Source: Chloroflexota bacterium | Lineage (GTDB): Bacteria; Chloroflexota; Dehalococcoidia; Bin125 | Reading direction: 5' to 3' | Assembly: GCA_028875225.1 (NCBI GenBank) | Contig: JAPPFB010000017.1 | Coordinates: 145,920-209,919, forward strand | Length of the DNA: 64,000 bases | In this document: positions 1-64,000 of the stretch, piece by piece | Numbering within the stretch: the first letter of the stretch is position 1 | Layout: every line of letters starts with the position of its first letter | Program-made: the position numbers and the translations under genes | Notes under the pieces: model-generated | The model's input: the letters and a program-made list of their open reading frames with translations, nothing else | What the model was told of the DNA's origin: nothing | Databases searched by the model: none

Positions 1-1729
1 GCAGACCGGACAGACACGCGCCCTGCAATCCGAATCCTGCGTAACTCGACTCCGGACCCCACTGCCCGCGCAGGCAGGTGCTGAGCATGATGATCTCGGG
101 CCGCTCCTGGCTCAGCGTGGCATAGTCGAGACCGAACTGCTTCAGCGTGCCCGGCGTGAACGACTCCACCACCACGTCGGCCCAGTCGACCAGTTGTCTT
201 GCGTACGACAGCCCTTGCTCGGTATCCAGTCGCAGCGCGACCCCGTACTTGGACGAGTTGAAGTTGGCCATGAACTGAGCCCGGTCCATGCCCGGCTCGT
301 TGTCCTTGAACGGCGGCGCGAGGCGCAGCACGTCGGGACGCGTTGCCGATTCGATGTGGACCACCGTGGCGCCGTGATCGGCCATCGACTTCGAGATCAA
401 CGGGCCGACGCCAACCCAGGCGAAGTCCGCAATCTTGACGCCGGACAATGCGCCGCCGTCTACTCCACGCACGCCGTTCGACGAGATCGGCGTCCGAGTG
501 GATCGGGTTGGCGCGCGCCCGGCCTCGGACAACAGGTGTTGATCCTGGCCCAGCGTCGGAGCCGGCCGAACCAGTTGCAGCGGCGTCTCCGACAGCTTGG
601 CGAATGGGCCGGGATAGCGCTTACCTTCCAGCTCCACCCAATATTCGCGCGCTTCGAGGTGCTTGTCCCGCGCGATGTCCTCGACCGTGTACAGCGGCGC
701 CAGCATGAAGCCGTCCTCCACGGCTCGGGCGTAGCATTCGGCCATCGTCCGATTCGCCACGAAGTTGTGCAGGACCTCATTGGCGACGGCCAACATGCGA
801 CCGGCCTCCGCCGGATCTTCCATCGCGGCCCGACCCAGGCTGGCGGCCCATTCGTCGATGTCGGCGCCTTCCAGCTCGCCGCTCAGCTCGCCGGATTCGG
901 CGATCCACTTCATCACCTTGGTCGAATGACGCAGGCCCAGCCCGCCGGGAACGATGCTGAACGTGACGTATCCGTCCGCGCAGGGATGGATCGGGAACAC
1001 GGCAGGACCCTCCAACACCCCGACCGCGCGGTCGGCGCACGTGCCGGGAGGATCTCCGCCGGTGTTGGGCGGGAACCCGGTGGCGTGCATCAGGGTCCAG
1101 ACGATCGCCGCCTGCATCGAGACGTCGAGATGCTGTCCCTGGCCGGACAGATCCCGCTCGCGCAGCGCAATCGCCGTGTCTGCCGCCGCCTGCACGCCGG
1201 AGTGAATCGCCGCCTGCGGATATCCCACCGGCACCGGCGGCCGGTCGCCCTCGCCCTGCAGTCCGACCAGTCCGCCCGCAGACTCGATCGTCAGCTCGGT
1301 CGCCGGTCGGTCGGCCCAGGGTCCATCTTGCCCATACGGCGTCACAGAGACATAGATCAGGTCGGGATGCGCCTCCTTGACGTCGTCGTAGCTCAATCCC
1401 CAGGCGGCCATCGTCCCGGGATCGAACGACTCGATTAGCACATCGGCGGTACCGAGCAGGGCGCGGAAGTCGGCCCGACCCTGTTCGTCGTCGAGGTCGA
1501 TGATCACGCTGCGCTTGCCCAGCCCCATCGCGGCCCAGTAGAGCGAACGCTCGGGGTCCTGGTCGCTGAACGGCGGCATCTCGCGCGACGGCGTTCCCCA
1601 GGGCGGCTCAACCTTGATCACTTCCGCCCCCATGTCGGCGAGCACGCGGCCGGCCATCTCGGCTCTCGTGGTCGCCAGATCGATGACACGAACCCCGCCC
1701 AGCAACGTGTCCGACGCCTCACTCGTCAT
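1..1729 (-). CDS. Tandem-domain CaiB/BaiF family CoA transferase (3' end cut by window edge)
   Basis: The reverse strand is open from an ATG at 1729 to the window edge. It encodes one full CaiB/BaiF (class III CoA transferase) domain over about residues 8-400 and a second that begins near residue 425 (SGVKIADFAWVGVG). The N-terminal signature GVRVIDLATTRAEMAGRVLADMGAEVIK-type core (split here: GVRVIDLATT, then ADMGAEVIKVE) is typical. Class III enzymes move CoA between carboxylic acids through an aspartyl-CoA thioester. In domain 1 the residue expected to be that Asp is Ala (VSMQAAIVW instead of VSMQDAV), so this half may be structural only. The start at 1729 has GGAG 7 bases upstream; an in-frame ATG at 1735 has worse spacing. 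The second domain's active site lies outside the window. Substrate unknown. Confidence 0.88.
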   Translation of the reverse strand, partial: MTSEASDTLLGGVRVIDLATTRAEMAGRVLADMGAEVIKVEPPWGTPSREMPPFSDQDPERSLYWAAMGLGKRSVIIDLDDEQGRADFRALLGTADVLIESFDPGTMAAWGLSYDDVKEAHPDLIYVSVTPYGQDGPWADRPATELTIESAGGLVGLQGEGDRPPVPVGYPQAAIHSGVQAAADTAIALRERDLSGQGQHLDVSMQAAIVWTLMHATGFPPNTGGDPPGTCADRAVGVLEGPAVFPIHPCADGYVTFSIVPGGLGLRHSTKVMKWIAESGELSGELEGADIDEWAASLGRAAMEDPAEAGRMLAVANEVLHNFVANRTMAECYARAVEDGFMLAPLYTVEDIARDKHLEAREYWVELEGKRYPGPFAKLSETPLQLVRPAPTLGQDQHLLSEAGRAPTRSTRTPISSNGVRGVDGGALSGVKIADFAWVGVGPLISKSMADHGATVVHIESATRPDVLRLAPPFKDNEPGMDRAQFMANFNSSKYGVALRLDTEQGLSYARQLVDWADVVVESFTPGTLKQFGLDYATLSQERPEIIMLSTCLRGQWGPESSYAGFGLQGACLSGL

Positions 1730-1829
1730 TTCCATGCTCCGATCTGGCAACTCCGACCGACATGCCAAAGACTTCCCCACTCATAGCGGGGACTATCAGC
1801 CAAGATACCGAAGGTCGCCGGTTGGCGGT

Positions 1830-2060
1830 CTACAGGACCAAGAACATCCTGATCAGCACCGAGAACACGCCGAAGATCAACAGTGCGCCGAGAATCCACC
1901 AGAGCAATCGAGGCGCATCCTCGCGCGGTTCGTCCGCCCGGTTCTCGTGGTCGATCCAGTGAGCGTGACGCTCCGGAGGCGGCCGCCGTCGACGAGTCGC
2001 AGGCGAATCGGGCGCCGGAGGCGGCCACAGTTCCCCGCCGCTGCCCTGCTCTTCCGCCAT
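1830..2060 (-). CDS. Small single-pass membrane protein, function unknown
   Basis: A 76-residue protein. Residues 1-50 are hydrophilic, rich in Pro, Arg and acidic residues. They are followed by one strongly hydrophobic C-terminal segment (LLWWILGALLIFGVFSVLI), so it is probably a tail-anchored or single-pass membrane protein. The ATG is preceded by GGAGG at good spacing, which supports translation. It lies between the CaiB gene and a divergent DRTGG-domain gene. I do not recognise a family; short length and low complexity leave some doubt that it is a gene. Confidence 0.5.
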   Translation of the reverse strand: MAEEQGSGGELWPPPAPDSPATRRRRPPPERHAHWIDHENRADEPREDAPRLLWWILGALLIFGVFSVLIRMFLVL

Positions 2061-2476
2061 CCCAGGTCCTCCGCCTCTCGCGCCCGCTTCGGGGCTTCAG
2101 TCTAACGGCGCTACGACCGGCGCGATCTGCATACCATGAGAACATGCGAGCGCATCAAGCCTGGCTGCGCCGCATCAACCACGTACCGACGCCGCCCGTC
2201 AATCCAGCGGACGATGTCGGAACCATCCGTAACAGCCCGGACGGAAACTGCCAGTTTCCAGCCCCAGCAGGAATGATCTGGACAAATCTGGACAAATCTG
2301 AACACCAACACCCACGATCCTCTGCCCAGCACAGGAGATCGGCAACGAGCCCACAGAATTCCTCGCCCCAGACCGCCACGCCGTGGTTCGCGAAACCCGA
2401 ACAGACCCTAGCCCGCGCGCCGATTAGTCTGGGCGAGGCAGCACGCGAACGGCACGCAGATGAATCGGAGCGCCTC
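2061..2476. other. Intergenic region with A-rich direct repeats and a hairpin
   Basis: About 416 bases without a convincing gene between two divergent genes. At 2278-2300 a 12-base unit (ctggacaaat plus two bases) is repeated in tandem. It is followed at about 2317-2338 by an imperfect inverted repeat (CGATCCTCTG ... CAGGAGATCG). A similar order of A-rich repeats followed by a hairpin with a CCCACGATC start occurs at 61977-62075. It could be a 5' leader or a small dispersed element; it presumably also holds the promoters of both flanking genes. Confidence 0.4.
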
Positions 2477-3355
2477 GTGACCCGAATTCTTGTCACATCA
2501 ACGCTGGCCGGCGACGGTAAATCGGTCGTCGCCGCCGGGATCGCTTCCGCCTTGCGTGCCACGGGCGCAACCGTCCGGCTCGTCAGGATCGACGACGGAG
2601 ACTCGGCCGCCGCCGACGCCCAGCAGCTCTCCAGGGTCAATGGCGTTCGCGGTGCCTCCCAGCCCGTTGCGGCCTCGGATGTCCCGTCCGACACCGATCA
2701 CACGGTGATCGAAGCGGCGTCCGCCGACGGCATCGAATCGGATCGGACCGTGCTTGTAGTTCGCCACGGCGAAGCCGACGACGACACAGTCTCGCGATCG
2801 CTCGCGGCGCAGCCCGACGCGGTCGTCGTCAACGGCGTGCCCGAGCACGGCGGCCCGGCCGCGCTGCAGCGCATCACCGATCTGGGCGGCAATGCCGCCG
2901 CTGCGATTCCACAGGACCGCCACCTGGCCGCGCCGACGGTGCGCGACATCGCGCCCGCGCTGGCGGGCGAACTCTCGGGAGACGAGGAACTCTTCGACGA
3001 GGCCTCTCGCGACCTCGTGATCGGACCCGTCAGTGCCCACGAAGGCATGGACTACTTCCGCAAGTATCCGGACAAGACGCTGATCACTCGCCACGACCGG
3101 ATCGATATCGCACTGGGAGCGTTGGACTACGAGCCGCTTTGCCTGATCCTCGCCGGCGGCGAACCGACGCTCCCCTACGTCGCCCAACGGGCCGAGCGCG
3201 AGTCGTTTGCCCTGATTACCACCTCAATGACCACGCTCGAGGCGGTCGAAGCGATCGGACCGCTCTACGGCAGCTCGGACTTCGTCGGCGAACGCAAGCT
3301 GGCGCGTGCAATCGAGCTGGTCGCGGACAACGTTCCGACTGCAGCACTCGCCTGA
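2477..3355 (+). CDS. BioD-like P-loop / DRTGG-domain protein (phosphotransacetylase N-terminal-like)
   Basis: A protein of 292 residues starting at GTG 2477, chosen because GGAG lies 6 bases upstream and homology begins there (VTRILVTSTLAGDGKSVVA). The N-terminal half is a dethiobiotin-synthase-like P-loop domain with a Walker A-like STLAGDGKS. The C-terminal half resembles a DRTGG domain (ITRHDRIDIALGALDYEPLCLILAGG). This architecture is known from the N-terminal part of large phosphotransacetylases and from stand-alone proteins with a proposed regulatory or nucleotide-sensing role. There is no acetyltransferase domain. The P-loop half looks shortened in its middle. The exact function is unknown. 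Confidence 0.75.
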   Translation: MTRILVTSTLAGDGKSVVAAGIASALRATGATVRLVRIDDGDSAAADAQQLSRVNGVRGASQPVAASDVPSDTDHTVIEAASADGIESDRTVLVVRHGEADDDTVSRSLAAQPDAVVVNGVPEHGGPAALQRITDLGGNAAAAIPQDRHLAAPTVRDIAPALAGELSGDEELFDEASRDLVIGPVSAHEGMDYFRKYPDKTLITRHDRIDIALGALDYEPLCLILAGGEPTLPYVAQRAERESFALITTSMTTLEAVEAIGPLYGSSDFVGERKLARAIELVADNVPTAALA

Positions 3356-3362
3356 TCGCCGT

Positions 3363-4025
3363 CTAGAGCTTCCTCAACAGGGTCAGACCGTCGCCGACGG
3401 TCAGGTGTACCGAGTCGACCCGCGGATCGTCGGTGATCCTTCGATTGAAGTCGTCGATCGCAACCTTGTCGGGGTGGCGCTCCGTCGAGTCGGCGACCTG
3501 GCCGCCCCAGAGCGTGTTGTCCACGGCGATCAATCCTCCGACCCGCAGCAAACCCAACGCACCCTCGAAATAGCTCCAGATCGGCTCCTTGTCCGCGTCG
3601 ATGAAGGCGAAGTCGAACAGCCCGCCGCCCTCTCGGCCCAGCGCGGCCACCGTGTCCAGGGCCGGACCCAGACGGAGGTCAATCTGGTGACGGACGCCAG
3701 CCTCAGTCCAGTACTTCCGAGCAATGGATGTCCACTCCTCGCTCACATCACAGGCGACGAGCCGACCTTCCTCCGGCATCGCCTGAACCACTGCCAGCGC
3801 CGACGCGCCCGTGAAGGTGCCGATCTCGAGCGCGCGCCGAGCGCCGATCAGCTTCACGAACCAGCCCAACAATCGAGCCTGGTCCGGTCCGATCTGCATA
3901 CCTCCGGCAGGCAGCTTCGCGGTCTCCGCTCTCAGTCGTCGCCAGACATCGTCCTCTCGCGTCGAGGTCTGTTCGAGGTATCTCGCCAGCTCTTCAGTCA
4001 CAGGGGTGGTTCGAATAGAGTGCAT
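3363..4025 (-). CDS. Class I SAM-dependent O-methyltransferase (caffeoyl-CoA type)
   Basis: A protein of 220 residues, the normal length for the family. It has the SAM-binding motif LEIGTFTGASAL (residues about 66-77), the metal/substrate segment FAFIDADKEPIW and IAVDNTLWGGQV, all typical of Mg-dependent caffeoyl-CoA/catechol-type O-methyltransferases (Methyltransf_3). The enzyme would transfer a methyl group from SAM to a catechol-like hydroxyl; the substrate cannot be read from sequence. It is convergent with the DRTGG gene (7-base gap) and divergent from the HU gene. Confidence 0.88.
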   Translation of the reverse strand: MHSIRTTPVTEELARYLEQTSTREDDVWRRLRAETAKLPAGGMQIGPDQARLLGWFVKLIGARRALEIGTFTGASALAVVQAMPEEGRLVACDVSEEWTSIARKYWTEAGVRHQIDLRLGPALDTVAALGREGGGLFDFAFIDADKEPIWSYFEGALGLLRVGGLIAVDNTLWGGQVADSTERHPDKVAIDDFNRRITDDPRVDSVHLTVGDGLTLLRKL

Positions 4026-4151
4026 GGCTGGACGTTAACTCACCCATCAAAAGGTGCAGAGCGCTATTGCCCCATGCGAGCTTGCCGATAACACTACGTA
4101 AACAGTGAAGGCCCGGCATCGTTGACTAGCCCAAATGGAAAGTGAGTGACG

Positions 4152-4469
4152 ATGACAGACTCCAAACCGAAGACCAAGGCTCAGATGGCCAAGGCGATCG
4201 AAGCCAGGACAGGGATCCGCAGCCAGGATGTGAACGAGGTGCTGGATGCGCTCGCGGATGCGGTGATCGAAGATCTGTCAGTCGGCGGGCCAGGTTCCGC
4301 CACCGTCGCCGGTTTGATCAAGGTTGACATCGTCGCACAGTCGGCGCGACCGGAACGACAGGGACGCAATCCGGCCACTGGTGAAGCCATTACCATCGCC
4401 GCGCGACCCGCGCTGGATCGCGGCAAGGTGCGCGTGCGAGCGCTGAAGCGCCTGCGCGACGTTCTCTAG
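4152..4469 (+). CDS. HU/IHF family nucleoid DNA-binding protein
   Basis: A protein of 105 residues with the HU fold signature: an N-terminal helical dimerisation region, then the DNA-binding arm with GRNPATGEAI, the hallmark of HU/IHF proteins. It is slightly longer than the usual 90 residues because of a polar N-terminal tail (TDSKPKTKAQ). I chose ATG 4152 over an in-frame GTG at 4146 because a GAAAGTGAG purine stretch lies just upstream. It is expected to bind and bend DNA in the nucleoid as a dimer. Confidence 0.88.
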   Translation: MTDSKPKTKAQMAKAIEARTGIRSQDVNEVLDALADAVIEDLSVGGPGSATVAGLIKVDIVAQSARPERQGRNPATGEAITIAARPALDRGKVRVRALKRLRDVL

Positions 4470-4490
4470 GTCCCGGTTCTCGAGCCGCCA

Positions 4491-5684
4491 ATGTCGCCCG
4501 TCCCGCCAGTCAACGACGCCGGACGAGCGCTCATTCAGCGGCTCGAGCCGCATCTGCCCAAACTCGCCGAGTTCGCGGAGATCCACGACCGCGACGCCAG
4601 CTTCCCGTTCGCGTCGTTTCAGATGCTGCGCGATATCGGCTGGATGGCAGCGCCGATACCTCGCGAATACGGTGGCGAAGAGTGCTCGCTCGCCGATCTG
4701 GTCGCGGCGCAAACCGCGTTGGCCAGGGTCGACATGGCCCTGGCCTTCGCTTGCGGAATGCACCTCATGTCGGTCGGCTCCGAGCGCTCGAATCGCTCCT
4801 GGCCGGAGCAACTGCGCGAGCGGATCTTCCGATCCGTCGTCGATGACGGTGCGCTCTGCAACCAGGTCGCTTCGGAACCGGAGCTGGGGTCTCCGCAAGG
4901 AGGCGGCCGACCGCAAACCGCGCTCACGCCGGACGGCCCGGGCCGATGGCGAATCAACGGGCGCAAATCGTTCACGACGCTGGCGCCCGATCTCACCTGG
5001 TTCCTCACCTATTGCGCGGTCGAGGACGGCTCAGGCAAGCTCGCCCGCGTCGCCGTGCACCGCGATTCGCCGGGATTGCGAATCGAGGAAACCTGGGACG
5101 TGGTCGGACTGCGCGCGACCGGTTCGCATGACGTCTGGTTCGAGAACGTGCTCATTACGGACGACGAGTTCCTGGTCCGGCAGGATCCGGCCCAGGCCGG
5201 CCAACGGCACGGAGACTTCGCCTGGTTCGCCTTGCTGGTCTCTGCGGCGTCGCTCGGGGTGGCCGAGGCGGCGCGCGACTACACGGTCGACTTCGCCCGC
5301 CATCGCCGCCCCGGTGGAGCGCCCGGTGTGATTGGCAGTCTGCCGACCGTTCGCGCACAGGTTGGCGAAATCGACCTGCGCATCATGTCGGCGCGGGCGC
5401 TCTTGCATGAGACCGCGTCCGCCTGGGACCAACTCGACGCAGAAACAAGATTCAAGCTCGGACCGCGCGTCGCCGCGACCAAGCTGCACACGGGCGACAC
5501 CGCCGTCGACGTCGTCGATCGCTGCATGCGCCTGGTCGGCGGAATCTCGCTGCACCGCTCACAGCCGCTGGAACGCTACTACCGCGACGTTCGCGGCCCC
5601 TTGCACAACCCGCCGATCACGCCGCGCGGACTTGAAGTCATCGCCGCTGCGGCGTTGGATCCTCTGCCCGACGTCACTTCTTGA
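4491..5684 (+). CDS. Acyl-CoA dehydrogenase-family flavoprotein
   Basis: A protein of 397 residues with the complete acyl-CoA dehydrogenase layout: N-terminal helical domain (MAAPIPREYGGEE), middle beta domain (WRINGRKSFTT, VGLRATGSHDVWFENV) and C-terminal helical domain ending RYYRDVRGPLHNPP. The usual catalytic Glu segment (YEGT after the YRD motif) is missing; LHNPP follows instead. This is also seen in DszC-like flavin monooxygenases of the superfamily, so it may be an oxygenase rather than a dehydrogenase. It starts 21 bases after HU and its tail overlaps the convergent acyl-CoA dehydrogenase homologue by 11 bases. Confidence 0.85.
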   Translation: MSPVPPVNDAGRALIQRLEPHLPKLAEFAEIHDRDASFPFASFQMLRDIGWMAAPIPREYGGEECSLADLVAAQTALARVDMALAFACGMHLMSVGSERSNRSWPEQLRERIFRSVVDDGALCNQVASEPELGSPQGGGRPQTALTPDGPGRWRINGRKSFTTLAPDLTWFLTYCAVEDGSGKLARVAVHRDSPGLRIEETWDVVGLRATGSHDVWFENVLITDDEFLVRQDPAQAGQRHGDFAWFALLVSAASLGVAEAARDYTVDFARHRRPGGAPGVIGSLPTVRAQVGEIDLRIMSARALLHETASAWDQLDAETRFKLGPRVAATKLHTGDTAVDVVDRCMRLVGGISLHRSQPLERYYRDVRGPLHNPPITPRGLEVIAAAALDPLPDVTS

Positions 5685-6822
5685 AGGTGCTCGTCAACCG
5701 GTGCGCGATGTTCAACTTCGCTTGATCGACGCCGCCAAGACTCAGTCGTTGCCAGCGCAGTTCCCGAGCCCAGCGCTCCAGGGGCAAGTCCGCCGAGCCT
5801 CCGGCGATTCCGTGCAAGTCCATGGCGCGTTCGACCACGGCCGTTGCCGTCTCAATCGCGTACGACGTCGCCGCGAGTGCCAACTCGTCCGTGTGATCCG
5901 CGGCAGTCAGATACAGGGCGCGTGCGGCGGCGACCGCGATCTCATTGTCCGCGAGCGCCAGGCGCGCGCGTTCGCCCTGGGCGAGTGGCGATCCGTGTTC
6001 TCGCCGCGACCAGACGACGCCGCGGCACATGTCCTGCGCCGCCGAGGCCACACCGGTCAGGTGCGCCGCCGTGAACACCCGGCGGCGAAGGACCAGGTCG
6101 TTGGCGAAGGCGGGACCATCGCCCGGCTCACCGAGCAGATTCGCCTCCGGCACCTTTACCGCCGACAGATTGAGTTCCATCGTGTCCCGTCCCACGGCGA
6201 TGGTTGGCCAGGGACGCCAATGCTGGAACCCAACTCGATCGGTTTCGACGATGATCGCCGACACTCCGCTTCGCTCACCCGGTACCAGCTCCGTGTTCGC
6301 ATAGACGATGCCAAAGGCCGCGTCGGAGGCGTCGGCGACGAATAGCTTCGTCCCGTCGAGCATCCATCCCTTCGGATGCCGCTGGGCGCGGATCCGTACA
6401 CCGTCGACCGGCAGCGTTGACAGATCCGGATCCTCGAGGCCTCTGAAGCAGGTGGCATCGCGGCGCAACAGCGGCGAGAGAAACCGTTCTCGTTGGTCCT
6501 CCGAGCCTGCATAGAGCTGCGTCGGCGGATCCGGATCGAACAGACCGTATGCGGGATTGAGTACGCCGGCCCGATGCTGGGACAGCTCTTCGGCGATGCG
6601 CAACCGATCCGCGTCGGGCAAGTCAATCTCTGGGCCAACGCCCGACCCGGAAGGCGCCATGAGATGGTCGATGCCCAGTTCCGCGGCACGATTCAGCAGC
6701 TCGGCGTGGACTTCCATTGGAAGCCTGGGAGCGTTCGGCTCGATTCGCTTTTCCTGCAGCCAGATCTCGCGCCGAACGAAGCGGCGGACCGTATTGACGA
6801 TGAGGTCGAGTTCTTCACTCAC
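5674..6822 (-). CDS. Acyl-CoA dehydrogenase family protein (degenerate active site)
   Basis: A protein of 382 residues from a GTG at 6822. That start lies 31 bases after the upstream CaiB gene ends and matches the beginning of the homologous region (SEELDLIVNTVRRFVRREIW). N-terminal, beta and C-terminal domains are present (LDGTKLFVADASDA; AMDLHGIAGGSADLPLERW). At the end, where active enzymes have YEGTxE, this protein has SLGGVDQ, so the usual catalytic Glu is Gly. The base may lie elsewhere, as in some family members. It is probably co-transcribed with the CaiB gene, suggesting activation and then oxidation of one acyl-CoA substrate. Confidence 0.83.
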   Translation of the reverse strand: MSEELDLIVNTVRRFVRREIWLQEKRIEPNAPRLPMEVHAELLNRAAELGIDHLMAPSGSGVGPEIDLPDADRLRIAEELSQHRAGVLNPAYGLFDPDPPTQLYAGSEDQRERFLSPLLRRDATCFRGLEDPDLSTLPVDGVRIRAQRHPKGWMLDGTKLFVADASDAAFGIVYANTELVPGERSGVSAIIVETDRVGFQHWRPWPTIAVGRDTMELNLSAVKVPEANLLGEPGDGPAFANDLVLRRRVFTAAHLTGVASAAQDMCRGVVWSRREHGSPLAQGERARLALADNEIAVAAARALYLTAADHTDELALAATSYAIETATAVVERAMDLHGIAGGSADLPLERWARELRWQRLSLGGVDQAKLNIAHRLTSTFKK

Positions 6823-6853
6823 GATCCACCGTCCGGCCACGACCTGACATCGT

Positions 6854-8068
6854 TCAGCCCAACGCGCCACTGGCGGCCAGTTCCGCCAACTCGTCGTCCG
6901 ACAGTCCCAGCTCTTGCAACACTTCGTGCGTGTGCTGTCCGGTCTTCGGAGCCGGCCCGCGCGGACCAACATCCGCACCTGCGATGTCGAAAGGTGTGTT
7001 CAGGGTCCGGAACGTTCCTTCTGGACCATCGATCTCTGACCAGGCGTTCATTGCTTCCATCTGGGGATCACAAATCACTTCCGGCAATTCTGCAACCGGC
7101 GCCCAGGTCAGCGCTTCGGCATTGAGCAGCGGCGTCCATTCCGCCAGCGTCTTCGAACTGAACACCTCTCGCATGGCGCCGGTCAGTTCGGCCGTGTGCT
7201 CCATTCGCCCCACCAATGACGCAAATCGCTCGCTACTGCTCCACTCCGGCTGTTCCAACGCGCGGCACAGCGGCTGCCAGTACCGGTCTCCAGTGGGCAT
7301 CACCAACATCAGCCAACGACCGTCGGCGGTCTCGTACGAGTTGAACATCGGATTGCCGGGCTGCACCCGATCGATGCGCGGCGGCTGATCTTCGAGAATG
7401 AGCGAAGTGGCGACATCGGCGCCGATTGTCCAGGCCCCCGTCCGCTGCAGCGTGACCTCAACGAACTGGCCCTCGTCGGTGAGGTCGCGCAGCCGCAATG
7501 CCGCCAGGGTCCCGGAGAGCAGGTTGAGCGCTGTCGCGTGGTCGCCCTGTCCCGGCCGGCAGGGCATCGGTGGACCGTCCGGTTCGCCGATCAGACTCAT
7601 GATCCCCGATCGCGACCAGAACGCCGAATAGTCGAAGGCGGTCATCGCGTTGTCGGGTCCGCGTGTGCCATAGCCGGTGAGCACCACGTAGATCAGCCGT
7701 GGATTGACCGCTTGTAGTGAATCCCAGGACAGGTCATAGCGGGCGATGCGCGGCGCCGTCAGGTTCGTGACGAAGATGTCGGCTTCGGCGACCATGCGCT
7801 TGACCACGTCGCTCGCGCCCGGCGCTTCCAACGACAGCGCCACGCCGCGCTTGCCTCGATTGTCCAGTTCGTAGGCCGCGTCGACGTCGGTGTCCGGATC
7901 GAAGTCGGGCTTGCGTCCGCGCATCAGGGTGGTACGCCAGGCGTCGCCGACGGGGTTCTCGATCTTGATCACATCGGCGCCGAGGTCGGCCATCAGCGCC
8001 GCCGCCGACGGCGCGGCGAGCCAGTTCGCGGCTTCGATCACACGAATTCCCTCAAGCGGCGCAACCAT
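6854..8068 (-). CDS. CaiB/BaiF family CoA transferase
   Basis: A protein of 404 residues, a normal single-domain class III CoA transferase. It starts MVAPLEGIRVIEAANW; ATG 8068 is preceded by AAGGGGG. Motifs are GADVIKIENPVGD, the VVLTGYGTRGPD loop and GDHATALNLLSGTLAALRLRD. The residue aligned with the catalytic Asp of formyl-CoA transferase is Arg (TLQRTG, about residue 209), so activity by the usual aspartyl-CoA route is doubtful. The downstream acyl-CoA dehydrogenase gene follows at 31 bases. The divergent lyase gene starts 61 bases away, so the two share a promoter region. Confidence 0.87.
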   Translation of the reverse strand: MVAPLEGIRVIEAANWLAAPSAAALMADLGADVIKIENPVGDAWRTTLMRGRKPDFDPDTDVDAAYELDNRGKRGVALSLEAPGASDVVKRMVAEADIFVTNLTAPRIARYDLSWDSLQAVNPRLIYVVLTGYGTRGPDNAMTAFDYSAFWSRSGIMSLIGEPDGPPMPCRPGQGDHATALNLLSGTLAALRLRDLTDEGQFVEVTLQRTGAWTIGADVATSLILEDQPPRIDRVQPGNPMFNSYETADGRWLMLVMPTGDRYWQPLCRALEQPEWSSSERFASLVGRMEHTAELTGAMREVFSSKTLAEWTPLLNAEALTWAPVAELPEVICDPQMEAMNAWSEIDGPEGTFRTLNTPFDIAGADVGPRGPAPKTGQHTHEVLQELGLSDDELAELAASGALG

Positions 8069-8128
8069 ACCGTCCCCCTTCGTTAGCTTGCAGTCCGATC
8101 CTACCGGCCGAGCGAGAAGGAGCCGACG

Positions 8129-9493
8129 ATGCAGCACCGACCGACCGCCGCCCGAGTCCCAGATCCCGGAATCCGTCAGTTGTTCACGCGCGAAGCGCGT
8201 TGGCAGGCCTGGCTCGACGTTGAAGCGGCGCTGGCACGCGCCGAGGCCGAACTCGACATGATCCCCGCGGACGCCGCAGTTGAGATTGCCAACCATTGCC
8301 AGCTCGAGTTGCTCGACGTTGACAACATCGAGGCCGGCCTTGCCGTGACGGCGCATCCACTGGTTCCGTTGATCTGGGAACTCGACCGGATACTCGGCGG
8401 CGAGGTCGGAGGTTATGTCCATTGGGGCGCGACGACGCAGAACATCACCCAGACGGGCGACATCCTCCAGCTACGGCAGGCGCATTCGATCATCCTGACC
8501 CAGATCGGACAGGTGCTGTCCTTGCTCGCCCCGCTCGCCGAGCGACACGCCGACGACCCATGCGCCGGCCGGACGCACGGGCAGCACGCGGTCCCGTCCA
8601 CATTCGGCTACAAGGTCGGCGCCTGGATCGACGAGCTCTGCCGGCACGTCGAACGGCTGCACGACGCCGAACCGCGCATCTTCGTCGCCATGCTGGGCGG
8701 CGCCGCGGGCAGCCTGGCCTCGTTCGGCGAGCCCGGGCTGGACGTGCAGGCCCGCATGGCGACACACCTGGATCTCTTGCCCATGCCAGTGCCGGGACGC
8801 ACGAGTCACGATCACCATGCCGAGTACGCCGCGATCCTCGCCATGCTCGCCGCGACCTGCCGCAAAATCGCCGATGAGACCTACACGTTGATGAAGCCCG
8901 AGTTCGGCGAGATCGAGGAACCGGTCCCGCCGGGCACGGTCGGCAGCAGCACGATGCCACAGAAGCGCAACCCCAAGCTCTCGCAGGACATCCGCGCCGC
9001 GGCGGCCCAGGTCACGACCTTGTTCCCGCTCGCGCTCGACGCGATGCGCACCGAGCACGAAGCGGACGGCTCCACCAGCGTCATGGTCGAGCGCGTCGTT
9101 CAGGGTTCCATCGAGCTGGTCGGAGACATCCTGGCGCGGATGATCCTGCTGTTCGACGGCATCGACGTCCGACCCGAACGGATGCGGGCGAATCTCGACC
9201 TCTCAGGAGGACTGATCATAAGCGAGCGAATCATGCTCGCCCTGGGCGAGAAAATGGGCCGCCAGCGCGCCCATGATGTCGTCTACGAACACGCCCAGGA
9301 CGCCGCCGTGCAGGACGTCGCATTCCGCGATCTGCTGATCGCCGATCAGGAGGTTCGCAGTCACCTATCTGAGGCCGAACTTGACCAGTTGCTCGATCCC
9401 GCGACCTACACCGGCGCCTGCGCTGAGATCGCGCGTACGCAAGCCCAGCGCGCGCGTCGGGTCGCCGAACGCCTAGACTCCGCCCAGAACTGA
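8129..9493 (+). CDS. Fumarase/aspartase superfamily lyase (adenylosuccinate lyase / 3-carboxymuconate cycloisomerase type)
   Basis: A protein of 454 residues. It shows the superfamily signature GSSTMPQKRNPK (about residues 270-282), the substrate-binding loop HWGATTQNITQTGD and AGRTHGQHAVPSTFGYK. Members cleave C-N or C-O bonds with release of fumarate, or catalyse the related 3-carboxy-cis,cis-muconate lactonisation. The C-terminal part (PATYTGACAEIARTQ) resembles the PcaB/PurB-like branch. Its place among CoA transferase, EthD and luciferase-like genes argues for a catabolic role rather than purine synthesis. ATG 8129 has AAGGAG upstream. It heads a probable operon with the next two genes. 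Confidence 0.85.
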   Translation: MQHRPTAARVPDPGIRQLFTREARWQAWLDVEAALARAEAELDMIPADAAVEIANHCQLELLDVDNIEAGLAVTAHPLVPLIWELDRILGGEVGGYVHWGATTQNITQTGDILQLRQAHSIILTQIGQVLSLLAPLAERHADDPCAGRTHGQHAVPSTFGYKVGAWIDELCRHVERLHDAEPRIFVAMLGGAAGSLASFGEPGLDVQARMATHLDLLPMPVPGRTSHDHHAEYAAILAMLAATCRKIADETYTLMKPEFGEIEEPVPPGTVGSSTMPQKRNPKLSQDIRAAAAQVTTLFPLALDAMRTEHEADGSTSVMVERVVQGSIELVGDILARMILLFDGIDVRPERMRANLDLSGGLIISERIMLALGEKMGRQRAHDVVYEHAQDAAVQDVAFRDLLIADQEVRSHLSEAELDQLLDPATYTGACAEIARTQAQRARRVAERLDSAQN

Positions 9494-9521
9494 CCAGTCG
9501 AACGCGAGTGGAAGCGAGCGC

Positions 9522-10208
9522 ATGATGTTGAAATGGATCGTCCCGGTCACGAAGAAGGAAGGTGTCGACCGCGAGACCTTCTTCGAGTTCTGGCAATGCG
9601 TCCACGCGCCGCACGTCGCCAACCTCGCCAAGCCGCTTCGTTACGCCGTCACCTTCTTTGACGGTGCCGGTTCACTCGGTGGACCGCCGGCAACCGATGA
9701 CATGCCCTATGACGGCGTCGCCGAGCTCTGGTTCCGCGATTTCGAACATGTCAACGAGGCGTTCGGCGAACACCGTGGCGCGTTGCGCACCATCGACGGC
9801 TTCAGTGAACTGATCGAGCCGACCACCGACGGCATGTTCACGACCGAGAACATCATCGTCGACTCCGAGACAAGTGAAAATGCGTGCAAGTGGGTCGCGT
9901 TCGTCAAGAAGGGCGAGGGCGTCACGCGAGAAGAACTGTTCGCGGCCTGGAGCGACGGCCATTCGCCCAGAGTCGCCAACAACATCGCCCGCGCCGACGG
10001 CCGCTGCCTGCGCTACACGACATCGCACGCCAACCAGGGAGGCGAAGACGGGCCATGGGACGGCGTCGCCGAGCTCTGGTACACCGACGCCGAGGCAGCC
10101 CTCAATGGCCTGCCGCCATCTGACGAACCGGGCGATCCATTCCCACCGCTGATCGACGCCGCCGCAACGGTCATTCTGCAGGGCCGAGAAATCGTGGTCG
10201 TCTCGTAG
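9522..10208 (+). CDS. Tandem EthD-domain protein
   Basis: A protein of 228 residues made of two EthD-like ferredoxin-fold domains. The first (about 1-105) has KWIVPVTKKEGVDRETFFEFW and YDGVAELWFRD. The second (about 120-225) repeats the pattern with KWVAFVKKGEGVTREELFAAW and WDGVAELWYTD. EthD proteins are small alpha+beta barrel proteins found with ether- or aromatic-degrading enzymes, but their biochemical role is poorly known. The gene lies 28 bases after the lyase and 34 bases before a luciferase-like oxidoreductase, all on the same strand, so it is most likely part of one degradation operon. Confidence 0.82.
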   Translation: MMLKWIVPVTKKEGVDRETFFEFWQCVHAPHVANLAKPLRYAVTFFDGAGSLGGPPATDDMPYDGVAELWFRDFEHVNEAFGEHRGALRTIDGFSELIEPTTDGMFTTENIIVDSETSENACKWVAFVKKGEGVTREELFAAWSDGHSPRVANNIARADGRCLRYTTSHANQGGEDGPWDGVAELWYTDAEAALNGLPPSDEPGDPFPPLIDAAATVILQGREIVVVS

Positions 10209-10242
10209 ACTTCAGGAGAACCCGACACGAACGGAGTCTCGG

Positions 10243-11583
10243 ATGAAATTCGGCATTTTCTACGAACACCAGCTGCCCAAGCCGTGGAGCGAGGGCCAGG
10301 AACAGCAACTCTTCCAGGACGCGCTGGATCAGGTCGAACTCGCCGACAACCTGGGCATTGATCATGCCTGGGAGGTCGAGCACCACTTCCTCGAGGAGTA
10401 CTCGCACTCCTCCGCCCCGGAAGTGTTCCTGGCGGCCGCTTCGCAGCGGACCAAGAACATCCGGCTGGGGCACGGCATCGTCCTGATGCCGCCGGGCTAC
10501 AACCATCCGGCTCGCGTCGCCGAACGAATCGCCACGCTCGACCTGGTTTCCAACGGTCGCGTCGATTTTGGTACCGGAGAATCCGCCTCACGAGCGGAAC
10601 TCGAGGGCTATCGGGTCAATCCCGAAGAACGCCGGGCGATGTGGTTGGAGACGGTCGAGCAGGTCGCCAACATGCTGGCCATGAACCCGTATCCCGGCTA
10701 CGAGGGCCAATACTTCTCGATGCCCACCCGCAACATCGTGCCCAAGCCGGTGCAAAAGCCGCACCCCCCGCTCTGGGTCGCCTGCTCCAACCGCGACACG
10801 ATCCACCTCGCCGCCAAGCTGGGCATCGGCGCACTGACCTTCGCCTTCATCGACCCGGCCGAGGCCGAACACTGGGTCAACGACTACTACGAGACGATCA
10901 AAACCGAGTGCGTGCCGATTGGCCACTCGGTCAACGCGAACATCGCCATGGTCTCGTCGTTCTCGGTGCATCCGGACGCGGCCGAGGCCGAGGCTCGCGG
11001 TGGCGACGGCTTCCGGTTCTTCCAGTTCGCGCTCGGCCACCACTACGCCGCCGGCATGCACAAGCCGGGACGGACCAACATCTGGAAGGCCTGGGAGCAA
11101 CTACGCGACACCTGGCCGTCACAGGGCGGCGAGGGCGGGATCGGCACGCCCGACGAGTTGCGCGAGCACCTGCGCATCTTCGCCGATTGCGGCGTCGACC
11201 AGTCGGTCTTCATCCAGCAGGCCGGCAACAACCGCCATGAGCACATCTGCGAGTCGCTGGAGATCTTCGCCCGAGACGTGATGCCCGAGTTCAAGGAGTT
11301 CGAGGCGGAACGAGAAGCGAAGAAGCAGGAAGAGCTCGCGCCCTACATCGAGGAAGCGTTCAGGCGCAAAGCCGAACGCAACGAGATGATGGCCGAACTC
11401 TCCGACGACGAAATCCCCGTGTACGGACCGTACGGATTCGACGTCGTCGCCAGCGCGGACAACCGCCTGAGCGAGGAGTATCACCACGAAGGCGCGGAAG
11501 AGCGCGCTCGAGAGCAGGCCGCTCGCTTCGAGGAAATGAAGAAAACGGCCAACCTCGCCGTCGAATTGGGAGCGACCGACTAA
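10243..11583 (+). CDS. Luciferase-like (LLM) flavin-dependent oxidoreductase with long C-terminal extension
   Basis: A protein of 446 residues. Residues 1-340 form a luciferase-like monooxygenase TIM barrel (MKFGIFYEHQLPKPW; HAWEVEHHFLEEYSHSSAPE; RLGHGIVLMPPGYNHPARVAER; RVDFGTGESASRAELEG), which uses reduced flavin and O2. The last 100 residues are unusual for the family: a highly charged, probably helical extension (REAKKQEELAPYIEEAFRRK onward). Third gene of the lyase-EthD-LLM run. Its stop overlaps by 4 bases the stop of the convergent hydrolase gene. The substrate is unknown. Confidence 0.87.
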   Translation: MKFGIFYEHQLPKPWSEGQEQQLFQDALDQVELADNLGIDHAWEVEHHFLEEYSHSSAPEVFLAAASQRTKNIRLGHGIVLMPPGYNHPARVAERIATLDLVSNGRVDFGTGESASRAELEGYRVNPEERRAMWLETVEQVANMLAMNPYPGYEGQYFSMPTRNIVPKPVQKPHPPLWVACSNRDTIHLAAKLGIGALTFAFIDPAEAEHWVNDYYETIKTECVPIGHSVNANIAMVSSFSVHPDAAEAEARGGDGFRFFQFALGHHYAAGMHKPGRTNIWKAWEQLRDTWPSQGGEGGIGTPDELREHLRIFADCGVDQSVFIQQAGNNRHEHICESLEIFARDVMPEFKEFEAEREAKKQEELAPYIEEAFRRKAERNEMMAELSDDEIPVYGPYGFDVVASADNRLSEEYHHEGAEERAREQAARFEEMKKTANLAVELGATD

Positions 11584-12422
11584 CCGTCCGAACCGACGAC
11601 CGTCTTGAGGAACGCGGTCACCTTCTCCGCCGTCCGCTGTGGATGCTGGACGTGGGGCAGGTGGCCGCAGTCGTCCCAGACGTGGACCTCTGCGTTTGAG
11701 AACGTCTCCCGCTGTCGCTCGGCGTATCGCCAACTGATAAACGGGTCCTTGCGCCCCCAGATCACCAGGGCGGGCAAATCGCGAGGAGCCAGCGCCTCAC
11801 GCAGGATGTGGCCGTCATCGAAGTTCGTGGCCCGATAGAGCTGGAGCGTCACCCGGCGCGTATCGCGGTCGTCTTCGGTGATCAGGTCGTCCAGCCACTG
11901 GCCGGGCAAGGCGCGCCAGTTGCCGCGCTGCATGACGAGCTTGAACACGGGCCGCGTGGTCGTGGCCTGGAGGAACTCTCCCGCGAACCGCGTCTTCCAC
12001 AGGTTGGCGATCCAGTTGCCCGGATAGTTCTCCAGTACGCCTCCGGCCAGCAAGGTGACCGAGGCGCATTTGTCGGGATTCATCGCCGCCCACATCAATC
12101 CCGTCTGGCTGTGAAAGCTGTGCAATACCAGGTGGGCTCGCCTGATCCCCAACTCAGAGATGGCGGGCGCCAACCACTGCTGATAGCCCTCGATTGAGTA
12201 GGGAAAGTCCCGCGGTTTGTCGGCGCGCCCGAACCCCGGCAGGTCGAACGCAACCGAGCGGACGAGCTGCTCAGTCTCGGGCAGCAACCACTGAAAGTCT
12301 CGACCGGATCCGGGGACGCTATGCAGGCAGACAACCGCTTCTTCGCTGTCGCTCTCGCCGGCGGCGGTGACGATTCCGGCGACGCCGTTAATCGTAAGTC
12401 GGGACTCTCGCAGATTGGACAT
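11580..12422 (-). CDS. Alpha/beta hydrolase fold protein with unusual nucleophile elbow
   Basis: A protein of 280 residues from ATG 12422; an in-frame GTG 9 bases upstream is possible. It has an oxyanion-hole region LHSVPGSGRDF, FDLPGFGRADKP, a likely acid Asp in VIWGRKDPF and a catalytic His in DDCGHLPHVQHP. The nucleophile elbow is LHSFHSQ rather than G-x-S-x-G: Ser102 is kept, but both small residues are replaced by Leu and His. That is uncommon and may alter or reduce activity. It resembles meta-cleavage-product hydrolases and haloalkane dehalogenase-like proteins in general layout. Confidence 0.82.
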   Translation of the reverse strand: MSNLRESRLTINGVAGIVTAAGESDSEEAVVCLHSVPGSGRDFQWLLPETEQLVRSVAFDLPGFGRADKPRDFPYSIEGYQQWLAPAISELGIRRAHLVLHSFHSQTGLMWAAMNPDKCASVTLLAGGVLENYPGNWIANLWKTRFAGEFLQATTTRPVFKLVMQRGNWRALPGQWLDDLITEDDRDTRRVTLQLYRATNFDDGHILREALAPRDLPALVIWGRKDPFISWRYAERQRETFSNAEVHVWDDCGHLPHVQHPQRTAEKVTAFLKTVVGSDG

Positions 12423-12993
12423 GAGGCGCACCTGACGATGTCGACGAAGGCTGTTGGCTTCGAGCCGTAGTCAGAATATTCGCCGGCGCGCTTGCGTCAC
12501 TCTGGCCGCCGGGCGGTTCTGACGACGCAGCGTCGTTGGCTTGGATCGTTGTCCGGCACCAGGGGCAGATGGTCCAATCGGGATCGAGCACTCGCTCGCA
12601 TGATTCACAGGACAATCGAAGCGGCAGGGCGCAACGCGGACAGACCAGATAGTCGGCGGCGATTTCGTATGCGCAGCGCGGACACGGAGGCGCCTGTTCC
12701 AGTTCGCGCATGAGGGCGCTGGACTCCAGTCGATGTTCTTCCGCTTCCTGCAGGGTCAACGGCGGTCGCAGGACGCGGTAGACAACCAGTCCGGGAAAAT
12801 TGAAGATCAACACGATCAGCGTGAACACCACTTGGGCCATCGGTTCGACGGTCCGCTGGTGAATGTCCCTGGCGGTCCAGACGACTGCCGAGAACCACAG
12901 GACCACAAAGTACGCGCCGACGATCAACGCGAGAATCAGGCCGGTGTTCTCGGGAGAACCGCCCGGCCAGGAAATGCCGACTCCGTCGAGCAT
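12388..12993 (-). CDS. Membrane protein with C-terminal zinc-ribbon pair
   Basis: A protein of 201 residues. Two N-terminal hydrophobic segments (about 17-40 and 52-77: LILALIVGAYFVVLWFSAVVW and VVFTLIVLIFNFPGLVVY) are followed by two CxxC-CxxC zinc ribbons (PCPRCAYE ... VCPRCALP; LSCESCERV ... ICPWCRTT) and a disordered Ser/Ala-rich tail. ATG 12993 has GAGG upstream. The 3' end overlaps the start of the hydrolase gene by 35 bases. Double zinc ribbons on a membrane anchor are common in uncharacterised bacterial proteins; the role is unknown. Confidence 0.75.
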   Translation of the reverse strand: MLDGVGISWPGGSPENTGLILALIVGAYFVVLWFSAVVWTARDIHQRTVEPMAQVVFTLIVLIFNFPGLVVYRVLRPPLTLQEAEEHRLESSALMRELEQAPPCPRCAYEIAADYLVCPRCALPLRLSCESCERVLDPDWTICPWCRTTIQANDAASSEPPGGQSDASAPANILTTARSQQPSSTSSGAPHVQSARVPTYD

Positions 12994-13045
12994 GGATCGC
13001 CTCTGCTGCACCCCGCTGTCGCCACTATAGGTCGATTCCGCCAGT

Positions 13046-15328
13046 ATGCTCGCAACGATGAGCGATTTTCCGAGGACCGGCACAACGCGTTCACTGAGCG
13101 CACTCGACCTTGACCATCTGAATGACGCACAACGCGACGCCGTGACCCATCCTCACGGTCCGTTGCTGGTGATCGCAGGTCCCGGCTCGGGTAAGACCCG
13201 CGTCATCACGCATCGAATCGCCTGGCTGATCGAACAGGGAACGCCGCCCTGGCGGATTCTGGCCGTCACGTTCACCAATCGCGCAGCGCGGGAGATGCGT
13301 TCGAGGCTTGAAGCTCTGATCGGCGAGGAGGACAGCGACCGGGTCTGGCTTGGCACGTTCCATCGAATCTGCGTGCGTATGTTGCGATCGCAGGGGCAGG
13401 AAATCGGTGTGCCCCGCAACTTCGTCATCTTCGACAGCGACGATCAGATGCAGGTCGTGCGCAGCGCGCTCAAGGACTTGCAGATCGATCCGAAGCAGTA
13501 CGCGCCGAGGGCGTTGCTGAGCCGGATCTCGAGAGCCAAGTCCGAGGGCGACTCACTCGCTGATTTCAGCTCATCAACCGGCTCCTACTTCGACGAGATC
13601 GCGGCGCGGGTCTGGGAACGCTATGAGGCTTCGTTACGAGACGCTGCGGCACTCGACTTCGACGATCTCTTGCTGAAGACGCTTGAGATGTTCGAGCAGG
13701 ATCACATTCGGCGCACCTACGAAGAGCGATTCGACCACGTGCTGGTCGACGAGTTCCAGGACACGTCGACGATTCAGTACCAGCTGGCGCGAGCCTGGTC
13801 GGCCGGCAGCGGCAACCTGACCGTTGTCGGTGACCCGGATCAATCGATCTACTCGTGGCGCTCGGCCGACATTCGCAATCTCAACTACTTCTTGCGAGAT
13901 CACCAGGACGCGACAGAGGTCCAACTCAACAACAACTACCGCTCAACCCAACAGATTCTCGACGCGGCAAACGCCGTGATCGACCGCGCTGCCGATCGGA
14001 TCAAGCGGCAACTGGTCACCGAAAACCGCGGCGGCGCACTGCCGTGTTTGCATGAGGCGTACAGCGAGTCCGACGAAGCGGAGTACATCTCCAGTCACGT
14101 CGAGAGAGGAATGCGCGAAGGCGGTCTCCGGCCCGGAGATGCTGCAGTGCTGTATCGGACCAACGCGCAGTCGCGGGCGATCGAGGAATCATTGATCCAA
14201 CATGGAATTGCCTACCGCCTGGTCGGCGCGACGCGATTCTACGACCGCCGCGAAGTCAGGGATCTGCTGGCCTACCTGCGCCTGGTTCGCAATCCGGCCG
14301 ACGCGGTGGCCTTTGCTCGGGTGGTCAATGTCCCGACACGAGGCGTCGGCGCCAAAACGATTGAAACGCTGACCGACTGGGCGTCGACCCATGCCCGTTC
14401 GCCGTACCAGGCGGCGCAGGCCGCCGCCGGGCTCGACAGTGACGCCCTCGGCGGATACCTGACGCCGCCGGAGGTCTCGCGCCGAGCCGCCGCCTCGCTT
14501 CGCGAATTCGTCTTGCTGATCGAGGACGCTCGTCTGCAGGCCTCCAAAGAACCACTCTCGGATGCGTTGCGGGCAATCCTGGTCAAGACGCGCTACCGCG
14601 AATGGCTGGTCAGGCAGGCCGATAGCGAGACCGAAGCCGAGAGCCGCTGGGAGAACGTTCAGGAGCTGATCACGGTTACAGAGAATTACTCCGAGATTGC
14701 GCCGGGCGCGGCTCTGGATGCCTTTCTCGAAGATGTCGCCCTGGTCGCCGACGTCGACGACCTGCCGGACGGTCCGCCGGATGCCGTCACGCTGATCACG
14801 TTGCACCAGGCCAAGGGGCTGGAGTTCCCGGTCGTCTTCATGGTCGGCATGGAAGAATACCTGCTGCCGCATCAGCTCTCGATGGACGATCCGGTCCAGC
14901 TCCAAGAGGAGCGACGCCTCTGCTATGTCGGCATGACTCGCGCCATGCGCGAGCTACATCTGCTGCACGCCTTCCGGCGTTCGTATCAGGGGCGATCAGG
15001 ACACAATCCACCGTCGAGGTTCCTCGCCGACATCCCAGAGGATCTGCTGCAGCGCCATCAGCGGCAGCAGGCCCAGGTCGGCGCCGATGTTCGCCCGGCG
15101 CGCAACCGCACCGTGCGCTGGGACGACTTCGACTCGTTCGATCCCGAACCGGAGGCTGCGCCGGCGGTGGGTCTCAACGAAGGCGATGAAGTGTCGCACG
15201 AGATCTTCGGGCACGGAGTCGTGATTTCGATGCGAGCCATCGGTCGTGACGCCGAAGTCACGGTGCGCTTCGCCGAAACCGGAGTCAAGCGACTGCTTGC
15301 CTCGATGGCCAATCTCACGCGGGCCTAG
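13046..15328 (+). CDS. pcrA: UvrD/PcrA-type superfamily 1 DNA helicase
   Basis: A protein of 760 residues, full length for PcrA/UvrD. Visible helicase motifs are the Q-motif LNDAQRDAV, Walker A AGPGSGKTRVITHR, motif Ia VTFTNRAAREMR, motif II VDEFQDT, motif III GDPDQSIYSWR, TLHQAKGLEFPVVF (motif V) and RLCYVGMTRA (motif VI). A C-terminal Tudor-like tail (EGDEVSHEIFGHGVV) is typical of PcrA and binds RNA polymerase in known homologues. It is a 3'-5' translocase for repair and replication-conflict resolution. ATG 13058 is an alternative start; neither has a strong Shine-Dalgarno sequence. Confidence 0.93.
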   Translation: MLATMSDFPRTGTTRSLSALDLDHLNDAQRDAVTHPHGPLLVIAGPGSGKTRVITHRIAWLIEQGTPPWRILAVTFTNRAAREMRSRLEALIGEEDSDRVWLGTFHRICVRMLRSQGQEIGVPRNFVIFDSDDQMQVVRSALKDLQIDPKQYAPRALLSRISRAKSEGDSLADFSSSTGSYFDEIAARVWERYEASLRDAAALDFDDLLLKTLEMFEQDHIRRTYEERFDHVLVDEFQDTSTIQYQLARAWSAGSGNLTVVGDPDQSIYSWRSADIRNLNYFLRDHQDATEVQLNNNYRSTQQILDAANAVIDRAADRIKRQLVTENRGGALPCLHEAYSESDEAEYISSHVERGMREGGLRPGDAAVLYRTNAQSRAIEESLIQHGIAYRLVGATRFYDRREVRDLLAYLRLVRNPADAVAFARVVNVPTRGVGAKTIETLTDWASTHARSPYQAAQAAAGLDSDALGGYLTPPEVSRRAAASLREFVLLIEDARLQASKEPLSDALRAILVKTRYREWLVRQADSETEAESRWENVQELITVTENYSEIAPGAALDAFLEDVALVADVDDLPDGPPDAVTLITLHQAKGLEFPVVFMVGMEEYLLPHQLSMDDPVQLQEERRLCYVGMTRAMRELHLLHAFRRSYQGRSGHNPPSRFLADIPEDLLQRHQRQQAQVGADVRPARNRTVRWDDFDSFDPEPEAAPAVGLNEGDEVSHEIFGHGVVISMRAIGRDAEVTVRFAETGVKRLLASMANLTRA

Positions 15329-16245
15329 GACTCCGCGCGCTGTTGCGATTCCTGCTGGCGGATGCCCTGTTCGAATGCGGCAAGAGCGTCCCGCAGGACG
15401 TCTTCCGCTGCCAGGTCGGTGTCCCGCGCCTCCTGCACGAGATTGAGCAGGCGCTCACCGAGCTCTGGAGAGTCGCTGGACTGTCGGGCGAACCCGTTTC
15501 GTTCCGCGCGACCGAGGATCGATTGGGCCCGGGCCAGCGCTGGCAGCGTCCTGGGAACCCCGTCAAGCACCGATTCCCGATTCGGTCGTTCTCGCGCCTT
15601 GAGCCGCTCCCACGCGCCCTCGACCAGCTTCGGCGTGTCGGCTGTGCCGTCGCCAAAGACGTGCGGGTGCCGGCGCACGAGTTTGGCTCGAATGCCCTCC
15701 GAGACATCGTCAAGCGTGAAGTCACCGGCCTGCTCAGCCAACTTGGCATGCAGCACCACCTGCATCATCAGGTCGCCCAGCTCCTCGCAGAGTTCAGCCG
15801 GTTCGCCCGCGGCGATCGCCTCGAGCACTTCGTACGTCTCCTCCAACAGGTGAGGACGCAGGCTCTCGTGGGTCTGGGCGTTGTCCCAGGGACAACCATC
15901 GACCGGATCGCGGAGGCGGTCCATGACGCCGCGCACTCCGTCGGGCGCATCCCTGACATCAGACAGCTCGATTGGGTCAAGGATCGCGGCGGCGAATCCC
16001 GAGTGGACGCCGTTCAGTACTTCATCGACCGTGGATTGGCAGACCCCATCGTCCTCGTCCACAACCCGCAGCCGGTGTCCACGCGGATAGTGGCGCAGCG
16101 CGTTGGACAGGCCGGAGTCGTCATCGATCAGCAGCAACAGCACGCCGGTCGTGACCGGCGGCTCAGTCGAGGATCGAGCAACGACCAGCGACGCCTCGTC
16201 CTCAAGCCCGGCGACCTCGATGATTCTGGACAATCGCTTCATCAT
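15325..16245 (-). CDS. mazG: MazG family nucleoside triphosphate pyrophosphohydrolase
   Basis: A protein of 306 residues from ATG 16245, preceded by GGAG. Longer starts at 16281 and 16302 are open. The catalytic MazG domain (about residues 125-235) has CPWDNAQTHESLRPHLLEE, the metal-binding EExxE and ExxD pattern (EETYEVLEAI ... ELCEELGDLMMQVV) and RRHPHVFGDG. The first 110 residues are not MazG-like and could be a degenerate partner domain. MazG hydrolyses non-canonical or excess NTPs to NMP and PPi. Its stop overlaps that of pcrA by 4 bases. Confidence 0.88.
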   Translation of the reverse strand: MMKRLSRIIEVAGLEDEASLVVARSSTEPPVTTGVLLLLIDDDSGLSNALRHYPRGHRLRVVDEDDGVCQSTVDEVLNGVHSGFAAAILDPIELSDVRDAPDGVRGVMDRLRDPVDGCPWDNAQTHESLRPHLLEETYEVLEAIAAGEPAELCEELGDLMMQVVLHAKLAEQAGDFTLDDVSEGIRAKLVRRHPHVFGDGTADTPKLVEGAWERLKARERPNRESVLDGVPRTLPALARAQSILGRAERNGFARQSSDSPELGERLLNLVQEARDTDLAAEDVLRDALAAFEQGIRQQESQQRAES

Positions 16246-16281
16246 CGGAAACTCCGAGGCTCGGTACGCTCTACTCGACAT

Positions 16282-16986
16282 ATGAATCCTATCGCTCGAC
16301 ACGCATCGCTCCGGCTCGGCCGCTTGCTGGCGGAAGTTGCCCTGGCGGTCGCCCTGTTCACCCTGCCGGTTGCGTTCTCGGTCCGGTACGCGACGACATC
16401 GGCCTCATGGTGGGAGCGCGGATTTGAGCGTTATGACGCGACTGGTCGAACCGGTCTACCTCAAGAGGAAGTGTTGCGGGTCGCGCAGGAGACCCGCAAC
16501 TACCTGACCAATGACGATGAGCGGCTGGACGTCGATGTGGCCGGGACCGACTTCTACACGGAGCGAGAGATCTTGCACATGATTGACGTCAAGCGGCTGA
16601 TGGCGCGCACATTCGACGCCGGGTGGGCCGCGCTGGGGTTCATCATCGCCTTCGTCGCGGTGATCGTCTGGCGGCGGCGCAGAGAAGCGCCGACGGCGCT
16701 GGCCAGATCGACACTGTCCGCCTGCGGCGTGGTCGCGCTGCTGGTCGTAGTCCTGGGGATCATCGGGATCAGCGGGTTCGACTCCGCGTTCCGGCAGTTT
16801 CACCTGCTCTTCTTCACCAACGATCTGTGGCAACTGAGTTCTCGTGACGGACTGATCCAGCTCTTCCCGCAGCGCTTCTTCTTCGACACGACCTTGCTGA
16901 TCGGCGGTGTGACGCTGGCGGTGGTTGTCGCTGCCGGCGCAGGCTCGGCGATGTATCTGTGGCGACTCAGGCGCGGAAGCGGCTAA
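16282..16986 (+). CDS. DUF1461 (TIGR01906-type) integral membrane protein
   Basis: A protein of 234 residues with four hydrophobic segments (about 14-36, 110-130, 142-165 and 205-228). It also carries the extracytoplasmic blocks typical of this family: TREILHMIDVKRLM-like segment and FRQFHLLFFTNDLWQLSSRDGLIQLFP split over the conserved HxxFF and LIxLFP motifs. The function of the family is unknown. ATG 16282 abuts, back to back, an in-frame ATG of mazG in a CATATG palindrome, and no clear Shine-Dalgarno site is seen, so the start is less certain than the family assignment. Confidence 0.78.
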   Translation: MNPIARHASLRLGRLLAEVALAVALFTLPVAFSVRYATTSASWWERGFERYDATGRTGLPQEEVLRVAQETRNYLTNDDERLDVDVAGTDFYTEREILHMIDVKRLMARTFDAGWAALGFIIAFVAVIVWRRRREAPTALARSTLSACGVVALLVVVLGIIGISGFDSAFRQFHLLFFTNDLWQLSSRDGLIQLFPQRFFFDTTLLIGGVTLAVVVAAGAGSAMYLWRLRRGSG

Positions 16987-16996
16987 TACTGCCAGA

Positions 16997-18496
16997 TCAG
17001 GAGTCAGGGGCGACGTAAGCGCCTGCTTCGTACCAGCCGGAAGCGAACAACAAGCCCTCGTGGCGCACGACCCAGGTGTGCTTCTGCTCCTGCTCGCCGC
17101 TGTCGGGATTGATGAAGACGTAGCTCACCCAACCGCGGTCTTCGATTGCGATGAACTCTTCGCGGAAGTGGCGGCCAGTGACATCGGGTCCGCCATCGAG
17201 CACGTTCTCACCGAGTGGCAGGAACGGATGCGCAAGCCGGGTGCCGTCGAGCTCGTAGATGCTCACATACCACTCGCCGTCCACGCTCTCCGGAGAGTTG
17301 TGATACTCGATGACCGCGTCGCGGCCATCAGCGTCGTAGCGATCGATGGCGTCCTGCACCAGGGCCCGGGCGTAGCTGGCCGGATCCTGCTCAGCGAGGT
17401 TGTAGTTACGGTCGTACCAACCAGAGCCGAAGAGCAGGTCTCCCTGGCGCACGATCCAGCTGTGTTTGCGCTGGTATTGCAGTTCGGCGTCAGGATTGGG
17501 GAAGACGTACGAGATCCAGCCGTTGGTCTCGATCGACAGCGTGTCGGCGGTGTAGTCGTAACCGGTCACGTCGACCCCGGTGCCATGCAGGTTGCTGCCC
17601 AGCCAGCCCGGTCGGTCGGCGCGAGCGCCGTTGACCAGGCGCGTGCCGTCCACGTGATGGATGAAGAGGTACCACTGCCCGTCAATGCTCTGTCGTGAGT
17701 TGTAATACTCGAACGTCGCCTCCCGGCCGAGCACGCGGTACATCTCCAACGCTCGCTCAACGTATGACTGCGTGAACGCTCCCGGCGCGTGAACCTTCGA
17801 GGGCGCGCTCTCAGACCAGCCGGAGCCGAAGGTCATGCCGTCGTATCGGACTACCCACGAGTGCTTGATTTCGGCACCGCCGTCGGACGGGTTGTTGAAC
17901 TGGTAGTCGACCCAGGCGCCGTCGACGGTGGCTGCGGCGACCACCATCAATCCGGCCGGGTATCCGTCGGGTCCGTTGACCTCCGCAGCGGTCAGGCCCA
18001 CCAACTCCTGGTTCTCGTGAGCCACAACGACGTCATTCTCGTCCATGATGAACATGTACCACTGGCGGTCGATGCTCTCCACGGTGTTGTAGTAGACCAA
18101 TGTGGCTTCACGACCATCGCGCTCGTACCGAGCGATTGCTTGCTCGACGAACCATTGGGTGTACGCGGCAGGATCCGAGATGTCGGGAGTCGCCGCCGGG
18201 ACGCTGACGGCAAACGGATTGCTGGAGTACCACGTGCCGGGCTCCGCGGGAACGGGCAGGAACCGAGCCTCGGGCGAGTGGGGCGTCCAATCGCTGCCGC
18301 CGACCCTGGACTGGGCGCGCACTTCGACCTGACCGGACTCCGTCTCCCGCGCCTGCACGCGCACCTCGATCTCACCCTGGCTCTGGCTGTCGGAGGTGGC
18401 GAAATCGAATGGAAGGACGCCGCTGACCACCACCAGCGCGAAGACTGCAAGAAGAACCAACGCCCCGGCAGTCAGGGCACGTATCCGACGTGACAT
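16997..18496 (-). CDS. Secreted or membrane-anchored protein with three Cache-like repeats
   Basis: A protein of 499 residues. An N-terminal signal or anchor segment (GALVLLAVFALVVVSGVLPF) is followed by a short module (about 40-100, EVRVQARETESGQVEVRAQ ... EARFLPVP) that recurs in two other secreted proteins of this window. Three repeats of about 115-125 residues follow, each with a YxxDGREA helix, YYNSxESIDGQWYxFI, an ENGVDVTG-like loop, WVSYxFxNP and KHSWVVRxxxLLFGSGWY. These are single-Cache-like ligand-binding domains, normally sensors outside the membrane. No signalling domain follows, so it may bind ligand for a partner. Function inferred only from fold. Confidence 0.78.
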   Translation of the reverse strand: MSRRIRALTAGALVLLAVFALVVVSGVLPFDFATSDSQSQGEIEVRVQARETESGQVEVRAQSRVGGSDWTPHSPEARFLPVPAEPGTWYSSNPFAVSVPAATPDISDPAAYTQWFVEQAIARYERDGREATLVYYNTVESIDRQWYMFIMDENDVVVAHENQELVGLTAAEVNGPDGYPAGLMVVAAATVDGAWVDYQFNNPSDGGAEIKHSWVVRYDGMTFGSGWSESAPSKVHAPGAFTQSYVERALEMYRVLGREATFEYYNSRQSIDGQWYLFIHHVDGTRLVNGARADRPGWLGSNLHGTGVDVTGYDYTADTLSIETNGWISYVFPNPDAELQYQRKHSWIVRQGDLLFGSGWYDRNYNLAEQDPASYARALVQDAIDRYDADGRDAVIEYHNSPESVDGEWYVSIYELDGTRLAHPFLPLGENVLDGGPDVTGRHFREEFIAIEDRGWVSYVFINPDSGEQEQKHTWVVRHEGLLFASGWYEAGAYVAPDS

Positions 18497-18550
18497 GGTG
18501 TATCCAGACGCTGGAGGACTCGGCGCTGAACGAGGCGCCAGTTCAGGGCG

Positions 18551-18802
18551 CTAGTTCAGGGCGCCCATGCCGCCGCCGCAGCCGCAGGAGCCGCGACCGC
18601 AGGCACAGCCGCCGCCGGACGGCATCGCTTCGGCTGCTTCCATCTCCGAGAATTGTCCAGCCACGGTCACCACGGCTGCCGTCAGCACTTTCTGCGCCAC
18701 CTGTCCGCAATCGTGCTTGAACGGCTCTGAGGCGGCGCTCATCGGTCGCAGCTTCGTGAACTTCTCATTGCAAGGGCGGCAGTAATACTCGTACATCGGC
18801 AT
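18551..18802 (-). CDS. FmdB family zinc-ribbon protein
   Basis: A protein of 83 residues. The N-terminus MPMYEYYCRPCNEKF and the following HDCGQ give the pattern of FmdB/YhfH-type putative regulatory zinc ribbons, although the second CxxC is reduced to one Cys. The C-terminus is a low-complexity Gly/Cys tail (GGGCACGRGSCGCGGGMG) seen in many relatives. Proposed as a transcriptional regulator in methylotrophs, but generally uncharacterised. It is the gene next to tRNA-Arg, on the opposite strand. Confidence 0.85.
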   Translation of the reverse strand: MPMYEYYCRPCNEKFTKLRPMSAASEPFKHDCGQVAQKVLTAAVVTVAGQFSEMEAAEAMPSGGGCACGRGSCGCGGGMGALN

Positions 18803-18895
18803 GAAACGGACTCCGAGATTTGTGAGGACCTGTACCTGCAGAATAGGAAACAGTCGGCGTTGGTCAACGATTCACGAGTCATACACTCAGAACCA

Positions 18896-18970
18896 CCCCC
18901 CGTAGCTCAGGGGATAGAGCACCGGTTTCCTAAACCGCGCGCGGAGGTTCGAATCCTCCCGGGGGGACCA
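18896..18970 (+). tRNA. tRNA-Arg (CCT)
   Basis: A cloverleaf can be drawn: acceptor CCCCCCG pairing with CGGGGGG, D arm GCTC...GAGC, anticodon loop TTCCTAA with anticodon CCT, T arm GGAGG-TTCGAAT-CCTCC, discriminator A and encoded CCA. One mismatch (C-C) closes the top of the anticodon stem. It reads AGG. The sequence just downstream holds a truncated reading frame, an IS21 remnant and the sterol-type genes, so its 3' end may have served as an integration site. Confidence 0.93.
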
Positions 18971-19187
18971 GGCACACGTAGAGCTGGACGAAATCGCAGC
19001 GCAGGTGCGTGATGCGGACCGGGAAATTTCAGATCCGTCTGCGCACGTCGTTCGATTCGAGCGTGGCCGCGAAGCGGTCAACCTGCGCACCTTCGCCGGA
19101 ACAATGGACATGCTGGATGGGGATCTCGACGCGCTGAAGGCGCAACACGCGCGGCTGTCTCGCGTTGTGGTCACCCCGACCCCATAG
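18971..19187 (+). pseudogene. Truncated reading frame directly after tRNA-Arg
   Basis: An open frame runs from the tRNA 3' end to a TAG at 19187. It encodes a protein-like helical segment (LDEIAAQVRDADREISD ... FAGTMDMLDGDLDALKAQHARL). A GTG at 19005 could start a 60-residue protein, but there is no Shine-Dalgarno site. It looks like the 3' end of a larger gene whose 5' part was lost when something inserted or was deleted at the tRNA. I do not recognise the family; it could also be chance coding potential. Confidence 0.3.
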
Positions 19188-19346
19188 CCCTCCTCCTGCG
19201 ACTGCTGGCCCAGGCGTGTCGCCGGCTGCCGGTGTTTCGGCGGGGTTCGCTCCCAATCAGTCGCCGAGCAGCTCGTTCAGCTGCGGCTACATCGCATCGA
19301 GGACCGGGGGATATCGAAGTCTCCAGTCACGCCTAACAAGCACCGG

Positions 19347-19469
19347 TCACTCCGGGCACCGCCTCACCGTGTTGCGGCTGAGCTCGAGCTCGCGCGCCAT
19401 CCGCCGCCGGTTGTAGCCCTCGACCACCACTTCATTCCGCAACCCACGCACATCCTGCATCCGAAACAT
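19347..19469 (-). pseudogene. IS21-family transposase (IstA) N-terminal remnant
   Basis: A 40-codon fragment on the reverse strand carrying the N-terminal helix-turn-helix of IstA-type transposases (VVVEGYNRRRMARELELSR then NTVRR). It stops right after the HTH, whereas intact IstA is about 400-500 residues. The rest of the element and IstB are absent. Its presence between tRNA-Arg and the sterol-type genes marks past mobile-element activity here. Confidence 0.6.
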
Positions 19470-19742
19470 CCTGTCGGCCGGCGACCGGCCTGCCACCGGA
19501 CCTGATGTTCAGCGCCCACAGGTGGATCGCTTCTCGGGCGATGACCAGATCAGCTTCGAGGCAATGAGTGCAGCGAAGCCGTAGCCGGAGCACTTGTCCG
19601 GTGTGGTACCACCTTGGTTCCAGGCTCCGCGGCTACCTATCTCGCGCCAATCAGGAGGGCGCACATTCTGACATTGACACCTCTCTCGCAATGATGTCGG
19701 AAGGCCCGATTGGCCAACATTGGATCAATCGTCTGATATCAA
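19470..19742. other. Intergenic stretch without a recognised gene
   Basis: Together with 19188-19346 this forms about 430 bases around the IS21 remnant in which I see no convincing coding sequence. It is probably decayed mobile-element DNA; the short reading frames here lack start signals and family motifs. Confidence 0.4.
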
Positions 19743-19787
19743 GTGATGTACTTAGTGATGTAGTCTGTTCGTCACTCAGACATCTGA
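19743..19787 (+). promoter_or_regulatory. Putative operator region upstream of the sterol-type operon
   Basis: Two copies of GTGATGTA lie 12 bases apart (19743-19750 and 19755-19762), followed by an inverted repeat TCAGA-CA-TCTGA (19776-19787). This sits 68-112 bases upstream of the methyltransferase start in locally AT-rich DNA, a sensible place for a promoter and regulator site. No known regulator can be named. Confidence 0.35.
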
Positions 19788-19854
19788 CTCAACCCAACAC
19801 AGAACGTCGGCAGTCCGCGCTCAACATCAATCGAGCTTCAGGGAGCAGTCGAAT

Positions 19855-20871
19855 ATGGCAAGCAGCGGAGAGCAAACAGGCAATCCTCGCCAGGCGCTGC
19901 ACGAGTATCTCCAGATTCGGCAACTCAGTGAATCGCAGGACGACGCCATTCGCATCGAGGAGCTGCCGAAGCTGGTCAACCGCTTCTGGGATGCCGTGAC
20001 CCGCTTTTTCGAGTTCGGCTGGGGCGCCAGCTTCCACTTTTCGCCGCGCCGACCCGGGGAGACTCTGGCCGAGGCGCAACGGCGCCACCATCTGCAAGTC
20101 GCGGAACTTCTGCGCCTGAAACCGAACATGGATGTCGCTGACATCGGTTGCGGCGTCGGGGGGCCGATGATCGGCATCGCCAGGGCGAGCGGGGCGAACA
20201 TCACCGGCATCAACCTCAATGCGTTTCAGATCGAGCGAGGCAAACGACGCGTCTCGCAGGCGGGTCTGGATGAGAACTGCCGGTTTCTGCACGCCAACTT
20301 TATGGATGTGCCTCTGCAGGACGAGACGTTCGACGCCATGTATGGCTTCGAAGCGACTTGCCACGCTCCGAACAAGCTGCCACTGTTCCGGGAGCTGTAC
20401 CGCCTGCTCAAGCCAGGAGGCGAGATAGTCAATGTCGATTGGTGCCTGACCGATCGATTCGACGCCAGCGATGCGCGTCATCAGCGCATCCGCCGAGGTA
20501 TCGAGACCCACAACGGCACGGGCACCCTCTACACGATCGAGCAGCAAGTCGACGCGTTCCGGCGCGCAGGCTTCGAGATCATCCAGGCGTTCGATCAGCA
20601 CGGGCACCACGGCAACGCGCAGCTGCCCTGGTACATCGCGCTGCAGGGGCGCGATTTCTCATTCCGCACGTGGGCTCGCAGTCCGGCCGGCCGAAGACTC
20701 ACCGAGGCGGTGACGAAGTTCCTCGAGTTTGTCCGAATCGCGCCAGAAGGAACAAGTGAGATTGCCGCATTCCTGAATGCCGCCGCCGATGACCTGATCG
20801 AATCGGGGGAGCTGGAGATCTTCACTCCGGACTTCCTGGTTCACGTCCGCAAGCCCGCGGCGGTCGAGTGA
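19855..20871 (+). CDS. Sterol C-24 methyltransferase (SMT/ERG6) family homologue
   Basis: A protein of 338 residues with the signature motifs of sterol 24-C-methyltransferases in order: sterol-binding region I FGWGASFHFSPR (about 54-65), SAM motif VADIGCGVGGPM (94-105), GFEATCHAPNK (164-174) and the WCLTDRFD segment (196-203), equivalent to the EWCMTDxYD block of ERG6. Known SMTs transfer a methyl group from SAM to the sterol side-chain C-24/C-28 double bond. The acidic Y/FEATCHAP region, diagnostic against generic methyltransferases, is kept. It lies 6 bases upstream of a DAF-36-like Rieske oxygenase, so the pair probably modifies one sterol or sterol-like lipid. No sterol cyclase is in the window, so the substrate may be external. 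Confidence 0.85.
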   Translation: MASSGEQTGNPRQALHEYLQIRQLSESQDDAIRIEELPKLVNRFWDAVTRFFEFGWGASFHFSPRRPGETLAEAQRRHHLQVAELLRLKPNMDVADIGCGVGGPMIGIARASGANITGINLNAFQIERGKRRVSQAGLDENCRFLHANFMDVPLQDETFDAMYGFEATCHAPNKLPLFRELYRLLKPGGEIVNVDWCLTDRFDASDARHQRIRRGIETHNGTGTLYTIEQQVDAFRRAGFEIIQAFDQHGHHGNAQLPWYIALQGRDFSFRTWARSPAGRRLTEAVTKFLEFVRIAPEGTSEIAAFLNAAADDLIESGELEIFTPDFLVHVRKPAAVE

Positions 20872-20877
20872 TGCGCC

Positions 20878-21939
20878 ATGTGGAGTGTCATGTCCCGCCG
20901 CGAGGAACGTCCCTCACTGCTTGATGCCCGGCGCGCGGACAGCTACCCCCATCCGTACCCCACAGGCTGGTATCGCCTTGCGTCGGCGGACTCCCTCCGC
21001 CCCGGCGAGATTCGCTACCTCGAGTGCCTGGGCAAACAATTCGTGCTCTGGCGAGAGCGGGAGAGCGGTGAGATTCGCCTGATGGACGCGTTCTGTCCGC
21101 ACCTGGGCGCGAATCTCGCCCGAGGCCGTGTTCGCGGCGACTGCATCGAGTGCCCGTTTCACCACTGGCAATTCGAAGGCGGTGGCCGCGTCAAGCACGT
21201 TCCTTACAGCGAGCATCCACCGGGCCGAGTCCTGGCATCGCCGTATCCGCTAACCGATGTCCACGGCGACCTGTACCTGTTCCATCGCTGCGACGGATCG
21301 CCGGAGGACATGGACGAACCGCCTCCGTATGAGGTTCCCCGAATTCCGGAAGTGGACAGCGGACAGTTTGTTGCCCGCGGACGGCACAGTATCGGTCGAG
21401 TAGGAATGCACATCATCGAGATCGCCGAAAACGGCGTCGACTCCGCTCATTTTCAGCCGCTTCATGGACGATTTCGAGTGCCGTGGACGCAGATTCCCAT
21501 ACCTGGGGTAGAGATCGTGCACACGGCGGATTGGTCGCTCGATCCTGGGCATCCGTGGGTGTCGTATGCGGACGACAGCGCAATCCTGCGGGTGTTGGGA
21601 CGCCAGGTCGGTGAGTTCGAAGCGCGTGTCCGGGTCTCCTACGTTGGTCCCGGCAGCCTGCTGTTCTTCCGCTTCGATCTTGCGGGGCGGGGAGAGATCG
21701 CGATGTATCAGACGTTTCTACCAGTGAGCCCGCTCGAACAGCAGGTAGATCTACGATGGTTCGCCGACCGAAGGCTCCCCAGGCTGTTGGTCTGGTACAT
21801 CATCGGCAACTGGACGTCTCAATTCGTCCAGGACATTGAGGTATGGGAGAACAAGGTTCACGCGCATCAACCCAAGCTCTGCCGAGATGATGGTCCGATC
21901 TACGAAATGCGCCGCTGGTATCAGCAGTTTCTCCCGTAG
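20878..21939 (+). CDS. Rieske non-heme iron oxygenase, DAF-36/Neverland (cholesterol 7-desaturase)-like
   Basis: A protein of 353 residues. Rieske [2Fe-2S] ligands are C73-P-H75 and C92-P-F-H95; the mononuclear iron site is D188-x2-H191-x4-H196 (ENGVDSAHFQPLHG). Features that point to the DAF-36/Neverland group, rather than ring-hydroxylating dioxygenases, are FCPHLGANLARG, CIECPFHHWQF and the C-terminal QDIEVWENK then EMRRWYQQF. Characterised relatives introduce the C7-8 double bond into cholesterol; actinobacterial KshA is a more distant steroid hydroxylase. An alternative ATG at 20890 has GGAG just upstream. No reductase gene is adjacent. Confidence 0.85.
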   Translation: MWSVMSRREERPSLLDARRADSYPHPYPTGWYRLASADSLRPGEIRYLECLGKQFVLWRERESGEIRLMDAFCPHLGANLARGRVRGDCIECPFHHWQFEGGGRVKHVPYSEHPPGRVLASPYPLTDVHGDLYLFHRCDGSPEDMDEPPPYEVPRIPEVDSGQFVARGRHSIGRVGMHIIEIAENGVDSAHFQPLHGRFRVPWTQIPIPGVEIVHTADWSLDPGHPWVSYADDSAILRVLGRQVGEFEARVRVSYVGPGSLLFFRFDLAGRGEIAMYQTFLPVSPLEQQVDLRWFADRRLPRLLVWYIIGNWTSQFVQDIEVWENKVHAHQPKLCRDDGPIYEMRRWYQQFLP

Positions 21940-22053
21940 GCGCCAACTCCCATAGCCCTTCGTCTTGGCTCCGTAGAGCATCTCGCTCGCGATGCGCCGT
22001 GGCCCGCGCACCCGGTGCGATCTGTCGGCCTCGGCAGCGCGGGGGAGTGTCTC

Positions 22054-23772
22054 CTAGTCGGAAGGCGACCAGGAGAGGTTGATCTGGAACGACGTCGACG
22101 CCGACGCGACCTCTTCGCCGTCCACGGTGGCGGTGACGTCCAGGCTGTAGGTGCCGGCGGTGCAGCCGCTGGCCAGGTTCACCGTGCGTTCGATCGACTC
22201 GCCGAGCTCTGGGATGTCGTCCTCGTTGATCGTGTTGTCGGCCCCCATGTTGGCGCCTTCGCAACTGTCGCTGTCGTCGCCGTCGCTAGTGACGTCCGCC
22301 CTCCAGGTTAGGTCCCCCTCGTCGTTGGGAATGTTCCAGAACGTCAGCGTGGCGCCCAGCGCGTTGTTGACCGTGCCGAAGTCAATCTCGATCAGTGGAT
22401 CCGTCCCGTCGACGGCGTGATCCGAGTCGACCGCGAGCCCGTCGTGGTCGTAGTGCGCCTGATGCGTAACCTGCGCCCACCTGGTGACGTTGTGCAGGAC
22501 CTCGAAACGATCCTCAATCTCGTTGCCGTCTTCGTCCAGCAGCGTCTCGCCGTCGGGATTCACGAACTGTGTGCGGGCGTCGGTGCTGTTCGCTGGTACC
22601 CCGACGCCGCCGGTGCCCTTGTCGGTCGGGCCGACCTCGTAGACGAAGATCACGGTTGCGCCTTCGCTCGAATCGTTCGCGTCACGGGTCAGTTCGGCGT
22701 CATAGACGGCCCATCTCGTGCTATCGGCTTGGGCTACCTGGGTCCCTCCGATGTTCCCGCCGCCAATTGCGTTCCCTGAGTCGCTCAGCGCAATCTTCAG
22801 GCCCGGTGCGCCGTGCACCTTGACCCTGGCGTCCAGGGTCAACTCGAAGACGATCTGCTCGCGGAAGCGGTACGCGTCGCCGTCGGCGGGTTCCGAGGTG
22901 ATCTCGATGTCGGTGATCCGCGGCAGTCCGTCAATCTTGTGAGCCGAGAGGTTCGTCTGCCGTGAGTAGCCGCCGATAGACACGCTGGTCGATGTCCCGG
23001 CGTAGGTGAGGCCGGGCAAGCCAAGGTTCGATTCCCGCTGGGTGATGCTCAGACCATTGGTGTCAAGGTCGTACCGCTTGACCGTGTACGCGTAGACAAT
23101 CGTGTCTGTTCCGCTGCCGCTCGAGTATCTGGCCGTGCGGAAGTAGTTGGAGCTGCGCGAGTACCCCGAGGTCCAATCGGGCCCGCCGACCTCGATGAGC
23201 ACGTAGGCAGAGTTCGACGCGTCGACCTCGTTGTCCAGCGTCATGGTCACCTGGATTGTCTCGCCGAGGGCGTAGACATCGCCGGACTCGGGGGTTGACG
23301 TGACCTCGAGGCTCTCGACGTTCACGTCGTCGTCGTCCAGGATCAGCACCTGGCAGGTAGTGATCGCGTTGTTGTGGTCGTTAATCCACTTGATTCTGAA
23401 CGACTCGTCGCCCTCGATCCGCGTGTCCTGCGTGGTGTCGATATCGACTTCCGTGCTATTTCCGTTGTGATCAACCTCGGTGCTGCCATGAGTAAAGTCG
23501 TCCGCCTGTGCGAACCAGGTTTCCGTCCTCACCGTTCCCTTGATCGGCTTGGTGGCGTTGCTGCCTCTGGTCAGCGTGACCGTGACCGTGTCGCCCTCAT
23601 CCACGGTTCCTGGACAGGACAGCGAGACATTGTGCGCCGAGCTGCCGTGGTTCTCATCGGCCCGCGCGGTGACGGCGAGCAAGGAGGGCACCAGCAGCGC
23701 CAGTGCCGCGGCTACCGCCAACCACGCTGCTCGATGCCGACGCAACAAACTCAGCGATTCTCGCGTGCACAT
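22054..23772 (-). CDS. Secreted Calx-beta / beta-sandwich repeat protein
   Basis: A protein of 572 residues starting at ATG 23772 (GGAG at good spacing) with a signal peptide (AWLAVAAALALLVPSLLAVTARA). A Calx-beta-like domain follows (SLSCPGTVDEGDTVTVTLTR ... IEGDESFRIKW). Then come two repeats of the VTSTPESGDVYALGETIQV type, the same repeat that fills the 11-repeat protein at 26.4 kb. The rest is beta-rich with a Cys pair (SCEGANMG ... ASGCTAGTY). Expected outside the cell. No cell-wall sorting motif is seen. Confidence 0.75.
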   Translation of the reverse strand: MCTRESLSLLRRHRAAWLAVAAALALLVPSLLAVTARADENHGSSAHNVSLSCPGTVDEGDTVTVTLTRGSNATKPIKGTVRTETWFAQADDFTHGSTEVDHNGNSTEVDIDTTQDTRIEGDESFRIKWINDHNNAITTCQVLILDDDDVNVESLEVTSTPESGDVYALGETIQVTMTLDNEVDASNSAYVLIEVGGPDWTSGYSRSSNYFRTARYSSGSGTDTIVYAYTVKRYDLDTNGLSITQRESNLGLPGLTYAGTSTSVSIGGYSRQTNLSAHKIDGLPRITDIEITSEPADGDAYRFREQIVFELTLDARVKVHGAPGLKIALSDSGNAIGGGNIGGTQVAQADSTRWAVYDAELTRDANDSSEGATVIFVYEVGPTDKGTGGVGVPANSTDARTQFVNPDGETLLDEDGNEIEDRFEVLHNVTRWAQVTHQAHYDHDGLAVDSDHAVDGTDPLIEIDFGTVNNALGATLTFWNIPNDEGDLTWRADVTSDGDDSDSCEGANMGADNTINEDDIPELGESIERTVNLASGCTAGTYSLDVTATVDGEEVASASTSFQINLSWSPSD

Positions 23773-23810
23773 TGGTTTCTCCGTAACTGGCCGACTCAAG
23801 CGATGCGGCC

Positions 23811-25133
23811 CTACTCGCCACTCTCAGCCGACTCTTCCTGGATTGCTCGCTCGAGGGCGTCAATCCACGCCGGTAGTGTTTGCCGAAGCGCACTGTCGGC
23901 GTCGAACATCGCCTGAACCGCCTCGCTGGTCACGACCGTTGGCAGAATGCTGATCTGCGTTGCCTCGGCGAACAGGCCCGTCTGCACGGGGAACGGCGTG
24001 CCGTGACCCCAGAGCAGCGCCGTGGTGGTCAGGTATCCCTGCTCGAGGGCGTGGGACCAGAGCACGAACGAGAGCCGTCCGCTGTGCAACATCGCCAATG
24101 GCGTTGGGAAGTCTGCGGAAACGGCGGCGAGCACGATGTCCGGTCTCGCCGCACTGAGCGCTTCGGCCATGAGGTAGGCCGTGTTGGCGTTGAGCGCGAT
24201 CGCTCCACCCACGGTCTCGGTTGCTTGCGCGGTGATCCTGGCCAACGAGTCCTCAGTGTCGCTAATGCGAACTCTGATCACCGATCCGGCGTCATATGCG
24301 CCTTCGAGAGCGTCGCAACGCTGCTCGAGTCCCGTGTTGGACGGTTCGTGAATGATGCAGAGGATGTCGCCGCTGACCTCCCGCTCCTGGAACTGCTCGG
24401 CGGCCGTCCGTCCGACGGCGGCTTCATCGAGCGACACGTGGGCGATTGAACCGACCTCGGTGGCTCGCTCGGAGCCCGAGTTGAAGGTGATGACGCGTAC
24501 GCCGGCGTCATTCGCTTCGTCGAGCGCAGGCTGGAGCACATCGGGATCGGCGAGCGTCGTGGCAATCGCCGCGGCGCCGTCCGCGACGCAGCGTCGGATG
24601 GCGTCGGCCTGGTCGGCGCCGTGCTCGTGCATTTCCGCCCGCAGTGCGATGTTGTTCCATCGCTGGGCGTCGAGCAACGCGCTGTAGAGCTGGAACCAGA
24701 AGAAGTCCTCCTGCACGCCATGCGTCAACACGCAGAACAGGGTGTCGCGGTCGAAGGGACGGCTGACGGTCGGCGTGCCGGAGATCTCAAACGGTCCGAT
24801 CTCGGCGACGCTGGGATGCGACGGCTCGTCGACATGGATCGTGACTGATGAGCTGGAGAGCCAGCGATTCGTGGGAGCGTCGCCGGGCAGGAACCGGTAC
24901 TGAGGCGTGAGCCGCTCGCTCCAGCCCGGCCTGTCAAGCCCCTCCAGTTGGCCCTGGGGATCGGCCAGACGCGTCTGGAGTGCGACTTCCACGCGCCCGT
25001 CGTCGAGTTTGCGGGCCACGATCCGGACTTCAGAGGAACTCCCGCTGGTTGCCCAGATGATTCCTGTGGCGCTGGCGCCGATGATCAGACCGATCATCAA
25101 GCCGACCAGGGTGTGCCGAAAGCTCTTGATCAT
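23811..25133 (-). CDS. Periplasmic-binding-protein type 1 (sugar-binding-like) protein with N-terminal RFLP-type module
   Basis: A protein of 440 residues with a membrane/signal segment (LVGLMIGLIIGASATGIIW). A module of about 70 residues follows (EVRIVARKLDDGRVEVALQ ... YRFLPGDAPTNRWLSSSS) that is shared with two other secreted proteins here. Then comes a type 1 periplasmic-binding fold similar to RbsB-like sugar or autoinducer binders (ADGAAAIATTLADPDVLQPA; GVRVITFNSGSE; HVSLDEAAVGRTAAEQF; ALNANTAYLMAEAL). No ABC transporter genes are nearby, so it may act as a sensor or scavenger, not as a transporter subunit. ATG 25133 has GGAGG. Confidence 0.8.
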   Translation of the reverse strand: MIKSFRHTLVGLMIGLIIGASATGIIWATSGSSSEVRIVARKLDDGRVEVALQTRLADPQGQLEGLDRPGWSERLTPQYRFLPGDAPTNRWLSSSSVTIHVDEPSHPSVAEIGPFEISGTPTVSRPFDRDTLFCVLTHGVQEDFFWFQLYSALLDAQRWNNIALRAEMHEHGADQADAIRRCVADGAAAIATTLADPDVLQPALDEANDAGVRVITFNSGSERATEVGSIAHVSLDEAAVGRTAAEQFQEREVSGDILCIIHEPSNTGLEQRCDALEGAYDAGSVIRVRISDTEDSLARITAQATETVGGAIALNANTAYLMAEALSAARPDIVLAAVSADFPTPLAMLHSGRLSFVLWSHALEQGYLTTTALLWGHGTPFPVQTGLFAEATQISILPTVVTSEAVQAMFDADSALRQTLPAWIDALERAIQEESAESGE

Positions 25134-25413
25134 CGCTCATCCTCCAGGACTATCTCACTAATTTTTTTCGATAGGTCTCTATAGATTGACAAGGTGCGCG
25201 CAAAAGATCAAGGGTGTTCCTATCTGCCAATGGCCCACCGACTCGAGTGGCAGCGGGTTCGCCGCAACCCACTCCTCCTGTTTCTCTTCGATGTCTACCC
25301 AGGCCCGACAACCGTCCTGTCGCCAGCGGTGGTCGATTGGCGGGCAAGGCGCGCGGTCTGGTCCGGCGGCCCGGCTGCGAGGCTGGGCAACGCGGCAATT
25401 GCCGGATCGGAGC

Positions 25414-26187
25414 TCACTCTTCGGTTGATTCCGCCTGCGTGAGGTGCCCGCTGACCGGACCGGCGATCCCTTCCCAGTAGCTGTGGAGGTAGCCATGCAC
25501 GGCGCGAATGGCGTAGCTGTACTGGATCGTTGTGTAGCCGCTGGCATCGAGATAGGACGTGTCGGTGCTGTTGGTGTTGGCGACCAAGACTTCCCACTCG
25601 GGGTTTCGGTTGTCCGGATGCGCGGTCTCGATCCGGCGGATTTCGTATCCGGTCAGGCTCAGCGTGACCGCTTGCCAGGAGAGATGGCCCGCGCTCCAGG
25701 TCAGCTGGACTCCGGTGTCTTGCAAGCTGGCGGTCAGGTTGAGCGGCCGTGGGGGATTGGGAATGTTGACCGTGACCACGTTCGAGTAACCAGATTCCGT
25801 CGGGTCATCTCCAGTCCCGCGCAACGCGCTGACTCGATACTCGTACTTCGCGCCGTTCACATTCGCCGTGGCGTCCACGTAGGACGTCACTGTCTGGTCG
25901 GTGTCATCGACCACCGTCGTCCAACTCGTCTGGTACTCAAGGATCCGCTTGCGGGAAACGCGATAGCCGCTGACCGTGTCCGCTTCCAATGTGGGCGCGG
26001 CCCAGGTCAGGGTGACGCCGGCTGACTGAATGCTGGCCGCCAGCGACGTAGGCGACTCCGAGGGCGGATCGGTTGTGCCGGTATGTTGGCCGGTCTGGGC
26101 AACGATCGAAACGGGTTGCAACGACAGCAGGCCTGCGAGCAGAAGCGTGAGGGCGACCAGTCCTCTCGCCGCCGCTGCGAGGTTCAT
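25414..26187 (-). CDS. Secreted protein with two fibronectin type III domains
   Basis: A protein of 257 residues from ATG 26187 (GAGG upstream; an ATG at 26199 is also open). It has a signal peptide (LVALTLLLAGLLSLQPVSIVA) and two fibronectin-III domains (about 45-140 and 145-250) with typical strands (VTLTWAAPTLEADTVSGYRV; YEYRVSAL; VQLTWSAGHL; YSYAIRAVHG). It ends soon after the second domain with no anchor, so it is probably released or bound by partners. Divergent from the 11-repeat protein gene; the 260 bases between them must hold both promoters. Confidence 0.8.
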   Translation of the reverse strand: MNLAAAARGLVALTLLLAGLLSLQPVSIVAQTGQHTGTTDPPSESPTSLAASIQSAGVTLTWAAPTLEADTVSGYRVSRKRILEYQTSWTTVVDDTDQTVTSYVDATANVNGAKYEYRVSALRGTGDDPTESGYSNVVTVNIPNPPRPLNLTASLQDTGVQLTWSAGHLSWQAVTLSLTGYEIRRIETAHPDNRNPEWEVLVANTNSTDTSYLDASGYTTIQYSYAIRAVHGYLHSYWEGIAGPVSGHLTQAESTEE

Positions 26188-26448
26188 CTGCCGCCTCATC
26201 TCGAGCGATCCAACCGCCAGGCGCCACGACTCTTCGCGTAGGGCGCACTCGAACAATCGGACCGCAAATCGCGTCGTGTCGCCTGGTCAACCCGCGGTTC
26301 CCCGTACAGAATCGGATACGGCGCGACCGGAGATGGAACATCAGGCCAGAGACGTAGTGAATTGACATCATCAGAAGAGATCAGATACATATGACCACAT
26401 CATATGGCACTACATTCAGATTCCTATGTGCCGCGGAAGGAAAATCCG

Positions 26449-29400
26449 ATGTTATTCGAGGTGCTGGAACGCACGAGATCTCGAGGGCGGGGTCTAGCGC
26501 TTGCGCGGCGCTACAGATCATCACTGCTACTGGCAGGCCTGGCGGCAATTCTGGCGCTGTTGGCCGGTGCGGCCGTCTTCAGTTCGCTGATCGGCAGCGG
26601 CGGCCCGTTCAGTCCGGGCGTCAGTGCGCAGCAGACCACGACGCTCAGCGTGGAGGCGATCCGATTCCTGGGCACGCCCGATGGCGATGTCTACGTGACC
26701 GGCGACTACATCTATGTCCAGATGGAGTTCAGCGACATGCCGGATAGCTGGAGCTTCCACAACCGGCCGACTCTGAAGCTGCAGGTTGGAGACAACGAGC
26801 GAACCATGCTCGGCGGCTTCGACGGCGAGTACGCACGCTTTGACTACGTCGTCGTCGATGGAGATCTCGACACTGACGGCGTCTCGGTGGACGCCGACTC
26901 CCTGGGCGGCAACGTCGTCTACGACGGCTCAACGATCGCCCTGTCAGGCATCAGCCACGATGCGCTGGACGGTGGGCAGGCGCACCGCGTCAGCCATCCG
27001 CTGCCGACGGTCGACTCGATTTCCTTCGACACCACGCCAAGCGGCGACGTCTACGAGGCGGGCGAGGCGATCAAGGTCAAACTGGACTTCAGCGCCAACG
27101 TCAGCCGTGACTCGAGCGATCCGCTGAAGCTGAATCTGAAGGTCGGCGACAACGACCGTCCGATGCGCGCGAGCTACAGCGGCAGCGAGGTCACCTTCTC
27201 CTACACGACCAAGACCAGCGACGTCGACACCGACGGCGTCTCGGTCGACGCAGACTCACTCACCGGCAAGCTCAAGGTCGGTTCCGTGACGTTCGACGCG
27301 TCCGCCATCGACCATGATGCGCTCGACGGCGGCACGTCGCACCAGGTCAACCGAGCCCCGCCGACGGTTGAGTCGATCGCGTTCGACTCGACGCCGGCCG
27401 ACACGCTCTACCTGACCGGTGAGACGATCGAGGTCGAGGTCGAGTTCAGCGAGGACATTGCGGAAGACTCCAGCGATCCCTTGACCCTGGACCTGCAGGT
27501 GGGCGGCAACACGCGGTCGATGACCGCCAGCATCGTCGACGACACTGCCACGTTCAGCTACACGGTTACGAACGCCGACGCCGACGGCGACGGCGTGTCC
27601 GTCGTTGCCGACTCCTTGGACGGCACGATCGTCGTCGAATCGATCAGCCTGGCGGCGTCGCTGATCAGCAACGACGCGCTCGACGGCGGCGACAGCCACC
27701 GCGTCAACCCGGCGGCGCCGACGATCGAGGACATTGAGTTTTCCAGCACCGGTCCCTACACGATCGGCGACACGATCAGCATCGAAGTGGAATTCGACGC
27801 GACGGTCGATGGCGACTCCAGCGACCCGCTCACGCTGACCCTGCAGATCGGGGACGACCAGCGCTCGGCGACCGGGATCTTCGAAGGCAGGCTGATCTAC
27901 TTCCAGTACACCGTGGTCGCCGCCGATGTCGACACCGACGGCGCAGCCGTAGTCGCCGACTCCATGAGCGGCACGCTCGTCTACAACGGAATCTCCTACA
28001 GCGGCTCCGACATCGCGGTGTCCGCCCTGGACGGCGGCAGCGCCCACCGGGTCAACCGCGCGCCGCCAACCGTCAGCTCGATCACGATCACGAGCGAGCC
28101 GACCGACGGCGTCTACGAGACCGGCGACCGCATCTCGGTGACCGTCGACTTCGGCGAGAACCTCACGGAAGACGCAAACGACCGAGTGACGCTGGATCTC
28201 CAGGTCGGCACTCGGGTGCGGACCCTGACCGGGACGCTCGACGGCTCTGAGGCCTACCTCCGTTACGAGGTCGTCGCCGAGGACTACGACATCGACGGTG
28301 TGTCGGTGATCGCGGACTCCCTGGACGGCACGCTGCAGTCCGGCTCGTACACCTGGGACGCATCGACGATCAGCAACGACGCCGTCGACGGCGGCTCCGA
28401 TCACATCGTCAACCCGGACCAGATCACGGTCGAGCAGATCCGCTTCCAGGGCGGGCCCAGCGACCACATCTACGACACCGGTGAGCAAATCAGCATCGAG
28501 GTCAAGTTCAGCTCCTGGCCGGGCGAAGACTCTAGTGATCCGGTCAAGCTGGCCGTCACGATCGGCGACGAGGTGAAGTCGCTGACGGGCGGGTTCGACG
28601 GCGAATACGCCTACTTCCGTTACACGGTCACCGCCGACGACTTCGCCCCGGACGGCGTCACGGTCGAAGCCAACTCGCTGTCCGGAACCTTGATTGTCAA
28701 CGGCAACCGGATCGACATGACCACGGTCGATCACGCCGTGCTCGAGGGCGGCGCGTCGCACCTGGTCAACCGACCGGATGCGCTCGGTGTGCTCTCGACC
28801 GCGTTCACCTCCACCCACGACGAGGACATTTACCTCGAGGGCGACGAAATCAAAGTCACCGTCACGTTCAGCTCTCCCGCGCAAGCGGATGACGGTGACG
28901 TCACATTGCTGCTGCAAGTGGGAGCCAATCAGCGGACCATGACGGGCAGCTTCAACGGCACCCAGGTAGCTGTCTTTAGCTACACGGTCCTGAACGCCGA
29001 CTATGACTCTGACGGCGTTTCCGTCATCGCCGACTCGATGAGCGGCGACATCGCGTACGCCGGCGGTAACTACACGTATGACGCCTCCGACCTGACCGTT
29101 GGGGCAGTTGCGGGCGGCGATGACCACCGCGTCAACGTGCCGATTCTCAGATCGATTCGCTGGAACTACGCCTCCTGGCACGACTCGGATCCTGGGACCG
29201 ACGGCGCGTACCAGACCGGCGACGTCATCTCGGTCCATGCGGACATCAACGTTCACGTGGCCACGAATCTGGCCAATCTGGCAAACCAGGCGAAGCTCAG
29301 GATCAGGGTCGGGAACGAAGACCGCTTCGCGACTCTCACCAGCGGCGGCGGTGGTCTGGGACTCGACCGATTCGACTATGTAGTGACTGACGAAGACGAA

Positions 29401-30765
29401 GACCTCGACGGGGTCTCGATCCCGGCGAATGCCTTCTTTGGAGAGCTTCTGACAGCCGGAGCCGGGGTGCTGGACGTCAGCGAGTTTCAGCACGAGGGCT
29501 TGACTTCGAAGTACCGCGTCAACCCCGTCGCCGACATCGACTCGATCGAAATCACGTCGACGCCGACGAACTCGTCGGGTTACACCCTCGGTGAGGCGAT
29601 CATCGTGACGGTCAGCTTCTTTGAGGAGGTTGAGATTGGCGACGTGAGCCGGGAGTCGCACCCCGCACTCGATCTGATCTTGCATGGCGTTTCCAGCGGC
29701 GACGACGACACCCGCGTGGTACAGGCATTCGCCGATGTCGAAGCCAACCAGCGATACGACGAGATCGACTTCGTCTACCCGGTCGAACGCACCGACCTGG
29801 CGGAAGACGGCGTGTCGGTTGCGGCCAACTCGATCAATGCCAACGGTGTGTCGGTCACTCTCGTCAGGAGTGACCTGTTCACCAACCTGCGGCACGACGC
29901 TGTCGCCCAGGACACGAGCCAGATCATCGACTCCAGGCTGAAGATCGTGTCGGTGAGCTTCAGCTCCACGCCCGACGCCGACTCCTACTACGGATTGAAT
30001 GATGAGATCGCGGTCACTGTCGTCTTCAACCAGGAGGCCCAACTCACCAGTCCGGATCCGAGGACGTTCCCCTCGCTGACCGGTCTGGATTACGACGAGG
30101 ACGACTCGACCACCGCTCGAACGTTCGTCTACGACAGCGGCGGATTCACCAACACCTGGGTGTTCAAGAGCACGGTCGAGGCGGGCGCCAACTCCTACTA
30201 CGGCATCAGCCTCGACGCGATCGATGCGGATGACGATGTGAACGACCTGATCAACGCCCGCTCGACCGCCGAGGTGCTGCTCGAGTTCGACGGCCTCGAC
30301 AAGGACGCGACGCAGCAGGCCTACGGCGGTCCGATGGCGACTTCGGTCACCGTCACCTCGACGCCCGACTCCACGGACGGCTACGAATCCGGTGAGAAGT
30401 TCACCTTCGAGGTGAAGTTCGGCGACACGATGCTCTTCGAAACCGAACCCGAGATCGACCTGAAGGTCGGCAGCAACATCAGAGTTGCAAAGCTGATCGA
30501 CGATCACGACTACGTGGACGTCGACAAGCTCCAGTTCGAGTACGAGTTTGTCGACGGCGATTCGGACTCCGACGGGATCGAGATTCTCGACACCTGGTTC
30601 CTGGTCTCCGGCGACTTCGACCGCGGTTACCTCCTGACTGGAGACACGAGCGACTCAAGCACGTATAGCCAGCCGATCTGGCAGTTCGTCAATCCCTCGC
30701 CCGGCGTGCTTAGCAGCCACAAGGTCCAACAGGCCACTGGAATCTCCTGGCTGCCGGACGACTAG
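26449..30765 (+). CDS. Large exported protein with 11 tandem ~105-residue repeats
   Basis: A protein of 1,438 residues from ATG 26449 (GGAAGG 8 bases upstream). After a signal/anchor (LLLAGLAAILALLAGAAVFSS) come 11 repeats of roughly 100-110 residues. Consensus elements are SIxFxSTPxxDVYxTGExIxV, SSDPLTLxLQVGxxxR, FxYTVxxxDxDTDGVSV, ADSLxGT and ALDGGxxHRVN. Repeats 1-7 are close to one another; 8-11 are diverged and the last lacks the full ending. The DxDxDG loop of each repeat looks like a calcium site. The same repeat occurs twice in the protein at 22-23.8 kb. Predicted extracellular beta-sandwich fibre; the repeat family is not one I can name. Confidence 0.8.
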   Translation: MLFEVLERTRSRGRGLALARRYRSSLLLAGLAAILALLAGAAVFSSLIGSGGPFSPGVSAQQTTTLSVEAIRFLGTPDGDVYVTGDYIYVQMEFSDMPDSWSFHNRPTLKLQVGDNERTMLGGFDGEYARFDYVVVDGDLDTDGVSVDADSLGGNVVYDGSTIALSGISHDALDGGQAHRVSHPLPTVDSISFDTTPSGDVYEAGEAIKVKLDFSANVSRDSSDPLKLNLKVGDNDRPMRASYSGSEVTFSYTTKTSDVDTDGVSVDADSLTGKLKVGSVTFDASAIDHDALDGGTSHQVNRAPPTVESIAFDSTPADTLYLTGETIEVEVEFSEDIAEDSSDPLTLDLQVGGNTRSMTASIVDDTATFSYTVTNADADGDGVSVVADSLDGTIVVESISLAASLISNDALDGGDSHRVNPAAPTIEDIEFSSTGPYTIGDTISIEVEFDATVDGDSSDPLTLTLQIGDDQRSATGIFEGRLIYFQYTVVAADVDTDGAAVVADSMSGTLVYNGISYSGSDIAVSALDGGSAHRVNRAPPTVSSITITSEPTDGVYETGDRISVTVDFGENLTEDANDRVTLDLQVGTRVRTLTGTLDGSEAYLRYEVVAEDYDIDGVSVIADSLDGTLQSGSYTWDASTISNDAVDGGSDHIVNPDQITVEQIRFQGGPSDHIYDTGEQISIEVKFSSWPGEDSSDPVKLAVTIGDEVKSLTGGFDGEYAYFRYTVTADDFAPDGVTVEANSLSGTLIVNGNRIDMTTVDHAVLEGGASHLVNRPDALGVLSTAFTSTHDEDIYLEGDEIKVTVTFSSPAQADDGDVTLLLQVGANQRTMTGSFNGTQVAVFSYTVLNADYDSDGVSVIADSMSGDIAYAGGNYTYDASDLTVGAVAGGDDHRVNVPILRSIRWNYASWHDSDPGTDGAYQTGDVISVHADINVHVATNLANLANQAKLRIRVGNEDRFATLTSGGGGLGLDRFDYVVTDEDEDLDGVSIPANAFFGELLTAGAGVLDVSEFQHEGLTSKYRVNPVADIDSIEITSTPTNSSGYTLGEAIIVTVSFFEEVEIGDVSRESHPALDLILHGVSSGDDDTRVVQAFADVEANQRYDEIDFVYPVERTDLAEDGVSVAANSINANGVSVTLVRSDLFTNLRHDAVAQDTSQIIDSRLKIVSVSFSSTPDADSYYGLNDEIAVTVVFNQEAQLTSPDPRTFPSLTGLDYDEDDSTTARTFVYDSGGFTNTWVFKSTVEAGANSYYGISLDAIDADDDVNDLINARSTAEVLLEFDGLDKDATQQAYGGPMATSVTVTSTPDSTDGYESGEKFTFEVKFGDTMLFETEPEIDLKVGSNIRVAKLIDDHDYVDVDKLQFEYEFVDGDSDSDGIEILDTWFLVSGDFDRGYLLTGDTSDSSTYSQPIWQFVNPSPGVLSSHKVQQATGISWLPDD

Positions 30766-30784
30766 GACCGGCGCCCTACAGGCC

Positions 30785-30816
30785 GAGCGGGACCAGGAGA
30801 ATCCCTGGTTCCGCTC
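30785..30816 (+). terminator. Strong hairpin after the 11-repeat gene
   Basis: A 13-base-pair inverted repeat (GAGCGGGACCAGG / CCTGGTTCCGCTC, one G-T pair) with a 6-base loop lies 20 bases after the stop codon. No long T-tract follows, so it may be a terminator or an mRNA-stabilising hairpin between this gene and the next secreted-protein gene. Confidence 0.5.
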
Positions 30817-30863
30817 GATCTGGTTCGCCGATGTCACAGGACTGATCTGGAGCTGGAGGAATC

Positions 30864-32207
30864 ATGCACGACGTGACCAACGCACTCCGAATGCGGCGTC
30901 TGGCACTGGCCCTGGTTGTCGCGATGGTTGCCGCACTGACGGCGACGGCAGTCTCGCTAATGCCTGCGTCTGGAAACTCGCTGCCCAAGCCGAGCGAAGT
31001 CGAAGTGGAAGTCGTGACTTCAGGCATGAAAGTTACCTGGGAAGCACCCGACACCTCGAACGCGAACTTGCCCGGTCAGCTCTTGAGCTACAAGGTCGAG
31101 CGCCAGGAGGGCCTGTCGGGCGACTGGGCGGACTTCATCAAGGACACCAAGAGCACGACGACGGCGCTGATCGACACGACTGGCGGCACGAGCGGGCGCT
31201 TTGAGGCGGGCATCGCCTACTTCTACCGCGTCTCCGCGATCTACGACGATGGCAATGACGGCACGAGGACCAGCGATCCCTCGCACCACGGCGTGCGAGT
31301 CGCTCCCAGCTACCCGATGCCTACAGATCTCGAGCGCGAAGACTCGACCGAGGGCACCGAGTTGGAGTGGGTACCGCCGGACCTGTCCGATCCCGATCTG
31401 GCCAGCGTCCCGACGAAGACCGGCTACGCGCTGACCGTGAATGGGAGCTCCGGCTCAACCTTCACGCTCGCCGCTACCGCCTCGACCTACACGCACTCGA
31501 GCGGCGACTTCAAGGACAGCTACGAGATCATCACCCTCTATGGAGTCTGGGAATCGCGCGAGGCGCGCTTCGCCCAGGGCACCCCGCCCCCGGTGCCCGC
31601 GCCGACCAACCTGGACGGCTCGGCGAAGGCGCAGGGACTCGAAATCACCTGGGATGCCCCCGACACCTCGAGCATCGATCTGGACATCGACATCGTGGGC
31701 TACGAGATTCTGCGCCGCCGCGCGAAGCCTGCGTTCGAGACGATTCAGAGCAACACCAACAGCACCTCGACCACGCACCTCGACAACCTGACGGAGGCGA
31801 ATGGATACTTCATCGCCGGGCAGGCCTACACCTACCAGGTGCGGGCCATCTACAGGGACGATGACTACTACGAGTACCGCAGCGATCCATCGGAATCAAG
31901 CACGGTCTGGGTTCCCAATTACCTGAAGCCTGACGACTTCTCCAGCGAAATCTCAGGCGGCGACATCGAGTTGGACTGGGACGCGCCGACGATCAGCTGG
32001 AACGCGAACCGCTCCGGCCTGGACGGATACAAGCTCACCATCGTCACGCCCGACAATTCGTCCACGACCGTCAGTTTCGACACGAGCAACACTTCCTACA
32101 CGTACGAGCCAGACGACACCGGCATCTACGTGTTCCAGATCGTGGCCACCTACGGCGTCTTCAGCAGCCGGATTGAAGTGGAAGTCGTCTCGATCGGAGG
32201 CTCATAG
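30864..32207 (+). CDS. Secreted protein with four fibronectin type III-like domains
   Basis: A protein of 447 residues with a signal segment (LALALVVAMVAALTATAVSL) and four fibronectin-III-like domains (about 40-150, 155-238, 245-350 and 355-445). Typical strands are MKVTWEAPDTS, YFYRVSAIYDD, LEITWDAPDTS, YTYQVRAIYRDDD and IELDWDAPTISWNANRSG. Domains 2 and 4 are shorter variants that end in YGVWESR or YGVFSSR. GGAGG precedes the ATG. It is paralogous to the next gene, which looks like its domains 3-4 plus a signal peptide. Confidence 0.82.
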   Translation: MHDVTNALRMRRLALALVVAMVAALTATAVSLMPASGNSLPKPSEVEVEVVTSGMKVTWEAPDTSNANLPGQLLSYKVERQEGLSGDWADFIKDTKSTTTALIDTTGGTSGRFEAGIAYFYRVSAIYDDGNDGTRTSDPSHHGVRVAPSYPMPTDLEREDSTEGTELEWVPPDLSDPDLASVPTKTGYALTVNGSSGSTFTLAATASTYTHSSGDFKDSYEIITLYGVWESREARFAQGTPPPVPAPTNLDGSAKAQGLEITWDAPDTSSIDLDIDIVGYEILRRRAKPAFETIQSNTNSTSTTHLDNLTEANGYFIAGQAYTYQVRAIYRDDDYYEYRSDPSESSTVWVPNYLKPDDFSSEISGGDIELDWDAPTISWNANRSGLDGYKLTIVTPDNSSTTVSFDTSNTSYTYEPDDTGIYVFQIVATYGVFSSRIEVEVVSIGGS

Positions 32208-32242
32208 GTCCCGGCGTTGCAGCCATGAAGCGACACCACAGG

Positions 32243-32268
32243 CAGGCGGACCCGGGTCAGCCCGCCTG
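32243..32268 (+). terminator. Inverted repeat after the four-FN3 gene
   Basis: CAGGCGG and CCGCCTG separated by 12 bases, 36 bases after the stop codon. It is a modest hairpin without a T-tract; it could end transcription or be part of the adjoining palindromic repeat region. Confidence 0.3.
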
Positions 32269-32306
32269 ATGGGTTTCGAGGAAGGTCGGACTCTAACCAC
32301 CCAACG

Positions 32307-32378
32307 AAGTCGCCCCCGCGCAGGCGGGGGCACGACGACCGGTACGGCGCACAGAGCCCCGCCTGCGCGGGGCCGACT
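32307..32378. repeat. Palindromic intergenic repeat, copy 1
   Basis: A 72-base element made of two GC-rich palindromes (CGCCCCCGCG-c-AGGCGGGGGC and GCCCCGCC-TGCGCGGGGC) with AAGTCG/CGACT ends in inverted orientation. The core is closely similar to the element at 61631-61704. Such paired palindromes resemble REP/BIME units or very small MITEs. Confidence 0.65.
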
Positions 32379-32425
32379 CCCACTGAGGCACGCACGGCGC
32401 GCGGAGGTACGAGACGGAGACCCCC

Positions 32426-33142
32426 ATGTCCAGGAGCAAGCGAATCACAGCGGTCACGAATCGAGGAGTCTCGCTCACCGCTATTGCGCTCGCCGTGGCC
32501 GCCGTCCTGATCCTGGCGGCGGACCGTGCGCAGGGAAGCTCGCCGCCCGCGCCCACGGGACTCAGCGGCGAGGCTGTGACGAGCGGCCTCAAGATCTCCT
32601 GGGACGCGCCCGACACCTCGGAGACAATCACCGGCTACGAAATCCAGCGCCGCCGCGGCAGCGCCGACTACACCGTGCTGGTCAACAGCACGGCCGGCAC
32701 CACAACGGAGTACACCGACACTTCCGGCGAAGGCGTGGACTTCAGCTTCGTCGCCGGACGGGAATATGACTACCGGGTCAGAGCCATCTATTGGAGCTCG
32801 TCCAGCGGCGAGACGCGCAGCGATCCGACCGACGCCGTGACTGTCACGGTGCCCGACTACCTGGGCCCAACCAGTCTGACCGGCTCGGACGTCGGTCAGG
32901 GACCGCTCCTGGAGTGGGTCGCGCCGACCATTTCATGGGAGTCGAACCGCGCGGGGATCAGCGGCTACCTGCTCAGGATCATTCCGCCCACACACAGCGC
33001 AAGGAGCGCCGCCATCGATTCGGATGACACCTCGTACCACTACGGCGCGTCGGAATCCGGCAGCCACGAGTTCAAACTCAGCGCCGTCTACGGCATCTTC
33101 AAGAGCCAGCCCGCGACGGTGACCGTGGATGTGTCCGACTAG
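32426..33142 (+). CDS. Secreted protein with two fibronectin type III-like domains
   Basis: A protein of 238 residues with a signal peptide (LTAIALAVAAVLILAADRAQG) and two fibronectin-III-like domains (LKISWDAPDTSETITGYEIQ ... YDYRVRAIYW; LLEWVAPTISWESNRAGISG ... FKLSAVYGIFKSQ). The second half closely parallels domains 3-4 of the preceding four-domain protein, so this pair arose by duplication. Exported; no anchor or enzymatic motif seen. Confidence 0.82.
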   Translation: MSRSKRITAVTNRGVSLTAIALAVAAVLILAADRAQGSSPPAPTGLSGEAVTSGLKISWDAPDTSETITGYEIQRRRGSADYTVLVNSTAGTTTEYTDTSGEGVDFSFVAGREYDYRVRAIYWSSSSGETRSDPTDAVTVTVPDYLGPTSLTGSDVGQGPLLEWVAPTISWESNRAGISGYLLRIIPPTHSARSAAIDSDDTSYHYGASESGSHEFKLSAVYGIFKSQPATVTVDVSD

Positions 33143-33274
33143 GGCCACGGTGCATCGACTCCGCGTTGCACTCCTGTCGTCGTAGGTGACGCATTCATTG
33201 AACAGTTCGCCGGTGTACCAGCCCCTTCAAAGACACCAGTTCGTTCAGCGAAACCACCCATCGCGAGTGCTAAT

Positions 33275-34621
33275 GTGAGTCGGCAGTCCGACAGGTTCCG
33301 GGAGACAACCGACGACGCGGACTCAACCTGGTACGCGTCTGTATCCTCTGCCGACTACGACGACGGCGACTCGGCCTGCGATGCGGACGACTCGTACATG
33401 AAGCGCCTGTTCTCCGGTATCGCCCAACACCTCAACGAATCGGTCCGCTTCAGCGCCGACGAACTGCGAACGCTGGCGAACATCTCGGCCTGGGCGCGTT
33501 GGTTCGTAGTTGCAGCGTCGTTCGCGCTGATCGGCTTCCACGACGACTACACAGACACCCAGTTGATCGTGATGATGACCGGCGTCGGCATCGAAATCGT
33601 CGTCAATGCGGTATTCCACTACGCGGTCTGGAAACGCAAGAGACTGCGCTGGCAGTGGCTGCTCGCCATGGCCATTCTCGACATCGCGCTGGCGACCCTG
33701 ATGATTGGCGTTCGCGGCGGAATCGACTCGTACTATTTCGTTGTCTACTTCCCAATCCTCGCGGTGTTCTCTGTGATTTTCACATCGCTTCGATTGGTGG
33801 CGATGCTCACCGCTCTGATCATCGTGGCCTATGTGTTGACCACGCTGCTGGTCGGCGACGGCATTCAGACCGAGCTGGCCGAGCACCGGGACCTCTACAT
33901 CCGGCTCGTGTTCCTGTTGCCGGTCGTCGTCTCCGTCAACGCCGTGGCCAAGTTCGAGCGCAGCGGACGCCGGGACGCGCTGCAGCGTGAGCAGGCGCTG
34001 CTCAACGACCGCCTCGAGCTCTCGCAGACGATTCACGACACCGCCGCCCAGGCCGCCTACATGATTGGTCTCGGCGTCAACGAGGCCATTCGAATCGCGG
34101 GGACGAGCAACACCGAGCTCAATCGGACCCTGGAGGCCACATCCTCCCTGACCAAGTCGGTGATGTGGGAACTGCGACAGCCGATCGACGCCGGCGCGCT
34201 TTTTGAAGGCGCATCGCTGAGCCGGGTGCTGCGCGCGCACATCCTGACCTTCAACTCGGTTACCTCCATGACCACCGATTTGGAGATTGAGGGCGACGAG
34301 CCACCTCTGCCGGTCGACGTTCGGACGCGGTTGTTCTCAATCGCACACAACTCGCTGGCCAACGCCCTGCGCCATTCATCCGCAGACGAAGTCAGGGTGC
34401 AACTGCAGTTCAGCAACGGCGCGATCCGCCTGTCGGTCAATGATGACGGCGTCGGCTTGCCCGACGACTACGAATCTCGCGGTCGGGGATTCACCAACAT
34501 GCAGCGCGACGCCGAGCTCATTGGAGGGGAGCTCCAGGTCGAGTCCTCCAGCAACGGCACGTCCGTGACGTGCACCGTGGCCAGGGAGCCGGCCTGGCCG
34601 ACAGATGGGAATACATACTGA
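33275..34621 (+). CDS. NarL-type sensor histidine kinase
   Basis: A protein of up to 448 residues. The start is uncertain: GTG 33275 gives full length, ATG 33398 removes a disordered 41-residue tail, and neither has a strong Shine-Dalgarno site. There are about five to six hydrophobic segments (residues about 70-220) but no extracellular sensor domain. A HisKA_3-like dimerisation helix follows with phospho-acceptor His in LSQTIHDTAAQ (about residue 253). The HATPase domain has NALRHSSADEVRVQL, NDDGVGLPDD and GRGFTNMQRDAELIGG. It should phosphorylate the response regulator encoded 59 bases downstream. Confidence 0.88.
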   Translation: MSRQSDRFRETTDDADSTWYASVSSADYDDGDSACDADDSYMKRLFSGIAQHLNESVRFSADELRTLANISAWARWFVVAASFALIGFHDDYTDTQLIVMMTGVGIEIVVNAVFHYAVWKRKRLRWQWLLAMAILDIALATLMIGVRGGIDSYYFVVYFPILAVFSVIFTSLRLVAMLTALIIVAYVLTTLLVGDGIQTELAEHRDLYIRLVFLLPVVVSVNAVAKFERSGRRDALQREQALLNDRLELSQTIHDTAAQAAYMIGLGVNEAIRIAGTSNTELNRTLEATSSLTKSVMWELRQPIDAGALFEGASLSRVLRAHILTFNSVTSMTTDLEIEGDEPPLPVDVRTRLFSIAHNSLANALRHSSADEVRVQLQFSNGAIRLSVNDDGVGLPDDYESRGRGFTNMQRDAELIGGELQVESSSNGTSVTCTVAREPAWPTDGNTY

Positions 34622-34680
34622 TGCCCCAGAACAACAAGGTATGTTGAGAGTGGTCGTCTACGCATCTGGAGAAGCCACCA

Positions 34681-35427
34681 ATGTCCTTTGCCGCAACACA
34701 GAGTCGCCCATCACCTGAGTCCAAAGCCTCGACCAAAGACACTTCCCCCATCCGTGTCCTGCTGGTCGACGATCATTCCATCGTGCGGCAAGGGCTCAAG
34801 GAAATCCTGGATCGAACAGACGAGTTCGAGGTCGTCGGCGAAGCCGCAGACGGCGTGCAGGCGGTCGAACTGGCCAAGGCGATCGAACCTGATGTGGTGT
34901 TGATGGACCTGATCATGCCAAACAAGGACGGCGTCGAAGCAACGCGAGAAATCGTTGAAGACGTGCCCAACACTCACATTCTGGTTCTGACCGCCTCAAC
35001 GGCCGACGACGCGGTGATCAATGCTCTGGCCGCCGGCGCCTCGGGTTATCTCCAGAAGGTCTGCGATCGTGACGACCTGCTCGCCGCGATTCGCGACGCC
35101 GCTGATGACAGCTCAAGCGTGTCGGTTGGCATGCTTCGCCGGGCGCTTGGCGCTGCGCAGATCGCTCCGACGAGGGCGAAGCGGTCGGGCGGCAAACTGA
35201 CCGCGCGCGAGCGGAGCATTCTGACCCACTTCGCGAGGGGCAATACGTACGCCGAGGTCGCCGCGATCATGGGCAATAGCGCAGTCACGGTGCGCAACAC
35301 GATCTATCGCATCGAACAGAAGCTTGGCGTGACCACCAAGCAGGAGATCGTCGCCTGGGCCGCGCTCAACGGGTTGCTGGACGACGACCAGTCGGTTCCG
35401 CGGGCTCGCAGTGGAGAGTCGGGCTGA
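34681..35427 (+). CDS. NarL/FixJ-family response regulator
   Basis: A protein of 248 residues. The receiver domain (about 24-140) has the acidic pair in LLVDDHS, phospho-acceptor Asp76 in VVLMDLIMP and the conserved Thr/Lys region (LVLTAST; GYLQKV). The LuxR-type HTH (about 178-235) has LTARERSIL and YAEVAAIMGNSAVTVRNTIY then RIEQKLGV. The 20-residue N-terminal tail is extra. It pairs with the kinase upstream and lies amid exported-protein genes, so control of surface-protein expression is an attractive but unproven role. Confidence 0.92.
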   Translation: MSFAATQSRPSPESKASTKDTSPIRVLLVDDHSIVRQGLKEILDRTDEFEVVGEAADGVQAVELAKAIEPDVVLMDLIMPNKDGVEATREIVEDVPNTHILVLTASTADDAVINALAAGASGYLQKVCDRDDLLAAIRDAADDSSSVSVGMLRRALGAAQIAPTRAKRSGGKLTARERSILTHFARGNTYAEVAAIMGNSAVTVRNTIYRIEQKLGVTTKQEIVAWAALNGLLDDDQSVPRARSGESG

Positions 35428-35478
35428 TTCACACGGAACGAATGGGGCCAATCTGCAACGCTCTGGCTGGGTCGGCGG

Positions 35479-37476
35479 CTATCGCGTGCCGTCCGGCTGG
35501 TCAGGGATGGATTGAGCGACTACCGGCGGCGGGCGATTGTGATCACCGCTGATCCAGAGGATGGAACCGCTCTGGATCGGGAAATCCGTGCCCGGCTCGG
35601 GACTGTCGGGGTCTGCCGGCGCAAAAGAATGCCAGGCGCGTTGACCGTGCAGCCAGAGATGGATCGCCACTGCGCCCCGGCTGGCGAGCTGCGGGAAGAG
35701 CGCAGAGGCCAGGATCTGGTTGGGCGCGGTCCAGACGCTGAGGTCGCCAACCTCGACGCTGGTCAGTCCGTCGAGACCCGTCACATTCTCGGCGGCGGCG
35801 ACCACTTTGACGATGTCGTGCAGTTCAGAGTTGGACGCGATGAGCAGTCCCTGACCCGACTCGCCGAGCACGAGGAATCTGGCCACGGCGACGCCCCGCA
35901 CAATCTCCTGCTCTCTCGAATCAAGTTCAAGCATGTCGAGCGAGCCGGCGGCACTGAAGGAAACGCCGTCTCCCGGCACGGTCGGATCAGAAGATGCGAC
36001 CAGTTCGCCAAACTGGTCTCTGAGGACAACGGCGGCGATCAGGACTTCGCCGGCATCGGCGATCAACTCCTCGTCCTCGCCCTGACCAGGTACGTAGAAG
36101 AGCAGCCCTCTGGCGCCCTGTCCGAAGGTGGTCTTCGCTCCTGGATCGCTCTCCCGATAGACCTCGAGCGAGACGAATACGGGATGGCCGACGACGATGA
36201 TCTCCACGCTGGTGACCGCCGGCACGGGAATCTCGGTGAGGCTGATCTCCACCCGATAGTGACCGAGGGCGGCCTCCTTGCGCAAGGTGGTCAGTGAGAC
36301 GACGGCCTGATCCTCATTGCAGTCCAGGGCGCGAATGGCGGCTAGCCGCTGTTGCTCCTCCTCGTCGTCATCGTCGTCGGGCTCCGCGTCCGGACACCGG
36401 ACTGGACGTTCGGCCTCTATCAGCGAGAGGTCGGCGTCCTCCGGACCCTCCACGACCTCGACGTCGAGGTCGCGGGGATTGACGTCGGTCGGGTTGCCGA
36501 TGGAGTCAAGTCCGGTGACGACGATGTTGACAGTCCCGTCAACAGCAGCCAGGTTGCCGGTCGGTTCGCCGGCGGTCAGTCCGGCAGGGTCGCCGGCGAA
36601 GTTCAGTTCCAGCGTGTTGGATCGCGCGTGACCGTTCTCGCCGACCACAATGGCGTACACGTCGATGTGGCTCGCGTCCGTGCTGACCGGCCTGAGCGTG
36701 AACTGCGTGATCGCGTTGGCGGACGGCAAGCCGGACTCGCTGCCGTAGCGCATCGTGTGTCGATTGGCCTCGGCGGGAGTATCGGCCTCCCGGCCCATGT
36801 CGGCCTGTCCGGCGACGATGATGATCGAGCTGACGTCATAGTCATTGGTCTCCTTCCCAAACGAGTTCTTGACCGTCAACTCGAGATACGCGGTCTTGCC
36901 CCGTCTGAGCGTGGTCGAGATACGCGGCCCACTCCTGTTGTGTCCTTCTCTCGAGGGCCGCATGATGGCGGAGTCGATCGGGTCGCCCGGATCGCCGATC
37001 CTCAGCGTCTCGATCGCGATCGGTAACGGCTCTTCGGCCACGCCGTCGTCCCTCTCTACGTCGACCAACGCCGAGATCGTTGCCGTGCCGTGACTCGTGC
37101 CTAGCGGGACCGCGAGCCGAACCAGGATCGGTCCAAGATCGTCGTTGTCCGCGTCTTCGGCATACTCGGGCGGAGGCTCTGAGAACGGCATGCCAGCGAG
37201 CGAATGCCGATCGAGGACGATCGGACCACCGACCGAATGCAGGAAGCGCAGCGTATACATCCTGTCCGGTTCGGCGTCGCGGACCCAGATTCTGACCTCA
37301 AACTCAGAGTCGGGGCCGACCAGGCCGTCCGAGTCGAGGATCTCGATCTCGACCTTGGCGGATGCAGCGTTGAGTTCGGTTGGTCCGACGAGCAGCAACG
37401 TCGCCAGAACGAAGACACCGACGCACAAGCCCGCCTCGAGAACTGGTGGCCCGATACGCCAGCGTCTTCTCGGCAC
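35479..37476 (-). CDS. Large exported surface protein, function unknown
   Basis: A protein of 665 residues from a GTG with GGAGG upstream. It has a signal/anchor (CVGVFVLATLLLVGPTELNA) and then a series of beta-rich, Ig-like segments: VEIEILDSDGLVGPDSEFEV, a CARDB-like stretch (TAYLELTVKNSFGKETNDYD) and VTGLDSIGNPTDVNPRDLDV. An acidic run (PDAEPDDDDDEEEQQ) lies in the middle. The C-terminus has a Trp-rich block (AIHLWLHGQRAWHSF ... SGSILWISG). No catalytic motif is recognised. It is convergent with the response-regulator gene. Confidence 0.7.
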   Translation of the reverse strand: MPRRRWRIGPPVLEAGLCVGVFVLATLLLVGPTELNAASAKVEIEILDSDGLVGPDSEFEVRIWVRDAEPDRMYTLRFLHSVGGPIVLDRHSLAGMPFSEPPPEYAEDADNDDLGPILVRLAVPLGTSHGTATISALVDVERDDGVAEEPLPIAIETLRIGDPGDPIDSAIMRPSREGHNRSGPRISTTLRRGKTAYLELTVKNSFGKETNDYDVSSIIIVAGQADMGREADTPAEANRHTMRYGSESGLPSANAITQFTLRPVSTDASHIDVYAIVVGENGHARSNTLELNFAGDPAGLTAGEPTGNLAAVDGTVNIVVTGLDSIGNPTDVNPRDLDVEVVEGPEDADLSLIEAERPVRCPDAEPDDDDDEEEQQRLAAIRALDCNEDQAVVSLTTLRKEAALGHYRVEISLTEIPVPAVTSVEIIVVGHPVFVSLEVYRESDPGAKTTFGQGARGLLFYVPGQGEDEELIADAGEVLIAAVVLRDQFGELVASSDPTVPGDGVSFSAAGSLDMLELDSREQEIVRGVAVARFLVLGESGQGLLIASNSELHDIVKVVAAAENVTGLDGLTSVEVGDLSVWTAPNQILASALFPQLASRGAVAIHLWLHGQRAWHSFAPADPDSPEPGTDFPIQSGSILWISGDHNRPPPVVAQSIPDQPDGTR

Positions 37477-38349
37477 GCGACCTCCCGGGTTTCACAGATT
37501 GAGGACAGCCGTGGCTCTCCACAGTTGTCGATTCAGACTAGTGCCTATCGCTAAGTATGTTCAGCAAACTGGCGCAGCGCCTCACGTAGTCTGACCAGAT
37601 GAGAAAGTCGGCATTACCTCTATGGTCGAGTCGTACATCAACTCATCACACGCAGCGGACTCTTGCCGACCCTGGACTCATCGCGAGGATTCCTGCAGTG
37701 GCCAACCGCTAGCAGGGACGGCGGCTGTCGGACAGCGATCAGTGACCCTGTGGCGACCCGCGCGCAAAGAACGGGCGACTCCTGATCCACTGCGGGCTCA
37801 GTGGTCAGACGCTACGCACATTGCGACAATCGTCAGCGACCTGGGAAGCAGAAGACCTCCTGCCGAAGACGCTGCACTGAGCGGGATCGTCGCTCGAGTC
37901 CTTCACACATTCAGGAACACATGCATCGCCGCAGTCGGGACGATCGATGGCCATGGCGTCAGTGCCAGACGCTCTCTGCCACATGCCGAGGCCGGACGTC
38001 AGAGTGAAGATTCTCGATTTGGTTCAGGTTGGTGGGCCATCGTGTGCCGAACTGCGAACTCTTTTCTGGGAGAGTGCGCAGCAGGTCTCTGCTCAGAACA
38101 TCACGAGCTCACCATTCACCACCGAGTTCGAGCTCCCTTATCTGGCGCTTGGCCTAATGTCAGCGGCGATGATTTGCTCAAAGACCTTGGCTGTCGACAG
38201 GCGGATTCGAAGTCTCACACGCATTCTTGGGCACTACAAAGCGGCTCTATCGCAATTCGGCATCTCCGCAGACGGACCCTCGAGCTCGAAGTTCTGGGCG
38301 CCACGCGCGTTTCTGTGCGGGAGGCTAGGTTGCGGCTTGGAGGCGGCCC
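37477..38349. other. Long region without a convincing gene
   Basis: About 870 bases between a surface-protein gene and a lipoprotein gene. Several overlapping frames are open (37622-38485 and 37947-38414 on the plus strand), but none has a Shine-Dalgarno site, signal peptide or family motif, and codon choice looks random next to the flanking genes. It probably contains the surface-protein gene's promoter near 37500-37600, where AT content rises, and decayed sequence. Confidence 0.4.
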
Positions 38350-38976
38350 ATGCAACAAGTCGTCGGAGCGCTGGTCGGACTCATGGTGGGTGCCACGCTA
38401 TTGCTCGGCTGTGATGGGAGTGGTAGCAACTACCCTCCGGAGCCGATCATCGACGTCAACGGAAATCGCTGGCTTTGCTTGCTAGACGCTGACAACACGC
38501 CGTTCGCTGTGAACGCATCGACGGGCTACAGCGCTCCGGCCGAAGAGGTCTACCCTGACTCGGATGAAGAGGCTCGGTGGGTCGAGCGATGCCGTAATGC
38601 CGATACGATCCGGCCGGATGGCGACAGTTGGCCCGCGACCACTTCGAGCGATGCTCGAGAGGTTTCAGCAACAACCCTGACTCGGGCCTATGAGGAAAAC
38701 AACGTTGCAGCGCAGCGCGACTATGGCGATCAGCGCTATGTGATCACGGGCGTGGTTAACGATGCGGGCGTGGACCTGAGCGGCGATACGATTGTCAGAC
38801 TGCAAGGGCATCGGGAGAGCCGCGGCATTCCCTGGGTCATCGAATGCGTGATGCGCGACGGCGACGGTGCCGCGGCCGCGACTCTTCGAGCTGGAGACAC
38901 TGCGTCTCTCGAAGGCGTCGTACATGGGCAGTGGATCGGCTACAACGTTAGGGTTCGCGATTGCGAGTTGCGCTAG
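38350..38976 (+). CDS. Lipoprotein with OB-fold (tRNA_anti-like) domain
   Basis: A protein of 208 residues with a lipoprotein signal peptide and lipobox (GATLLLGC, Cys about residue 21), a variable middle region, and a C-terminal OB-fold (about 105-208). The OB-fold has LTRAYEENNVAAQRDYGDQR, YVITGVVNDAG, CVMRDGDG and the end AGDTASLEGVVHGQWIGYNV then RVRDCEL. This matches the pattern of the tRNA_anti-like putative lipoprotein family, which is known mainly from genome annotation. GGAGG precedes the ATG. It is anchored outside the membrane; binding partner unknown. Confidence 0.78.
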   Translation: MQQVVGALVGLMVGATLLLGCDGSGSNYPPEPIIDVNGNRWLCLLDADNTPFAVNASTGYSAPAEEVYPDSDEEARWVERCRNADTIRPDGDSWPATTSSDAREVSATTLTRAYEENNVAAQRDYGDQRYVITGVVNDAGVDLSGDTIVRLQGHRESRGIPWVIECVMRDGDGAAAATLRAGDTASLEGVVHGQWIGYNVRVRDCELR

Positions 38977-39199
38977 ACCGGCTCTGTCGAGCAGTGGTCG
39001 TCGCATGAGAGCGATCAACCGACTGTTCGGAGACCCGCGCGGCACCGTGAGTGAACGTGTGCGAGCGAACAGCATCCCTGAGAGCCCAACACGCACTCAT
39101 CCATCCCTACAGGACCGCTCTGCCACCAAGCGAGTATCTGATCTCCAACAACAAGATCGCCTGCCCGACGAATGCGCGACTCGCAACGCCGAGCTAGGG

Positions 39200-39709
39200 C
39201 TTGCACACAGTAGCTGAAACGCGCCCCGATCTGGCCGAGGTGGATGAAGCTGAGGAAGATGACATCGAGCTTGTCGCAGCGGGTGGCGATTCGACGGAAG
39301 CGCTCGACCTCGTTGCGGCGACGATAGAGGCCGAGGTCGTAGGACCAGAACGAGTTGCGATAGCGGGGCGGCGGGACGACAGAGCGGTGGCCGAGGTCGC
39401 GCGCCAGCTGACGGGTCTGGTCGCCGTGATAGGCGCGGTACATGATCAGCGCCTGCGCGCCCGAGACCGGCCCGAACCAGCGTCAGAGGTCGTGGCGGGC
39501 GGGCGCATCGCCGCGCTGACCAGGTGAGAGCCAGATGACCAGCGCAGTGCGCTTGTCGGTGACCAGCGCGTGCAGCTTGGTGATGGTGCCGTGATGGTGC
39601 TGTCCAGGGTCAACGCATCCATCACCTGGCGCTGGGGGACCGTCAACTTGCCCCGCGGCGTCGGCAACAGGGGCGCGAGTCGCTCGTACTGCGCATCCGT
39701 CATTCTCAT
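39200..39709 (-). pseudogene. IS5-family transposase remnant
   Basis: Reverse-strand fragments of one transposase in different frames. The N-terminus is MTDAQYERLAPLLPTPRG (near 39640-39709). The middle is TKLHALVTDKRTALVIWLSP (near 39530-39590), followed by an in-frame stop. The C-terminus is RRRNEVERFRRIATRCDKLD then VIFLSFIHLGQI (about 39220-39330). Several hundred bases of the catalytic core are deleted and the DDE frame is broken. It is therefore an inactive remnant, lying next to the large cadherin-type gene. Confidence 0.8.
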
Positions 39710-40053
39710 CTGGTCACCGGCCGCGCTGATGCGCAACCCGGCACTGACACGTCTACGCGTTACCGTGATCAGGCCCGAGCCGGTGTTGCACCTCTCGCGC
39801 CAATTTGAGGGCAACCAGTTTGGCCGGCTCAACGGTCGACGGTCCTGACCTCTAGGCCTGGCTCAACGGTCCAACGGAAACGTCAACTCGAACGTTCTTG
39901 CCTCCGTCTAGTTTGGTGGACGACAACGTCGTCTCTTGGCCCGCCGGCGCCTGGTTCACTGAAGCAACTGCCCGGTCGCTCGTATCGGTAGGCGGCGGGG
40001 ATTGCGAGGGTCACTTCGCAGCGAGGCATCCCGCCGCTGTCCAGGGCTGTGAC

Positions 40054-43000
40054 CTATGGCTGCGATGTGTTGAGCGGCGTGCTGATGAACCAGCGGTTGA
40101 CCGGCGATTCGGTGCCAAGGAAGCGCCGCGTGGGCAGCAGCCGCTCGCCCCAGCCGCCGTCGTCCGAGCGCAGCTGGATCGCGAACTCGACCCGGCCTCC
40201 GCTCACCCGTCGAGCGGTGATCCGTAGGCTCCGATCGCCTTCGCCGACCGTGAAGCCGTTGCTGTTGAGCCAACGTCCGACGGTTGCAGCAGCGGGCAAG
40301 AAGCGGAGCCTGGGCAGGATTCGGTCCCGCCACTCGCCATCGGGTGAACGCTCCTGCAACGCGAACTCGAACCGTCCGCGCGAGACCAGCCGGGCAGCAA
40401 CGCGGACCTCCAGCGCGACCGCCGCCGGGTCGACCGTGATCGCCAGGGTGCTCGCCTCGCTTCTCAGTGAGCCGTCGCTGGCCGTAACGGCGGCGCTCGA
40501 CTGTCCAGCGGCCAACGGTGTCACGACAAGAACATCCTCGACGATTGCAACCGTCGCAACGCCGGGGTCCGAGGACCGGCCGAGCGAGTAGCTCAGCGGG
40601 TCGCCGTCGGGATCGCTGAAGTACGCGCCCAGGCCGATGCGGGCCGGTGCTCCGCCGGCCGACAGTCGCAGCGCAGGCAGAGCGGTCGCCCGCGGCCCGC
40701 GGTTGTCGCGCGCGATCGTCACGCGGTAGACGCGCTGCCTGCTGCCGTCCGGCGAGGTCACCGTCACGTCGATCCGCGCACCCGCCGTCAACGTGACCTG
40801 GTGGCCGTTGACTTCGTTGCCGTCGCTGTCGACCGGCGCAATCAGGACCTCCGCATCGTCCTGCGCCGCCACCGCCTCAATCGTGCCGAGTTCTGCGCTC
40901 GTCGAACCTCGGTAGGCAGTCCTGAGCGGCGAGAACGCACCGATATCCACCGAGCTGATCGCTAGCGAGGCCAGGCGCGCGTCGATCGCGTCGGGCATGT
41001 TGTAGCTGTAGAGCCTGGCATCGGTCGCGTCGGCGATCCACAGCACGCCGAGGTCGGACCAGATCCCGCGCGCGTCGCCGTTGCCGGCCTTGAGCAGCGA
41101 GCGGAAGCTGAACTCCTCTGATTCGAGGCGCTTCAGATCGTCGTCCTCGATCCGATACGCGAACACACGCTTGGCGCCGTCGTCGGAGATCCAGATGGTG
41201 ACGCCGTCGGACCAGACGCCGCGCGGACTGCGGTTGAGCGCATCCAGCTCGTACTCGGCCAGCAGCGCGCCGCTGGCCAGGTCGTAGACGAAGAGCGCCT
41301 CCTTGATGCTGTCGACCACGTACATCCGCTCGCCGTCGGACCAGATCCCACGCGGGTCGCGGTTGCGTTCGTCCAGGTCCAGATCGCGTTCGGAGAGCCG
41401 CTCGCCGTCCTCGAGCCGATACGCGAAGAGCTTGTCCTGACCGCTGTCGGCGATCCAGACAACCTCGCCGTCCGACCCGATGCCATGGGAGAAGCGATTG
41501 CGGGCGTCAAGCGCGAATTCGGCCTCCTCGATGCGCTCGCCGGTGAGGAGGTCGTAGGCGAAGACGCGGTCCGGGTCAGTGGGCGAGTTCTCCAGCACCC
41601 AGATGGTCTGCCCGTCCGACCAGATATCCGTCGGGTTCACATTCTCCGGGTCGAGTTGGTCCAGATCGCGCGCCACATTCCAATCGAAATCGGCCTCCGA
41701 GGGAACCGGGACAGCAGGCGCGCCTCCACCTTCGCCTCCACCTCCTCCGCTGCCACCGCTTGTACCGGAGGAACCGGTCCGAACGAACGCGCCGCCCCTG
41801 ACCGTGATCACGACCTCAACCCTGTCGTCCTCGGCGTCACTGGCGTTGTACCCGGAGTCGAATCCGTCCGTCACGATTACATCGACCGTGTACGTGTCCT
41901 GCAGCGCCTCCACCAGCACGTCGTTGGTCCGAATCTGACCGGTCAACGGGTCGATCGTGAAGTGCTCGGCGTCGCTGCCGTTCAACTCATATGTGAGCAT
42001 CTCGCCCGGGTCGGGATCCTCGGCTCGCACCGGCGCGCCGACGGGACGTCCCTTGCCGGACCCCTGACCGATGCTTCGAGTCGTCGATGACTCGGCGAAG
42101 CCGGGCGCGCTGTTAGTGGCTGGCCGGGTCTCGCCGATCCGCGACCCAGTCGAGTCTGATGCTTCCTTGTTGCCGCCTCGCCGGTCCGTGTACTCCACGC
42201 TCACTCGCAGGTAGTGGCCAACGTCGTCTTCGGTGGCTGTGTAGCTGTCCGAGTTGGCGCCGGTGATCTCCTCCCAGCTCGAACGGTTGCGGGAGCGTTC
42301 CCACGTCCAGGTCTCAGCAGTCACGCCGCCGTCGCCGTCGTCGAGGTTGGCTGCGAAGCGCGTCCCCTCCCAGCCGCGCAGCGGCGAGATGGTGACGATG
42401 CCTTCTTCCTCCAAGTCCGTCACCGTGACGGTCACGTCGAGGCTTCCGAAGAGGCCATCCGGATCGGTCGCAGTGACCGTGATCGAGAAACTCGTGCCCC
42501 CGCGCTCGAAGCCGGGCGGCGTCAGGAAGTAGAGCTGGCCGGCGCTCGAGATCCAGAAGTCGTTGCTGCTGACCGTCCACGCGATCGCGTCGCGCTCAGG
42601 GTCGGCGGCCGTGTAGGTGGCGACGACGGCGCTGGTGTTCTCGACCACCGACGGCGCGGTGTCGCCGCTCAACGTCGGCGCTTCGTTCACGTCGGTCAGT
42701 GTGATGACCACGTTCTGCCGGTCGTCGATGGCGTCGTCGTCGGGATCGCCCAGCGAGTCCGCGCCGTCCGAGACCTCGACCGTGACCCGCAGCGTGCGTT
42801 TCGTCTCGAAGTCCAGTTGCGCGCCGCTCGCGACCCTCAACTGTCCGTTGTTCGCGTCGATCGTGAACAGCGCCGCGTCCGTCCCGCTCAACGTGTACGT
42901 CAGGGGGTCGTTGTTGAAGTCGGTGGCTTCCACGGGGTCGCCCACGGCCGTGCCGCCTGGCGCGTCCTCAGCCAGCTCGCGTTGGCCCCTCTCCGTTGGC

Positions 43001-46000
43001 GGGAACGCCGGGGCTGAGTTCACGGGCGGCGGCTGTCCGACGCGCGGCGACACCTTGACGGCGGACTTGCCCATGCCTTCGCCATCGTTGTAGCTGGCGA
43101 TCGCGCGGATGTAGCCGCCGATGTCCGCATCGTCCGGAGTGAACGTGTCGGACGTCGCCCCGGCGATGTTGGCCCATCCTGACGAACTGCTGCGCGAGCG
43201 CGACCACTGCCACGTCACGCCCGTCGGGCCGTCATCGTCCTCCAGCGAGGCCGTCACCGGGACCCGCGCCTGGATCGTGGCCGTCTCCGACGACAGCGTG
43301 ACGGTGCCCGGCTCTTCGATGTTCACCACCGTGATCGTCACGTTCTGGGTGTCGTCGATCGCGGTCGATGTGGCGCCGGCGCCGTCCTTGCCGTCGTGCA
43401 CCTCCACCGTGACGCTGTACGAGGACTTCGTTTCGAAGTCCAGCGTCGTGCCCGAACCGACCCGAATCTGCCCGCTGCTGGTGATGGTGAAAGCGGCCGC
43501 GTCAGCGCCCGTCAGCGAGTACGTCAGCCGGTCGTTTTCGGGGTCTTCCGCCGCCACGGGCGCGCCGACGTTGGCTCCCGCCCGCGAGTTCTCGACCACG
43601 GTGCGTTGGCCCGTCTCCGACGCCGGGAACAGCGGCCGGCGGTTCTCGCTGGGCACCGGATTGGTAATCGCTTCCGCCCGCTTGCCGCCGCCGCGACGGT
43701 CCGTGTATTCGACCACGGCCCGCAGGTAGGAGTCCTCATCGCTCACGGTCGGCGTGTACCTGTTGGTGGTCGCTCCCGATCCCGATGCCGGCGACCAACC
43801 CGTGCGTCCGTCGTGCGAGCGAGACCACTGCCAGCTCTGGCCGGTCACCCCGCCATCGCCGTCCGCCAACGTCGCCGTCACCGGCGTTCCGGCCTCGGGT
43901 TCCAGGCTCGAGAGTGTGACGACTCCCTCCTCCTCTACGTCGATCACCCGTACCGAAACATCGGTGGTCACGTCGACCGAGTCGTCGTTGATCACCATGT
44001 CGTTGACGTCCAGGCCCTTGCCGTCATGCAGGCTCACGCTGAAGAACAGCAATCCCTGCGGCCCCGCCGTCTCGAAATCAAGCTCGCCGACGGCCGTGAT
44101 CTGTCCGGAAGACGGGTCGATCTCGAAGAGCGCAGAGTCCTGTCCAGCCTCGATAGCGAAGGTCAGGCTGTCGCCGTCGCGGTCAGTGGCCGTGATTCGT
44201 TCGGGTAGAACCCTCCCTGCGGATCCCTCTTCAATCGCCTGGCTGGTTCCCGAGCGGAACCTGGGCGGCACATTGGGCAGTGGGTCCGCTTCCACCGGCG
44301 ACGTCTCGGCGCTGGTCAGCATCTTTCGGTTGGCGAAGTTCCGGTCCGCGTTGCGCCGGTCGAAGTAGGACACCTCGGCCCGCAACGGCTTGCCCGCATC
44401 GTCCTCGTCCACCGTGTAGGTCAGCGTGGTCGAGGCGGTGGAGCCGATGCTGATGGGCTGTCCATCTGCCCTCAGAGTCCAGCTAATGGCCGTTACACCC
44501 GTGTCGATGCCGCCGTCCGGGTCTGACAGCGTGAAGCGGATCGTGTCGCCCACCACAGGGTCCAGGTTGCTCACCTGGATGACGCCCGTCTCCTCGATGT
44601 CGCGGACCGTCACGGTGACGGGCTGCGTGGCGGTGAGACGGTTGGTCTTGCTCTCGACGTCCCTCACGACGACGTTGAAGTTGTAGACGTTGTCCCCGCC
44701 GGAGTCCTTCGGATCCTCGAAGCTGGGCGTCTCCTTGAAGGTGACGTTTCCGCCGCTGTCGATTTCGAAGTCGGCCGCGTCCGTGCCCGTGAGCGACCAG
44801 GTGACCCCGCCCTCTTCGTCGCGCCCGGTGTACGACGCGATGACCGGGAAGGCGTAGGGCGGCTCGGCGAAACTCGCGTCGAGGGTGGCGTCGTGTTCGT
44901 CGAGGCTGACCGTTGCCGTGGGGGTTCCCGTGAACTCGGGCCGCTCGTTGACGTCGTCAATCCGGACGAAGAAATCCCACTCCGAGGTATTGACGCCGTC
45001 GGATGCATTCACGGTGACGTGGTAGAACTCAGTCCCGCCACTGCCGGAACCGAGCGGATTCTCATAGTCCGGCACGATGTTCCAGCGAACGAGCGCCCCT
45101 TCGTCCGAGTCGGGCCGCTCGAGATTGGGGTTCTCCGTGATGACGAAGTCGGCTGCGTCACCTCCGGTGAGGGTCCAGCTGATGTCGTCGCCCTCCTCGT
45201 CGCGAGCCTCAAACGGGTAGACCAGGGACTGGTTCGCAATCGTGGCGGGGAGGGCGGCGAGATCGGCTGCCGTGATCCCGGAGTCGTACTCGATCTCGTT
45301 GGCGTGCAGGCCCGGGCCCACCAGGCGCGTGAACTCCGGCGTCTCGTTGACGTTGGTGACGGTGACTGTCATTGGGTAGTCCCGCGTGTTCGGACCGTCG
45401 CTGAGCTTGACGATGACTTCGTACATGTTGTCGTCGGCCGCGTGGCTCTCGGCGGTGTTCAGGCGGTCGGTCGGATTCTCGAAGTTAGGCCGGTTCCTGA
45501 AGCTCAGCGTCCCGTGGCCGGTGGTGATGTCTCTCAGGATCTGGAAGTCGGCGGCGTCCGTACCGGCCAGGGACCAAGTGATAGCGAGGGTGAGGTCGGC
45601 GGTGCTCGTCTCCTCGTCCCGAGAGATGTACGTCATGACGTCCAGGTCGGCGGAGTCAGCGTCCCACTCGATCTCCGCAAAGTCCTCGTCAGGAACACCC
45701 GCCGGGACCTCCGGCGTCTCGTTGACGTTCGTCACAGTCACCGTGACGTTGAATGTTCCGACGCTCTCCTCAATTCCCGTGCCGCCCTGCCCGTCGTTGG
45801 CGCGAACGACGACTTCGTACATGTTGTCGGAGGCGCCCATCATGTTCGAGTCGGCCAGGTCGGCGGGGTTCTCGAAGTCCGGTTCGATGCTGAAGGAGAG
45901 CACGCCGGTGTTGGCGTTGATGCTGAAGTGGGCTGCGTCCGTGCCAGTGACGTCGAACGTGATGGTCTGGATCCCCGCGTTGTCGGCGTTGTCGTCGTCG

Positions 46001-47841
46001 GTGGCCGTGTAGGTGCCAATCACGAGCTCGGATGCGGTCGCCGTATGGTCGAACTCGATCTCCGCGAAGCTTGGCCCCGCGTTCCCGGAGACCACCGGCG
46101 TCTCGTTGAGGTCGGTGACACCGACTGAGACGCTCTGCGTGTCCTCGAGCCGCGGGCTGCCGTTATCTCGCACCCGTACGGTCACGTCGTAGACGCTGTT
46201 GCCGCCGGTGTCCTCCGGCCGCTCGAAGTCCGGCGGGTTCTTGAACCTGAGCTCGGCCGTGCCGTTCACGGTCGAGGTGATGTTGAAGTCGCCTGCGTCG
46301 TTGCCCGACAGATCCCAGGTCATCTGGCCTGTCGTTGCGTCCGGGTCGGTGGCGATGTATGTCGCGACGACTCCGGTCGCGTTCTCGTCGAACGTGATAC
46401 TGCTGGGCGCGGTGGTCAGCGTGGGCGTCTCGTTGATGTCGGTGACGGTCACGGCCAGGGACTTGGAGACGCTGAGGTGGTTCGACGAGCCCCGATTGCC
46501 GTCGATGCCGTTGTCCGTGACCGTGACCGTGACGTTGTAGACCCCGTCGCCGCCGGCGTCCTGCCGGTCCTCGAAGTTCGGCGCGTTCTTGAACGTGAGC
46601 ACGCCGCTGGTCGAGCCGATCTCGAAGAAGTCCCCGTCGTCGGCGGACTCGACCGACCAGGTCAACGTGTTGGCCGAGTCGTGGCTCTCATTGTTCTCGT
46701 TGTCCGGGTCGTCTGCGGCATACGTCAGGACGGAGGTCTGGTTCTCCGCGACGGAGATGGCGGTCTGGGTGGTTGAGATCGCCGGCTGCTCGTTGACGTC
46801 ATTGAGGTTGATGGTGACCGTGATTGAGTCGTCCACCGAGTTGCTGTCGCTATTGCCGGCGGCGTCTTTGTTGTCGCTCACGTTGACGATGACGGTGTAG
46901 CTGTTCTTGGACTCGTAGTTGTAGTTGACGTTTGTGGTCTGAATCTGGCCGCTCGTCGCAACGATGGTGAAGGACGACGCGTCAGTACCGCTCAACGTGT
47001 AGCGCAGCGAGTCGCTGTCGCCGCTAGTCGCCGACACCACAGCCCCGACGTTCACGCCTGACCCGCTGTTCTCCGCCACGCTGCGCGTTGCGGTCATGCT
47101 GCTGAATGACGGCTCAACGTTGCTGGCGCCGATCTGGCCCGTGACGGCGTTGGCGGATTTGCCCGAGCCCTGGGGATCGGTGTAGGACGCGGTGGCGCGC
47201 AGGAACTTGCCCACGTCCGCGGCGATCGTCGTGTAGTCCGCTGAGGTGCCATTCGACGTGATGTTGGTGAAGGGGCCGGACGCTGAGTCCCCCCGCGCCC
47301 ACTGCCACGACAGGCTGCTGACGGTCCCGTCGATGTCGGTCACCGACGCCGTCAGCGTCTCGCCGCCCGACTCCGTGCCGGTGATCGTCACGGTTCCCGC
47401 CTCGTCGAGGTTGGTGACTGTGACAACCACGCTGATGCTGTCGTCAACGTCCGTATCGGGGTTGCCGTTGGTGTTTCCAGGGATGTTGATCTTGTTGTCC
47501 CGCACCTGCACGGTCACGTTGAAAACGTTGTTGGCGCCAGCGTCGAGGGGGCTCTCGAAGTCGGGTAGGGCCTGGAACCGGAGCCTGGCCTCTCCGGTGG
47601 TGTTCCCCGTGATGGTGAACCTGGCCGCGTCGTCCCCGGCCAGCGTCCACGTGATCGTGTCGAAGCCAACCTCCGGCTCATCGGCCTCGTAGACGACGAG
47701 GGCTTCCGTGGTCAACGTCCCTTCGGGCGCGCTGATTGTGGTGAAGGCTGTACCCGTGGTCGTGATCACGGGCGCCTCGTTGATGTTGAGGACAGTGATG
47801 GTCACGGGGATGGAGACGTCGACGGTGTTGTCAGAACCCCC
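40054..47841 (-). CDS. C-terminal part of giant cadherin/propeller surface protein (after second in-frame TAG)
   Basis: About 2,595 codons in the same frame as two upstream segments, beginning after TAG 47842-47844; the first ATG is at 47805. It contains a long array of cadherin-like repeats (many ending in SDGxxD and VTVTVTNVNETPE, with TGTDAADFEI and LxFxxxPDFE blocks). Some segments have the WQWSRSRS/ADIGGYIRA pattern. Next comes a five-blade propeller-like region (RGIWSDGERMYVVDS-type blades, 41.0-41.7 kb), a cadherin-like beta-sandwich domain, an Ig-type domain and two copies of the RFLP-type module (40072-40416). It ends in TAG. Whether it is translated depends on the two internal TAG codons. 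Confidence 0.72.
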   Translation of the reverse strand, partial: GGSDNTVDVSIPVTITVLNINEAPVITTTGTAFTTISAPEGTLTTEALVVYEADEPEVGFDTITWTLAGDDAARFTITGNTTGEARLRFQALPDFESPLDAGANNVFNVTVQVRDNKINIPGNTNGNPDTDVDDSISVVVTVTNLDEAGTVTITGTESGGETLTASVTDIDGTVSSLSWQWARGDSASGPFTNITSNGTSADYTTIAADVGKFLRATASYTDPQGSGKSANAVTGQIGASNVEPSFSSMTATRSVAENSGSGVNVGAVVSATSGDSDSLRYTLSGTDASSFTIVATSGQIQTTNVNYNYESKNSYTVIVNVSDNKDAAGNSDSNSVDDSITVTINLNDVNEQPAISTTQTAISVAENQTSVLTYAADDPDNENNESHDSANTLTWSVESADDGDFFEIGSTSGVLTFKNAPNFEDRQDAGGDGVYNVTVTVTDNGIDGNRGSSNHLSVSKSLAVTVTDINETPTLTTAPSSITFDENATGVVATYIATDPDATTGQMTWDLSGNDAGDFNITSTVNGTAELRFKNPPDFERPEDTGGNSVYDVTVRVRDNGSPRLEDTQSVSVGVTDLNETPVVSGNAGPSFAEIEFDHTATASELVIGTYTATDDDNADNAGIQTITFDVTGTDAAHFSINANTGVLSFSIEPDFENPADLADSNMMGASDNMYEVVVRANDGQGGTGIEESVGTFNVTVTVTNVNETPEVPAGVPDEDFAEIEWDADSADLDVMTYISRDEETSTADLTLAITWSLAGTDAADFQILRDITTGHGTLSFRNRPNFENPTDRLNTAESHAADDNMYEVIVKLSDGPNTRDYPMTVTVTNVNETPEFTRLVGPGLHANEIEYDSGITAADLAALPATIANQSLVYPFEARDEEGDDISWTLTGGDAADFVITENPNLERPDSDEGALVRWNIVPDYENPLGSGSGGTEFYHVTVNASDGVNTSEWDFFVRIDDVNERPEFTGTPTATVSLDEHDATLDASFAEPPYAFPVIASYTGRDEEGGVTWSLTGTDAADFEIDSGGNVTFKETPSFEDPKDSGGDNVYNFNVVVRDVESKTNRLTATQPVTVTVRDIEETGVIQVSNLDPVVGDTIRFTLSDPDGGIDTGVTAISWTLRADGQPISIGSTASTTLTYTVDEDDAGKPLRAEVSYFDRRNADRNFANRKMLTSAETSPVEADPLPNVPPRFRSGTSQAIEEGSAGRVLPERITATDRDGDSLTFAIEAGQDSALFEIDPSSGQITAVGELDFETAGPQGLLFFSVSLHDGKGLDVNDMVINDDSVDVTTDVSVRVIDVEEEGVVTLSSLEPEAGTPVTATLADGDGGVTGQSWQWSRSHDGRTGWSPASGSGATTNRYTPTVSDEDSYLRAVVEYTDRRGGGKRAEAITNPVPSENRRPLFPASETGQRTVVENSRAGANVGAPVAAEDPENDRLTYSLTGADAAAFTITSSGQIRVGSGTTLDFETKSSYSVTVEVHDGKDGAGATSTAIDDTQNVTITVVNIEEPGTVTLSSETATIQARVPVTASLEDDDGPTGVTWQWSRSRSSSSGWANIAGATSDTFTPDDADIGGYIRAIASYNDGEGMGKSAVKVSPRVGQPPPVNSAPAFPPTERGQRELAEDAPGGTAVGDPVEATDFNNDPLTYTLSGTDAALFTIDANNGQLRVASGAQLDFETKRTLRVTVEVSDGADSLGDPDDDAIDDRQNVVITLTDVNEAPTLSGDTAPSVVENTSAVVATYTAADPERDAIAWTVSSNDFWISSAGQLYFLTPPGFERGGTSFSITVTATDPDGLFGSLDVTVTVTDLEEEGIVTISPLRGWEGTRFAANLDDGDGGVTAETWTWERSRNRSSWEEITGANSDSYTATEDDVGHYLRVSVEYTDRRGGNKEASDSTGSRIGETRPATNSAPGFAESSTTRSIGQGSGKGRPVGAPVRAEDPDPGEMLTYELNGSDAEHFTIDPLTGQIRTNDVLVEALQDTYTVDVIVTDGFDSGYNASDAEDDRVEVVITVRGGAFVRTGSSGTSGGSGGGGGEGGGAPAVPVPSEADFDWNVARDLDQLDPENVNPTDIWSDGQTIWVLENSPTDPDRVFAYDLLTGERIEEAEFALDARNRFSHGIGSDGEVVWIADSGQDKLFAYRLEDGERLSERDLDLDERNRDPRGIWSDGERMYVVDSIKEALFVYDLASGALLAEYELDALNRSPRGVWSDGVTIWISDDGAKRVFAYRIEDDDLKRLESEEFSFRSLLKAGNGDARGIWSDLGVLWIADATDARLYSYNMPDAIDARLASLAISSVDIGAFSPLRTAYRGSTSAELGTIEAVAAQDDAEVLIAPVDSDGNEVNGHQVTLTAGARIDVTVTSPDGSRQRVYRVTIARDNRGPRATALPALRLSAGGAPARIGLGAYFSDPDGDPLSYSLGRSSDPGVATVAIVEDVLVVTPLAAGQSSAAVTASDGSLRSEASTLAITVDPAAVALEVRVAARLVSRGRFEFALQERSPDGEWRDRILPRLRFLPAAATVGRWLNSNGFTVGEGDRSLRITARRVSGGRVEFAIQLRSDDGGWGERLLPTRRFLGTESPVNRWFISTPLNTSQP

Positions 47842-48297
47842 CTACGCGTTCTTGCCGTCGCTCACCTGCACGGTCACTTGGTAGAGGTTGTCCTCGTCCT
47901 GGTCCGCCGGATCCTCGTAGTCCGGCACGTCCGCAAACCGAAGGTCACCACTCCCCGAACCGATGGTGAAGGCGCCTGCGTCTGCGCCCGCGAGCGTCCA
48001 CATCAATCGGTCCGACTCCGGATCGCTGGCGGTGTAGGTTGCGAGGATTTCCGAGGTCGGTGTGCCCTCATGTTCCTGGCGGTCGTCATTGAGGATCGGG
48101 ATCTGCGGCGGCTCGTTGACGTTGGTGACCGAGAATGCGACCTCGAGCGTGTCGCCCATGGCGGGCGTGCCGTCATCCGTGACCTTGATGATCACTTCGT
48201 AGCCGTTGACTGGATCAGCTGGATCAGCACCGGCGCCCATCGGATCCTCGTAGTCCGGTGCGTTGATGAACGAGAGCACGCCAGAGGTCTGTCCGAT
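47842..48297 (-). pseudogene. Middle segment of the giant surface protein, between two in-frame TAG codons
   Basis: Coding sequence in the same frame as the upstream and downstream pieces, bounded by TAG 48298-48300 and TAG 47842-47844. It encodes one and a half cadherin-like repeats (TSGVLSFINAPDYEDP; VTNVNEPPQIPI; DLRFADVPDYEDP; VTVQVSDGKNA). The reading register and repeat spacing continue without any insertion or deletion across both stops. A GTG at 48279 lacks a Shine-Dalgarno site, so independent translation is unlikely. Confidence 0.75.
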
Positions 48298-49629
48298 CTA
48301 GAACAGCGCCCCGTCCTTGTTCCCCTCAAGGCTGGTGTCGCTTTCCACCGACCACGTGTGGCTGTCGCCCGAATCTTCGTCGTCAACGGTGTAGGTGGCA
48401 ACGATCGCCGTGTTCTCTGGATGCGTCGAGATATCCGGATCTTCGATTGATGGCTTTTCATTGAGGTCATTGACGCTGATGGTCACCTTGATGCTGTCGT
48501 CCCATGCGCTGTCGGCGTCTCCAGCGGGGCTCTTGCTGTCGCGGACGTACATCGGTGCGACGTACGTGGATGTGGTCTCAAAGTCCAGGTTGCCGAACAC
48601 TGAAACCTGACCGGTGCTGGTGTCGATGAAGAACGTTGGCACGACGGTCGAGTGCAGCTGGTAGGTCAGCGTGTCGGCCGTGTCGTCGTCTGCGGCGGCG
48701 ACCGGATCGCCGAAGGCGGTCAGGGACGCAGTGTTTTCATCGACCGTGAGGGTGACTGTGTCGCTCGCGAACTCCGGGCGGTCGTTGGTCGCGCCGGTGT
48801 GATTGGTCACGGACCAGCTGGTCAGGGCTTGCACATCGTTGCCCGCCGGGTCCTCCACTGGGTTTGTGCCCACGGTGTAGTCCAGGGTCACCGTGTCGCC
48901 GCTGGCGGCGCCCGTGGACAGCGTGAGCTCCACTTCTGCGCCGAGCACGGCGACGCTCGACGGCGTGTAGTCGGTCCCGCCGATGTCCACGGTGAAGTCG
49001 GACCCTGCGGGCGTCGAGCTCTCGTTCAGCAGCTCGCTGTAGATCAGGACCAGGGAGGTGCCGTCCACATTGGCCGCGAGCAGCAAGGGAGCAGTGTTAT
49101 CGAAGTCGGGCTCTTGCCTCAGAGAGCGATCGGCCTCCTCGATGACAGGCTCCGGCTCCGGCGTCAGCTCGCTGACCGCTGCCTCGGGGATCGTGATGTC
49201 GGTCCGGCCCGAGCGCGAGCCGAGGTCGTTCGAGCGGATGCGGTAGCGGTAGTGCTGCCCGGCGGTGACGGTGCTGTCGGTGTAGGTCAACGTGTCGCCG
49301 TCGACGCTGACGATCTTGGTCATCCGCGCGCCGGCGACGTCCATGTCGCGGCGGTAGACGGCGTACTCGTCCGGCGTGCACTCGCCCGAGGCCTCCCAGG
49401 TCAGCACGACCGAGGCGTCGTCCTCGCCCAGCGCGCTGGACAGGTTGACGGGCGGCACGTTGCAGGTCGCGTCGGCGTCGACGCTGGGGCGGCCGGCAAG
49501 GAGCATAGCCAGCGCGGAGATGGCCAGGAGCTGGACGACCATGCAGAACGCGCGCCCGCGGGCCGGATGCGCCGGACGCCTCCAGGGCAGACGCGGCTTC
49601 GTCGAGGAACCCAGGTGCGGCCGCCTCAT
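48298..49629 (-). CDS. N-terminal part of giant surface protein (ends at first in-frame TAG)
   Basis: 443 residues from ATG 49629. A long basic leader and hydrophobic core (CMVVQLLAISALAMLLAG) form an export signal. Then come a fibronectin-III-like domain (VVLTWEASGECTPDEYAVYR), a SwmB-type repeat (LVLIYSELLNESSTPAGSDF ... VTLDYTVGTNPVEDPAGNDV) and cadherin-like repeats. The frame ends at TAG 48298 inside a repeat. Sister repeats have Glu (FFEIGSTSG) where this one has the stop (ALF-stop-IGQTSG), so a single G-to-T change in GAG would explain it. Confidence 0.75.
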   Translation of the reverse strand: MRRPHLGSSTKPRLPWRRPAHPARGRAFCMVVQLLAISALAMLLAGRPSVDADATCNVPPVNLSSALGEDDASVVLTWEASGECTPDEYAVYRRDMDVAGARMTKIVSVDGDTLTYTDSTVTAGQHYRYRIRSNDLGSRSGRTDITIPEAAVSELTPEPEPVIEEADRSLRQEPDFDNTAPLLLAANVDGTSLVLIYSELLNESSTPAGSDFTVDIGGTDYTPSSVAVLGAEVELTLSTGAASGDTVTLDYTVGTNPVEDPAGNDVQALTSWSVTNHTGATNDRPEFASDTVTLTVDENTASLTAFGDPVAAADDDTADTLTYQLHSTVVPTFFIDTSTGQVSVFGNLDFETTSTYVAPMYVRDSKSPAGDADSAWDDSIKVTISVNDLNEKPSIEDPDISTHPENTAIVATYTVDDEDSGDSHTWSVESDTSLEGNKDGALF

Positions 49630-50008
49630 GGGACCCGCTTCCGTGGGCGCCGCGTTCGCTCTGCAGGGGGCGATTGGCCACAGCGGGAGCAAGAGGCCTG
49701 AATGTTGTACTGCCCGTCGCTGCATGTCAGCACGGACAAACCATATCTGAATAGATTGATACTCTTGTTAGAGAACTATCAGATCATCACTGTTAGCCGT
49801 CATGATTGTGTTAGTGTTTGGCGATGCCGAACGCTGGCGGGTGAGCGCTTGCGTAACCAAGGTTCAGGAACAACCGTCCTCAGCGCTCGAGACCCGGGCT
49901 CTGCGAAAACGGCTGGCCAGGCTGAGCGAGGCCCCAGTTCGATGGGCCCAGTTCGATGGCCCCAGTCCGTCGTCGCGTAAATGTGACTCGAGTTCGGACG
50001 TTTGCCGG

Positions 50009-50845
50009 CTACTTTCCGGGCAGGGCTGTAAGCTTCTCCAGCACGTCGAGCTGGGTGCGTTGATCGTTGTCGCGGTCGGCGGCGTCGAACTGGCGGGTGA
50101 GACGTAGGACCTCGGCCTCGATGTCTGGCGGGATGGTCGGGGATGGAACCGGTTCTCGCTCGTGGTCCATGCCAGGGGGTGGCTCGGGGGCAAGACGTGA
50201 TGGAGCGCTCTGGGCGTGCTGGGGGTGGCAGAGTTTGCGCTTCTTACCGCTGCCACAGGGACAGGGCCTGTTGCGTCCCGTGTTCTGGGGTAGGGCCATT
50301 TTCGGGTGTTCGGGATATTTTTCTTCCGGGGGCGAGAGAGGTGCGATTTGCTTTGTTTTCTGGGGGATCGAGGCCTGTGCGCTTTCAGGTTTTTTCAGGT
50401 TTTTTCGGGGTCGTTCGTGATCGGCGAGTTCGTGGTCGGGGTAGTCGGCGAGTTCGAGCTCGATGATCTCGCCGCCGTGCGGCGCGTCGGCCGGGAGTTC
50501 GCGGAGGAGCAGGCGGAGTTCCCGGCAGGCGGCATTGAGTTCCTGCGAGTAAAGGGCCCGGGCGCGAAACACCTGGTCGGCCGTGGTGCACAGTTCGAGT
50601 CCGACGACGCCGTTGCTGAGCAGACGGCCGATGCGGCGGTTGACGCGGTTGATCTGCTGGAGCAGGAGGTCGTTGCGGGTGGCCTGGGCGAAGTCGGTCC
50701 AGTTGGTCTCGAGCAGGCGCAGGTCGGCGTGGACGGTCGAGACGGCGACGTTGACCTTCTCGGCGATCTGCTCAAGGGTGTAGCCGTTCTGCCGGAGTTG
50801 GTGCTCGCGCAGCGTGCGTCGGCGTCGTTGAGGTGAGATGTTCAT
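50009..50845 (-). CDS. HTH protein with C-terminal SEC-C zinc motif
   Basis: A protein of 278 residues from ATG 50845 (AGGAG upstream). An N-terminal helix-turn-helix (LREHQLRQNGYTLEQIAEKV then NVAVSTVHADLRLLE) resembles the DNA-binding part of phage terminase small subunits or site-specific regulators. A helical middle (to about residue 125) and a Pro/Lys-rich linker follow. A SEC-C motif (NRPCPCGSGKKRKLCH, about 190-205) precedes a helical tail. The linker is encoded by an A-rich tandem repeat nearly identical to intergenic DNA at 62019-62046. Function unknown; a mobile-element origin is possible. Confidence 0.65.
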   Translation of the reverse strand: MNISPQRRRRTLREHQLRQNGYTLEQIAEKVNVAVSTVHADLRLLETNWTDFAQATRNDLLLQQINRVNRRIGRLLSNGVVGLELCTTADQVFRARALYSQELNAACRELRLLLRELPADAPHGGEIIELELADYPDHELADHERPRKNLKKPESAQASIPQKTKQIAPLSPPEEKYPEHPKMALPQNTGRNRPCPCGSGKKRKLCHPQHAQSAPSRLAPEPPPGMDHEREPVPSPTIPPDIEAEVLRLTRQFDAADRDNDQRTQLDVLEKLTALPGK

Positions 50846-50996
50846 TTGGCGCTCCTGATCGCATACGAACATTAGAGCGCATTTGTGCGGCGGACGGTGT
50901 GTCGGGGTATGCGGAGGGGCGGACGGGGCTGGATTTCGTCGTCGATGCGCGGTGGTTCGGCTCGTTCCGTGGGCAACGGATCGATCAGCATGGCGG

Positions 50997-51509
50997 TCAG
51001 GCCAGCGCCGCGCTCTGGATGTCCTTGATCAGCAACATGAGGGTCAGATCGTCGAATGGCGAGGACTCGAAGCCGAAGTGCGCGTAGAAGTTCGCGACTT
51101 GACGATCTTTGGCATGGACGAGAACGAGTCTCAATCCGGTGAGTTGAGCGACTTCCAGGGACTTGAGAAGGAAATGCTTCAACAGCGCCCCGGCCAGTCC
51201 GCGTCCCTGGTGTTCGCTGTCCACTGCCAATCGACCGAGCAACATTGCCGGGAGTGGGTCGGGCTGGTTGCGTCTCATGCGTCCGGGAACCTCGCTGCGC
51301 GCAAGCGCTGCGGCGCTCGACGCGTAGTAGCCAACGACGCGGTCATCCAGAGTCACCACCCAGGTGCGGCTGGAGCCATCGCCCTGATTGCGAAGCGCTC
51401 GCCGACGGAGCCATTGATTGAGCGAAGCGTCACCGCAGTCGAAACTCTCGGTGCGATGTTCCGTGGTGAGAAGCACAGGACCCCGATATTCGGGTGTTCG
51501 ATCACTCAT
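50997..51509 (-). CDS. GNAT acetyltransferase toxin (TacT-like)
   Basis: A protein of 170 residues. GNAT fold with the acetyl-CoA loop LAVDSEHQGRGLAGALL, the TacT-like start of the fold (FDCGDASLNQWLRRRAL), WVVTLDDRVVGYYA and the catalytic Tyr in ANFYAHFGFE. TacT toxins acetylate the amino group of charged tRNAs and block translation. The gene overlaps the end of the DUF1778 antitoxin by 8 bases (ATG 51509), the usual layout. Slightly longer than the family mean but complete. Confidence 0.88.
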   Translation of the reverse strand: MSDRTPEYRGPVLLTTEHRTESFDCGDASLNQWLRRRALRNQGDGSSRTWVVTLDDRVVGYYASSAAALARSEVPGRMRRNQPDPLPAMLLGRLAVDSEHQGRGLAGALLKHFLLKSLEVAQLTGLRLVLVHAKDRQVANFYAHFGFESSPFDDLTLMLLIKDIQSAALA

Positions 51510-51780
51510 CTTCCAGGAGTGATGGCTGCGCCAACAGCGCCGCAAGTCGTGGCTTGGGCGTCAACGGTCGATCCAGGATTTCTTGAAGCTCGTCCCACTC
51601 TTCGCGGGCCAACATGAACAGCCGCCGATCGGCAAGGTCTTCCATTGCCGCCGAAATGGAATGGTTCACCACGTACTCGTTGAGTGAGGCGCCCTTCTGG
51701 GCAATGGCCCGGCGCACGACGAGGTCCTCGCTTGGGGTAACGCGAATCGACCAACGCTTTGACTTTGCCTCAGAAGCCAT
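51502..51780 (-). CDS. DUF1778 (TacA-like) ribbon-helix-helix antitoxin
   Basis: A protein of 92 residues. The N-terminal ribbon-helix-helix binds DNA (KRWSIRVTPSEDLVVRRAIA then QKGASLNEYVVNHS). The C-terminal part (LAREEWDELQEILDRP) matches the toxin-neutralising tail of TacA proteins. It is co-transcribed and overlapping with the GNAT toxin. A perfect palindrome lies directly upstream, which fits autoregulation by the antitoxin-toxin complex. Confidence 0.88.
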   Translation of the reverse strand: MASEAKSKRWSIRVTPSEDLVVRRAIAQKGASLNEYVVNHSISAAMEDLADRRLFMLAREEWDELQEILDRPLTPKPRLAALLAQPSLLEDE

Positions 51781-51787
51781 GGCCCTA

Positions 51788-51810
51788 TTGTACACCCATT
51801 GTACGTACAA
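51788..51810 (-). promoter_or_regulatory. Palindromic operator of the TacA-TacT pair
   Basis: A perfect 12-base palindrome TTGTACGTACAA (51799-51810) and an extra half-site TTGTAC (51788-51793) lie 8-30 bases upstream of the antitoxin ATG. Ribbon-helix-helix antitoxins bind such repeated sites over their own promoter. The palindrome also lies 16 bases from the end of the amidase gene. Confidence 0.6.
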
Positions 51811-51825
51811 CTCAATTCACCTGGC

Positions 51826-53163
51826 TTATGCCCCAGCCAGAGCCGCCTCGATCTTTACCGCCTGACCCAGGAGTGTCTCGTCGTGGCCGAAGCGTCCGAC
51901 GAGGGAGAGGCCGAGGGGGAGACCTTCGTCATCGCCGAACGGCAGATTGATCACCGGCATGCCGGCGTGGGTCCAGGGCAGATTCATGGCCGGGTCTCCG
52001 GTGGAACCCAGGCCGTGCGGAGCCGGTCCGACCGCGGATGGCGTGAGCCAGGCGTCGATGCCGGCGCGATCCATGCGCTCGTGCAGGCGCTGACGCAAGG
52101 CAATCCGGCTGGCCCGGCCGGCCTCGGCGTCATCGGCCGAGATCTGCAGTCCCGACTCGTACAGCTGGGCGCTCTGCGGACGGAACATGGCTCCGTATCT
52201 CGCATACCGCTCCTGGTGTACCTCGGCAAACTCATAGGTGGTCAGATTGCGGTGGCGGCCGCTGATCTCGGCGATGTCGTGCAGCGTCGGAGCCGACTCG
52301 ACGCTGATTCCCGCGTCAGTCAGCCGAGCGCGGGCCGCATTGAGCGCTTCCTGCATTTTGGAGGAAGCCTGGTCGAGAAAGGCGCCGGTGGGAATTCCAA
52401 TTCTGGGCGAATGCGCTTCGGCGTCCTCACCCTCACGCCAGCCGAGCAGGAGCGTCGGCGCGACCAGCAGGGCGTCGGCGACGGAGTTGACGAAGTAACC
52501 GATCGTGTCGACCGACGGCGAATAGTAAAGCGTGCCGCCGGTAGGGATGCGGTCGTAGGAGGGCTTGAAGCCGACGACGCCGCAGAACGACGCGGGCCGG
52601 ATGACCGAGCCGACCGTCTGCGAACCAAGCGCGAGTGGCGCGATTCCTGCGGCGACGGCGGCGGCCGAGCCACTGCTGGAGCCGCCCGGCGTGTGCTCCC
52701 TGTTGTGTGGATTGGCCGTCGCGCCGGAGGCGAAGTAGGCGAACTCGGTGGTGACGGCCTTGCCGAGGACCAGCGCCCCGGACTCCTTGAGGCGTGCGAC
52801 GACATCGGCCTCGCGGCCGCTGAATGACTCGGGCGGCACGGCCGATCCGGCGCGGGTGGGCATACGGCTGACGTTGAAGATGTCCTTGACGGCGACCATC
52901 GCGCCGAAGAGCGGCGGACGCGAAGAGGGCGTGGGCCAGCGGTCGATGAGGTCAGCGGCCTCGGAGGAGAGGCGCTCGCGCAGGCGGATGTCGGGCAGGA
53001 TTGCGCGGACCAGCGGATTGACTTCCTCCAGGCGATCGAGCGTCTGGGCGATCAGATCCTGTAATGAGAGGTCGCCGGATCGGGTCGCGGCGACCTGTTC
53101 GGAGAGGGAGATTGGCTGCACCAGATTGAGACTCGTTGAGTTCGGCACGTTGGGTTGCTCCAT
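51826..53163 (-). CDS. Amidase signature family hydrolase
   Basis: A protein of 445 residues from ATG 53163. It shows the Ser-cisSer-Lys catalytic system of the amidase signature family: Lys in GAMVAVKDIF, the Gly/Ser-rich loop TPGGSSSGSAAAVAAG and the nucleophile region SQTVGSVIRPASFCG (GatA relatives usually have GTDTGGSIRxPA, so the TVGSV variant is noteworthy). It lacks a GatB/GatC context and is more likely a catabolic amidase than the glutamyl-tRNA amidotransferase subunit. Substrate unknown. Confidence 0.87.
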   Translation of the reverse strand: MEQPNVPNSTSLNLVQPISLSEQVAATRSGDLSLQDLIAQTLDRLEEVNPLVRAILPDIRLRERLSSEAADLIDRWPTPSSRPPLFGAMVAVKDIFNVSRMPTRAGSAVPPESFSGREADVVARLKESGALVLGKAVTTEFAYFASGATANPHNREHTPGGSSSGSAAAVAAGIAPLALGSQTVGSVIRPASFCGVVGFKPSYDRIPTGGTLYYSPSVDTIGYFVNSVADALLVAPTLLLGWREGEDAEAHSPRIGIPTGAFLDQASSKMQEALNAARARLTDAGISVESAPTLHDIAEISGRHRNLTTYEFAEVHQERYARYGAMFRPQSAQLYESGLQISADDAEAGRASRIALRQRLHERMDRAGIDAWLTPSAVGPAPHGLGSTGDPAMNLPWTHAGMPVINLPFGDDEGLPLGLSLVGRFGHDETLLGQAVKIEAALAGA

Positions 53164-53189
53164 GCGATGCCCCCATCTGCCTTCGGCAT

Positions 53190-53213
53190 CTCCCCCCCGC
53201 TGCGTGGGGGGAG
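53190..53213. repeat. GC-rich hairpin between DinB-like and amidase genes
   Basis: An 8-base-pair perfect inverted repeat CTCCCCCC / GGGGGGAG around an 8-base loop. It could be a rho-independent-like terminator for the DinB-type gene or a small dispersed palindrome; no T-tract follows. Confidence 0.4.
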
Positions 53214-53224
53214 AACGCAATCAG

Positions 53225-53752
53225 TCAGAAGCCGAGGCCTTCTTTGCCCATCAGCGTGCGGGCGGCGCTGATATGGCCCAGGTGCCGGTTGGAATGACTG
53301 ACCAGGAGGTGTCCGATGATCTCCCACTTGGGCAACCGGCCATGCGGCACGATGCGCGTGATGGAGTTGAGGTACTCCTCGTCCATGTCCGCGATCCGGG
53401 GCACGATGATGTCGGCGATGTCGGTCGCGTAGGCGGCAAGTTTGTCGCCCTCGGGGAAGATCCAGGTTGCGACCTCCTCGAACGGGGTGTTGGTGCCCTG
53501 GTCGACCCTCGGCAATCCCCACTGCTCGTCGAGGTGTTGCTGGAGCCAGATCGGCTGCTCACGCTCGAAGGCGAAGTGGACCAGGTTGTCGCAAGTCCTG
53601 AGGATGTGCCAGGCCTCGAAGCCGATGCAGTTCTCGCGAGGGGCGATGCGGAAGTGGACTTCTTCCTGGCTCAGGCCCTGCATCCCGCGCGCCGTGACGC
53701 GCAGCGCGCGGTTGGTGAACTCGGCGAGCACCTGGGCAGTGAGGTTGGACAT
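53225..53752 (-). CDS. DinB-like superfamily protein (paralogue 1)
   Basis: A protein of 175 residues of the DinB/YfiT-like four-helix bundle type, with the His residues expected to bind a metal: one in FEAWHILRTCDN (about residue 49) and two in SHSNRHLGHI near the C-terminus. Such proteins include thiol transferases and many of unknown role. It is about 55-60% identical by eye to the next gene upstream and ends with the same KEGLGF tail. AGGAG precedes the ATG. Likely co-transcribed with its paralogue (10-base gap). Confidence 0.82.
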   Translation of the reverse strand: MSNLTAQVLAEFTNRALRVTARGMQGLSQEEVHFRIAPRENCIGFEAWHILRTCDNLVHFAFEREQPIWLQQHLDEQWGLPRVDQGTNTPFEEVATWIFPEGDKLAAYATDIADIIVPRIADMDEEYLNSITRIVPHGRLPKWEIIGHLLVSHSNRHLGHISAARTLMGKEGLGF

Positions 53753-53762
53753 CGGACGGCTC

Positions 53763-54293
53763 CTAGAAGCCGAGGCCCTCTTTGCCCTGCATCGATCGGC
53801 CGACGTTGATCTGGCCCAGGTGGTTGTTGGAGTGGTTGATGATCACCTGGCCGATGATCTCCCACTTGGGCAGCTCGCCCTGGGGCACGATGCGGGTGAT
53901 CGAGTCGAGATACTCAGGGGTCATGTCGGCGATGCGCGGGACGATGACGTCGGCGACGTCGTTCAGATAACCAGCGATTGTCGGGCCGTCAGGAAAGACC
54001 CAACTCGATACCTCGTCGTAGCTGGTGCCGGTGCCCTGATCGACCTTGGGCAGTCCCCATTCCTCGAAGAGGTTCCGAGACATCCAGATCGGCTGTTCGC
54101 GCTCGAAGGCGAAGTGGATCAGATTGTCGGCGGTGCGGGCAATGTGCCAGGCCTCGAACCCAATGCAGTTCTGTCCGTCGTAGGTGCGGAAATGGACCTC
54201 GTCCTGGCTCAGGTCCTCCATCGACTGCGCCGTCCAGCGCAGGACGCGATCGGTAAATTTCGCCAGCGCGGCGGCCAGATTCGTGTCTGCCAT
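53763..54293 (-). CDS. DinB-like superfamily protein (paralogue 2)
   Basis: A protein of 176 residues from ATG 54293 (GGAGG upstream). Same layout as its neighbour: NCIGFEAWHIARTADNLIHF, FEREQPIWM, WGLPKVDQGTGTSYDEV, ITRIVPQGELPKWEIIG and HSNNHLGQINVGR. Three potential metal-binding His are kept. The tandem pair follows a luciferase-like oxidoreductase and a methyltransferase gene on the same strand, so it may belong to that metabolic unit. Confidence 0.82.
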   Translation of the reverse strand: MADTNLAAALAKFTDRVLRWTAQSMEDLSQDEVHFRTYDGQNCIGFEAWHIARTADNLIHFAFEREQPIWMSRNLFEEWGLPKVDQGTGTSYDEVSSWVFPDGPTIAGYLNDVADVIVPRIADMTPEYLDSITRIVPQGELPKWEIIGQVIINHSNNHLGQINVGRSMQGKEGLGF

Positions 54294-54353
54294 TGACAAT
54301 CCCTCCAACTTTCTGAGTGGGCTCTTGATTCGAGTGGATTGGTTCCTCAGTGA

Positions 54354-54398
54354 ACGTTAGCCGACCAGGTCGGCAGGACGTTAGCCGACCAGGTCGGC
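54354..54398. repeat. 24-base tandem duplication at a gene end
   Basis: The unit ACGTTAGCCGACCAGGTCGG plus four bases occurs twice in a row (54354-54374 and 54378-54398). It duplicates the last codons and stop of the luciferase-like gene, leaving a copy just outside it. It looks like a recent replication slippage event. Confidence 0.7.
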
Positions 54399-55391
54399 GA
54401 GAACGTCGGCCCAGAGCTGATCGTCGTCGGTGTCGACCGAGACCTGGTGCAGGTCAACGCCGAGCGACGATTGCTGATCAAGATGAGCGGCGCAATCGTC
54501 CAACGAACCGCGCTTCGAGAACCTTGGCGCGATCTCATTCGCAATTTCTGTGGCTGCGCCGACGCCGTCGGACTGCCAGGCCTCGCGCATGGCCGCGACT
54601 TCGTCGGCGAAGCCCTGACGCTCAAACTGGCGGAAGTAGCCGGGGCCATTCCGCACGGCGAAGAAGGCGAGCCCCTGGGCGAAACCACGATCGATCTCGG
54701 CCTGCCTGTCGGAGTCGACCACGACGGTCGCCGAGCCGGGAGAGCGAACCTCGACCGCGTCCGCCGAGCGCCCGGCGTCAACCGACCACTGCTTGACCTG
54801 CTGCACGGATTCCGCGACCCGATCGTTGGGAATCCAGGTCGGCATCCAGCCGTCGGCAATTTCGGCGGTCATCTTCACCGACGTGGGATTGAGCGTCGCC
54901 AGGTGAATCTGCGCGGTCGGCTGGGCCGGCACCATGCCGCTGACCAGAGCGCGCTCGACGTGGATCGTCGGCCCGTCGTAGCTGAAACGCTCACGCGCCC
55001 AGTAGAGACGGATCAGCTCGACCGTCTCCCGGATCCGGGCGAACGGGCGCTCGAACCTGACCCCGTGAAAGCGTTCGATCGCGCCCGGCGCGCTGGCGCC
55101 GAGTCCAACGACGACGCGGCCGCCGGAGAGTTGATCCACCGTGCCAAAGCTCTGAGCCATTGTCGCCGGAGTGCGGGAGAAGACGTTCACGATCGACGAT
55201 GCGATCCGCACGTCCTTCGTTTCGTAGGCGAGCAACGCCATGCCGGTGAAGGCGTCGTGGCCGTAGCCCTCGAGCACGCTGATCGTGTCGACGCCGATCT
55301 CGTCCGCGAGCCGAGCCCGGGCGATGAAGGTGTCGATGAAATCGGGGTTCCAGGGCAAGTTGACGGAGATTCGTCGTCTGGCAGCGGTCAT
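54381..55391 (-). CDS. Luciferase-like (LLM) flavin-dependent oxidoreductase
   Basis: A protein of 336 residues, usual length for F420- or FMN-dependent luciferase-like enzymes. Motifs: RARLADEIGVDTISVLEGYG, DVRIASSIVNVFSRTPATMA, GTVDQLSGGRVVVGLGASAP, ERFHGVRFERPFARIRETVE and IHLATLNPTSVKMTAEIADG then WMPTW. The ATG 55391 overlaps the stop of the upstream methyltransferase as ATGA, which supports this start and translational coupling. The substrate is unknown; the F420-type branch is plausible from the ADEIGVDTISV and PGAIERFHG segments. Confidence 0.88.
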   Translation of the reverse strand: MTAARRRISVNLPWNPDFIDTFIARARLADEIGVDTISVLEGYGHDAFTGMALLAYETKDVRIASSIVNVFSRTPATMAQSFGTVDQLSGGRVVVGLGASAPGAIERFHGVRFERPFARIRETVELIRLYWARERFSYDGPTIHVERALVSGMVPAQPTAQIHLATLNPTSVKMTAEIADGWMPTWIPNDRVAESVQQVKQWSVDAGRSADAVEVRSPGSATVVVDSDRQAEIDRGFAQGLAFFAVRNGPGYFRQFERQGFADEVAAMREAWQSDGVGAATEIANEIAPRFSKRGSLDDCAAHLDQQSSLGVDLHQVSVDTDDDQLWADVLADLVG

Positions 55392-56206
55392 ACCCACGGA
55401 TCTCCTTCACTCACGGTCGCCGAAAGCAACCAGATCTTGACGGCGCAGCGAACCTTGCCGTCCGGATCAACGACGCGGTCATCCTCGCGCAGGTCTCGGG
55501 CGATCCCCTCCAGCATCCGGTCGCGGCCGAGGGGTAGGAATCCGAACAGCCTCAACATCCGCCACCAGGCGTCGAAGTCGTCCCACCAGAACTCGCGCTC
55601 GATCTCCTCAATCGTGACATCGTCGAGACGTCGGCCGTCAACCTCGCAGAGCAGGGCCAGCCGGACCGCTTCCCGCGGATCGAACTGCAACTCCACCTCG
55701 GGCCAGGCCACGCCGCGGCGTTCCAGCAACCCCAATAGTCTGCTGCCGGGCGATCCGAAGAAGGGAGAGCCGAGGACCGTCGCGGCGACCCGACCCCCAA
55801 GGCGCGCCAGCCGCGTCGCCTCCTTCAGGAGTTGCTGCGGCCGTTCGGAGTACGGCAAGACCAACCCCAGGCCGACGGCGTCGGCCGAGCGATCGTTGAG
55901 GCTGCTGGCCGATGCGTCTTCGTGGATGAACCGTGGCTGGATCGGTGAAAGCCGAAACCGTTCCCGCGCCAGCTCCAACTGGACTCGCGACAGGTCGATG
56001 CCGACTGCGCTACCACCCTGCAATCTCGATTCGGCGTGAGCGATGATCGCGCCAGACCCGCAGCCCAGGTCGACGAAGTCCTGTCCATCCGCCAGGTTCA
56101 GGCGATCCACCAACTCGGATGCCGCAAGGTTGATCAAGTCGCCGGCTAACTCCTCGTAGGCGCTGCCGCCGGCATTGAACGTCTCGGCGATATCCTCGTT
56201 GCGCAT
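55388..56206 (-). CDS. Class I SAM-dependent methyltransferase
   Basis: A protein of 272 residues with the SAM-binding motif FVDLGCGSGAIIAHAE (about 44-59), acidic loop VGIDLSRVQLELARERF, HEDASASSL and the post-motif GLGLVLPYSERP. The C-terminal 120 residues are less typical and rich in Trp (REFWWDDFDAWWRMLRLFGF). GGGGGAG precedes the ATG. Its stop overlaps the start of the luciferase-like gene, so the two are coupled. Substrate unknown (small molecule or lipid). Confidence 0.82.
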   Translation of the reverse strand: MRNEDIAETFNAGGSAYEELAGDLINLAASELVDRLNLADGQDFVDLGCGSGAIIAHAESRLQGGSAVGIDLSRVQLELARERFRLSPIQPRFIHEDASASSLNDRSADAVGLGLVLPYSERPQQLLKEATRLARLGGRVAATVLGSPFFGSPGSRLLGLLERRGVAWPEVELQFDPREAVRLALLCEVDGRRLDDVTIEEIEREFWWDDFDAWWRMLRLFGFLPLGRDRMLEGIARDLREDDRVVDPDGKVRCAVKIWLLSATVSEGDPWV

Positions 56207-56244
56207 TGTTGCTCCCCCAGGACCAATCGCGAATGAGGCCGCCT

Positions 56245-56970
56245 ATGTCTCACGATACTCCGCTGGTGATCGCTCACCGAACCACGATGGGACACGCGCC
56301 GGAAAACACGCTGCGCGGCATCCGCATAGCGCTAGACATGGGTTGCGACGGGGTCGAGATTGATGTCCGCCTATGCGCCGATGGGGTGCCGGTCCTGATC
56401 CACGACGACACGCTGGACCGCACCACGGACTCATCGGGGCGGGTCGCCGAAACGTCGCTCGATGGACTCAACCGAATCGATGCGGGCGATGGCGAGCGGA
56501 TCCCCACGCTGCGGGAGGCGCTGGCGCTGATCGAAGGTCAGATGTTGCTGATCGTCGAGCTGAAGGTGACGCCCGGCGACGATGTCTCTGCGTTATGTAA
56601 AGCAGTGCTGGCAGAGATCGAGCATACCGGCGCGCTCGCCTGGACGTGGCTCTGGAGCTTTGATTCGGAGACGGTGATCGAACTGGCCGGGCGAGCGCCG
56701 CATGGCCGCAGAATCGCGCACCTCTGCCTCTCGCCGACGCCCGAGATCTGGCAGATCGCTGCTGAGCATCGGCTCGACGGGATCTCAATGCATGGATCGG
56801 GGCTCACGGCAGAGAACGTCGCCGCCTGCCGGGCGCACGACATGGCGCCATTCGTCTGGACGGTGAACGAATCCGCCGACATCGCGCGCTGCGTCGAGTT
56901 GGCCGCCACGGGGATCGTCGGCGACTATCCGGAGCGCATCCGGCAGGCGCTCTCCAATCGTGGAGCGTGA
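56245..56970 (+). CDS. Glycerophosphodiester phosphodiesterase
   Basis: A protein of 241 residues from ATG 56245 (GAGG upstream). GDPD-domain motifs are present: first catalytic His in VIAHRTTMGHAPENT, CDGVEIDVRLCADGVPVLIH (metal-binding Glu and Asp, second His) and DDTLDRTTDSSG. Also visible are IVELKVTPGDD and the late VWTVNESADIARCVE block. It hydrolyses glycerophosphodiesters to glycerol-3-phosphate and an alcohol. No signal peptide, so it acts in the cytoplasm. Confidence 0.92.
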   Translation: MSHDTPLVIAHRTTMGHAPENTLRGIRIALDMGCDGVEIDVRLCADGVPVLIHDDTLDRTTDSSGRVAETSLDGLNRIDAGDGERIPTLREALALIEGQMLLIVELKVTPGDDVSALCKAVLAEIEHTGALAWTWLWSFDSETVIELAGRAPHGRRIAHLCLSPTPEIWQIAAEHRLDGISMHGSGLTAENVAACRAHDMAPFVWTVNESADIARCVELAATGIVGDYPERIRQALSNRGA

Positions 56971-56978
56971 TCGCGCAC

Positions 56979-57302
56979 CTAGAAGGACGCCAACGCCGAC
57001 TCGCGGTCGCCGTGAATCGTGATGATCTCTGCAAAACCGGAGAATTTGAAGACGTCGTTGACCGTGTCTCGCACGGAGCAGAGGACCAGCTTTTCGGCGC
57101 GGCGGGAGGCCATCAGCAACACGCGCAGGCCGGCCGAGGAGACGTACTCCACCGCCTCGCAGTTCATCACGATCTTCGTGTGGCCGTTGGCGATCCGGTC
57201 AAGCAGCGTCTCCTCGTAGTCCTTGGCAGTGGCGCCGTCGATTCTGCCGGTCGGGTTCAGCACGAGGACGCCGTCTTCAATCTCGGAATGCAAGTCCAAC
57301 AT
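56979..57302 (-). CDS. STAS-domain anti-sigma factor antagonist
   Basis: A protein of 107 residues, one STAS domain. Conserved segments are LVLNPTGRIDGATAKDYE and AVEYVSSAGLRVLL, where Ser56 is the likely site phosphorylated by an anti-sigma kinase. A kinase or phosphatase partner is not next to it. It is convergent with the GDPD gene. Confidence 0.88.
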   Translation of the reverse strand: MLDLHSEIEDGVLVLNPTGRIDGATAKDYEETLLDRIANGHTKIVMNCEAVEYVSSAGLRVLLMASRRAEKLVLCSVRDTVNDVFKFSGFAEIITIHGDRESALASF

Positions 57303-57406
57303 GATGCGAATCCTCCTCTGTGATCTGCGCTTGCAGAATAGGCCCGCCGGCCCGTTCAGGCGGCCCTGAGGTCGACCTGGTTAGCTGCTATGCTCAGTGT
57401 TTACGG

Positions 57407-57483
57407 AGGGGTGTAGCTCAGTTTGGCAGAGCAACGGTCTCCAAAACCGTAGGTCGCGGGTTCGAGTCCTGCCACCCCTGCCA
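57407..57483 (+). tRNA. tRNA-Trp (CCA)
   Basis: Acceptor AGGGGTG pairs with CACCCCT, D arm GCTC...GAGC, anticodon stem ACGGT/ACCGT with loop CTCCAAA (anticodon CCA), T loop TTCGAGT, discriminator G, encoded CCA. First of a four-tRNA cluster. Confidence 0.95.
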
Positions 57484-57501
57484 GAGCATCCAACCGTCGC
57501 T

Positions 57502-57589
57502 GCCGAGGTGGTGGAACTGGTAGACACGCAGCGTTGAGGGCGCTGTGCCCATTGCGGGCGTGGAGGTTCGAGTCCTCTCCTCGGCACCA
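57502..57589 (+). tRNA. tRNA-Leu (GAG)
   Basis: Acceptor GCCGAGG pairs with CCTCGGC. Anticodon loop TTGAGGG with anticodon GAG; a long variable arm as expected for class II tRNA; T loop TTCGAGT; discriminator A and encoded CCA. Confidence 0.94.
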
Positions 57590-57688
57590 ACGCAGCGGAC
57601 ACCGCCGTTCAGGCCGACCTGGCGGTACAATGTCCTCACCGAGCAACCTCAAGTCGTTCCAACCAGCGGCTTGAAGTGGTTCCGGCGA

Positions 57689-57763
57689 GCGGAAGTGGCG
57701 CAGCGGTAGCGCGTCTCCTTGCCAAGGAGAAGGTCGAGGGTTCGAATCCCTTCTTCCGCTCCA
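57689..57763 (+). tRNA. tRNA-Gly (GCC)
   Basis: Acceptor GCGGAAG pairs with CTTCCGC, anticodon stem TCTCC/GGAGA with loop TTGCCAA (anticodon GCC), T loop TTCGAAT, discriminator T, encoded CCA. Confidence 0.95.
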
Positions 57764-57798
57764 GTACATCTCATCTGTGCACCCGTATCCGTGCACCC

Positions 57799-57872
<74 letters not shown>

Positions 57873-57895
57873 ACCTCCTCCTCTGACTCCATTCC

Positions 57896-58483
57896 GTGCC
57901 CGCCTACGACCCGCAGACCGCGCTGATCGTTGTCGACATCCAGAACGACTTCGCGCACCCCGAGGGTTCGCTCTATGTGCACGGCGCTGAGCAGGTCGTC
58001 GCCAACGCCAACCAGGCGATTGTCGAAGCGGCCCGGGCTGGCGCTTTGATCGCCTACACGCAGGACTGGCACCCGCCCGACACGCCACACTTCGAGAAGG
58101 ACGGCGGCATCTGGCCAGTGCATTGCGTCGGTGAGACCTGGGGCGCGCAGTTCCACGACGATCTGACCGTCGACGCCGGACACGTCGTCCGCAAGGGAGT
58201 CGACGGCTACGACGGTTACTCGGGATTCACCACTCGCGATCCCAAGAGCGGCGACCAACACGCGACCGAGCTGGAAGACATCCTGCTCGAGGCCGGGATC
58301 GAGCGCTGCGTGATCCTCGGCCTGGCCACCGACTACTGCGTCAAAGAGACCGTCCTCGACGCCTGCCGCCTCGGCTTCGAGGTGCTGGTGCCGCGCGATT
58401 GCGTGGCCGCCGTGAATGTCCAGGACGGCGACGGCGACGCCGCCTTGTCGGCCATGGCCGAGTCCGGAGCGCTCATCGAATAG
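57896..58483 (+). CDS. pncA: Nicotinamidase
   Basis: A protein of 195 residues starting at GTG 57896. Catalytic triad Asp14 (VVDIQNDF), Lys100 (VVRKGVDG) and Cys148 (ATDYCVKET). Metal ligands Asp57, His59 and His65 (QDWHPPDTPHF) have the standard D-x-H-x5-H spacing. It deaminates nicotinamide to nicotinate for NAD salvage. The next gene, 10 bases downstream, encodes the enzyme that uses nicotinate, so the two form a salvage operon. Confidence 0.93.
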   Translation: MPAYDPQTALIVVDIQNDFAHPEGSLYVHGAEQVVANANQAIVEAARAGALIAYTQDWHPPDTPHFEKDGGIWPVHCVGETWGAQFHDDLTVDAGHVVRKGVDGYDGYSGFTTRDPKSGDQHATELEDILLEAGIERCVILGLATDYCVKETVLDACRLGFEVLVPRDCVAAVNVQDGDGDAALSAMAESGALIE

Positions 58484-58493
58484 CGTTCACCTA

Positions 58494-59738
58494 GTGAACA
58501 CTCCTTCGGCCCTCTTCGTCGACCTCTACGAACTGACCATGGCGCAGGTCTACTACGACCGCAGCATGACTGCCGAAGCCGTCATCGAACTCACCGTCCG
58601 CGAACTGCCCGAGAACTGGGACTATCTGATCGCGGCAGGCCTCGATCGCGCGCTCGCCTTCCTTGAGGATCTGCGATTCACGGACGAAGACCTGGCATTT
58701 CTGAAGACGCTGCCGCAATTCAATCAGCGATTCCTGGACCAACTCCGCGACCTTCGCTTCACCGGCGATGTCTGGGCGCCGCCCGAGGGAACGATCGTCT
58801 ATCCGCACGAACCCTTAATCCAGGTCATCGCGCCTCTGCCGGAAGCGCAGATCGTCGAGACGGCCATGATCAACCAGATCGCCTATCCGACGCTGGTCGC
58901 CAGTAAGGCGGCGCGCGCAGTCGGCGCGGCAGCCGGGCGGCCGGTGATTGAGTTCGGGGGACGTCGGGCACACGGTTCCGAGGCGGCCGTTGAGGCGTCA
59001 CGCGCCACGTACATCGCCGGCTTCGAAGCGACTTCTTCGGTCGAGGCGAGCCGACGCTACGGCATCCCGGCAACTGGGACGATGGCCCACAGCTTCGTCC
59101 TCGCCGAGGGTGACGAAGCCGCCGCCTTCGACGCATTCGTCGCCCGCTACCCCGCAACCACGCTGCTCGTAGACACCTTCGATACACCGAACGGCGTGAC
59201 CAACGCGATCAGGACCGCGAAGCAGCACGGTCCCGGCTCGGTCGGCGCGATCCGGATCGATTCCGGCAACCTCCGCGACGAGTCCTGGCAAGCAAGGATC
59301 AAGCTCGACACGGCCGGCATGCCCGACATTCGGATCGTTGCCAGCGGCGGCCTCGACGAATACCAGATCGCCGAGCTGGTCGGCTCGAACGCGCCCATCG
59401 ACATCTTCGCCTGCGGCACCAGCATCGTCGCGCCGCCGGACGCCGCGACGCTCGACTCCGCCTACAAGATGGTGGCGTACAACGGCAGACCCGTCGCCAA
59501 GCGCTCGCCCGGCAAGCCCAGCATCGGCCACCGCAAACAGGTCTGGCGATCGGCGGACCATGACTTGATTGCGCGATTTGATGATCCCGCGAGCGAGGCC
59601 GAACCGGTCCTGCAGCAGGTCATGTCGTCGGGACAACGCACTGAGTCGGGTCGCGATTCGCTGGCCAGCATGCGCGATCGCGCGGCCGGCCTGCGAGGGC
59701 CGCGCCGAGTAGAGATCGATCCCTCGCTGCTAAGATGA
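58494..59738 (+). CDS. pncB: Nicotinate phosphoribosyltransferase
   Basis: A protein of 414 residues from GTG 58494, 10 bases after pncA. Family motifs: LFVDLYELTMAQVYY, the nucleotide-binding EFGGRRAHGSEAA, GIPATGTMAHSFV (with the phosphoribosylated-His region), LLVDTFDTPNGV, AIRIDSGNL and FACGTSIVAPPDA. It converts nicotinate and PRPP to nicotinate mononucleotide in the Preiss-Handler pathway. Complete. Confidence 0.93.
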   Translation: MNTPSALFVDLYELTMAQVYYDRSMTAEAVIELTVRELPENWDYLIAAGLDRALAFLEDLRFTDEDLAFLKTLPQFNQRFLDQLRDLRFTGDVWAPPEGTIVYPHEPLIQVIAPLPEAQIVETAMINQIAYPTLVASKAARAVGAAAGRPVIEFGGRRAHGSEAAVEASRATYIAGFEATSSVEASRRYGIPATGTMAHSFVLAEGDEAAAFDAFVARYPATTLLVDTFDTPNGVTNAIRTAKQHGPGSVGAIRIDSGNLRDESWQARIKLDTAGMPDIRIVASGGLDEYQIAELVGSNAPIDIFACGTSIVAPPDAATLDSAYKMVAYNGRPVAKRSPGKPSIGHRKQVWRSADHDLIARFDDPASEAEPVLQQVMSSGQRTESGRDSLASMRDRAAGLRGPRRVEIDPSLLR

Positions 59739-59770
59739 AATCCGAACAAACATAGTTGGGGTACTACGGT

Positions 59771-61549
59771 ATGACCGATTCCAGAACCGACACTCCGGGT
59801 GTCGTCATCCCGATCTGGGACGACGAGCTTGACGATTTCGAGACCGAAGCAACCGCGTTCCGAGAGCAGCAGCGTGACGAAGTCGAGTTCATGCTCTATC
59901 GGCTGCGCCAGGGCGTCTACGGACAGCGACAGCCCGACGTGCACATGAACCGGATCAAGCTGCCCATGGGCGGCGTGACCTCCGATCAGCTCGACGGATT
60001 GGCCGAAGTCTGTGAGACCTTCGCCCCGTTGGGCAAGGGCCACATCACCACCCGCCAGAACATCCAGGTCCACTTTGTCCCGCTCGACCAGATGCCCGAC
60101 ATGCTGCGCGTGCTGGGCAAGGTCGGACTCTCCTCCCGCGAGGCCTGCGGCAATACCGTCCGCAATGTCACCGCCGACCCCTGGGCCGGCATCTCCGAGG
60201 ACGAGGTCTTCGACCCCACGCCCTACGCCGGCGCGTTCGTGCGCTACTGGGTGCGCAACTCGATCACGCAGCTCCTGCCGCGCAAGTTCAAGGTCTACTT
60301 CACCGGCCGCGAGGCCGACTCCGCCATCGCCGCCATCCACGACCTCGCCTTCTTCTCCCAGGTCCGAGAGATCGACGGCAAAAAGGTCCGTGGTTTCCGC
60401 GTCATGGTCGGCGGTGGGCTCTCGACCATGCCCAAGGAAGCGGTCACGCTGACCGAGTTCGTGCCGATGTCGGAGTTCCTCACCCTCTCTGAGGCCGTCA
60501 TCCGCATCTTCAACGCCGCGGACGAGCTGCGAAAGAACATCCTCAAGGCGCGCCTCAAGTTCCTCGTCCACCGTGTCGGCGAAGAAGCCTTCCGCGAAAT
60601 GGTCGACGAAGAACTGACCAAGCGCTGGGCCGAGGAAACGCCGCCGCTTGAGGAACTGCTCTACATCGACGACGAGGATTCCGACGCGCGCGACATTGCT
60701 GTCGATCTCCCCTCGCCGAACGGCGACGCCTCCCGGTTCGAGCGCTTCCTCGCCGCCAACGTGCGAGCCCAGGTGCAGGACGGCTACTCGGCAGTCGAGG
60801 CATCGATCGATCAGGGCGATCTGACGCCGGAGCAGTTCCGCGGCCTGGCCGAGATCCTGCGCAAGTACGGACGCGAACGCGCCCGCACCACGCCGCAGCA
60901 GAACGTGGTCCTGCGCTGGATCCCCAACGAGGCCGTCTACGCGGTCTGGAAGGAACTCGACGCGCTCGGCATGGGCGCCCCCGACGCCCAGGAGATCGAA
61001 GACGTCGTCTCCTGTCCCGGCACCGACAGCTGCAAGCTCGGGATCACCTCGTCCATGGGCCTCAACCGAGCCGTCCAGGAGCGGGTGCGCTCGATGGACA
61101 TCGACGACCCCGTAACCCGCAAGATGCGAATTCACATGAGCGGCTGCCCGAACAGCTGCGGCCAGCACCACATCGCCGACATCGGTTTCCACGGCGCCGC
61201 GATCAAGGTCGGCAACCGCCAGATTCCCGCCTACCACATGTTCGTCGCCGGCACCTACCGGACCGAGGAGATGCGGCTGGGCACGCTCGTGCCCAAGGTC
61301 CGCATCCCGGCCAAGCGCGTCCCCGACGCCGTCGAGCGTGTGATTGATCTGTATCACTCCGACCGCGAGGACAACCAGGAGTTGTTCAGCAGCTGGGTCG
61401 ACCGCGTCGGCCTCAGTCCGATCCAGGAAACACTCAACGACCTGACCCTGCCGCCCGAGTTCTCGGCCGACACCCTCCCGATGTTCATCGACTGGGACCG
61501 CCAGGACATCTACATCCTCCAGCGCGGCGAAGGCGAGTGCGCGGTCTAG
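59771..61549 (+). CDS. Siroheme [4Fe-4S] nitrite/sulfite reductase
   Basis: A protein of 592 residues from ATG 59771. It has two ferredoxin-like half-domains (GHITTRQNIQVHFVPL; RARTTPQQNVVLRW), the two siroheme-domain halves and the cluster-ligand pattern C-x5-C (VSCPGTDSCKLG) then C-x3-C (GCPNSCGQHH). This is the ferredoxin-dependent assimilatory type (NirA/Sir). Sequence alone does not decide between nitrite and sulfite; the absence of nitrate-reductase or sulfate-activation genes nearby leaves both open. Confidence 0.92.
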   Translation: MTDSRTDTPGVVIPIWDDELDDFETEATAFREQQRDEVEFMLYRLRQGVYGQRQPDVHMNRIKLPMGGVTSDQLDGLAEVCETFAPLGKGHITTRQNIQVHFVPLDQMPDMLRVLGKVGLSSREACGNTVRNVTADPWAGISEDEVFDPTPYAGAFVRYWVRNSITQLLPRKFKVYFTGREADSAIAAIHDLAFFSQVREIDGKKVRGFRVMVGGGLSTMPKEAVTLTEFVPMSEFLTLSEAVIRIFNAADELRKNILKARLKFLVHRVGEEAFREMVDEELTKRWAEETPPLEELLYIDDEDSDARDIAVDLPSPNGDASRFERFLAANVRAQVQDGYSAVEASIDQGDLTPEQFRGLAEILRKYGRERARTTPQQNVVLRWIPNEAVYAVWKELDALGMGAPDAQEIEDVVSCPGTDSCKLGITSSMGLNRAVQERVRSMDIDDPVTRKMRIHMSGCPNSCGQHHIADIGFHGAAIKVGNRQIPAYHMFVAGTYRTEEMRLGTLVPKVRIPAKRVPDAVERVIDLYHSDREDNQELFSSWVDRVGLSPIQETLNDLTLPPEFSADTLPMFIDWDRQDIYILQRGEGECAV

Positions 61550-61570
61550 CGCCTCCAATCCTCACTCCTT

Positions 61571-61590
61571 CGGGACGCGTTCTCGTCCCG
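61571..61590 (+). terminator. Hairpin after the nitrite/sulfite reductase gene
   Basis: CGGGAC and GTCCCG around an 8-base loop, 21 bases after the stop. A short T-poor hairpin; possible terminator or part of the palindromic element that follows. Confidence 0.4.
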
Positions 61591-61595
61591 ACTCC

Positions 61596-61738
61596 CTCTC
61601 CCCCAGGAGAGTTGCGCGTAAACCCTTGTAAAGTCGCCCCCGCGAAGGCGGGGGCCCAGCGACCAGGCAGACACTATGAGGCCCCGCCGACGCGGGGACG
61701 ACTTTGGTTGGTTTACACGCAACTCTCCTCTGGGAGAG
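61596..61738. repeat. Palindromic intergenic repeat, copy 2, inside a long inverted repeat
   Basis: The core 61631-61704 matches the element at 32307-32378 (AAGTCGCCCCCGCG ... CGCGGGGACGACTT). Outer arms extend the symmetry: GAGAGTTGCGCGTAAACC on the left faces GGTTTACACGCAACTCTC on the right, then CTCTC...GAGAG. The whole could fold into one imperfect hairpin of about 143 bases, like a small MITE. Confidence 0.65.
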
Positions 61739-61976
61739 GGCGGGGGTGAGGACTCTGCGAGTTCAGAGTTTCACGGCTCCCTGGCCTCAAATTCTCGTCT
61801 GTCGCCGAGGCAACGCTGCCCCACTTCATCGTACGCATGTGCGGATATCATGGCAGTTATCAACTTCCAACAGCCTCCCGCGAGACAGACCATGCGACGA
61901 CCCGACACCTTCGAACAGCTCCGCCCGGAGTCGACCACGGCCGTCGGCTTCCGTCCAACGCCGACCAACAGCCGCA

Positions 61977-62075
61977 CAAAATCGAACACAGTCGAACAAA
62001 TCCGAATAGGACTCGACCGAAAAAACCCGAAAAAACCTGAAACTCGAAACCCACGATCTTCAGCAATACGCTGAG
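61977..62075 (+). other. A-rich repeats followed by a hairpin upstream of the TrmH-type gene
   Basis: A tandem CCGAAAAAAC unit (62019-62046) is followed by an inverted repeat ACGATCTTCAGC / GCTGAGAATCGT with a 5-base loop (about 62053-62080). The A-rich part is nearly identical to coding DNA at 50386-50413, on the other strand. The general order resembles the element at 2278-2338. Possible leader structure or dispersed small element. Confidence 0.4.
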
Positions 62076-62135
62076 AATCGTCTCCGTTCCTTGTCCGAGA
62101 AAAAAGTTCACGACAAACCTGAAAGGGGCCACCGA

Positions 62136-62756
62136 TTGCACGAATCGTCCGATTCCCCCGAACCAGGAAATCGGCCAATCACCGAACGCCGACTCGCCCG
62201 GATGCGAGAAGTCCTCGCACGCCGCCACGATGACCTCGTCGTCGTGCTCGAGAACATCCACGACGCCCACAACGCGTCCGCCATCCTGCGTAGCTGCGAC
62301 GCCTTTGGCATTGGACGGGTCGCGCTCGTCTACACCAACCAGGTCTTCCCCGAGATCTCGGGCGGAGTCGCGGCCAAAGTCCAGAAGTGGCTGCAGATCG
62401 ATCGCTTCGCGTCGGCCGAAGCGTGCGTGTCGGCGCTCCACGACGAAGGAATCAGGGTCTTTGCCACGGAACTGACGGATGACTCGCAGGACTATTTCGA
62501 CGTCAACTTCAGCGGACCGTCGGCGATCGTGCTGGGCAACGAGCACGCTGGCTGTTCCGCCGAGATGGTTGCCCTGGCCGACGCCGGGATCATCGTTCCG
62601 ATGGTCGGGTTCGTACAGTCGCTCAACGTCTCCGTTGCCGCCGCCGTCGTGATGGCCGAGATCGCGCGCCAGCGTCGGGAACTCAACCCCGCATGGACGC
62701 CGCGCAAGACCACCCTGCAGCAGTCGTGGATCGAGCGTGAGTCGTCTCGGCGCTGA
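62136..62756 (+). CDS. TrmH/SpoU-family RNA 2'-O-methyltransferase
   Basis: A protein of about 206 residues. SPOUT-fold motifs: motif 1 ENIHDAHNASAILRSCDAFG, motif 2 AIVLGNEHAG and motif 3 IIVPMVGFVQSLNVSVAAAV. The N-terminus (RRLARMREVLARRHDDLVV) matches TrmH, which methylates G18 of tRNA, so that is the best guess. No ATG precedes the homologous region. TTG 62136 is chosen because AAAGGGG lies upstream; TTG 62091 is an alternative adding 15 residues. Confidence 0.82.
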   Translation: MHESSDSPEPGNRPITERRLARMREVLARRHDDLVVVLENIHDAHNASAILRSCDAFGIGRVALVYTNQVFPEISGGVAAKVQKWLQIDRFASAEACVSALHDEGIRVFATELTDDSQDYFDVNFSGPSAIVLGNEHAGCSAEMVALADAGIIVPMVGFVQSLNVSVAAAVVMAEIARQRRELNPAWTPRKTTLQQSWIERESSRR

Positions 62757-62818
62757 TCTTCCCGGGTGTCGTGTAGCATCGCTGTGGACAACCACGATTT
62801 CACGCGAAGGAGCACAGC

Positions 62819-63235
62819 ATGGCTGACTACGCCGGCAGACTGCCCGTGGCGACGCCTGAGTCACAGCCCTACTGGGACGGCCTCAAAGAGCATAAATTGA
62901 TGCTGCCGACCTGCGACGACTGCGGTCCCCATTTCTACCCGCGACCGTTCTGCCCAATGCCCGAGTGCTTCAACTGGGACATCAAATGGACCCAGGCATC
63001 CGGCAAGGGCAAGGTCCACACCTTCGTCATTTCCCACCAACCGATCCCGCCCTACAACACCGAAGACAACGCCCCGCCCTACGTGATCGCCGTGATCGAA
63101 CTCGAAGAGGGGCCCCGGATGATGTCCAATCTGATCATCGACGATCCCTACTCGACCACCGTCGACATGGACGTCGAGATCGTCTTCGACGACGTGACCG
63201 ACGAGGTCACCCTGCCCAAGTTCAAACCGGCCTAG
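62819..63235 (+). CDS. DUF35 zinc-ribbon / OB-fold acyl-CoA-associated protein
   Basis: A protein of 138 residues from ATG 62819 (AAGGAG upstream). An N-terminal helix (YWDGLKEHKLML) precedes a rubredoxin-like zinc ribbon (PTCDDCG ... CPMPECFN) and an OB fold (GKGKVHTFVISHQP ... PPYVIAVIELEEGPRMMSNL). DUF35 proteins form complexes with thiolase-fold enzymes and are thought to bind acyl-CoA. The thiolase-like gene 94 bases downstream is the expected partner. Confidence 0.9.
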   Translation: MADYAGRLPVATPESQPYWDGLKEHKLMLPTCDDCGPHFYPRPFCPMPECFNWDIKWTQASGKGKVHTFVISHQPIPPYNTEDNAPPYVIAVIELEEGPRMMSNLIIDDPYSTTVDMDVEIVFDDVTDEVTLPKFKPA

Positions 63236-63237
63236 TC

Positions 63238-63270
63238 CCCTCGCCCTCTGGGAGAGGGCGAGGGTGAGGG
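63238..63270. repeat. Short palindrome shared with 61729-61754
   Basis: CCTCGCCCTCTGGGAGAGGG and the following GAGGGTGAGGG form a small inverted repeat just after the DUF35 stop. The same CTCTGGGAGAGGGC / GGGTGAGG sequence flanks the palindromic element near 61.7 kb. A common GC-rich intergenic repeat type. Confidence 0.5.
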
Positions 63271-63328
63271 CCCCCTCACATCCCCTCCTCTCTGCCAACC
63301 AGCAGACTGTCTGAAACGGAGATCACTC

Positions 63329-64000
63329 ATGGATCAGATTCGACACAAGGTCGCGATCGTCGGCGCCGCTGAGACCGACGACCTGGGCCAGATGCCCCAC
63401 ATGTCTCGCCTGGCGCTGCACGCCCAGGCCGCCAAGAACGCGCTCGACGACGCCGGCATGTCGCTGGCCGACGTCGATGGCCTGCTCTGCGCCGGCGCGA
63501 TTCCCAACGAGGTCGCCGAGTACCTCGGCATCCAGCCGCGCTACATCGACGGCACCTCTGTCGGCGGCTGCTCGTTCATGATTCACGTACGCCACGCCGT
63601 GGCCGCGATCATGGCCGGCTACTGCGACGTTGCCCTGATCACGCATGGCGAGAGTGGACGCTCCGGCGTCGACGCGCCACGCGGCGGCTCGGCCTCCTCG
63701 CCGGGCGGCCAGTACGAGGCGCCGTTCGCCATCGGCGGTGCGCCGACGACCTTCTCGATTCCCGTGCTGCGCCACTTCCACGAGTACGGCACGACCAAGG
63801 AACATCTGGCCCACATCGCCGCGGCGACTCGCGCCTGGGCCAACCTCAACCCGATGGCCATGATGGGCAGCCACCGCCGAGCGCCGGAGCGCGGCGGCGG
63901 GCCGATCACACCGCAGGACGTGCTCAATTCGCGGATGATCTGCTACCCCTTCAACCTGCTCGACTGCTGCGTCGTCGCCGACGGCGGCGGGGCGCTGGTG
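63329..64000 (+). CDS. Thiolase-superfamily protein (SCPx/lipid-transfer type), cut by window edge
   Basis: At least 224 residues from ATG 63329 (GGAG upstream), open to the window end. Thiolase N-terminal fold: KVAIVGAAETDDLG, a helix LALHAQAAKNALDDAGMSLA, DGLLCAG, then GTSVGGCSFMIHVRHAVAAI, in which Cys occupies the nucleophile position, and YCDVALITHGESGRS. This subfamily pairs with DUF35 proteins and acts on acyl-CoA, including steroid side-chain thiolases or aldolases. The C-terminal half is outside the window. Confidence 0.87.
   Translation, partial: MDQIRHKVAIVGAAETDDLGQMPHMSRLALHAQAAKNALDDAGMSLADVDGLLCAGAIPNEVAEYLGIQPRYIDGTSVGGCSFMIHVRHAVAAIMAGYCDVALITHGESGRSGVDAPRGGSASSPGGQYEAPFAIGGAPTTFSIPVLRHFHEYGTTKEHLAHIAAATRAWANLNPMAMMGSHRRAPERGGGPITPQDVLNSRMICYPFNLLDCCVVADGGGALV

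Follow-up and report, generated by a model that had tools for sequence, protein, structure and literature searches.

A conserved gene pair for a sterol methyltransferase-family protein and a Rieske oxygenase as a candidate sterol-tailoring operon in a Chloroflexota lineage with sponge symbionts

A Chloroflexota genome that carries its own sterol biosynthesis cluster also encodes, on another contig, a compact pair consisting of a sterol C-24 methyltransferase (SMT) family gene and a Rieske oxygenase gene of the KshA/Neverland type. The pair lies in a stretch of 64,000 nucleotides, which was analyzed as a whole and which we call the window. We lean toward the view that it is an accessory two-gene operon that tailors self-made sterols in a Chloroflexota lineage with sponge symbionts, the SMT acting at C-24 and the Rieske oxygenase on the sterol nucleus. 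From the evidence below we infer sterol to be the substrate of both enzymes and the bacterium to be its maker; the assignment of the Rieske oxygenase to C-7 is put forward more tentatively.

The SMT gene occupies positions 19855–20871 (plus strand, 338 aa) and the Rieske gene positions 20878–21939 (plus strand, 353 aa), with a 6-nt spacer between them (20872–20877). Both genes are intact and under purifying selection, and the spacing and motifs given by an earlier sequence-only reading of this DNA were found as quoted. The flanking genes at 16997–18496 and 22054–23799 lie on the opposite strand, and the pair is thus an isolated two-gene unit. A tRNA-Arg(CCT) gene is located 0.9 kb upstream (18896–18970, plus strand), and a short frame on the minus strand (19347–19508) contains an HTH-like stretch, RRMARELELSRNTV, that by eye makes it a possible remnant of an IS21-type transposase. 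The region 18896–19508 may have served as an insertion site for the locus.

Assignment of the first protein to the SMT family holds. The profile search identified a Sterol_MT_C domain (PF08498; E = 1.8e-19, 70 bits against a cutoff of 21.7) at aa 270–334 (20662–20856), after a SAM-dependent methyltransferase domain (Methyltransf_11) whose SAM-binding motif, VADIGCGVGGP (aa 94–104, 20134–20166), is also supported by the paralogue alignment. The signature set (Y/F)EFGWGxSFHF, EATCHAP and WCLTDxFD is present as FGWGASFHF (aa 54–62, 20014–20040), EATCHAP (aa 166–172, 20350–20370) and WCLTDRFD (aa 196–203, 20440–20463), all on the plus strand. The core FGWG..HF is common to all four SMT-like proteins of this genome, most pair-type relatives read EAVCHAP at the second motif, and FYEFGWGxSFHF and WCLTD occur also in relatives linked to clusters of steroid genes (CSGs). 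The window SMT is 67, 60 and 34% identical to the other three SMT-like proteins. In a tree built from the SMTs of this family of genomes alone, without characterized SMT sequences, the pair-type, cluster-adjacent, third and NUO-linked types separate, each with support. The pair-type SMTs sit on a long stem, from which a shifted substrate or product is possible. In the window genome the most divergent SMT-like gene (34% identity; L022:9244–10320, contig C27) neighbors what by eye is an operon for NADH dehydrogenase, and the gene is also present in G013, G016, G017, G019, G020, G022 and G025. It occurs in relatives without an oxidosqualene cyclase as well, and its substrate may be something other than a sterol.

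The second protein matches the Rieske domain (PF00355, E = 1.3e-20) and the KshA_C domain (PF19298, E = 7.7e-24). Its AF2 model has a pLDDT of 90, and the six best PDB matches are all KshA (TM 0.69–0.75), with which it shares 24–29% identity. The [2Fe-2S] ligands C73-x-H75-x16-C92-x2-H95 (21094–21162), the non-heme iron motif E184-x3-D188-x2-H191-x4-H196 (21427–21465) and the third iron ligand D319 (21832–21834), all encoded on the plus strand, are invariant in an alignment of 16 proteins; D319 corresponds to the ligand Asp of the KshA motif QDxEIWxNK, which is Asp304 in M. tuberculosis KshA. The pattern at E184 is the same in CeNVD, begins with D in KshA5 and is replaced by H-x3-H in SdmA. 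The sequence-only reading was correct in recognizing a steroid-type Rieske oxygenase, but the iron motifs that it cited are found in KshA too. Similarly, the WENK and RRWYQQF tail that it regarded as a mark of DAF-36/Neverland is not diagnostic, as a solved KshA ends alike (QDVEIWKNK...DGPVYQLRRWYQQF). DAF-36/Neverland membership of the window protein therefore stays a likeness of motif, unproven. Profiles, fold and tree rejected two further candidate readings, an aromatic dioxygenase for the second protein and a generic methyltransferase for the first.

In a tree of 55 proteins, which held no eukaryotic DAF-36/Neverland sequences, the window Rieske protein belongs to a clade of 16 rows with full support (100/100) and a stem of 1.3. 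This clade comprises Chloroflexota, Plesiocystis pacifica, Enhygromyxa salina, Sandaracinus NAT131 and one unplaced proteobacterial MAG; its Chloroflexota carry sterol clusters and its myxobacteria are sterol makers. All cultured and sequenced Nannocystaceae have a cyclase (PMC12004948). KshA5 falls in another supported clade (98/97) and SdmA in a separate supported group. The nearest named relatives are Chloroflexota MAGs, one of them titled Dehalococcoidia, and the E. salina relative is 49% identical. A search of plasmids for close relatives returned distant KshA-like matches alone (≤31% identity). Within the order, the pair-type Rieske gene is present in 10 of 13 genomes with a sterol cluster and in none of the 7 cluster-free genomes (Fisher p = 0.0015, for genomes that are phylogenetically non-independent); the cluster genomes without it are G011, G016 and G020. 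A further KshA-like Rieske gene (L009, G000:C12:61553; also L073, L086, L149 and L154), whose product is about 25–29% identical to the window protein, is kept across the genus and forms a supported clade of its own.

The window genome contains a second SMT-Rieske pair on contig C4, with an SMT 67% and a Rieske protein 70% identical to those of the window. The genes of this pair overlap by 4 nt, and an overlap of a few nucleotides is also seen in the relatives L026 and L030. Adjacent SMT and Rieske genes recur in L026, L027, L028 and L030 and in G009, G012, G017, G018 and G019 (G012 and L027 denote one genome, as do G019 and L026), so that five or more other genomes of the genus carry the pair. 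The window and C4 copies have a dN/dS of about 0.16–0.2, a value obtained with dS near saturation for these paralogues. The paralogous pair, this ratio and the recurring adjacency together argue that the pair is not a chance arrangement, and the earlier proposal of a two-gene sterol-tailoring unit is supported. The close relative G010 has a decayed pair (L029:9608–11034, G010:C22), in which the SMT is a C-terminal fragment and the Rieske gene, with an internal TAG, is split by a frame disruption; its product is 86% identical to the window protein. These remains and the existence of the C4 pair would be expected if the window copy were a redundant duplicate in the course of being lost and had no distinct role. 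We consider this improbable given that the window frames are open, every ligand is kept and dN/dS relative to C4 is low, while the EATCHAP variant and the long branch hint at divergence rather than decay.

The window genome is a 3.22-Mb MAG, 96% complete, of a Chloroflexota bacterium labeled Dehalococcoidia, and is close to sponge-derived genomes. The names RHO3, IRC2 and SB0664 suggest that these relatives come from sponges, and the pair carrier L027 (isolate jk18x34bins.13) is named in the style seen for Ircinia MAGs in PMC9531527; the window bacterium presumably lives in a sponge as well. Contig C24 of its genome carries, on one strand and in this order, genes for SdmB (296 bits), SdmA (410 bits), an ERG4/ERG24 reductase (237 bits), CYP51 (closest solved chain a CYP51, E = 3e-105) and a fusion of squalene epoxidase and oxidosqualene cyclase (SE-OSC). 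The fusion protein has 1141 aa (L017:10245–13670; G000:C24:22248–25670, minus strand) and joins a PF08491 epoxidase to a cyclase that scores 745 bits with TIGR03463, under the cutoff of 851, and 515 bits with TIGR01787, over the cutoff. The cyclase reads WPVTDCTAE, and a valine at this site is generally taken to mark lanosterol rather than cycloartenol synthases. A key valine is used likewise in PMC7074536. Contig C27 encodes HpnC, HpnD and HpnE for squalene synthesis together with a squalene-hopene cyclase. Nine relatives have the complete SE-OSC fusion (73–85% identity) and two more have part of it, and this conservation argues against a binning artifact as the origin of the cluster. The SE-OSC gene has an SMT gene as its direct neighbor in several relatives. 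The apparent lack of a cyclase in G019 carries no weight, since G004, a record of the same MAG, has a run of 7000 N next to the cluster. The sequence-only reading had stated that a local sterol cyclase is absent, which is true of the window and fails for the genome: the search that it had suggested for squalene epoxidase and oxidosqualene cyclase found both, fused, on C24, in a cluster conserved in the genus. We do not present the fusion as new, as MsbE has already been published (PMC7074536). Next to the cluster, frames resembling the Cas3 helicase and Cse proteins of CRISPR-Cas systems, together with a serine recombinase, were recognized by eye (L017:600–6708 and 7859–9553).

Based on these genes, the C24 cluster would convert squalene into a lanosterol-type sterol through the fused SE-OSC, remove the C-14 methyl group through CYP51 and the ERG24-type reductase, and remove the C-4 methyl groups through SdmA and SdmB. 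The SMT would methylate the side chain at C-24 with SAM as donor, and the Rieske oxygenase would oxidize the nucleus with O2 and with electrons supplied by an unlinked reductase. The likeliest site may be C-7, by C7-C8 desaturation or allylic hydroxylation, because an EBP isomerase and a C-5 desaturase (FA_hydroxylase) gave no match in a profile search of the window genome. The Δ8 to Δ7 isomerase ERG2 likewise had no match in 20 genomes, although the controls had none either. A bolder version of this hypothesis, which we regard as possible yet doubtful, is that an SMT and a Rieske C-7 desaturase produce 24-alkyl Δ7 or Δ5,7 sterols from self-made sterol without EBP/ERG2 and ERG3, that the desaturase represents an unrecognized bacterial branch of the KshA/Neverland group that includes proteins of sterol-making myxobacteria, and that the products feed the Δ5,7 pool of Ircinia and other dictyoceratid sponges. 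It is known that KshA and Neverland group with each other within the Rieske oxygenases (PMC4064121), that SMTs from bacterial sponge symbionts accept desmosterol as a substrate in vitro (PMC10070321) and that dictyoceratid sponges, including Ircinia, are rich in Δ5,7 sterols, many of them 24-alkylated in one quantified species (PMC3039464). If the desaturase reading is true, sponge-associated bacteria would contribute to these sterols, although the sponge itself could be their maker.

Several observations count against the sterol-tailoring hypothesis or its details. E. salina makes cholesterol and has homologues of nearly all canonical cholesterol steps (PMC10202945), yet keeps the Rieske gene, so the role of the enzyme there may differ. 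A Neverland-type reaction in a pathway that ends at Δ8 sterols would yield an unusual product. The Rieske gene also comes without an identified reductase partner, and three cluster genomes lack it while the G010 pair is broken.

The most serious rival holds that the Rieske oxygenase is a hydroxylase of another position, either C-25 of the side chain or another ring carbon, and that the pair makes 24-alkylated oxysterols. We consider this possible, as most Rieske oxygenases, KshA included, are hydroxylases (PMC4064121), a side-chain methyltransferase would be a fitting partner for a side-chain oxidase, and E. salina, which has the 49%-identical relative, makes 25-hydroxycholesterol and other hydroxysterols by unassigned enzymes (PMC10202945). 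On the other hand, KshA and Neverland target the nucleus rather than the side chain, and with about 14–17 Rieske matches apiece, E. salina and P. pacifica offer many other candidates. It is unlikely that the protein is KshA itself, the 3-ketosteroid 9-alpha-hydroxylase of steroid degradation, although the KshA_C domain, the closest solved structures, the ligand pattern and the tail agree with such a role: identity is low, the clades are distinct, the neighbor is an SMT gene with no kshB, kstD or hsa gene seen in the immediate neighborhood, and the carriers have sterol biosynthesis clusters.

The sequence-only reading had also proposed that the pair may modify host or dietary sterol. This receives some backing from the location of the pair and the cyclase cluster on different contigs and from a Chlamydiae MAG that has a functional SMT and no other sterol genes (PMC10070321). 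The de novo cluster in the genome, conserved across the genus, and the absence of the Rieske gene from all 7 cluster-free genomes of the order disfavor the proposal, to which we give little credence. Finally, the Rieske protein matches SdmA weakly (40.5 bits with the equivalog profile NF052579, compared with 410 for the SdmA-like protein of the genome, neither reaching the cutoff of 600), as might a second C-4 methyl oxidase. This identity was rejected as highly implausible based on the separate clade, the motif (H-x4-H versus H-x3-H in SdmA), the C-terminal domain (KshA_C versus VanA_C) and the coexistence of a true SdmA, which at about 400 bits is present in 6 of 6 tested genomes that carry the pair-type Rieske gene.

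The sterol-tailoring hypothesis can be placed among known systems. Earlier publications cover bacterial SMTs (PMC10070321), steroid clusters from sponges, those of Dehalococcoidia among them (PMC9531527), and the epoxidase-cyclase fusion (PMC7074536). Brown et al. 2023 described SMTs of uncultured sponge-symbiont bacteria, often with sterol genes including sdmA and sdmB, several of which are functional in vitro and three of which give 24-isopropyl sterols; their main text includes neither a KshA/Neverland-type Rieske partner nor Chloroflexota (PMC10070321). Passages of Kelly et al. 2022 describe Ircinia CSGs, in Dehalococcoidia too, with the order ERG24-CYP51-LSS and, at the 3′ end, an SMT that is frequently encoded on the other strand (PMC9531527). 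This layout is shared by the C24 cluster and by the clusters of G015, G016 and G020; the two genes of the SMT-Rieske pair are located outside the CSG and do not appear in the CSG description of these passages, which mention scattered sterol genes in general. The msb cluster of a gammaproteobacterial symbiont of Melophlus similarly combines the SE-OSC fusion MsbE, a sterol reductase, CYP51, an SdmA-like Rieske protein, an NAD(P)-dependent oxidoreductase and an SMT, but belongs to a different phylum, and its Rieske protein MsbB was likened to a C-4 demethylase (PMC7074536). DAF-36/Neverland cholesterol 7,8-desaturases such as CeNVD share C-x-H-x16-17-C-x2-H, E/D-x3-D-x2-H-x4-H and a sterol-linked context, but are eukaryotic, and KshA has these motifs as well; CeNVD and KshA are 30% identical (PMC7609953), approximately as the window protein and KshA are. 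KshA (PDB 4qdc, 4qdf and 2zyl) resembles the window protein in fold, domain, ligands and tail and differs in clade, identity and its catabolic rather than biosynthetic context. SdmA, a 4-methylsterol monooxygenase, is likewise a Rieske oxygenase of bacterial sterol biosynthesis, but is a separate gene in the same genomes. Consistent with the earlier claim that no bacterial operon with this pair had been described, a search of the article text of openly licensed papers turned up neither the SMT-Rieske pair nor the Rieske clade.

Side-chain-alkylated sterols serve as fossil evidence for early animals and algae, and the bacterial contribution to them is debated. A conserved bacterial operon for C-24 methylation and likely nuclear oxidation, present in de novo sterol makers from a lineage with sponge symbionts, would be a concrete, testable source of alkylated sterols, and the pair may help to make side-chain-alkylated sterols that are otherwise credited to sponges. 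The Rieske oxygenase is also a candidate for the unassigned oxidations of sterols in myxobacteria and for the ring-B step that is missing in these Chloroflexota. Additional sterol genes occur beside those discussed above. A second ERG4/ERG24-family reductase gene lies outside the cluster (L062, G000:C17:180717–181769) and is a candidate C-24(28), C-7 or other sterol reductase; a similar second reductase gene is found near the sterol cluster in L156. In G015, a second SdmB-like reductase gene (L160:14004–15071) lies just past the SMT gene in the sterol cluster. It may be compared with E. salina, in which complete C-4 demethylation depends on a second reductase.
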